A stretch of 28,093 bases of DNA from a virus. A program made the translations under genes and the position numbers. This document shows positions 1 through 28,093 of the stretch, piece after piece. A model generated the notes under the pieces. It searched no databases. It saw only the letters and a program-made list of their open reading frames with translations, and was not told the origin of the DNA. Each line of letters begins with the position of its first letter. Position 1 is the first letter of the stretch. The stretch lies in the IMG/VR virus record IMGVR_UViG_3300007734_000541, positions 1 to 28,093 of that record, one strand, 5' to 3'.

Positions 1-91
1 GCACGTCAGCCTTCATCTCCGAGACCTCGCGGCCCAGCGTGGCGATCTCGGCCTCCATGCGACCCAAGTCGCGGCTGATTTCGTCGGCCAT
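1..91 (-). CDS. Small coiled-coil-like protein, 3' end cut by the window edge
   Basis: An ATG at 91 on the minus strand opens a frame that is still open at base 1, so only the first 30 residues are visible. They begin MADEISRDLGRMEAEIATLG and continue with a heptad-like pattern of hydrophobic and charged residues, which suggests a helical coiled coil. A ribosome-binding site (GAGGTG) lies just upstream, inside the 9-nt gap after the stop of the 896-aa gene, so it is probably the next gene of the late operon. Small coiled-coil proteins at this place in alphaproteobacterial phages are often near lysis genes, but nothing visible proves a function. Confidence 0.6.
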   Translation of the reverse strand, partial: MADEISRDLGRMEAEIATLGREVSEMKADV

Positions 92-100
92 CACAGCACC

Positions 101-2791
101 TCAGTTCAACAGGCCGGGGATCAGGCGCGCGATCGACCCGCCGGCATACGCTGGCGGCAGGGCGTTGGGCGCGGGAGCTAGGCGGTTGAGGCCAGCACCC
201 CTGATCGCACGCTGTGCGGCGCGGCCTGCCACCGTGTCGCCAATGCGTCCACCAATGACGCCACCGGCACCGCCACCCAAAAGCGTACCAACCGGCCCCA
301 ATCCACTGCCGATCAGCGCGCCCAACCCGGAGCCGAGAGCCTGCGGACCAAAGCGATTCAAGATTCGGTTGATTGGGTATGATGTGCCAGACGCATTGCC
401 GCGCGTGGTGGTCTCGGCAACATTTTGCGAGAGACGCCCATACCGCGATAACGTCGAAAGTTCTTCCCTGCTAAACAGCGTGCGGTAAATCTCGCCCTGC
501 GGGCCGTCCAGCGCGTCCCTAAAAGCCGTTGCCGCTCTTTGCGGAGACAGCGTCTCGTTATTGCGACGATTGACCAAGATGCGTTGCAGCGCCCCTTCTC
601 TCACCGCCTGGTACGCTTCCGGTCGCGCAGCAAAAATACCCTCCAACTGGCGCATCAGTGGCCCGGTTTCACCGCGCTTCAAAGAGCCACTTTCAAACAG
701 CGCATTGTAGATCGTTTGTCCGGGGTTGTTCTCGTTGCTCAATGTGCGCAGCGGGGCGTTTGTGCCGGCAGCGTTGGCCTGCTGCGGGAAAAACGTCTGC
801 ATGCGCGCTCCGTGAGCAAGGCGCGCTTCGTTCAACAGCGGGTTCGCGGCACCAAAATGCTCATCAAATGCTGTCATAACGCGGCTCATGGCGAGGCGGT
901 CAGTCGGGTTGCCTTGTGCGCCTCTGTAAAGGCCAACAAGCTGCTTGCGGACCATGTCCACGCCCTGCCAGCCCAACTCCGTGACATTTACCGGACCTAC
1001 GCCACCAGCGCCGGGAACGGGTGCCGCCCTAGATGGCATCGTGACTCTCGGGAAAGCGCTCGGGATGTCGCCACTCTCCGAAAACCTTCGCAACATCTGG
1101 ATGGCGTTATAGGCGCTTGGTGTTGACGCCCGAGACGGAATTAACATCCCTCCCGGAAGGTTAGGGTTTAGAAACGTCGTCTCCAGCGCATTTGGCAAAC
1201 CGTTAATCGTCTCTATTAATACCCCAGGCGCAACTCCGCGAGCCTCAAGTTCTGCAGGCGTAAAGGCGCGCGTGTATTGATCGCGAACCCGAGTCCTCGC
1301 GGCTTGATTTGCATCGTTGAACCCGCGTTGAATGCGCTCACCAATTTGGCCTGGATTAAGTGGTTCCTCCGACCCGGAAATCTGGGCGCGCAAGCGCCCA
1401 CCAGCCTCGTCCAGCGCACCCTGCTGCGCAGTGTCGGCACCCCGCATGACAGTCTGGGCCGGTGCCCCGCGCCCGCCATGCCGCATCTGATCTTCAGCCG
1501 CCACCTGCGCGGGCGTTCTAGTGATCTGTCCAGTGGTCTGTCCGACCCCGAATTCATCCCCCAACATGCGGCGCTCGGCCTGTTGTATAGCCGGTGTGCT
1601 GCCAAAGTTGCGACGGTAGGTGGTGTCGAGCAACGTCAACTGCTGCGGAGTCAGGTCGGCAGCGTCAATGCCGGCGCGCTGCAGGACGGTCTGGCCGTGC
1701 CGCGTCAGGTTGCCGGTTTCAGATACTAATGATGGCGCGACGCGACTAAAGATGGACCGCGCGACCGGAGTGGCAACTTTCTGGATAACTGGCGGCAACA
1801 GCGCGCCAATGGCTGCAGAGATGGTAGCCTTTTTGGGGTCGATCTCTTGTGCTTCGCCGCCCGCCTGCCGAGTGAGATAGTCCTCCCCCAAGCTCATACC
1901 GGCGTTAGTGGCACCGCCGACCAGCGCCATGCCAGCCAAGCCAGCGGGGGCACCCACCGCCATCAATGGCACAGAAGCCGCAACACCAGTGGCGAGGCGG
2001 CCAGCATCCATCGCGTCAAATTCGCCGGGACGAGAAGTATAAAACTTCTGCCCCTTGTATTCGATCATTGGGTTGCCAAATTTGTCTTGGACGGACTTCG
2101 CACCGGGCAAATGCTTGGCATATATCTGCTGACGAGCCTTGGGGTTGTCCGTCATCAGCGTGCCGAAGAGCGTAGCGGCCTTGCCGCTGACACTCAGTCC
2201 TTCGTTGCCCTCGACATCTTTGCCGTTCCACACGGCAACACCCGGTAGCTGCATGCGCCCTGTCGTTGGCGCGTCGGGGAATTCAATGCCATTTTCCCGG
2301 CCACCGCCAGACGATGAAACGTCTTCCCAGCCACCGCCAGCGGCGGCGTTGGAATTAGCGAAGAATCGCTGCGCGCGAGACTTTCCGTCACTGTTGCCAG
2401 GAAGAAGTATGTCTTGAAGTGACAGGCCCTTTTGCTCCGCAGACCAGATGATCTGTCGGTATTTTCCCTCGCTCAGTCCGCCAGAATCGTTCAGCATCTT
2501 TCTGGCGCTTTCGTAGGCCGATGGCTTATCGGGCCACGATCTGGTCACGCTGTCTGGATGCGTGTCGTTGGCGTAAGACACCAGAGACCACCGCTCGGGG
2601 TCGTCGCTTACGGTATGGCCGCCTTGACCGTCTCCCGGCTGCGTGATTCTCACCGCGCCGCTCTTTAACAACTTCTCGAAATCCAGCGGCGGGTACACGC
2701 CCTCGAACGGGTCGTTGAAATAGCGATCATCCGGGCGCTTTCCCTTGGACTCGACCATCAGGGGCGACGGAACGTCTTCCCAGCCACTCAC
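101..2791 (-). CDS. Large internal virion (ejection-type) protein, 896 aa
   Basis: This 896-residue protein starts with GTG, whose GTGA overlaps the stop of the 380-aa gene. It opens with a GWEDV motif that recurs near residue 154, a short motif often seen in large internal phage proteins. A hydrophobic, Gly/Ala-rich stretch lies near residues 265-300 (around GVAASVPLMAVGAPAG) and a glycine-zipper-like segment near residues 815-870 (ALGSGLGALIGSGLGPVG). Both could insert into membranes. Size, low-complexity composition and position at the end of the structural operon, just after the transglycosylase, fit the largest ejection protein, the counterpart of T7 gp16 or P22 gp16/gp20. No catalytic motif is seen. 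The role is inferred from context. Confidence 0.7.
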   Translation of the reverse strand: MSGWEDVPSPLMVESKGKRPDDRYFNDPFEGVYPPLDFEKLLKSGAVRITQPGDGQGGHTVSDDPERWSLVSYANDTHPDSVTRSWPDKPSAYESARKMLNDSGGLSEGKYRQIIWSAEQKGLSLQDILLPGNSDGKSRAQRFFANSNAAAGGGWEDVSSSGGGRENGIEFPDAPTTGRMQLPGVAVWNGKDVEGNEGLSVSGKAATLFGTLMTDNPKARQQIYAKHLPGAKSVQDKFGNPMIEYKGQKFYTSRPGEFDAMDAGRLATGVAASVPLMAVGAPAGLAGMALVGGATNAGMSLGEDYLTRQAGGEAQEIDPKKATISAAIGALLPPVIQKVATPVARSIFSRVAPSLVSETGNLTRHGQTVLQRAGIDAADLTPQQLTLLDTTYRRNFGSTPAIQQAERRMLGDEFGVGQTTGQITRTPAQVAAEDQMRHGGRGAPAQTVMRGADTAQQGALDEAGGRLRAQISGSEEPLNPGQIGERIQRGFNDANQAARTRVRDQYTRAFTPAELEARGVAPGVLIETINGLPNALETTFLNPNLPGGMLIPSRASTPSAYNAIQMLRRFSESGDIPSAFPRVTMPSRAAPVPGAGGVGPVNVTELGWQGVDMVRKQLVGLYRGAQGNPTDRLAMSRVMTAFDEHFGAANPLLNEARLAHGARMQTFFPQQANAAGTNAPLRTLSNENNPGQTIYNALFESGSLKRGETGPLMRQLEGIFAARPEAYQAVREGALQRILVNRRNNETLSPQRAATAFRDALDGPQGEIYRTLFSREELSTLSRYGRLSQNVAETTTRGNASGTSYPINRILNRFGPQALGSGLGALIGSGLGPVGTLLGGGAGGVIGGRIGDTVAGRAAQRAIRGAGLNRLAPAPNALPPAYAGGSIARLIPGLLN

Positions 2792-3930
2792 TTTGGCTTC
2801 CTCTGATAAATGCCGCGTGCAGCATCCCAGCGGTAGTCGTATTTGGTAGTGTCTGCGCCAGAGGGGAGCGGCGGCGGCGGCCCACCGCCCTCTCCCCCTT
2901 GCTGCTTTGTCTTCTCGCGTTCAAGGTAATTCTGCGCCGGCTGGTGCGGCTTGAAGCCGTTGTCGTGGTTATAATAATCATGTTGCGAGGCCAGCATGTT
3001 ATTGTACTCGGCCTTTAAGTTTAAAAGTTTTTCTGTGACGGTTTTTGCGTTGTCGTTTATCGACGGTATAAACGGTTTGAGTCGCGGCGTTTCACCAATC
3101 GTTACGGCGGCCCCGCTTCGGTCGTGCAATTTTAGCGAGCCAATATCAGCGACCTGCGCCCGCGCTTTTAGTCCTTCAGGGTCGATATATTCGTTGTTTA
3201 GTTTTCCGCCCCATTCAGGCGACAAGTATTGAACAACAGACCCCCAACTACCAGTTGCATTAGGGGTCTTGTCCAAAGACTCAATCGCAGAATCAATCTT
3301 CTGCATAGCGCTCAGGTTCTCGGTCATGCCCTTCGTGATCGACGCCGGGATGTCCTTGATCTGCCGCTTGGCAGCGCCGGCTTGTTCTAGGTATTTCGGG
3401 TCAGCAGGGCCGTCGGCGATGTAGCCCACACCCCCATCCGGCTTGCGCTCCCACCCAAACGGCACTTTATTCGCCGCAGCTTCAGCGGCAGTCTGCCGCT
3501 GCTGACTGGTGCGCCAATTGTCCACCAACGTCACGGCATCGCGGGCGCGGCCAGACTTGAACAAAGCCGGGATAATAGACTGCATATCGGCGGGCATCTG
3601 CTTCAGCGTCTCAAGGAAGGCCGGGTTCTCACCCACCTTCATCAATTCCGCATCAGCCGCCTCGGTGCGCCTGTCCTTGACGACGCGCTGCGCCACCAAC
3701 TTCTGCTGCGCCGCGTTCGCCAGCATCTGCTGGTTATTCGCCGGCATGGCACCAAGGGGCTGCGCCGCTTGCGCGATCATCTGCGCTCGCTGCCACGGAT
3801 AGATGTTCTCGCCAGCAGCCACCAACCCCATGCCGCTTTGCAGGAGCGTGCTAAAAAGGTTCTGCTGCATAATCGCCTTGCGCTCGTCGGGCGACACGAT
3901 GTCGTCGGTGGGGTCAAGAAGGCCAGCCAT
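2788..3930 (-). CDS. Internal virion/ejection-type protein, 380 aa
   Basis: The open frame extends much further upstream, but the extension is Arg/Ser-rich out-of-frame reading of the previous gene. The ATG at 3930 (MAGLLDPTDDIVSPDERKAI) has a GGGAGAT ribosome-binding site and leaves a 16-nt gap after the previous stop. The protein is Ala/Gln-rich and mostly helical-looking. A segment around residues 260-310 (SLKLHDRSGAAVTIGETPRL, then KPFIPSI) is followed by a long helix, a pattern seen in internal proteins of short-tailed phages. The C-terminus is Gly/Pro-rich. It sits between the 177-aa and 896-aa genes and overlaps the latter by 4 nt, so it is probably part of the same ejection apparatus. 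The exact role is unknown. Confidence 0.68.
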   Translation of the reverse strand: MAGLLDPTDDIVSPDERKAIMQQNLFSTLLQSGMGLVAAGENIYPWQRAQMIAQAAQPLGAMPANNQQMLANAAQQKLVAQRVVKDRRTEAADAELMKVGENPAFLETLKQMPADMQSIIPALFKSGRARDAVTLVDNWRTSQQRQTAAEAAANKVPFGWERKPDGGVGYIADGPADPKYLEQAGAAKRQIKDIPASITKGMTENLSAMQKIDSAIESLDKTPNATGSWGSVVQYLSPEWGGKLNNEYIDPEGLKARAQVADIGSLKLHDRSGAAVTIGETPRLKPFIPSINDNAKTVTEKLLNLKAEYNNMLASQHDYYNHDNGFKPHQPAQNYLEREKTKQQGGEGGGPPPPLPSGADTTKYDYRWDAARGIYQRKPK

Positions 3931-3946
3931 TACGATCTCCCGCTCA

Positions 3947-4480
3947 CTAAGCGTCCACGCCGCCGGTTGAAGACACGCCGCTATCGACGCCAACACCCGT
4001 GCCAGAAGCAGTGCCACCAACACCACCCGTGCCGCCAACACCGCCGCCTTCGTTGCCCGTCGCACCATTCGCGCTGCCGTCGTAGGCACCCATCCCGCCA
4101 CCGCCGAAACTGGGGTATGCCCCAAAGAACGGCGAATACGATGGCGCGGGAGGCGGTGGAGGTGGCGGCCAGCTAATGCCGGTCTTCGGCACGGGCGGCG
4201 TGTAGGACTGCAGGCCAAAGCCGCCAATCCTCGATGCCATTGACGGGTCGGCCTGCATCGCGGCCAGCAGCCCCGGCACCGCAAGCTGCTGCTGCAGGGC
4301 CTGGCTGAACGCCTGCGACAGCGCCTGATGGGTCGGCCCGTAGAACGACTGCTGTTGCTGCGGTGCTGGCTGCTGCAAGGCGGCGCTGATCGGCACGTAG
4401 CCGCCGTTCGGCGCTCCACCAAATTGCGACATCAGGGCCTGCTGGATGTAGGACAGAGGAAGCTGGTCATAAATCGACAT
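3947..4480 (-). CDS. Pro/Gln/Gly-rich structural protein of unknown function, 177 aa
   Basis: The ATG at 4480 overlaps the stop of the transglycosylase gene as TGATG and follows GGAG; a GTG one codon earlier (4483) is an alternative. The first 35 residues look foldable. The remainder is low complexity: a Gln-rich part, a run of seven prolines (WPPPPPPPAPSYSPF) and a Gly/Thr/Val-rich tail. No domain is recognised. Its place between the transglycosylase and the 380-aa protein suggests a virion component, perhaps a flexible linker or part of the ejection complex. The low-complexity tail makes database assignment difficult. Confidence 0.6.
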   Translation of the reverse strand: MSIYDQLPLSYIQQALMSQFGGAPNGGYVPISAALQQPAPQQQQSFYGPTHQALSQAFSQALQQQLAVPGLLAAMQADPSMASRIGGFGLQSYTPPVPKTGISWPPPPPPPAPSYSPFFGAYPSFGGGGMGAYDGSANGATGNEGGGVGGTGGVGGTASGTGVGVDSGVSSTGGVDA

Positions 4481-5358
4481 CACTCGTCTCCGAGTAGGCC
4501 GCCAAGCATCAAGCGGCGGCGTTTTTCATCTGGAAAGATTGCGGCCAGAAGGCCGCCCGGTTGCGCCTGCGGGCGATGCGCCTGTGACTGTGAGGTCATG
4601 GCCTGCTGCATCCACGGCGGCGGTGGTGCAGCCTGCGGCTCGCCCGCAGCAACCTGGCGCATGCCAGCACCAAGAAGGCCGCCAAAATCAAAAGGCTTGG
4701 CGGCGGGCTGCTGGGCGGGATTGCCGGGAGGCGACCCCCCGTAGCCAACCATGTCTCGATAATCTTCAGGTGCTGCAGCTACCGCAGTGCCGGCTTCCGC
4801 GACATTTGGCGGGCCTCCGATCCACTGCGATTCCTGCGTGTCGCCCTCGCCCGTCCATGACGCTTGCCGCCCAAGTATCTGTCGCTGGTGCGCGTTGTAC
4901 TTGTTGTTCCAGAGATCAGCGAACTGCGCGCCGGTCATGTCTGGCGTACCACCATTGGCCGTCACGTTGCCGATCGTGGTCAGTTGACCGACCGGCTTGT
5001 TGGCACCCTTCAGCAGGCTCGATGCGCCACCAGCGCCCTGCTGCCATCCCAGATACAGTTCCTGTGGGGTCGGGTCTCGCCCCAGCGCCGACTTCATTGT
5101 CGCTTGAATCTGCGGCTGATACTTGAAGTACGCATCCAATTGAGCGTTCGGGTCGAAGATGTCCTTACCGCCGCCGTAGGTCTTCCATTCGCCTGACCCG
5201 AATTGGAACAACCCCTTATGCGTTCCGGCCTTGTTGACAGCTTTAGGATCGAACGTACCGCCCGTCTCGATCGACGCCATCGTCATGGCATGCGTCGGAT
5301 CGATGCCAGCCTCTATGGCGCGGCGGCGAATCAGGGCTTGGATTTCGGTTGGCGTCAT
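4480..5358 (-). CDS. Virion-associated lytic transglycosylase (SLT-like), 292 aa
   Basis: The N-terminal half resembles a soluble lytic transglycosylase (goose-lysozyme-like) domain that cleaves peptidoglycan. Visible marks are the likely catalytic glutamate in MASIETGG (about residue 31) and the following GLFQF motif near residues 49-53, which is diagnostic of this fold. The domain spans about residues 1-165; the remainder is a Pro/Ala/Gln-rich tail with a basic end. The gene lies among internal virion proteins rather than beside the holin, so the protein probably opens the cell wall during DNA entry rather than causing lysis. The chosen ATG overlaps the upstream stop (TGATG); a TTG one codon earlier is possible. 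The domain call is firm, the ejection role is inferred. Confidence 0.82.
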   Translation of the reverse strand: MTPTEIQALIRRRAIEAGIDPTHAMTMASIETGGTFDPKAVNKAGTHKGLFQFGSGEWKTYGGGKDIFDPNAQLDAYFKYQPQIQATMKSALGRDPTPQELYLGWQQGAGGASSLLKGANKPVGQLTTIGNVTANGGTPDMTGAQFADLWNNKYNAHQRQILGRQASWTGEGDTQESQWIGGPPNVAEAGTAVAAAPEDYRDMVGYGGSPPGNPAQQPAAKPFDFGGLLGAGMRQVAAGEPQAAPPPPWMQQAMTSQSQAHRPQAQPGGLLAAIFPDEKRRRLMLGGLLGDE

Positions 5359-6584
5359 CAATTGAACGCCTTCCGCATCGACGGGAAGCCAAGGTTCACC
5401 GCGAGCTTGCCACCAACCTCATGCACCTGGTCCGGGTACTTCTCGGCAATCTCCTGTGCCATAGGGCCGATAACCTTGGGGTAGGTCTTCGGATCGCCCT
5501 TGTAGCGGTAGGCGTACATGGTGACGCCGGTCTCCTGGTCCTTGCCAACCTTTTTGATATCGGTCTTTTCGGTCTCGTCTGAAAACGGCAACAACGACAT
5601 GAGTCCTGCCATGGAACTCATCCCCGGCGCAGCCGCCATGCTTCCAATACCGCCCAACAGACCAATGCCCGACGATGCGGCACCAAGCCCCTGCAACAGC
5701 GGGCTTGACGACGGCTGCTGCTGCGCAGGCCCCGTCGTCGTAACCGTCTGCCCATAAGGCGTCTGCCCCAGCGCCATGAGCGGAATCTGCAACTGCTGCA
5801 GCGGAAACTGCTGGGCCTCCATGTAAGCCTGCCGCGCCGCGTCGTACTGCGCCTGCTGGTCGCCCTGGATCATGCCCTGACCCGCCAGTGCCGCACGCGA
5901 GCCAGACAGGAACGCCTCCTGGCCCTGCCCCGCCAGAGACCCAAGCTGGTTGGCAGCACCGACCCGCAACCCGGCACCCTGCAACCCAGCCGCCTGATTG
6001 GCCTGCTGCGCTGCCATCGCACGGTTGATGTCTCCCGTGGCACCAGCCTGCGCCTGGCTGAAATTCTGCGACATCAACTGCGAGGCAAGGTTGCCCGCGT
6101 TCAGTGCCGCGCCAGCATTCGTCATGCCTTCCATGACGCCTTGCCGCGAACCACCGAAAGCACGGTTGCGGATGGCCTGATCGCCAATGCCGTTCAGCGC
6201 CTGCTGTCGCTGCGTGTCGAGAGCGCGAAGTCCGTAGTTGACCACCGAATCCGTGTACGGATTCATGTAGGGGTTCAGGTCCGTCTGCGACAGGAAGTTC
6301 GGCTGCACCATGCCAGGCTCATAGTTCGCCGCATTGGCCGTCGTGTTCTGCGCTAGCGCATAAGCCGGGTTGGTGCTGCCGACGTTGTTCTGCAGCGCCG
6401 CAATGTTGCCTTGCGCGCCCTGCGTGATGCCGGCGTAGCGCGGCCCCTCAAAGGGGCCAAGCAGATTGGCAGAGACCTCGTATGCCTTGGCGAGGTTTCT
6501 CTGCCCCGCGTCCTGCACCCAACCCGGAAGCTCGGTCTTCTGCGTAACGGTCTGCGTCCCGTTGCCGCCACCACCTTTAGACAT
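5358..6584 (-). CDS. Internal virion protein with a C-terminal S74-like chaperone domain, 408 aa
   Basis: The first ~325 residues are Gln/Ala/Asn/Gly-rich and helical, with repeated phrases such as GAALNAGNLASQL and GLQGAGLRVGAANQLG, typical of phage internal proteins. From about residue 335 the sequence reads SDETEKTDIKKVG, then YAYRYKGDP and VIGPMAQEIAEKYPDQV. This matches the intramolecular chaperone (peptidase S74) family, which usually ends tail fibres and cuts itself off at the Ser of the SDxxxK motif. The domain here is short, about 74 residues after that Ser. The ATG has an AAAGGA site and overlaps the previous gene by 8 nt. By order it could correspond to T7 gp14. The S74 similarity is good; the function is inferred. 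Confidence 0.75.
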   Translation of the reverse strand: MSKGGGGNGTQTVTQKTELPGWVQDAGQRNLAKAYEVSANLLGPFEGPRYAGITQGAQGNIAALQNNVGSTNPAYALAQNTTANAANYEPGMVQPNFLSQTDLNPYMNPYTDSVVNYGLRALDTQRQQALNGIGDQAIRNRAFGGSRQGVMEGMTNAGAALNAGNLASQLMSQNFSQAQAGATGDINRAMAAQQANQAAGLQGAGLRVGAANQLGSLAGQGQEAFLSGSRAALAGQGMIQGDQQAQYDAARQAYMEAQQFPLQQLQIPLMALGQTPYGQTVTTTGPAQQQPSSSPLLQGLGAASSGIGLLGGIGSMAAAPGMSSMAGLMSLLPFSDETEKTDIKKVGKDQETGVTMYAYRYKGDPKTYPKVIGPMAQEIAEKYPDQVHEVGGKLAVNLGFPSMRKAFN

Positions 6585-6963
6585 TGGCTAAATCCTTTGT
6601 AAACACAATCTTGGACGCTTTCCATCCAAACTCTGGCAGCACGGTCTTCCAGCCCGCCCGTGCCGCTGTTGACAAAAACCTACAGCTATTGGTGAGCGCG
6701 TGGCGCTCGACGGCATCCTGAAGCTGCATCACGCCGGGAAGCCTGCCCGCAACGATCCAGCAGTGCAGATAGCGGGCTTGCGGCGCTTCCATGATCTCAG
6801 TGACGCAGACGCCGTCGTCGTTCTCAAAAAGCTGGTACTTGCCCTCAAGCAGGCCATCCAGCACGTCCTGAAGCGAATGCGTGCCGCCGCCATGCTTCAA
6901 CGCACGGGCGATCTTCGCCATCTTTTCCTCGGGCGTAAGCGGCTTAAAGGCGCGACTTGCCAT
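6577..6963 (-). CDS. T7 gp13-like small virion protein, 128 aa
   Basis: The protein carries a pattern known from gp13-like proteins of short-tailed phages: a central YQLFENDDGVCVTEI followed by ARYLHCWIVAGRL, then a helix and a C-terminal ARAGWKTVLPEFGWK. In T7-like phages such proteins resemble GNAT acetyltransferase folds and are needed for assembly of the internal core. The spacing here (TEI, AGRLPG, GRxGW-like motif, G[WF]K) fits that fold, but acetyl-CoA binding is not evident. It overlaps the 72-aa gene by 20 nt and the 408-aa gene by 8 nt, so it is well embedded in the ejection-protein operon. Confidence 0.65.
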   Translation of the reverse strand: MASRAFKPLTPEEKMAKIARALKHGGGTHSLQDVLDGLLEGKYQLFENDDGVCVTEIMEAPQARYLHCWIVAGRLPGVMQLQDAVERHALTNSCRFLSTAARAGWKTVLPEFGWKASKIVFTKDLANV

Positions 6964-7162
6964 CGTTCACCGCCGTTAAAAGGTTGCCACTGGTATTGAC
7001 CGTCACCTCCCAGGTGACGCCATCCGCATCGCGCAGCATGATGCGGCTGACGGCTTCGTTTGTGGAGACCACGCTGACAAAGGCGCGACGGATGGCATCG
7101 AGCGCCAGTTGCAGGAACGCGCCCGTTGGATTGGCGGGCGGGGTCGGAAGATTGACGTTCAT
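6944..7162 (-). CDS. Small conserved-looking phage protein, 72 aa
   Basis: The frame is open further upstream, but the ATG at 7162 ([20 protein letters not shown]) forms an ATGA overlap with the stop of the 585-aa gene and has GGGGAG before it, so this is the likely start. The product has a Pro-rich N-terminus, one amphipathic helix and a short beta-rich end. No family is recognised. Its position between the putative nozzle protein and the gp13-like protein suggests a small virion or assembly factor. Confidence 0.62.
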
Positions 7163-8916
7163 CTCCCCGTTCCCCTGACCGGAGCCACGTCCATGCGGAA
7201 CTTGCCGATGCCCCACTCGCCGTCCGCTGTCGGAGAGAAGCGCAAGCGAACCTCACGCGACTCGATGCGGGTATCGAGGTAGCCGTCTGCACGCGCGGAG
7301 TATGGGCCAAAGGTGCGCTCGGCACCGTCTGGCGTCATCCGCCCGTAAGCCGTGACTTGCGTGCCGACACCGCTGTTGCCCAGCAGCATCTGGCGAACGG
7401 CGATCGTGCCGTCACCGTTGCCGACACCCAAGGCTCCGCTCTCGATAAAAATGTCCTCGTAGCGAGGATTGCCGGCATCCGTGTATCCGGTCTCATGCTG
7501 ATATACGTGGCCGTCCGACGCGCCCATGTAGGGAGTCTTGAAGACTTCAGCGCCGTACATCGCGGAACGCGAGAGCGTGCCGCGATACCAAACGTCAGAC
7601 CTGTAGTCCCAGATCACGTACTTGTTGCATTCCTGCTCGCCCACCGACGAGTAAAACCACCAAACCTCGGGGAACATGCCGTGATGCGCGCCGTGCATGC
7701 GGAAGGGACCGTATGACGGGTCCATGTCTTCCATAATTTCGTTGAGGAACGGGCAGACCATGTCGTTCACCAGACCACCGGCATACAGGTGGAAGCCGAT
7801 GCGATCCCACCAGGCGACCTTGCCGTTAAATTCGGCAATGGCGTTGGGGTGCAGCAAGCTGCATTCACCTATGGGATTGAAACCATAGATGAACGGAGCG
7901 CCGACATACTGAGCCAGAAACACGTCGGTGGAGGAAAAGATCAGCAGTCCCTCCTTGACCAGAAGCGCTTTTTGCAGCGGCGTGTTGGTCACAAGGTCTA
8001 TGTACCCAGAAGTGTTGGTTGCGCTGGCGTATTCAAAGTCGGTGTAATCCTCACGGCTGGACCAGCCGACACGGAACGGACGCGCCGTGCCGTCGAAGTC
8101 GTTGGGCCGCACCAGCAGCAAGTGGCGCTCGTCCGTGACTACCAGCGACGTGACACCAGACGGCGCTCCCGTCGTCAGTGGCGTATAGGCGCTGACAGTG
8201 GTGCTGCTGACCGTCTGGCTGCTGCTCACGGTGTAGGTTCCCGTGCCACCAGTGCCGGTGCCAAGAGCCGTGATGGTGGTGTGTGCAGCGATGCCGGTGC
8301 CAGTGATCTTTTTGCCAACGGCAAGCGTGCCGCTTGTCACCGCGCTGACCGTCAGCACCGTGGTGGCAATAGAACCCGTAACCACGGCAGAAGTGGCGGT
8401 GTCGTAGGTCGGGCGGATAATATCTGGCGCGGTCGTCGGGGTCGTCACGTCGTAGTAGAAAACACGGCCATCCGAGTTTGCCGTGAGGATCACGTCTTCT
8501 CCCCAGTTGCTCATCGACCAGAAAGCATACGGCGAGTAAATCTGCGACGGCGCAGCACGGGCATTGCCGTAACCGGCTTCACCGTAATCAAGCGTGCCGT
8601 AACCACCATTGACGCCGATATTCGACAGCGGCACGAAGTTGGCGGGCGTGATGTCGGTAAAGTTACCTTGGTCGGTGTAGAGCTTGCTCTCGGTGCCGAC
8701 GAGGATCAGGCGCTGCGAGAGGTTGTTGCGCCACACAAAAACCTTGCGAACCGCACCCGTAAGAGCCGTGGCGGTGTTTCGCACCCATCCGCCGATCGCG
8801 CGCATCGACCCCGCTTGCCAGCGGACGAGGTTCATGTCGTACCAACGGTCGGGCGTATCGTAGGGCGTATTGTTACGCTCGATCCCTGGCGGAAGCTGGA
8901 TGGGAACTAGCGGCAT
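7159..8916 (-). CDS. Tail structural protein, putative nozzle (T7 gp12-like position), 585 aa
   Basis: The sequence is beta-rich, with many short Trp/Tyr/Gly motifs ([47 protein letters not shown]). This style occurs in the beta-propeller nozzle or stopper proteins of short-tailed phages (T7 gp12, P22 gp10). Residues about 190-245 form a Thr/Gly/Ser-rich insert ([14 protein letters not shown] ... [20 protein letters not shown]), a module that recurs in unrelated phage proteins and was probably acquired by recombination. The gene precedes the gp13-like protein, as T7 gene 12 precedes 13. The ATG overlaps the fibre stop by one base. It is surely a virion protein; the nozzle assignment is inference. 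Confidence 0.65.
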
Positions 8917-9944
8917 CAGGTCTTGATCATGTAATTGAGCGCCAGCGTCGGCTGCACGTTCAGGTGAGCGCCGCCGCCGCCCGTACTGGTCGAGGTGCCG
9001 TTATTCAGGAGGCCCGCAGCCAGATACGCGCCGCCGCCGCCGATGTCGCTACCGCTCACGATCTGCGCCGGTACGGAATGCGTGTGCGCCGGCATTTCCG
9101 CCGTGATGAGCGTGTGGGTCTGCGTGCCACCCGTGGCCCCCAGCGTGTTTCCGTCAGGAGACATCGTGGTTGATGTCAGACGGCTGGCTGCAGAGCCGCC
9201 CATCCCGTCCATACCTGCCGCCACCCTGCCGCGCAGATCGGGCAGGTTGAATGTCGAGGAGCCGTCGCCAGTACCATACGCGGTGCTGATGACACCGAAG
9301 AGCGTGGCGTAGGTAGACCGCGACACGGCCTGGCCGTAGCACAGCAGGTAGCCGCTGGGCGCTGACGACCCGGCGAACGGCAGCACCGCGCCGGTCGGCA
9401 TCAGGCCGGTGTTGCTAGTCAGCGTGACCGTGCCACTCTCGTCGGGGACCGTCAGCGTGCGCGTTGTGCCGGTCGTGACGCCAGAGACGCTGAATTTCAG
9501 TATCTTCGTGGCGTCCGTGTCGTCCTTGATGGACGTATTGCCAGCGCCAAGGTTGACCGTGGCAGCAGTGGCGGTGATCGTTCCGGTCGCCGTCAGGGTA
9601 CTGGAGACGGTGGTCGCGCCAGATATTGTCGTCGCGCCAGATATTGTCGTTGCGCCAGAAAGGGTGGCCGCGCCAGAGATTGTAGTCGTATTGGAGATCG
9701 TGGTCGCGCCAGAAAGGGTCGTAGCACCGGAGAGGGTGGAAGCGCCAGATGCCGCCAACGTACCGGCGACCGCCAGCGTTTTGCCCGCACCGACCTTCAG
9801 GCCGACCGACGTGCCTGTACCGTCCGACTTGAAGATGCCGTCGAGCGTATCGAGGCCGTCATTCAGGTGGCCGCCCCAGGCGTCTGTATCTGCGCCTACT
9901 TCGGGCTTCGTCAGGTTCAGATTCGCAGTATACGAATTGGGCAT
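8916..9944 (-). CDS. Tail fibre protein with phage tail-collar domain, 342 aa
   Basis: The N-terminus ([20 protein letters not shown], then [18 protein letters not shown]) is a common virion-attachment start of phage fibres. Residues about 60-118 are a tandem hexapeptide repeat of the form (T-[LI]-S-G-A-T), likely a triple-stranded beta shaft. A tail-collar domain follows near residues 180-240 ([20 protein letters not shown] ... [12 protein letters not shown]). The C-terminal ~80 residues are Gly/Thr/His-rich (EMPAHTHSV), the usual receptor-facing tip. It likely forms trimers and helps host recognition. The gene follows a structured leader instead of the usual overlap, so its expression may be set separately. 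Confidence 0.88.
9595..9765 (-). repeat. 18-nt tandem repeat array in the fibre shaft
   Basis: About nine imperfect copies of an 18-nt unit (core GCGCCAGATATTGTCGT on the plus strand) encode the hexapeptide repeats of the collar-domain fibre. Because the unit is a multiple of three, gain or loss of copies would change shaft length without breaking the frame. Confidence 0.8.
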
Positions 9945-9953
9945 TGTGACCTC

Positions 9954-10060
9954 GGCCCCGGTGGGCCTTCAATCGCTGGTGGGATTGCCGGGACGGGTCG
10001 CTCGAAAGCGGTATCCGTGTCCCCGAATGAGGCCCCGCAGGGCCGCCGCCAAAGAGGCGG
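9954..10060 (-). promoter_or_regulatory. Structured 5' leader of the fibre gene, four hairpins
   Basis: Read on the minus strand, the leader contains four inverted repeats. They are CCGCC-TCTTT-GGCGG (10060-10046), GGCCC-TGCG-GGGCC (10044-10031), a longer stem GGGA..CGG / CCG..TCCC capped by CGCT-TTCG-AGCG (10023-9990), and GGCCC-ACC-GGGGCC (9967-9954). The last one ends directly at the GAGG ribosome-binding site of the fibre gene (ATG at 9944). The second is followed by TCATT and could act as a weak terminator. The TTCG-capped stem resembles a stable RNA hairpin. Function is unproven; it could set fibre level relative to the neighbouring virion proteins. Confidence 0.45.
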
Positions 10061-10075
10061 AAAAGCTAGGCTACA

Positions 10076-10165
10076 CTACTTGACAAATGCTGGTTTTTCA
10101 AGGGCCAGGCCGCCTGCGTATTTACGCAGCTTCTGCAAGCGGTTCCGTCGAAAGCTGCGCGTCAC
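10076..10165 (-). CDS. Doubtful basic micro-ORF, 29 aa
   Basis: A GTG at 10165 opens a 29-residue frame (MTRSFRRNRLQKLRKYAGGL plus nine residues) that overlaps the end of the 22-aa frame in another phase. The composition is basic and protein-like, but the ribosome-binding site is poor (AGCAGG immediately before GTG). It is listed because the gap would otherwise be unexplained. Confidence 0.25.
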   Translation of the reverse strand: MTRSFRRNRLQKLRKYAGGLALEKPAFVK

Positions 10166-10190
10166 CCTGCTTCTTGATGTCTTCGATCAT
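10122..10190 (-). CDS. Micro-ORF or detached tail of the 61-aa protein, 22 aa
   Basis: An ATG at 10190 with a strong GGAGG site 8 nt upstream encodes MIEDIKKQGDAQLSTEPLAE plus AA. It is in the same frame as the 61-aa gene upstream. The 18 codons between that gene's TAA and this ATG also read like protein (REDTPRLSQRKIKPEVKD). The stretch may therefore be a separately initiated peptide, or the former C-terminus of the 61-aa protein cut off by a nonsense change. The two cannot be told apart from this sequence alone. Confidence 0.35.
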   Translation of the reverse strand: MIEDIKKQGDAQLSTEPLAEAA

Positions 10191-10244
10191 GTCTTTGACC
10201 TCCGGTTTTATTTTACGCTGCGACAGGCGCGGCGTGTCCTCGCG

Positions 10245-10430
10245 TTAGGTCGGCGTCGATGCCGGCAGATTCTCGACCGGCACTTCCGACGCAATCGTCT
10301 CGCTGGTATTCGGCTGCTGCGCGTTGGCCTGCTGCGCGATCTGCTCCAGCACGACGACGGTCTGCTGTTGCAGGGCCTGTAGCGCGTGGCAGATGACGTT
10401 AATCGCCGGGACGGATAAATCGAGTTTCAT
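10245..10430 (-). CDS. Small helical protein, 61 aa
   Basis: The 61-residue product (MKLDLSVPAINVICHALQAL ...) has an N-terminal amphipathic Gln-rich helix and an acidic, Pro/Ser/Thr-rich C-terminus. Its ATG overlaps the last base of the 115-aa gene, so translation is coupled. It has no recognised family. Position among fibre genes suggests a fibre accessory or chaperone. The reading frame continues in phase past its TAA for another 40 codons, as noted for the 22-aa frame. Confidence 0.6.
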   Translation of the reverse strand: MKLDLSVPAINVICHALQALQQQTVVVLEQIAQQANAQQPNTSETIASEVPVENLPASTPT

Positions 10431-10777
10431 TAAACGGCTCCACTATCGACGGGCACCCACGGCAACGGCAGAACCTGCGTCGTCGGGTTTCTCTGCGCCT
10501 CAATGCTCTGGTCAAGCTGCGCTTGATACTCAGCCGTCTGCTCCGGTGTCCACGCATCGAGAACCCAGCCCGCGATCTGCTCCTGCGTCAGGTCGGCGTA
10601 GGGCGTGAACGGCGCACCCTGCACGTAGGCGATATCGGTCGTGATGAAACAGGACGCCGTGTATTCGCCGTCAGCGCCAACGTAGCTGGCGATCACGCGA
10701 TAGACGACATCGACCTCGCCCTCGGCTGTCGGGTAGTTGACGAGGGTGGTCGGTGTGAGTGTGTAGGCGGTGGGCAT
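10430..10777 (-). CDS. Fibre-associated protein, possible assembly factor, 115 aa
   Basis: The product (MPTAYTLTPTTLVNYPTAEG ...) has a beta-rich first half, then a helical half with LTQEQIAGWVLDAWTPEQ and ending in Val/Pro-rich residues. This resembles small proteins that accompany phage fibres and in some cases help fibre assembly; I do not recognise a named family with certainty. The start has an AGAGGAT site. It lies between the 343-aa fibre and the 61-aa gene and overlaps the latter by one base. Confidence 0.6.
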   Translation of the reverse strand: MPTAYTLTPTTLVNYPTAEGEVDVVYRVIASYVGADGEYTASCFITTDIAYVQGAPFTPYADLTQEQIAGWVLDAWTPEQTAEYQAQLDQSIEAQRNPTTQVLPLPWVPVDSGAV

Positions 10778-10787
10778 TTATGATCCT

Positions 10788-11819
10788 CTAGTCATTCGTT
10801 GTCTTGGCGGCGAGGTAGTAAGTCGTGCCGCCGATCACTATTGTCACGGTGCGATTGGGTGACGTTGGGCTTACAGAATTGACGGTGTTGCCGACAGAGA
10901 TCGCACCGCTTTGGGAAACACTAAACACGGTCCCGGCGCTGTTAACTCCGTCAATGATATTGCCGGTAGAACTCGCGTTAGTTTGTTTAACTGTGAGCGC
11001 CGAGAGTGCATCTGCCACGTTGCGTGAAATGCGCGTTCCACCCGCGAGCATCTCAATGAGAGAATTAGAGGCGGTGCCGGTGTTCCCAAGAGCAAGCGCA
11101 GAAATGGTGGAATTAACTTGAAAGTTGCTGCTGAATAATGCCGTGCCAGTCACGTTCAGCGCATAGGTACCGATGGTCGCGCCGCCGAGGGCGAGGGTTG
11201 CCGCCTGAAGTCCGCCAGCGACCGAACCCGCCGCGCCAGTGCCTACGCCGATGATGCCTGCGGAGATGCGGGAGATTGCGGTATCGGGTGTCGTGCTGGG
11301 ATTTGAAGTAGGCGAGAAACCAATGCGTCCAGCGGCCTTAGTACTAATATCGCCTGCGGCCTGCTGATCGAGCGCGAACCCTACGCCCACGATGCCGCCG
11401 GCAGCCACAGTGATGGAAGTAGCTGCCCCCATCGACAGCGAGCCGCCGAGAGCCGTCGTCCCCGTCACCGCCAGCGCATCGGAGCCGATGGTCGCGCCGC
11501 CGAGGGCGAGGGTGCCGCCTTCCATGATGGCGCGGGTCGTGTTGTCGCTACGGAAGAATTTAACTGTGTTGGCCGTCCGCAAGTCGATGATCGGACCTGA
11601 AGACTGTGAAAATCTGCCGTCTACGCTGTTGACTGAGCTAGTAGCATTTACGGCTCCACCAATCGTAGCTGTTCCGCTGATATTGGCCGTTCCCGTCACC
11701 GCCAGCGCATTGGAGCCAATGGTCGCGCCGCCGAGGGCGAGAGACGGAGCTGCCTGCGCGCCCGTGAACGTGTTCGCGCCGAGCGATGCGCCGTAGGCAT
11801 CGACTTTACGAATGGTCAT
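10788..11819 (-). CDS. Repeat-containing tail fibre protein, 343 aa
   Basis: The protein is almost free of charged residues and rich in Gly, Ala, Thr and Ser, as in beta-fibrous phage fibres. The phrase LALGGATIGSxALAVTGT occurs three times (near residues 27-43, 103-119 and 206-222). It starts MTIRKVDAYGASLGANTFTG, an attachment-type N-terminus, and ends with NRTVTIVIGGTTYYLAAKTT, a common C-terminal ending of fibre proteins. It probably forms part of a host-binding fibre. Only one base separates it from the stop of the 129-aa gene upstream. The receptor cannot be guessed. Confidence 0.72.
   Translation of the reverse strand: MTIRKVDAYGASLGANTFTGAQAAPSLALGGATIGSNALAVTGTANISGTATIGGAVNATSSVNSVDGRFSQSSGPIIDLRTANTVKFFRSDNTTRAIMEGGTLALGGATIGSDALAVTGTTALGGSLSMGAATSITVAAGGIVGVGFALDQQAAGDISTKAAGRIGFSPTSNPSTTPDTAISRISAGIIGVGTGAAGSVAGGLQAATLALGGATIGTYALNVTGTALFSSNFQVNSTISALALGNTGTASNSLIEMLAGGTRISRNVADALSALTVKQTNASSTGNIIDGVNSAGTVFSVSQSGAISVGNTVNSVSPTSPNRTVTIVIGGTTYYLAAKTTND
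11148..11742 (-). repeat. Three dispersed ~50-nt repeats inside the fibre gene
   Basis: Near-identical blocks lie at about 11696-11742, 11462-11512 and 11150-11200 and share the plus-strand core GGTCGCGCCGCCGAGGGCGA. They encode the LALGGATIGS-type motif. Such internal homology could allow deletion or shuffling of fibre segments. Confidence 0.75.
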
Positions 11820-11820
11820 G

Positions 11821-12210
11821 CTAGGCCCCCGTGTAAACGGTGAGCACCTGCGTGTTGGTGCCGATCTGCGTCATGGCGGACTGAGCCGCTTTGCCGGTGA
11901 TCTCGATAGTCGCGCCAGGTCCAATTGGAATTCCTGCGGTCAAAGAACAGGTGCCGCCTGTGGGGTCGATGGCCGCGACGGCGTTTGCGGCGGGGTTGCT
12001 TACCATCACCGACAAACGTGCAGCCGATGCACCCACCAGGACGCCAGACGCGCCGGTCATCGTCACGGCGGCTTTGGTGAGCGTTGCGCCATCTTCGCCG
12101 CGCGACGTAATGAGTAGGCCCTGGCTGTCAACCCGCAGCCAATTAGACTGATTGTCGGCAAGGGTGGGTGGGGTGGCGTTGTAGATGCCGCCGATAGTAG
12201 TCTGGTGCAT
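11821..12210 (-). CDS. Fibre-region structural protein, 129 aa
   Basis: The sequence begins MHQTTIGGIYNATPPTLADN and then QSNWLRVDSQGLLI, a pattern seen in phage proteins linked to tail decoration. The remainder is beta-rich with GPGATIEITGKAAQSAMTQI. A clear GGAGGT site precedes the ATG, just downstream of a terminator, so this gene may begin a new transcript or depend on read-through. It is probably a virion protein next to the fibres; function is unassigned. Confidence 0.62.
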   Translation of the reverse strand: MHQTTIGGIYNATPPTLADNQSNWLRVDSQGLLITSRGEDGATLTKAAVTMTGASGVLVGASAARLSVMVSNPAANAVAAIDPTGGTCSLTAGIPIGPGATIEITGKAAQSAMTQIGTNTQVLTVYTGA

Positions 12211-12222
12211 AACTTACCTCCG

Positions 12223-12246
12223 ATTAAAAGCCGCGCCGACGCGCGG
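12223..12246 (-). terminator. Intrinsic terminator after the holin gene
   Basis: On the minus strand a 6-bp GC stem CCGCGC-GTCG-GCGCGG is followed by CTTTTAAT. It stands between the holin-like gene (stop at 12292) and the 129-aa gene, in an 81-nt gap, and is the clearest stem-plus-T-run in the late operon. Confidence 0.65.
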
Positions 12247-12291
12247 TAAGTTGAATTGAAGACCGCATGGCGCGAGGAAGGACTAGGCGTG

Positions 12292-12612
12292 TCATGTTGG
12301 CGATACTCCGTTATCGGCCTTGTCGAGCGCCGCAGCGACGACGGTGGCGGGGGCTGTGGTGGTGTCGACTTTCACGGTGACACCCGGCATTGCACCGGCA
12401 GAAAGGGCGATGTTGGCAGGCGAGCGCGTGACGATGCCCCAAATCACGGTGCCGACAATGGCAATGATCGGTGCCGCCTGCGCGACGAGGTTGGTGATCT
12501 GGCCCATCTGTTCGTTGGTGAGTTTGCCGCTCGACACCAGCCACGTCAGGCCGATAGTGGTGACGGTGCGCAACATGGACTTCCACTGGTCCTGACTAAG
12601 CCCGAGGAACAT
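12292..12612 (-). CDS. Holin-like membrane protein, 106 aa
   Basis: The first 70 residues hold a hydrophilic segment (MFLGLSQDQWKSMLRTVTTI), a possible membrane segment around GLTWLVSSG, and a clear one at AAPIIAIVGTVIWGIV. A hydrophilic, Ala/Thr/Val-rich tail follows. Layout and wording match small phage holins of the Pam3 gp28 type found in alphaproteobacterial phages. It would form the membrane lesion that times lysis. A strong AGGAGG site precedes the ATG. The next upstream gene encodes a secreted coiled-coil protein, consistent with a small lysis pair. No endolysin gene is seen nearby. Confidence 0.68.
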   Translation of the reverse strand: MFLGLSQDQWKSMLRTVTTIGLTWLVSSGKLTNEQMGQITNLVAQAAPIIAIVGTVIWGIVTRSPANIALSAGAMPGVTVKVDTTTAPATVVAAALDKADNGVSPT

Positions 12613-12645
12613 GATTGCCTCCTAAAGACATACGAGTAAACACGC

Positions 12646-12873
12646 TTACGGCTTGGCGGGCGGTGTCTTGGCCTTCGCCAACTCGGCCTGTGCGGCCTGT
12701 AGCTGCTTGTTCAGCTTCTGGACTTCGGCCGCGAGCTTGATGACTTGCCCGGTGCGCTCGTTCAGCAACTGCATCGCAACGTCCAGTTCCTCGTTGGGTG
12801 CCTGCTGCGCTAACGCGGGGGCCGCAGCGAGCATCACCGCGAGAAATACGGCAACGATTTTGAGCTTCGTCAC
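12646..12873 (-). CDS. Secreted or periplasmic coiled-coil protein, 75 aa
   Basis: The frame extends upstream into the tailspike gene, but the best start is the GTG at 12873, preceded by GGAGG at 5-nt spacing, 1 nt after the tailspike stop. From there it reads as a signal peptide (MTKLKIVAVFLAVMLAAAPALA, probable cleavage before QQ). A 50-residue heptad helix (VIKLAAEVQKLNKQLQAAQA) and a Pro/Lys tail follow. A spanin-like or other lysis role is plausible because the holin-like gene follows, but there is no lipobox or transmembrane anchor of a classical Rz/Rz1 pair. Confidence 0.62.
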   Translation of the reverse strand: MTKLKIVAVFLAVMLAAAPALAQQAPNEELDVAMQLLNERTGQVIKLAAEVQKLNKQLQAAQAELAKAKTPPAKP

Positions 12874-12874
12874 A

Positions 12875-14992
12875 TCAACCTCCGACCCAAGCCGTGCCAT
12901 TGTAGAATACCGGACAGGTAACAGCGCCGCCGCCAGTGAGCGCCACCCCGACACCAGCGCACGTCGTCAACTGGTTTGTGACGTATGCGCGTGCGCCAGT
13001 GCCGGGAGCCGCCGGAAGAGCAGCCACGGTGTAGCCGCCGGTCGTGATCGTTCCCGTAAACGTAGGTGATGTTGCAAACACCAGCGCACCAGATCCGGTC
13101 TTGTCAGTGACGGCGGCGGCCAGATTGGCGCTCGATGGCGTTGCTAGAAAGGTTGCAACACCAGTTCCAAGGCCGGTGATCCCCCCAACCGGAACAGCCG
13201 CTGCGGTAACGGATGTGTTGCAGCCAAATCCAGTATTAGTTGTCCATGTCAGCGCGCTTGCTGTCGTTGAGCAGCTTGAAATTGCAAGAGCCGTAGGAGT
13301 TGCTGTACTGGCCGTCGCGTTGCCCATGACGGAGTTGGTGGCGAGAGATTGCTGCGCCTCTATCAACGTCCATTGAGCAGCGGCGGCCCAATAGAAGAGT
13401 TCCACGCTCTTCGTCGCCCCAAGCGTGGCGATAGTCCCCGAGATTGTATCCCCCACGCGGCCTACGTTGAGCGTTAGAGCCGTGATGTTGTAGGTGGACT
13501 GAATTACTGCGCGCTGGCCGTCGCCGGGATTGGGCGGCAACGTGATGATGAGCGTGGCGAGCGTGCCAGCCGGGACCAACTTCAGGATGCCCGTCGTCTC
13601 GGCCATCGTCACCGTCTGGCCGGTCGTGGGAGACGCAAGCTGATAGTTATGCTCCAGCTCGCTACGGAACACACCGACATTATTTGCGCCACCAACAAAA
13701 AACGGCGTGGCGGCGTTGATATTCGGGCCGATGAAGCGGTTGTTGCTGCCCGCCGTAGCCCTGACGGCGTAAGTCCCGTATGCCCACTGCCCACCGATGA
13801 AGGTATTTGCCGTAGCGCCAGCCGAGTCAATATCGACGCAGTACCCGACTACTTCGCAGTCAGGCGCAGAAAAGACATTGCCGTAGTTGAAGCTATTGGT
13901 GATATGAATGGCGGTGACAGTGCTGCCCACCGTTCCGCCGACAGACACATCGAAGTTGCCGAAGGCGACCTGTCGAAGCTGAAGCACCTTGCCCGCCGCC
14001 GCCGCTGTAGCGCCGACTCCGCCGTTTATAGCGAAGTTCGGGTTGTAGACCGCGTTAAGCTGCACAGCGACGGCATTCGCGTGGTCGCTTTGGTTGTAGA
14101 CCCAGATCGACAGCTTCATGCGGTTCTGCTGGTCGCTATAGTCGGTATAGCCCAGACGAAGAACCGGGCTGGCGATGTCCGCGCGAAATGCCATTCCACG
14201 CATGGTAACGTAGGCACCAATCGCGGGCGTGATGATGCTGCCGCCAGAAGTAACAACGCTAAATGGATAAGTCCCCCCTGTCGTCATAGTCGAGACGAAC
14301 TGGGAGCTTTGCTCGCCGTCACCGTACAGGGTGAACCCCGTGTACTGGCGCAAAACGTAATCGAAAACGACCGCGCTGGTCGTCTTGTAGGTTCCGGCCG
14401 GTGCGTAGCCTGAACTTCCGGTTGCCATCACGCGGGCAAACCACGCATTGACGGCAGACGTGTCGTCGGCAGAGTTATCACCAACAGCGCCGCAGCCCCG
14501 CAGATTGATAATGCCGTATTCGAGTCGGAAATATCGACCAGCGGTCCCAGAAGGCGGATTAACGACGTTGCAGACATTTACCGCCGTTGAACTCCCGGCT
14601 ACCCAATAGAACTGGCCGCCGCCGCCATCACCAGCTGTCGTGTATCCCTGAACCGTAACGGCAGCAGGTCGCGTCGTAAGTGCTGTAAGCGCGGCAATAT
14701 TGGAAACCGATATGGCTACACTGGTGCCAACTGCATAAGGCGTTGCCGCTCGCGTGTAGCAGACAGTCGTGCCAGCGGTCGGCTGCACCTGAAAGATATC
14801 GTCCGCCGCCGAGCAGGCCCCAGCAGACAGGTTGAAGATGCCGGGGTTGGCGTCAACGACCTGCACCACCGTGGGGCGGCTTGTCGTCATCGCCTTGAGC
14901 GCGGAAATCGACGGGACCGTGTAATACTGCGTCTGCGTCTGCGCGAAGGCCGGTGAGGCGAGAAACAGAAGAGCGAACAGGAGCTTTTTCAT
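12875..14992 (-). CDS. Tailspike-like beta-helix protein with a Sec signal peptide, 705 aa
   Basis: The ATG at 14992 makes an ATGA overlap with the previous stop and gives MKKLLFALLFLASPAFA, a typical signal peptide, then QTQTQ. Residues 24-60 and 96-130 look like two related small modules. Residues 162-190 carry the pectate-lyase-superfamily motif (INLRGCGAVGDNSADDTSAV), followed by ~250 residues of parallel beta-helix type. The C-terminal 150 residues are a fibre-type Ala/Thr/Gly region (SANLAAAVTDKTGSGALVFA; AALPAAPGTGARAYVTNQL). It probably recognises or cleaves a surface glycan, but no active site can be named. An in-frame start 16 residues further upstream (TTG/ATG region) is less convincing. 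A signal peptide on a tailspike is odd. Confidence 0.78.
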   Translation of the reverse strand: MKKLLFALLFLASPAFAQTQTQYYTVPSISALKAMTTSRPTVVQVVDANPGIFNLSAGACSAADDIFQVQPTAGTTVCYTRAATPYAVGTSVAISVSNIAALTALTTRPAAVTVQGYTTAGDGGGGQFYWVAGSSTAVNVCNVVNPPSGTAGRYFRLEYGIINLRGCGAVGDNSADDTSAVNAWFARVMATGSSGYAPAGTYKTTSAVVFDYVLRQYTGFTLYGDGEQSSQFVSTMTTGGTYPFSVVTSGGSIITPAIGAYVTMRGMAFRADIASPVLRLGYTDYSDQQNRMKLSIWVYNQSDHANAVAVQLNAVYNPNFAINGGVGATAAAAGKVLQLRQVAFGNFDVSVGGTVGSTVTAIHITNSFNYGNVFSAPDCEVVGYCVDIDSAGATANTFIGGQWAYGTYAVRATAGSNNRFIGPNINAATPFFVGGANNVGVFRSELEHNYQLASPTTGQTVTMAETTGILKLVPAGTLATLIITLPPNPGDGQRAVIQSTYNITALTLNVGRVGDTISGTIATLGATKSVELFYWAAAAQWTLIEAQQSLATNSVMGNATASTATPTALAISSCSTTASALTWTTNTGFGCNTSVTAAAVPVGGITGLGTGVATFLATPSSANLAAAVTDKTGSGALVFATSPTFTGTITTGGYTVAALPAAPGTGARAYVTNQLTTCAGVGVALTGGGAVTCPVFYNGTAWVGG

Positions 14993-15513
14993 GCTGGTGT
15001 CCATGATCCCATAGAGGACTGTACGATCCACTCGGTGGCCGAGCGGCACTTGACGAACAAATACGATCCGACCTCATTAGATGTGATGGTCCCGCCTGCG
15101 GTCGTGGCCAGCGCACCAAGGTAGATCGTGACGCCACCGGGCGCGTCAATCACCACGTTTTGCGCTTCCATGACAGCAAATCCGTAGGCCAGTCCCGCAG
15201 TCGAGGCGGGCAATGTGAACGTGACGCTTCCTGCTGTGCCGTTGTTGTCGAAATCCTTGTAACTGTCGGCAGCCAAAACGGCGTAGCTGGCGGTCTTGGA
15301 TGTGACGACACCGAAGCCCGTGACGCCCGTGCCGCCATGCGCCACCGGCAGCGTGCCGGTAATATTGGCCGCAGGCATGGCTGTCTGGGCGAGCGTCGTG
15401 ATCTGAGCAGTGGTCGCCTTAACCGTTGCGCCGCCCTGGACGATTGGCAGCGCCTCCGTGCCATCAAGCGCAGCAGCCGACGTAAGCTCCGTAATCTTGA
15501 TGCCGTGGCTCAT
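14989..15513 (-). CDS. Fibre-type structural protein, 174 aa
   Basis: The protein begins MSHGIKITELTSAAALDGTE and then ALPIVQGGATVKATTAQI, a phrase recurrent in phage fibre and baseplate-associated proteins. LPVAHGGTGVTGF follows, another fibre hallmark, and a beta-rich C-terminal domain ends SSMGSWTPA. It may be the virion-attachment part working with the tailspike, with which it overlaps by 4 nt. Which virion part it joins is not visible. Confidence 0.65.
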   Translation of the reverse strand: MSHGIKITELTSAAALDGTEALPIVQGGATVKATTAQITTLAQTAMPAANITGTLPVAHGGTGVTGFGVVTSKTASYAVLAADSYKDFDNNGTAGSVTFTLPASTAGLAYGFAVMEAQNVVIDAPGGVTIYLGALATTAGGTITSNEVGSYLFVKCRSATEWIVQSSMGSWTPA

Positions 15514-15523
15514 CTGCCGCTTC

Positions 15524-15712
15524 CTAGCTCGCGGTCCACGTCGCCGCGCTATTACTCTGCGACGACCATGCCGTGACCGTGAAATCCACGATCAAAGCCA
15601 AATCGTCTTCAGTGTGCAGCACAAGGTCGCTTTCCGTCGTTAAAGAGAACGCCGTGGGTGGTAGCGAGTCCCAGCCGCCTGTCGAAGTAAGAGATGTCCA
15701 CGTCGTTGGCAT
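15524..15712 (-). CDS. Small tail-region protein, 62 aa
   Basis: This Ser/Thr/Trp-rich, acidic 62-residue protein (MPTTWTSLTSTGGWDSLPPT ...) starts at an ATG that overlaps the stop of the adaptor gene by one base and ends 10 nt before the 174-aa gene. I recognise no family. Beta-rich composition suggests a small virion or fibre-joint protein. Confidence 0.58.
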   Translation of the reverse strand: MPTTWTSLTSTGGWDSLPPTAFSLTTESDLVLHTEDDLALIVDFTVTAWSSQSNSAATWTAS

Positions 15713-16332
15713 CAGAACCCACGCCGACGTGCCGTAAGCTGAATTGTCGAGCGCATGGCGCGCTCGCTCTCAAGATTCATCGCGTCCATCACCTGCTGAC
15801 GCGCCGCCGCCCAAAGCTGCACACGGTCGTCGTCCTTGAGGTACGGAGCCGCCTCAAGCAGCGCGCTGTACAGATACAGGTCAGGCGACTTGGTCAGCAG
15901 CCAGTTGGTCGTGTTGCTGTCGGACAACGCGAAAATCTTGGCGTAATAAACCATCCGCAAATCAAGGTCGCTGCCAGGTGCGGGAATGATCTCGAAAGCG
16001 CCGTCGATCACCGTGTAATAGTAGGTCGTGGAGGCCGTCCGGTTTTGGGCCTTCAGCACCTTGGCTTCCTGCGGCCCGATATAATCCATTGGCGGCTGCG
16101 CCGAAGCTGCGTCCAGTTCCAAAGAATAGTGCTGCAGGAAATCAGTCGGCAGCGACACATACTCGTCCTCAGAAGTCGTCTGCACCCTTGTCAGCATATC
16201 GCGCGTGCGAAGCTCGCGATTGAACTTGGCTTCCGCCAACGTCACGAAGGACGGCAGCACGGCAGTCAAATCCGCGCGATTGAGATAATCTGCAATTGTC
16301 GATTTGATCTCGGAGTACGTGCTAAGGGCCAT
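15712..16332 (-). CDS. Head-tail adaptor protein (SU10/gp4-like), 206 aa
   Basis: The N-terminal helix MALSTYSEIKSTIADYLNRA, the following LPSFVTLAEAKFNRELRTRD and the VSLPTDFLQHYSLELD motif are characteristic of phage adaptor proteins of the SU10/P22 gp4 class. A beta insert (YYYTVIDGAFEIIPAP) and C-terminal helices (LLEAAPYLKDDDRVQLW) follow. Such proteins form a ring under the portal and connect it to the tail. The gene overlaps the glycosyltransferase gene upstream by 11 nt. The family call is good. Confidence 0.8.
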   Translation of the reverse strand: MALSTYSEIKSTIADYLNRADLTAVLPSFVTLAEAKFNRELRTRDMLTRVQTTSEDEYVSLPTDFLQHYSLELDAASAQPPMDYIGPQEAKVLKAQNRTASTTYYYTVIDGAFEIIPAPGSDLDLRMVYYAKIFALSDSNTTNWLLTKSPDLYLYSALLEAAPYLKDDDRVQLWAAARQQVMDAMNLESERAMRSTIQLTARRRGF

Positions 16333-16948
16333 CGTTTATCTCCGCGTGTTCCAGCATGTATTCAAAACTGCCGATGTGGCGGACTTCCTTTGAAATATCG
16401 TGGTCGATGTGAGTCGGATGACCAACCTTTGCTGCGTGCAGGCACATTGAAACATCTTCACCAAGGAACATGGCGTTCTTGGTCGAGTAGCCAATGTGAA
16501 ACCACGGGTCAGCTAAATCTTTGAACACTTGCGCCGAAGTCAGCATCAAGCCCATGCCGGCTGCTGTAACTTGCTCAAGACCTGTCGAACCCTTGCGGGT
16601 CGGCACTCGCACCCAACCATCGTCAGTCATATTTTGCGCCGTTGTCTTGGCCGGTAGAACGCGCGTGGCGTAGTTTGCCGCCACGATTGTCTTGTTACGC
16701 TCCAACAGCCGCTGCAGCGCGTTCTTCGGGAACCGCATGTCCGAGTCAATCCAGAGGATGTCCGTTGCACCCTGTGTAATTGCTTCCTTGGCCAGAATGA
16801 CACGCTGGTCCACGATTAACGTGCCGGAGCTATGATACAGCCCGATGTTCATGCCTGTTGCGGCATGGAAACCGACCATGTTCGCCAAATCAAAGGAAAA
16901 ACCGGCGCATACCTGGTCGCGGCACGGCACGCAGATGGCGACCCTCAC
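16322..16948 (-). CDS. GT-A-like glycosyltransferase, 208 aa
   Basis: The sequence begins MRVAICVPCRDQV, the usual first beta strand of a nucleotide-sugar binding domain. It has WIDSDMRFP with a DSD (DxD metal-binding) motif at residues 68-70, then YATRVLPAKT, a GMGLMLTSAQVF stretch and GEDVSMCLHAAKVG, the acceptor-side GEDxxxC motif of GT2-like enzymes. It would transfer a sugar from a nucleotide donor to an unknown acceptor such as a virion protein, host glycan or DNA base. The GTG start overlaps the preceding gene (GTGA). Its place between capsid and adaptor genes is unusual and favours a virion or host-surface target. Confidence 0.78.
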   Translation of the reverse strand: MRVAICVPCRDQVCAGFSFDLANMVGFHAATGMNIGLYHSSGTLIVDQRVILAKEAITQGATDILWIDSDMRFPKNALQRLLERNKTIVAANYATRVLPAKTTAQNMTDDGWVRVPTRKGSTGLEQVTAAGMGLMLTSAQVFKDLADPWFHIGYSTKNAMFLGEDVSMCLHAAKVGHPTHIDHDISKEVRHIGSFEYMLEHAEINDGP

Positions 16949-17247
16949 AGGTGGCCCTCATGCGTGCGGAAATACTTGTTGTCGGGATCGTTCAGCCACC
17001 GCTTGAACGCTTTGGAGTCGTCAAGAATGCCTTTTGCCTTGAGGTCGTGGAAGATCGTCAGGGGCAAAGAGGCAACCTTGGCCCACTCGCCAAACCGCTT
17101 GCCGGCCTCATTGGCCTGCTTGCGGTTGAAGTCCAGCAACGTATCCACCGCCTGCTCGGCAACGTAATGCGCCACGCCATCGCTCTCATCGTGATAAAGA
17201 ACGTGGCTGATGCCGGTGTTAGGATCGTGATCGATGACTTTGCGCAT
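16945..17247 (-). CDS. Unknown protein following the capsid gene, 100 aa
   Basis: The 100-residue protein (MRKVIDHDPNTGISHVLYHD ...) is mixed alpha/beta with a C-terminal YFRTHEGHL. The middle resembles a phage-specific helical domain, but I cannot name it. Its ATG lies only 8 nt after a strong hairpin, and no ribosome-binding site follows that hairpin; the nearest GGAGG lies in the hairpin's own 5' arm. Translation may therefore depend on the state of the hairpin. A head-completion or internal role is possible from context only. Confidence 0.6.
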   Translation of the reverse strand: MRKVIDHDPNTGISHVLYHDESDGVAHYVAEQAVDTLLDFNRKQANEAGKRFGEWAKVASLPLTIFHDLKAKGILDDSKAFKRWLNDPDNKYFRTHEGHL

Positions 17248-17254
17248 ATAAAGT

Positions 17255-17278
17255 TGGGGAGGTCCAAAGACCTCCCCA
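17255..17278 (-). terminator. Strong hairpin after the major capsid gene
   Basis: On the minus strand a 9- to 10-bp perfect stem GGGGAGGTC-TTTG-GACCTCCCC stands 14 nt after the capsid stop and is followed by AACTTTAT. The stem is very stable, the T-run weak. It probably protects or partly terminates the capsid transcript, limiting expression of the genes beyond. The 5' arm contains the only GGAGG before the next ATG (17247). Confidence 0.65.
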
Positions 17279-17291
17279 CCCCTAGCTAGAG

Positions 17292-18281
17292 TTAAGACGT
17301 AGAAAGATCGCGGATCACGGCCATCGCCTTCTGCTGGCGAACCTTGAGGCCGAATTCAACGATCAGCATGCGCCGCTCGCTGTCGCCGGTCTTGCTCATC
17401 ACTTCCGTGCGGAAGTTGCGGAGGTAGCCGACCGACGCGAAGTCGGGATCGACCAGGTAGCCGTTGCCTTCCGGCTGGAACCGATTGGCGACCACGGCGA
17501 TCTCACCGAAGTCGCTGATGAACACGTCAGCCGCGCCGACGATGTCTGCCTGCTTACCCGGAGCGATGTCGCGATACGGAGTCGCGATGCCGCTGAAGGT
17601 CGAGAAGACCGTCTTGTTGAACGGGCCGACCATCAGCATCTTGAGCTTGCCGCCCTGAGTCCACACGTCCTTCGCAGCAGCCTTCAGGAGCGTGCTGGTG
17701 AAGGCACGCGCCGTGCCGGCAACGGCGGCAGTTGCGGGGTAGCCTGACAGGTTGGCACCGCCGCTCGACATCACCGGGGCCGCCGCAGTCGCGCCAGCGC
17801 CCTTGTAGCTGTTGGTGATGATCCAGCCGCCGAGACCAGCCGTCTTGCGGGCAGTCGTGGTCGCGCCCGCAAAGGCCACCTGATTCGAAGTCAGCACCGA
17901 CTCCATGTCGCGCTTGAGTTCGGAAGCGGCCTTGGCAAGTTCGTAGGCCAGGTAGCTCCGCATGCCGGCCTTATCAACCGCCTCCAGCGTGCCAGACACC
18001 TCGACCACCTTGCGGCTGATCTGAGTGTAGTTGCCGACGCGGTCGGTCGCTGCACGGGCGTCTGCGCTAGTGATCTGGTCGCCTTCCAGCACAGCGTTCG
18101 TCGTGACAGCCGACGCCAGAGCGTCGGTCTGCCACTCAAAGTACGTGTTCTTCACGTTCTCGCGGCCAGTGTTCGACATGAACGGAACATCGACGGGAGA
18201 GATATTGTAAATGACGTTGGCCAAGTCCTCGCGGACGTTGGTCGCGTCGTAACGAGTAATCTCGTTAGTGCTGATAGCCAC
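17292..18281 (-). CDS. Major capsid protein (SU10/DUF5309-like), 329 aa
   Basis: The N-terminal phrase REDLANVIYNISPVDVPFMS, followed by NTYFEWQTDALA and VLEGDQI, is the signature of the SU10-type (DUF5309) capsid family. A long alpha-helix near residues 100-135, a Gly/Ala loop and a beta-rich second half (LMVGPFNKTVFSTFSG; AADVFISDFGEIAVV) match the HK97 fold expected for it. It forms the icosahedral shell around the scaffold encoded just upstream. Gene order portal-scaffold-capsid agrees. A GGAG site precedes the ATG. The hairpin downstream fits the need for very high expression. Confidence 0.9.
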   Translation of the reverse strand: MAISTNEITRYDATNVREDLANVIYNISPVDVPFMSNTGRENVKNTYFEWQTDALASAVTTNAVLEGDQITSADARAATDRVGNYTQISRKVVEVSGTLEAVDKAGMRSYLAYELAKAASELKRDMESVLTSNQVAFAGATTTARKTAGLGGWIITNSYKGAGATAAAPVMSSGGANLSGYPATAAVAGTARAFTSTLLKAAAKDVWTQGGKLKMLMVGPFNKTVFSTFSGIATPYRDIAPGKQADIVGAADVFISDFGEIAVVANRFQPEGNGYLVDPDFASVGYLRNFRTEVMSKTGDSERRMLIVEFGLKVRQQKAMAVIRDLSTS

Positions 18282-18292
18282 TGTATTGCTCC

Positions 18293-19282
18293 TTAAAGCA
18301 TGCGTTCGAAGATGGACGCGGCATCGCTGACGCGCCCGGTTTGGGCGAGACGCTGTTTCGCTTTGGAGATGTCGGACGAAGTACGTGGCGCTGAGCTTGC
18401 AGAGCCTGCCGGCAAGGTCTTCGGGCCTTTGGTGACGACGGGGCGAGGAACCTTCGCTACCATCTCGTCATACCGCATGGCCTTGTACATCACCGCGATT
18501 GCGCGAGGGTCGTATGCCTGAGCCAACTCTTCTTGTGAGTATCCGACTTTCTTGCCGTACTCTAAGAGCTTGCCCCGATCCGTTTCCCAGCGCTTGGCAT
18601 CCTTCCAATCGGGGACCAGTTCCGGCAGCTTCTGCCGCCCCTGTTCCACGAACTGCTGAAGTTGCTTCTGCTGCTCTGCTGTCTGAAGGGCCTGGAGACG
18701 CTGCATTTCAGCCTGCGATGCCGCGAGCTTGTCCTGCCGGTCTCGCCAGATGTCCTTCTGACGAACGTACTCTAGTGGGTCGCTGTCATACAGATTCTGC
18801 CAATTCGGTTCCCGCTCCTGGGCCTGCTGCCACTGTTGCGAGAGTGCCGTCAAAAGCTGCTGGTACTGCGCCCTTTCCTGCATCACCGCCGTGGCGTGTG
18901 CCTCCAGAGCCTTACGCTCCTCGGACAACGCCATGGTTTTACGCGAGTAGTCCTGCTGACGCTGGTAGCCCTTGGCCACCTCCTCCACCGGCAACTGCTC
19001 GGCCTTGCCATCAATAACGACGGTGACCAGCTTCTGCTCGGGTTCGGTAGGCTCCTCGGCCTCCTCGCCTTCAGGTGCTGCTTCTTCGGAGGACTCCGCT
19101 TCTTCAGCGGTCGTCTCACCCTCCTCGGTCGCAGCCAACGGCTCTGCCGGTTCTTCGGCAGGCTTTGGCGCTGCTTGTGCTGTCGTGGAAGTCTCGGTGT
19201 CGGGGAATTCCCCGGCGAGAATGCCCTCGATAGCCTGGGCCGCGCCTGGAATTCCGGTCGCTGAGTTAGCGGTATCGGACAT
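18293..19282 (-). CDS. Capsid scaffolding protein, 329 aa
   Basis: Residues about 30-85 are highly acidic (Glu/Ala/Thr-rich), followed by VTVVIDGKAEQLPVEEVAKG, YQRQQDYSRKT and a long Gln/Glu/Lys coiled coil to about residue 215. The C-terminal part has a helical AYDPRAIAVMYKAMRYDEM segment and a basic region with AKQRLAQTGRVSDAA, a common capsid-binding end. It is expected to guide assembly of the procapsid and then leave. It lies immediately upstream of the capsid gene (11 nt gap), the standard place. Confidence 0.86.
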   Translation of the reverse strand: MSDTANSATGIPGAAQAIEGILAGEFPDTETSTTAQAAPKPAEEPAEPLAATEEGETTAEEAESSEEAAPEGEEAEEPTEPEQKLVTVVIDGKAEQLPVEEVAKGYQRQQDYSRKTMALSEERKALEAHATAVMQERAQYQQLLTALSQQWQQAQEREPNWQNLYDSDPLEYVRQKDIWRDRQDKLAASQAEMQRLQALQTAEQQKQLQQFVEQGRQKLPELVPDWKDAKRWETDRGKLLEYGKKVGYSQEELAQAYDPRAIAVMYKAMRYDEMVAKVPRPVVTKGPKTLPAGSASSAPRTSSDISKAKQRLAQTGRVSDAASIFERML

Positions 19283-19293
19283 TTAGATATACC

Positions 19294-19539
19294 TCAAATG
19301 TTGTCGCTTTTCAAGCGACGGTTAAACGCGCTGATACGCGAATCGTTTGCGATGTAGGTGATTTCTGACTTTAGGTCGGTGACCGCTTTCAGCATCCGGT
19401 GCGCTTCCTCGCGGTCGCTGACCGATTGCGAATTCCGCCATGCCTCCACGTATTTATCGTCCAGCACGGCAAAGAGCCGGATCAGCACCTCGGAGCCGTC
19501 GAGGGCTTTCACCTGCTCCTTGAATTCGCGATCATCCAT
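19294..19539 (-). CDS. Small protein between portal and scaffold, 81 aa
   Basis: The product is an all-helical, charged 81-residue protein (MDDREFKEQVKALDGSEVLI ...). It overlaps the portal gene by 8 nt and is 11 nt from the scaffold gene. Small helical proteins here are frequent in short-tailed phages and are thought to help head assembly, but no domain is recognised. Confidence 0.62.
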   Translation of the reverse strand: MDDREFKEQVKALDGSEVLIRLFAVLDDKYVEAWRNSQSVSDREEAHRMLKAVTDLKSEITYIANDSRISAFNRRLKSDNI

Positions 19540-21760
19540 TGCCGACGCCCATCACGTTTCCGTGCATGCGGGCCGCAGCGCCGATCGACGCTTTCTCGAT
19601 TTCGATGCCGCGCTTGATCTCGGCCTCCAGGCGGGCAACGTCGGCCTGCGTGCCGTATTTCGCCTCGATCTCCGCAACCTTGACCATCGCCTCAAGCCGC
19701 ATCTTTTCCATGTCGGACTGATGCCGCATCTGTATTTCCTGCGCGTCGAGTTGCAGCTTCAACTGGTCGTGCTGAATCTTGGCCTGCGCTTTCTGCGCCT
19801 CGATCTTCACAAGCTCCATGTTCGGATCGGGCGGCGGCGGCTGCTGCGCCATCATCTGAATCTGCTGCGGGTCGATCTCCTTGAAGTAGCGCTGGGCATC
19901 CTTGAACCCGGCCAGCGCACAGACTTGCGCCAGCGTATTGCGATATTCGAACACTGAGCAGAGCGGGTTCATGGGGCCTGCCGTCTGCATGATCTGTTCC
20001 TGCTTCTGCGCCAGCAGCATCAGAAACTGCATCTTGTCCTGATCGGTGCCGCGCCCAAGCGCGACGTTGACCTGAACGTCAAGGTCGGCGTCCCAGTAGC
20101 GCGGATCGACCTCTACCCATTTGCCGCGCATGCGCACCACGCGCGGCTTGTCCTGATGGCGAACGATCAGCTTCAGCAAGCCACGAAACAGGCGCTTCAT
20201 GCCGTTCTCGGCAAACAGACGGGCCACAAGCTCGATGCGCTCCTGCGCACCCTGCACCGTCGCCGTCACCGCAGCGCGGGTCGTGGACTGCAGCACGTCC
20301 GGGTCCAGACCCTGAGATGCCGCCGAGATACCCGTGCGCCGTGCCTTTACGTCATCCAGATAAGCGATGACCGGCATGGCCTGCTGGCCGACGAACGGCT
20401 GCGAGAATGGCTGCACCATCCCCGGTTGCCGCATGCGGATAATGCCGCCCATCTCGGTGTTGAGCACATCATCAATGTTGACTTGGCCCTCTACGATCGC
20501 CGTGCGCGGGAAGATCGACTGCGCCAGCGAATCAAGCGTGGCACGCACCACGTTCGACTTCATAAGCTGCAAGTCCATCGTCTGGTCGGCAATCGACTGC
20601 CCGATCACCATGTGAGGCTCGGGGTCGGGACAGAAGAAAGCGAACGGCACATCCGTCGCCACGCTGTCGTGCAGGATGTGATGCGCGTTGCCGATCGAGC
20701 AGACCTTGCGCAACTCGGCAATGCCGTCGCCGTCCTTGTCGATGCGTACATACGATTCGACGTACAGCGCCCGGCGCATCGTCTGGTCGGGATTGTCGCT
20801 GCGATCCATAAACGACATGATCGCCGGGTTGCGGGTCTGCGCCTCGTAGTTCAGCACGAACACGTCGCCCTGGCCGGCATGCTCCTCGACCTCGTCGCGG
20901 TCGTAGCCCATGGCCACCAGTTCCGACACCGTCTTCAGCGAGCGATGACCGACATACGCGGCGTTCTCGATGTCGCGCGCATCGCGTGCAATCAGGAATT
21001 CCTCGGGCGGCACCGACTCCAGAACGACACGGTTCTTCTCGATCTTGCGCCGAATCTTCACCCCGTACTTCACGATTGCCGGCTGAACCATCATGCCGTC
21101 AGGGCCGGTCACGGCCTCCTGCTCGGTCTCTTCCTCGATCTCCACGATCTCGACCGCAACGTCCTGCTGCAGCACCTGAAGCTGGCCCTCATCAAGGTTC
21201 TCAAATTCTGCTTCGCTGATCTCCGTGTCCTCGGACCAACGCCACTTGATGATGCCCGTGCGCCGCACCAGCGCATCCTTGAACACCTGATGCAGAATCG
21301 AGAAGCCGGGGTTGTCGTTGTAGAAAACGTGGTTGATGTAGTCCGTCTGCTGCGCCGCCATGTCCGTCTTGTCGGCAGTGTTCGGCGCGAACTCGACCAC
21401 CTGATCCGACGAGGTGAAGATACGCAGCAGCGACGGCACAATGGCCTGCACCGTGTCGCGCACCTCGGTCATCACGATGCGCGAACGCCCGTCTTCCTCG
21501 TTGCCAAACTCGTCGCCGCGATAGTAGGCCGTGGCCTTGGCACGCTGCGGCGCGATGTAGCCGTCGATGTAATCTACCGCCTCGTCAATCGACGCCTTCA
21601 CCGAAGCCACGAACTGCCCTTCGTCCATCTCGTCGCTGGCAGCAGGCTCTTCCTCGGGAGCAGCATCAAGCGTGGGATCGAGCAAGGCATCCATGGCGGA
21701 AGCCGTCTCGGGAATACCCGAAGACGATGCGCCCATGTTGCTACTGTACTGAGTCGCCAT
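19532..21760 (-). CDS. Portal protein (P22-like), 742 aa
   Basis: The first 45 residues are low complexity. From about residue 50 the sequence reads as P22-type portal: VDYIDGYIAPQRAKATAYYR, RSRIVMTEVRDTVQAIVPSL and FAPNTADKTDMAAQQTDYIN. The NPGFSILHQVFKDALVRRTG segment follows. Residues about 650-735 are a long Gln/Lys/Glu-rich helix, expected to form the helical barrel inside the head seen in P22. The protein forms the ring at one capsid vertex through which DNA enters and leaves. It begins 1 nt after the stop of the 77-aa gene, downstream of TerL. This is a confident assignment. Confidence 0.88.
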   Translation of the reverse strand: MATQYSSNMGASSSGIPETASAMDALLDPTLDAAPEEEPAASDEMDEGQFVASVKASIDEAVDYIDGYIAPQRAKATAYYRGDEFGNEEDGRSRIVMTEVRDTVQAIVPSLLRIFTSSDQVVEFAPNTADKTDMAAQQTDYINHVFYNDNPGFSILHQVFKDALVRRTGIIKWRWSEDTEISEAEFENLDEGQLQVLQQDVAVEIVEIEEETEQEAVTGPDGMMVQPAIVKYGVKIRRKIEKNRVVLESVPPEEFLIARDARDIENAAYVGHRSLKTVSELVAMGYDRDEVEEHAGQGDVFVLNYEAQTRNPAIMSFMDRSDNPDQTMRRALYVESYVRIDKDGDGIAELRKVCSIGNAHHILHDSVATDVPFAFFCPDPEPHMVIGQSIADQTMDLQLMKSNVVRATLDSLAQSIFPRTAIVEGQVNIDDVLNTEMGGIIRMRQPGMVQPFSQPFVGQQAMPVIAYLDDVKARRTGISAASQGLDPDVLQSTTRAAVTATVQGAQERIELVARLFAENGMKRLFRGLLKLIVRHQDKPRVVRMRGKWVEVDPRYWDADLDVQVNVALGRGTDQDKMQFLMLLAQKQEQIMQTAGPMNPLCSVFEYRNTLAQVCALAGFKDAQRYFKEIDPQQIQMMAQQPPPPDPNMELVKIEAQKAQAKIQHDQLKLQLDAQEIQMRHQSDMEKMRLEAMVKVAEIEAKYGTQADVARLEAEIKRGIEIEKASIGAAARMHGNVMGVGNG

Positions 21761-21761
21761 C

Positions 21762-21995
21762 CTACTTCACCGGCAGCAGCGGCAGGCCGGCACGGATGCG
21801 GCGGTTGCGCGCCGACGCGGCAGCAGCCTTCTTCACCGCGTTCTTCTGCGCAGGCGACTGCACCACGGCACTGCCCGTAGGCCGCATGTTGTCGTCCATC
21901 CCGTAGCGGGCGTTGCCCACCTTGTCCCGGACGACACCCTGCTCCTGCACCATGAAGGCGTTGTGCAGTCCGTTAAAACCACCCTTGAGCTTCAT
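21762..21995 (-). CDS. Small basic protein between TerL and portal, 77 aa
   Basis: The product (MKLKGGFNGLHNAFMVQEQG ...) has a basic C-terminal part rich in Lys, Arg and Ala (AQKNAVKKAAAASARNRRIR), which could bind nucleic acid. The ATG overlaps the last base of the 19-codon frame (TAATG), and a GGGAGA site lies inside that frame. I recognise no family. A packaging accessory role is suggested by position only. Confidence 0.62.
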   Translation of the reverse strand: MKLKGGFNGLHNAFMVQEQGVVRDKVGNARYGMDDNMRPTGSAVVQSPAQKNAVKKAAAASARNRRIRAGLPLLPVK

Positions 21996-22054
21996 TACAA
22001 TCTCCCTTGCCGCGCTCGGACGCGGATGTTGTAGATGGGGGGATAGTGCTGCAT
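21995..22054 (-). CDS. Translationally coupled micro-ORF, 19 aa
   Basis: The terminase stop and this ATG form TGATG, and its own stop forms TAATG with the next gene, so the 19-residue frame (MQHYPPIYNIRVRARQGRL) exactly fills the space between them. Such double coupling suggests that ribosomes pass through it, whether or not the peptide has a function. It has no strong ribosome-binding site of its own and would rely on reinitiation. Confidence 0.45.
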   Translation of the reverse strand: MQHYPPIYNIRVRARQGRL

Positions 22055-23601
22055 CAAACGATCCCCCTAAGACCGCGCTTCAGGGCCTGACCCGGCACCC
22101 ACTTCATCCCTCGCCCACCAACCAGTGCGGCATCGCCGGCAAAGGTCAGGCACAGGGAGTCGGCAATGTCGGGCGAGCGGCGAATGCGCTTGCGCATCTC
22201 GTCCTTCGATTCGATCTTGTAGGTGCCGTTGGAATTGAACTTGTAAAGCGGCGCGCTGATCTCAACGCGCAACTCCTCAACCTTCGGCAGCCTGCAGGCG
22301 CGCTGCTGCAGCCAATCGCGCAGCGTCAGCCACAGTTCATCGCGCAAGCGGCTGGCCTGCGGGTTCATCGCAGCACTCTCCGCGACGTTCACATCGCGGA
22401 CGTTGTACTTCAGTTCGCGCAGACGATCGGCAACGCCAGCGCCAAGGCCGATCGAGTCCACCAATATCTCGGCAGGCTTGTCCTTCATCGCCTCGTTGGC
22501 AACCCAGCCGACCGTCTCCATCAGGTCGTTGCCGCTGCGAATCTGGAACTCCAACACCACGTTGCCTTGGCGCTTGCAGATTACACTGCGGTCGCCGCCG
22601 AAGCGGGCAACGTCAACGCCGAAGACCAGCGGTTCCGCCGTGTTCAGCACAACGTCGCGCTTCATTGCGGCATCGACCAGATCAACGGGGATCAGGCTGT
22701 TGTCTTCAGTGCGCGGGAACTCGCCCAGCACTCGCACCGAATACTGCGGGCTGTCCTCGCCCCAGGTTTCGGCAACCTGCTGCACGAAGTCCTGGTCCAC
22801 AAGGTCGGCAAGGTCGGGGTCGAGGCAGGAGACCGTCATCCGCTCCCAGCGGTCGGCTAGTTCGTTGTGAGACTTGTAGAACAAGCCGGTGAGGCGGGTC
22901 GGGTTGCCGACCAGCACCGTCGTTGCACTGTGGCCTGACATCGAGCCGGTGGCCGCCTCGTACACCGACTCAGGAATGCCGCTTGCCTCGTCGGCAATCA
23001 GCAGCACGTTCTCCGAGTGAATACCGGCCATTGCTTCCGGCTTGTCGCTACTGCTGGTCCTGGCGCTGATGAAGCTGCCGTCAGGGTCGGCCTTGAGTTC
23101 GATGCGGTCGCTGTAGACTTCCAGCAGCGCCTTGAGTGGCGGCGGCAAGCGGGTGATCCAGCTTTTGAGTTCGGCAAAGAGGGCGTCGAATAGCTGCGGC
23201 GCGGTTGGGGCCGTGACGACGCTCTTCTGCGGCAGGCGGCAGATGATCGACCAGATTAGCACCCATGCCACTGCCGTGGACTTGCCGACGCCGTGGCCCG
23301 CCTTGATGGAGATGCGGCGCTTGCCGTTGGCGACGTGGGTCAGGAATTCGCGCTGCCACTTCTTGGGCTTTGCGCCTAGCACTTCTTCGGCAAAGGCGAC
23401 GGGGTCGCTTTGGTATTTTTCTAAAAATTCTATAAAAGCAGAGGTCCCGGCTTGGGACCCATGGGGGTGGGGGGTATGAGGGGCCGACCCTACTGTGCGC
23501 GGGTGGTCGTCACCGACACCGCCCCGCGAGGTGGTCCCCCCTGGCGGGGGGTGCCTGGCGATCGGCGGTCGGCCTCGCCCCTTGAGCTTGACGGCGGACA
23601 C
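22054..23601 (-). CDS. terL: Terminase large subunit, 515 aa
   Basis: The ATPase domain has Walker A AGHGVGKST (residues 101-109), Walker B VLLIADEA (199-206) and a coupling-type VGNPT (231-235). The nuclease domain shows the RNase H-like acidic residues in FGVDVARFGGDRS (D330), ILVDSIG (D382) and RSPDIADSL (D478/D481). It cuts concatemeric DNA and pumps it into the procapsid through the portal. The GTG start at 23601 overlaps the TerS stop by one base. The first ~55 residues are Pro/Gly/His-rich with an AT-hook-like GRGRPP. No in-frame ATG or GTG lies closer to the conserved part, so the GTG is kept. Confidence 0.9.
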   Translation of the reverse strand: MSAVKLKGRGRPPIARHPPPGGTTSRGGVGDDHPRTVGSAPHTPHPHGSQAGTSAFIEFLEKYQSDPVAFAEEVLGAKPKKWQREFLTHVANGKRRISIKAGHGVGKSTAVAWVLIWSIICRLPQKSVVTAPTAPQLFDALFAELKSWITRLPPPLKALLEVYSDRIELKADPDGSFISARTSSSDKPEAMAGIHSENVLLIADEASGIPESVYEAATGSMSGHSATTVLVGNPTRLTGLFYKSHNELADRWERMTVSCLDPDLADLVDQDFVQQVAETWGEDSPQYSVRVLGEFPRTEDNSLIPVDLVDAAMKRDVVLNTAEPLVFGVDVARFGGDRSVICKRQGNVVLEFQIRSGNDLMETVGWVANEAMKDKPAEILVDSIGLGAGVADRLRELKYNVRDVNVAESAAMNPQASRLRDELWLTLRDWLQQRACRLPKVEELRVEISAPLYKFNSNGTYKIESKDEMRKRIRRSPDIADSLCLTFAGDAALVGGRGMKWVPGQALKRGLRGIV

Positions 23602-24194
23602 TAGATGTTGTTCCCGTCTGCGTCTAACGCGTCGGACCGCGTGCTGTTCACGTCCACGTTTACGCTATCCCCTTGATCTGTAACGATTTTATCGCTTTTA
23701 CCCGATTTTCCATAATGTACGTTATACGGGTTCACAGTGTTACCGCTATAAACCGGCGAGCTAGCTTCGATGGGTGTCGCGCCATCTCCTGGCGTTGTAT
23801 CCTTTTGAATACGACGCGAGGCGAGCGCGCGGATTGCCTCGATGTGGCTGCCGTTCAGGTCCAGGCTGACCGATACTGAACGGTCTACCCACATGCCCAA
23901 ACTCTTGCCGATTAACTCCTCGGCCCTAACGGCAGCAGGATAATTACCGCTTTCCTCCGCTTTAACTGACAGGTTATCTAGCCGTGTCAGTACTCGGTCG
24001 GCAGTAACCTCATGCCGCTTGCTCAAGCGCTCTATCCGCTTCTTCACACTAGCTTTACCTAACAAGCGAACGGCAGCGACACTTGCGCCCTTTTCACTGT
24101 AACCGGCAGCGATGGCTGCTCGCGTCCCATTGCCGTGCAGGGCGATATATTCCGCCGCGAAGCTTGCTTGTTTTAAGGTGAGACCGTCAGGCAC
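23601..24194 (-). CDS. terS: Terminase small subunit, 197 aa
   Basis: The conserved start LTLKQASFAAEYIALHGNGT, AAIAAGYSEKGASVAAVRLL and KRIERLSKRHEVTADRVL matches the Terminase_2 family: an N-terminal helix-turn-helix followed by an oligomerisation helix. It recognises the packaging site and passes DNA to TerL. I choose the GTG at 24194 because the family begins a few residues before LTxKQ. A GTG at 24248 would add 18 hydrophobic residues and put the start inside the operator. No good ribosome-binding site is seen for either. The last ~50 residues are Ser/Asp/Asn-rich and disordered; part of them (VNVDVNS) is encoded by a copy of the ACGTCC repeat. Confidence 0.85.
   Translation of the reverse strand: MPDGLTLKQASFAAEYIALHGNGTRAAIAAGYSEKGASVAAVRLLGKASVKKRIERLSKRHEVTADRVLTRLDNLSVKAEESGNYPAAVRAEELIGKSLGMWVDRSVSVSLDLNGSHIEAIRALASRRIQKDTTPGDGATPIEASSPVYSGNTVNPYNVHYGKSGKSDKIVTDQGDSVNVDVNSTRSDALDADGNNI
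23649..23664 (+). repeat. Isolated ACGTCC-type repeat in the terS 3' end
   Basis: CACGTCCACGTTTACG lies within the last 25 codons of terS and encodes VNVDVN on the minus strand, in the disordered C-terminus. The sense relative to the plus strand is the same as in the other clusters. Confidence 0.6.
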
Positions 24195-24238
24195 CTTTAA
24201 GGCGGAAAAGAAAACCGGGAAATACGTCAATCTGAGAA

Positions 24239-24267
24239 TTGACACCACGCAATTAGTGTCATAACTT
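24239..24267 (+). promoter_or_regulatory. Rightward sigma70-type promoter for the plus-strand gene group
   Basis: A perfect -35 box TTGACA (24239-24244) is followed, after 17 nt, by TAACTT (24262-24267), a weak -10. It points to the gene starting at 24315. The weak -10 and the operator-like repeat within the spacer suggest a controlled early promoter that uses host RNA polymerase. Confidence 0.55.
24240..24261. promoter_or_regulatory. Operator-like inverted repeat in the divergent control region
   Basis: TGACAC (24240-24245) and GTGTCA (24256-24261) form a perfect 6-bp dyad with a 10-nt spacer. It overlaps the -35 box and fills the spacer of the rightward promoter, a classical place for repressor binding. 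Two ACGTCA elements flank it at 24224-24229 and 24269-24274. It also lies just upstream of TerS on the other strand, so one regulator could control both directions. Confidence 0.55.
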
Positions 24268-24314
24268 TACGTCACGCCATCGGAACAGTCCGCAGGCGGT
24301 TCGGAGAGAACCAA

Positions 24315-25067
24315 ATGAAGCCCACCGGACATGTGATCTATAACGGCCCGTCCCTTTTGGACGGCGCACCTATCGCAGTTGTCGCGATTGTAAAGAGCCG
24401 CAATCGTAAGACTGCTAACATGCTGCAGACTTACATAATCCGCAGTGATGTAGACCCTATTACAGCCAATAGGCTCGGCCTTGACTACAGTAACTGCGGA
24501 CACTGTCCGCACCGTGGTCGCGCCGACAGTAACAAGGCGACAGGCCTTGCACCCGGTCGCAGTTGCTACGTTAATATGGGACAAGGCCCGCTTGGCGTTT
24601 ATCGCACGCTATGCAAGGGCCGCTACCCTCGCGCTATCGGGCATGCTGCAATTGCTGCAGTCGGCGCGAACCGTATGGTGCGAATTGGCACCTATGGTGA
24701 CGGTGCCGCTGTTCCAGGTTTCATTTGGGATAGCCTGACAAGCAAATCGGACGGGCATACGGCCTACTCGCACCAACGCTACGTCACTAGCTCAAGCTAT
24801 GACGCAAAGCGCTACATGGTCTCAGCTGATACTCTCAGCGAAGCGCAAAGCGCATGGCGTGTCGGCGCACGTACATTCCGCATCATGCAGAATGTAACCG
24901 ATCTGCAGGCCGGCCAGGAGATACTTTGCCCTGCATCGGAAGAGGCCGGAAAGCGCACCAATTGTGCAAAGTGTGGCCTATGCGCTGGCGCTAGCATCGC
25001 AGCAAAGAGTATCGCCATTGTCGCCCATGGCGCGGGCGCGTCTCACTTTGAGGCGCGTCATGCATAA
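24315..25067 (+). CDS. Cysteine-rich phage protein of unknown function, 250 aa
   Basis: This is the first plus-strand gene, with a GGAGA site and the promoter upstream. I recall relatives in many phages of proteobacteria but no established function. The N-terminal part has GPSLLDGAPIAVVAIVKSRN and KTANMLQTYIIR. Then come C61-GH-C64-PHRG, C84 in RSCYVNMGQGP and C100. A central RIGTYGDGAAVP and a C-terminal C205, C217-AK-C220-GL-C223 follow. Eight cysteines in two CxxC-type clusters suggest a zinc or iron-sulphur site. Position first behind a regulated promoter suggests an early takeover or DNA-metabolism role; this is inference. Confidence 0.75.
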   Translation: MKPTGHVIYNGPSLLDGAPIAVVAIVKSRNRKTANMLQTYIIRSDVDPITANRLGLDYSNCGHCPHRGRADSNKATGLAPGRSCYVNMGQGPLGVYRTLCKGRYPRAIGHAAIAAVGANRMVRIGTYGDGAAVPGFIWDSLTSKSDGHTAYSHQRYVTSSSYDAKRYMVSADTLSEAQSAWRVGARTFRIMQNVTDLQAGQEILCPASEEAGKRTNCAKCGLCAGASIAAKSIAIVAHGAGASHFEARHA

Positions 25068-25140
25068 CCTAGCCTTGAACATTTCCGGGGTGCTGGCGTT
25101 TGCGGCGCTTTGGATAATCGTCTTCCTCTATCTGCTGTGA
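25060..25140 (+). CDS. Single-span membrane peptide, 26 aa
   Basis: An ATG at 25060 overlaps the end of the 250-aa gene by 8 nt and encodes MHNLALNISGVLAFAALWII plus VFLYLL, almost entirely one hydrophobic helix. The stop is followed 12 nt later by the next gene. No own ribosome-binding site is clear, so coupling to the upstream gene is likely. Its overlap and composition support a real gene, but function (membrane effector, anti-superinfection, other) is open. Confidence 0.55.
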   Translation: MHNLALNISGVLAFAALWIIVFLYLL

Positions 25141-25152
25141 AGGGAAAATAAA

Positions 25153-25527
25153 ATGAGCACGTTTAATTTCATCCAGCCCGTCGAATTCCTTATGCGTTAC
25201 GAGGCTGACACAATCGAAGAGGCGCGGTCTAAAGCGCTAGAGTTTTCCGCTACGCATACTGTCGGGGATTTTTGGGATGCGGCGCAAAATCTTTGGATAC
25301 TTGACCCACGCGAGGATACGGACGACTGCGAACCTGAAGGCGTAGATCGCGGCCCCAGTAACGCCATTTCGCGCGAGGAATTACACTCAGCTCTGCACGA
25401 ATTGGTGAAGGTCTCCCTGGGTGTCGTCGCGACATGGGAGGGGGGAGACCTTGCTTTGGCGGTCAACGCACTAGAGCAGGTTGCGCTAGATGCGCAGTTT
25501 ATCCTCAATAAGAAGGCCCACACCTAA
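25153..25527 (+). CDS. Unknown early protein, 124 aa
   Basis: This acidic protein (MSTFNFIQPVEFLMRYEADT ...) has an N-terminal region with EADTIEEARSKALEF, like small alpha/beta phage proteins. Two C-terminal helices follow (SREELHSALHELVKVSLG; LALAVNALEQVALDAQFILN). A site AAGGGAA precedes the ATG. No catalytic motif or named family is seen. Confidence 0.65.
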   Translation: MSTFNFIQPVEFLMRYEADTIEEARSKALEFSATHTVGDFWDAAQNLWILDPREDTDDCEPEGVDRGPSNAISREELHSALHELVKVSLGVVATWEGGDLALAVNALEQVALDAQFILNKKAHT

Positions 25528-25541
25528 GCTTTGCCCATGGC

Positions 25542-25582
25542 CGCGCCAGTTAATAGCTGGCGCGGTATTGGCCAGCGCTTGG
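25542..25582 (+). repeat. Intergenic hairpin plus 13-nt direct repeat, copy 1
   Basis: An 8-bp stem CGCGCCAG-TTAATAG-CTGGCGCG (25542-25564) is followed 5 nt later by GGCCAGCGCTTGG (25570-25582) and then GCTGGA. The same arrangement returns before the 65-aa gene with a different stem sequence. It may be a partial terminator or an RNA-processing site between early genes. Confidence 0.6.
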
Positions 25583-25607
25583 AATGCTGGATCACGGAAG
25601 GAACAAA

Positions 25608-26024
25608 ATGCGCCTCAATCTAAATTCAGACGACAAAATCGTTGCAGCTCTCGCTGCCGTGAACGGGAAAGCGTTGTCGCACACTTTCACTTTAGCAAGT
25701 GAATTGCGTGCTGTAGCGCGAGACGCTGAAGAAAAGCTTTCGGAGTTAAACGTCCCCAAATCGATACGCAGCGGCGCAGTAGTCGCTGCGGAAAGTGGAG
25801 AGCGCCTGCCGAATAAATATAAATATCAGGCGACGACTACGCTAGTTTATCTAGAGAGAGGATCGTCGGGATGGTTTCTTACGTCAGCGAGGCGAAGTGA
25901 AATTTGGCCAGACCAAAAGCCACACTATTTCCTGCGCCTGACTGCAGCCCAGGACATGGCCGCTGTTGATCGGTTCCGCTCGCAGTATGCTCGCCGCGAT
26001 CCGGTGCAGATGGTTAGCTTGTAG
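25608..26024 (+). CDS. Unknown early protein, 138 aa
   Basis: The ATG at 25608 follows GGAAGGA; an earlier in-frame ATG at 25584 would add eight residues but lacks a site. The product (MRLNLNSDDKIVAALAAVNG ...) is basic, with a helical first half and a beta-rich second half containing TTTLVYLERGSSGWFLTSAR, then a helical C-terminus. I recognise no family. It is framed by the two intergenic repeat units. Confidence 0.65.
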   Translation: MRLNLNSDDKIVAALAAVNGKALSHTFTLASELRAVARDAEEKLSELNVPKSIRSGAVVAAESGERLPNKYKYQATTTLVYLERGSSGWFLTSARRSEIWPDQKPHYFLRLTAAQDMAAVDRFRSQYARRDPVQMVSL

Positions 26025-26042
26025 CACAAGCGCCGCCCTTGA

Positions 26043-26082
26043 CCGCCCCGGCATCGCTGGGGCGGAATAGGCCAGCGCTTGG
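26043..26082 (+). repeat. Intergenic hairpin plus 13-nt direct repeat, copy 2
   Basis: A 10-bp stem CCGCCCCGGC-ATC-GCTGGGGCGG (one G-T pair, 26043-26065) is followed by GGCCAGCGCTTGG (26070-26082) and GCTGGA. The stem sequence differs from copy 1, yet its base pairing is kept and the downstream 13-mer is identical, which suggests selection on structure. Confidence 0.6.
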
Positions 26083-26103
26083 GCTGGACATAGGAGATTA
26101 ACA

Positions 26104-26301
26104 ATGCGTCAGTCTATCCATTACCATTATGAGCAGCTAAACTATAATGAGCAGGACTTTGTCGATTGGGTTTTTTCCGACGTTTTCGACAAAGCGCGGA
26201 AAGCAAAAATTCCCCTTCACGGCGACGACACAATTGAACGTGCGGTAGATGCTTTCGCCCGTGCAGTCATTAAAAGCCGCACGTCCACGTCCAGCGATTA
26301 G
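26104..26301 (+). CDS. Small unknown early protein, 65 aa
   Basis: A TAGGAGATTA site precedes the ATG. The product (MRQSIHYHYEQLNYNEQDFV ...) is helical and Tyr/Asp-rich at the N-terminus, with a basic second half. Its last residues (TSTSSD) are encoded by two ACGTCC repeat units followed by the stop, so the end of the gene was shaped by the repeat. No family is recognised. Confidence 0.6.
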   Translation: MRQSIHYHYEQLNYNEQDFVDWVFSDVFDKARKAKIPLHGDDTIERAVDAFARAVIKSRTSTSSD

Positions 26302-26345
26302 CCACGTCCACGTCCACGTTAAATCTTCACTCACGTCCACGTTCA
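26281..26345 (+). repeat. ACGTCC hexanucleotide repeat cluster, copy 1
   Basis: Three groups of tandem ACGTCC units lie at 26281-26292, 26302-26320 and 26332-26345, from the last codons of the 65-aa gene up to the ribosome-binding site of the next gene. The same hexamer appears at 23649-23664, 27361-27426 and 27592-27634, always in the plus-strand sense. Confidence 0.8.
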
Positions 26346-26356
26346 GGAGGAAAAGC

Positions 26357-26566
26357 ATGACACGCGACCATTTCCGCACCGACAACACGGAAGGCTACAC
26401 GACCGACGACCTCGCATGCCTTAATGATTTATTCCGCGCCATGTGCGCGGCGGAAAACGTCGACCCTGTGGACGGTGAGAAGTCTCACTTGGATTATTTG
26501 GGCGAGAAAATTCTGGCCGCATACGATGCGGGCAAGGTGGCCGGCATTGTGGAAATCGGGCGATGA
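26357..26566 (+). CDS. Small unknown early protein, 69 aa
   Basis: The longer open frame upstream only reads through the repeat (HVHVHVKSS) and is not a plausible start. The ATG at 26357 has AGGAGG 7-8 nt before it. The product (MTRDHFRTDNTEGYTTDDLA ...) is acidic and helical, with LNDLFRAMCAAENVDPVDGE, a pattern of short phage proteins of unknown role. It overlaps the next gene as ATGA. Confidence 0.65.
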   Translation: MTRDHFRTDNTEGYTTDDLACLNDLFRAMCAAENVDPVDGEKSHLDYLGEKILAAYDAGKVAGIVEIGR

Positions 26567-26835
26567 AAAGGCACAAAACCTACGCCCCCGGCGACAAGGT
26601 CGCTTATTCCGCCGCGTTCCTGCGATCAACCAGCCAGTACACGGGCGATGTCCCGTTCCTGCGGGGTGAGATTGTGGCGGTCGAGCCTCTCGGGGAGCGG
26701 CAGCTTTGCACGATCCAATGGTCCCTGGGCTGTAAGCCAGTGCGCATGCCTAGCCAGTATCACGACGACGGGCTTGGCCGTGTTATTAGTTCCAATCTCA
26801 CGTTAGTGTCACGCCTCGCGCTTGACGCCGCATAG
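26563..26835 (+). CDS. Small unknown early protein, 90 aa
   Basis: The ATG overlaps the previous stop (ATGA). The sequence MKRHKTYAPGDKVAYSAAFL, then GEIVAVEPLGERQLCTIQWS is beta-rich and recalls SH3-like small phage proteins that begin with a basic segment followed by GDKVAY. A function cannot be assigned. Confidence 0.65.
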   Translation: MKRHKTYAPGDKVAYSAAFLRSTSQYTGDVPFLRGEIVAVEPLGERQLCTIQWSLGCKPVRMPSQYHDDGLGRVISSNLTLVSRLALDAA

Positions 26836-26844
26836 GATGATTTG

Positions 26845-27135
26845 ATGAATGACATTGATAAATTTCCCGTGCGCGTCTGCGGAATAGACGTGACTGGATA
26901 CAAGCGACAAGGCGAGCCTTGGCAGGACGCGGCAGCAAGGGCTATCCGGCGCGCGTTGAAGGGTCGCGGCATTGCCACTTCGTGGCGATTAGAAGCGCAT
27001 GAAAAGCACGGCGCGCACGCCATGCGGTACCACGTGCGGGCGACCATAGTCGGCACTGCTAGCAGTGGCGGTTCCAGTCCGATCCTAGGAGAGGCGCAAG
27101 CCATCCTGTCGGACGAGACATTTGAACGGGGATGA
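26845..27135 (+). CDS. Small unknown early protein, 96 aa
   Basis: The ATG at 26845 is preferred over the TTG one codon before. The product (MNDIDKFPVRVCGIDVTGYK ...) carries WQDAAARAIRRALKGRGIAT and HAMRYHVRATIVG, an alpha/beta pattern with a basic helix that could touch nucleic acid. No named family is recognised. The next gene starts 3 nt after its stop. Confidence 0.62.
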   Translation: MNDIDKFPVRVCGIDVTGYKRQGEPWQDAAARAIRRALKGRGIATSWRLEAHEKHGAHAMRYHVRATIVGTASSGGSSPILGEAQAILSDETFERG

Positions 27136-27138
27136 TTA

Positions 27139-27378
27139 GTGACAGACTTGGACCTATTCTGCACCTGCGGCGAAGCCCTATTCGGCCCGCAGTGGCAATC
27201 GGAGCTTGCGCGCCAGCTAAACGTAAGTGTGCGCACGATGCAGCGCTGGGCGGCGGGTGAATTCGCCATACCGCCAGGCGTGTGGGTCGATCTACTGAAA
27301 CTGCTGGCTGATCGGCAGAATGAATTGGCTAAACTGCGTCCGTTGCTGCAAAAGCAGGTTACGTCCACGTCAGACTAG
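27139..27378 (+). CDS. Helix-turn-helix DNA-binding protein, 79 aa
   Basis: A GTG start follows GGGGAT. Residues 14-49 (ALFGPQWQSELARQLNVSVR then TMQRWAAGEFAIP) form a helix-turn-helix of a type seen in many small phage and plasmid proteins; the GPxWQSELAR-VSxRTMQRW motif is characteristic. It may regulate transcription, and the divergent operator is a natural candidate target. The C-terminal residues TSTSD come from the ACGTCC repeat, as in the 65-aa protein. Confidence 0.75.
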   Translation: MTDLDLFCTCGEALFGPQWQSELARQLNVSVRTMQRWAAGEFAIPPGVWVDLLKLLADRQNELAKLRPLLQKQVTSTSD

Positions 27379-27426
27379 ACCGCACGTCTACGTCGGCTGA
27401 TCGTCCACGTCCACGTCTACGTCCGC
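27361..27426 (+). repeat. ACGTCC hexanucleotide repeat cluster, copy 2
   Basis: Units ACGTCCACGTC (27361-27371), CACGTCTACGTC (27383-27394) and a longer run (27402-27426) join the ends of two convergent genes. The cluster encodes the C-terminus of the 79-aa protein on one strand and the last codons and stop of the 85-aa protein on the other. No T-rich terminator is seen between these genes. Confidence 0.8.
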
Positions 27427-27674
27427 ACCAGCGCCCGACGCAGGTTGAGCCTGCACAGTTGACGGCGCATGCCCTTGTTGGCATGCAGGCCCAACGCACG
27501 TCGGCGGTCGAACACGCTGCTAATTGGCCGCTCGATATGCTTGGCAATCTCCGCGTCCGAATAGCCCGCTCCTGACATACGCTGGATGACTGCGTCCACG
27601 TCCGCCGTCCACGATAGCGGGCGTCCACGTCGACGCTTGCCGGGTGCTGCGTCTGCGTTCGGGCTGTCGCTCAT
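27417..27674 (-). CDS. Small DNA-binding protein with AT-hook-like motif, 85 aa
   Basis: The ATG at 27674 overlaps the stop of the nuclease gene (ATGA); the longer upstream frame is a shadow of that gene. Residues 14-21 are KRRRGRPL, an AT-hook-like basic patch. Then WTADVDAVIQRMSGAGYSDA, EIAKHIERPISSV and FDRRRALGL form a helix-turn-helix resembling GcrA/Myb-like domains. A basic tail follows. Part of the DNA contains ACGTCC units. It may act with the neighbouring nuclease or as a regulator. Confidence 0.68.
   Translation of the reverse strand: MSDSPNADAAPGKRRRGRPLSWTADVDAVIQRMSGAGYSDAEIAKHIERPISSVFDRRRALGLHANKGMRRQLCRLNLRRALVRT
27592..27634 (+). repeat. ACGTCC-type repeats inside the 85-aa gene
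   Basis: GCGTCCACGTCC, GCCGTCCACG and GCGTCCACGTCGACG appear within 43 nt. They encode the RRGRP and TADVDA segments on the minus strand. They may be true repeat copies or chance products of Arg/Gly/Asp codons. Confidence 0.5.
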
Positions 27675-28093
27675 TGCATCACCATCCACCTTGCCAGCAG
27701 CGCGGCTTCCGCCCGTCCGTCGTCCTTCTTGCGGGAGAACATGGCCGAGTGATCGGGCCAGAGCCGGGTCGCCATAAGGCGAGCCGCGTCCTTGTCGGCG
27801 GGCACGCCAGCATCCCTCTTCCATTTTGCTGGCCGCACCATGATGAGCGGGTAGCCCAGCGCCGCGATCACCCCCTCCAGCACGCCCAACCCACGGCCAA
27901 AGGAGAACATGCTGCTGACCCCCTGCCCCGGCATTGCGTTCACGTCTTCAAGGACGATCCGGTCGGGCTTGGTCTCCACGATCAGGTCCACCACGCCGGG
28001 TGCCAGGATTCTGGAACGCCCCTTGACCATGATTGTCGGCATGTCGGCCACCCGGACCAGCACGTCGCCGTCCAGCAGGGCCATCGCACCGGA
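27671..28093 (-). CDS. RuvC-like Holliday junction nuclease, 5' end cut by the window edge
   Basis: The ATG at 28084 is probably internal: the frame stays open to the window end and reads SGAMALLDGD, which fits the start of RuvC proteins just after their catalytic GIDPG. The visible part has the catalytic-type Glu in IVLEDVNAMPGQGVSSMFSF (E46 counted from 28084) and the C-terminal KKDDGRAEAALLARW, with D121/D122 matching the third and fourth RuvC acidic residues. It would resolve branched DNA before packaging or support recombination. The first acidic residue lies outside the window. Confidence 0.82.
   Translation of the reverse strand, partial: SGAMALLDGDVLVRVADMPTIMVKGRSRILAPGVVDLIVETKPDRIVLEDVNAMPGQGVSSMFSFGRGLGVLEGVIAALGYPLIMVRPAKWKRDAGVPADKDAARLMATRLWPDHSAMFSRKKDDGRAEAALLARWMVMQ

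Follow-up and report, generated by a model that had tools for sequence, protein, structure and literature searches.

What is a short DNA repeat, ACGTCC, doing at the ends of small phage genes: has it spread there and been tolerated, or is it an array of binding sites for a phage protein? The question arises from IMGVR_UViG_3300007734_000541, an uncultivated tailed phage; we analysed its record of 28,093 bases (60% GC) as a whole and call it the window. The minus strand carries the virion genes. TerL (22054-23601) shares 61% identity with its counterpart in Sinorhizobium phage phiM5, and terS lies next to it. From 24315 to 27378, small plus-strand genes converge on a minus-strand pair formed by an 85-aa gene and a RuvC-like resolvase gene (Table 1). 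The 79-aa HTH protein at the end of this series was also considered as Aca2, YdaS or VC1465, but each scored below curated cut-offs.

The initial annotation placed clusters of ACGTCC at several positions in this region, all in one sense and in need of comparison with shuffled sequence; the clusters, their sense and the excess all hold. ACGTCYACGT occurs nine times on the plus strand and never on the minus strand, whereas Markov models of the window of order 2, 3 and 4 (300 runs per order) give means of 0.07, 0.06 and 0.2 and a maximum of 2. With up to two mismatches, 18 sites of ACGTCCACGTCC are found against 3.15 (sd 2.04) in shuffles, a number reached by 0 of 100 shuffles. The core CGTCCACGTC, with at most one mismatch, lies on the plus strand at 23651, 26282, 26305, 26311, 26334, 27362, 27385, 27402, 27408, 27414, 27593, 27622 and 27937; the first 23.5 kb holds 4 further scattered copies where 1.7 are expected, and on the minus strand of the window there are 0 copies. 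Head-to-tail units so far above chance are what is expected of a short tandem repeat.

Successive 10-bp cores are mostly separated by steps of 6 bp and 23 bp. Two 23-bp steps are found in cluster 1 (26282-26305 and 26311-26334) and two in cluster 2 (27362-27385 and 27385-27408), that is, at two non-homologous sites; in the 85-aa gene the step is 29 bp (23+6). TRF reports period 23 both in the window and in its closest relative. Because 23-bp steps occur besides those of 6 bp, the multiplied unit may consist of an 11-bp core and a spacer of 12 bp, alongside the plain hexamer.

Table 1. Repeat clusters and neighbouring genes in the window.
Feature	Position	Strand	Evidence or comparison
Cluster 1: final codons and stop codon of the 65-aa gene, gap, up to AGGAGG of the next gene	26281-26345	+	L137:2378-2429 of the relative is a homologous array
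Cluster 2: final codons of the 79-aa HTH gene, convergent gap, stop codon of the 85-aa gene	27361-27426	+	TRF period 23; the relative's homologous cluster has a 23-bp-type insertion
Cluster 3: pair of cores at a distance of 29 bp within the 85-aa gene, antisense to it	27592-27632	+	2 exact cores; synonymous-codon simulation p = 0.0004
Weak copy ACGTCCACGTTT, antisense to terS and within its 3' coding end	23650-23661	+	GCGTCCGCGTTC in the relative
Island homologous to the relative, with cluster 1 and the 65-aa gene's 3' end	26242-26351	+	75% identity; flanks without homology
Terminase small subunit gene (terS)	23601-24248	-	Pfam PF03592, E 4e-16
65-aa gene, last codons formed by the repeat	26104-26301	+	C-terminal 26 residues alone match the relative's gene
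79-aa HTH protein gene, TSTSD tail from the repeat	27139-27378	+	PHROG 12690, E 2.9e-15; PHROG 3626, E 9e-12
85-aa putative DNA-binding protein gene, stop and several codons from the repeat	27417-27674	-	PHROG 323, E 3e-4
RuvC-like resolvase gene, with the ORF limits called in the window	27671-28084	-	PHROG 1770, E 1e-30

The repeat does reach into coding sequence as first described: it provides the last codons of both the 65-aa and the 79-aa genes, each tail being read from ACG TCC ACG TC, and the stop codon of the 85-aa gene, a TAG (27417-27419, minus strand) inside ACGTCTACGTCC at 27413-27424. The common tail TSTSxD needs a small correction: both genes share TSTS, but the 65-aa product ends in RTSTSSD-stop and the 79-aa product in VTSTSD-stop, so that TSTSSD stands against TSTSD. 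Placement at gene 3' ends describes clusters 1 and 2 well, but not the whole family, since the copy at 23650-23661 is within the terS coding end (NVDVN codons) and the pair at 27592-27632 is within the first third of the 85-aa gene (TADVDA, RRRGRP).

Homologues of the 79-aa protein with 48-59% identity (in L043, L140, L141, L144 and Acidovorax phage Aval) have other endings, without the TSTSD tail; in the homologues found, the tails are not kept at the protein level with other codons. Missing from these homologues, the tail is lineage-specific, a by-product made by the repeat.

Searching viral contigs with the 85-aa protein and p250 yielded one close relative that alone had the repeat, IMG/VR contig 3300020172_002269 (G001; locus L137) of 39.3 kb; among 50,697 phage records, 26024-27690 has no DNA match. 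Its TerL is 99% identical to that of the window in the best segment and 95% by another alignment. The relative carries the ACGTCC family at the same sites with more copies: five tandem units against three at site 1, a longer site 2 with a 23-bp-type insertion, and additional copies in the 85-aa gene. Copy number hence differs between close relatives, as in short tandem repeats. Thirteen of the relative's exact cores lie within 13878-14832 and 1 in the other ~38 kb; across its 39.3 kb, the repeat is not equally frequent in conserved coding regions.

In terS and in the 85-aa gene, some differences are due to substitution and leave the length unchanged; in the 85-aa gene this is seen on comparing the relative at L137:3173 with the window from 27498 onward. 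One example in the 85-aa protein is FDRRRAL to FGRRRDL, where a rare AGA codon creates ACGTCTACGTCC on the opposite strand. We simulated synonymous codons for this gene, holding the protein, drawing codons by phage usage and counting exact cores: an equal core count was obtained in 0.04% of runs for the window (p 0.0004) and in 0.3% for the relative (p 0.003). The excess over what protein and codon usage demand means that a process at the DNA level acts inside the gene, through either selection or the templated copying of short stretches. Neither the viral contigs nor the 50,697 phage records yielded an outgroup for the 85-aa gene, the phage records having no match to its protein.

The position of the arrays is best seen from gene content. 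Homology between window and relative stops at 25113 and restarts at 27145, at the start of the 79-aa gene; in between, the small genes differ, and the relative lacks any match to p69, p90, p97, p146 and p124. Between these breakpoints, matches are limited to copies of a hairpin (25524-25603 and 26035-26087) and to the island of ~110 bp that contains the first array, homology of the 65-aa gene being confined to its last 26 residues. Hairpin and array island are alike while the small genes differ, thus junction sequences outlast the genes between them, and we attribute the placing of the repeat to this gene content: cassettes differ, junctions stay alike.

The hairpin is a second repeated junction element, a long predicted RNA structure located before a Shine-Dalgarno sequence and a start codon. 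It has two copies in the window (plus strand) and one in the relative (L137:2147-2222), with fold z-scores of -3.3 to -3.5 and no Rfam match. The copies differ in paired fashion, CCGCGCCAG..CTGGCGCGG versus CCGCCCCGGC..GCTGGGGCGG, with the string GGCCAGCGCTTGG in common. Four phages with a homologue of the 250-aa gene (24315-25067), namely L150, L152, L154 and L155, each have their own dispersed palindromic junction element; several copies directly precede start codons, like the ESAS of Cluster K mycobacteriophages. In L150 it is ACTCGGGGGAACGGTTCCCCCGAGTTTTTT, followed by GGAG and ATG, with 8 copies in 4.3 kb.

Three perfect units of the hexamer are found in 46 stretches among 2.9 million viral contigs, mostly as single runs. 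One of the denser stretches (14 units) is L094, of the same clade (TerL 60%, portal 66%, MCP 80%); its array is upstream of a ruvC-like gene and has the same sense relative to ruvC as in the window. Long hexamer arrays are also present in bacteria of many phyla, Myxococcales foremost, among the matches listed. Since such arrays occur in many unrelated bacteria, growth of the ACGTCC unit needs no phage-specific function, and together with those in viral contigs they make slippage-type growth of the unit ordinary. For the same reason, a host repeat as the source was set aside: with arrays in so many unrelated taxa among the matches listed, no host is indicated.

Other repeats were seen in passing. 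L112 and L300, apparently one viral locus in two contigs, have ACGTCY arrays with CTGTTT spacers that differ in copy number, an independent case of the ACGTCY repeat. In L138, CTGTTACG repeats precede a ruvC-like gene (1975-2275) and CCGATATAT repeats lie within it (2560-2680), with the 14-unit ACGTCC array adjoining. L012:7123-7378 holds ~27 copies of CGTCAGCCAG in a 127-aa reading frame, encoding SQPASQPAS. TerL relatives (L003, L009, L018, L045, L050, L066, L067 and others) carry an array of 8-11 bp units within or close to the gap that follows a primase-helicase-type gene; its sequence differs per lineage while the place is fixed, and these arrays resemble variable origin iterons. The GGACTGGC/CTGGCGGA array behind the primase-helicase-type gene at L137:4461-4560 is probably their counterpart.

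With lineage-specific tails, changing copy number, restriction to one strand, overall excess, DNA-level excess within a gene and position at cassette joints all observed, we give a probability of about one half to the ACGTCC family being a short tandem repeat, specific to this lineage, that slippage and short templated copying have spread and that sits at the junctions of exchangeable cassettes. The 6-bp unit, usually present as the core ACGTCCACGTC and often at a 23-bp step with a 12-bp spacer, would have multiplied locally in the early region through slippage during replication, through duplication of the 23-bp composite and by templated copying of short stretches. It sits largely where small cassettes meet, and window and relative differ in these cassettes. 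There it would be tolerated because its only effects are a disordered tail (TSTSD), a displaced stop or changed codons under low constraint, and a common junction sequence could aid cassette exchange via homologous recombination. The strong local excess on one strand and the RNA of the arrays, which folds no better than shuffles, were counted in favour. Of the possibilities named by the initial annotation, the better supported is a short repeat that spreads and is tolerated where genes end, in view of copy number, tail-less homologues of the HTH protein and clustering within ~1 kb of the relative, but copies also lie within terS and 85-aa coding sequence, in the latter above codon expectation. 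Several observations go against this reading: copies in the 85-aa gene arose partly via substitution and exceed codon expectation, neither of which pure slippage gives; the region's copies are all in one orientation, with a 23-bp step like the spacing of protein-bound iterons; and the L094 array, beside ruvC in the same sense, is more than accident would give.

The same single orientation and recurring 23-bp step, with the densest array flanked by two predicted DNA-binding proteins, are the reason why an array of asymmetric sites for the 79-aa HTH or the 85-aa protein, acting as stoperators or operators at junctions, retains an appreciable minority of the weight. Known stoperators are likewise asymmetric and mostly in one orientation (PMC6550527, PMC9283540), and sites gained by substitution, above codon expectation in the 85-aa gene, would suit such a function. 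We nevertheless find it doubtful: sites are absent elsewhere in the window and the relative, e.g. at virion-gene promoters, the number of copies is not stable, discrete operators do not usually consist of overlapping 6-bp tandem copies, the flanks of the HTH homologues in L140-L144 lack the motif, site and protein change in step in no relative, and an integrase or repressor cassette is not seen here. A bolder version, in which a putative array of asymmetric binding sites with a 23-bp step would have spread over junctions and also into the gene that encodes its regulator, there prevailing over codon choice, adding tails and founding a new stoperator-like family in the phiM5-related lineage, strikes us as rather unlikely.

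Transcription offers another possibility, namely that C-rich, G-poor ACGUCC in plus-strand transcripts is rut-like and loads Rho, ending transcription at gene ends and blocking antisense runs into the 85-aa gene and ruvC. Every copy does put the C-rich strand in the plus transcript, and cluster 2 lies between convergent genes without an intrinsic hairpin; but cluster 1 lies between co-directional genes immediately before the next Shine-Dalgarno sequence, the terS copies are distant from any plus-strand gene end and in L094 the array does not follow a gene but lies upstream of ruvC, which makes this improbable. An intrinsic terminator, a stable hairpin followed by a U run, was rejected (z -0.36 and 0.21), as was an RNA structure: the plus-strand RNA of the arrays folds no more strongly than shuffles (z -0.36, 0.21, -1.28) and the window has no Rfam family. 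The chances are slimmer still for replication-origin iterons of the phage, which the 23-bp step and the lineage-specific arrays near replication genes of relatives would suggest: those arrays are directly behind the primase-helicase-type gene, where the close relative has GGACTGGC (L137:4461-4560), 1.1-2 kb from its ACGTCC sites. We rejected them as the main reading, the equivalent place in the close relative holding a different repeat. Chance or coding bias (Thr-Ser, Asp-Val and Arg-Gly runs) in a 60% GC genome agrees with viral contigs having three units, mostly in a single run and many in coding sequence. It is already refuted by nine occurrences against 0.06-0.2 expected, the 9:0 strand ratio, the non-coding copies and the synonymous-codon test.

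The locus is a compact natural case of a phage in which non-coding repeat DNA has become stop codons and the tails of proteins, and of small-gene cassettes that vary while the sequence between them is kept. If the arrays are binding sites, a new regulatory system is added; if they are not, they illustrate the influence of short repeats on the ends of phage genes and on mosaic joints.

Among known systems, the SAS/ESAS of Cluster K mycobacteriophages (PMC3203893) are similarly dispersed junction repeats, mostly in one orientation, beside genes of different families, and the ESAS inverted repeats precede start codons as the window's hairpin does; ACGTCC differs in lying mainly at gene ends or inside genes, without a ribosome-pairing core, and sequence and hosts are unrelated. 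Unlike repeats located directly upstream of starts, the family precedes a Shine-Dalgarno sequence at just one end of cluster 1. With the stoperators of Cluster A mycobacteriophages (L5, Bxb1), the ACGTCC core shares a short asymmetric sequence, mainly one orientation and several copies per genome; stoperator sites are spread genome-wide, whereas ACGTCC forms tandem overlapping units in one region of about 1-4 kb. Nor is it placed as iterons are in relatives, at an origin near or in the initiator gene. Bacterial and phage microsatellites resemble it in the 6-bp unit, the tandem runs, the copy number varying between close relatives and the location in gaps and disordered protein ends, and ACGTCC arrays themselves occur in Myxococcales and others among the matches listed; what sets the family apart is that it is dispersed over four sites in a 4-kb stretch, all in one orientation, that part of it forms a 23-bp composite and that copies were gained by substitution inside a gene. 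At phage mosaic joints, short common sequences are known to flank exchanged genes as conserved boundaries. ACGTCC also flanks exchanged genes, but here the boundary is itself a multiplying repeat. The ACGTCC family is real and specific to its lineage; it joins the known classes of short tandem repeats and phage gene-junction repeats, and most likely belongs to a known sort of short repeat.
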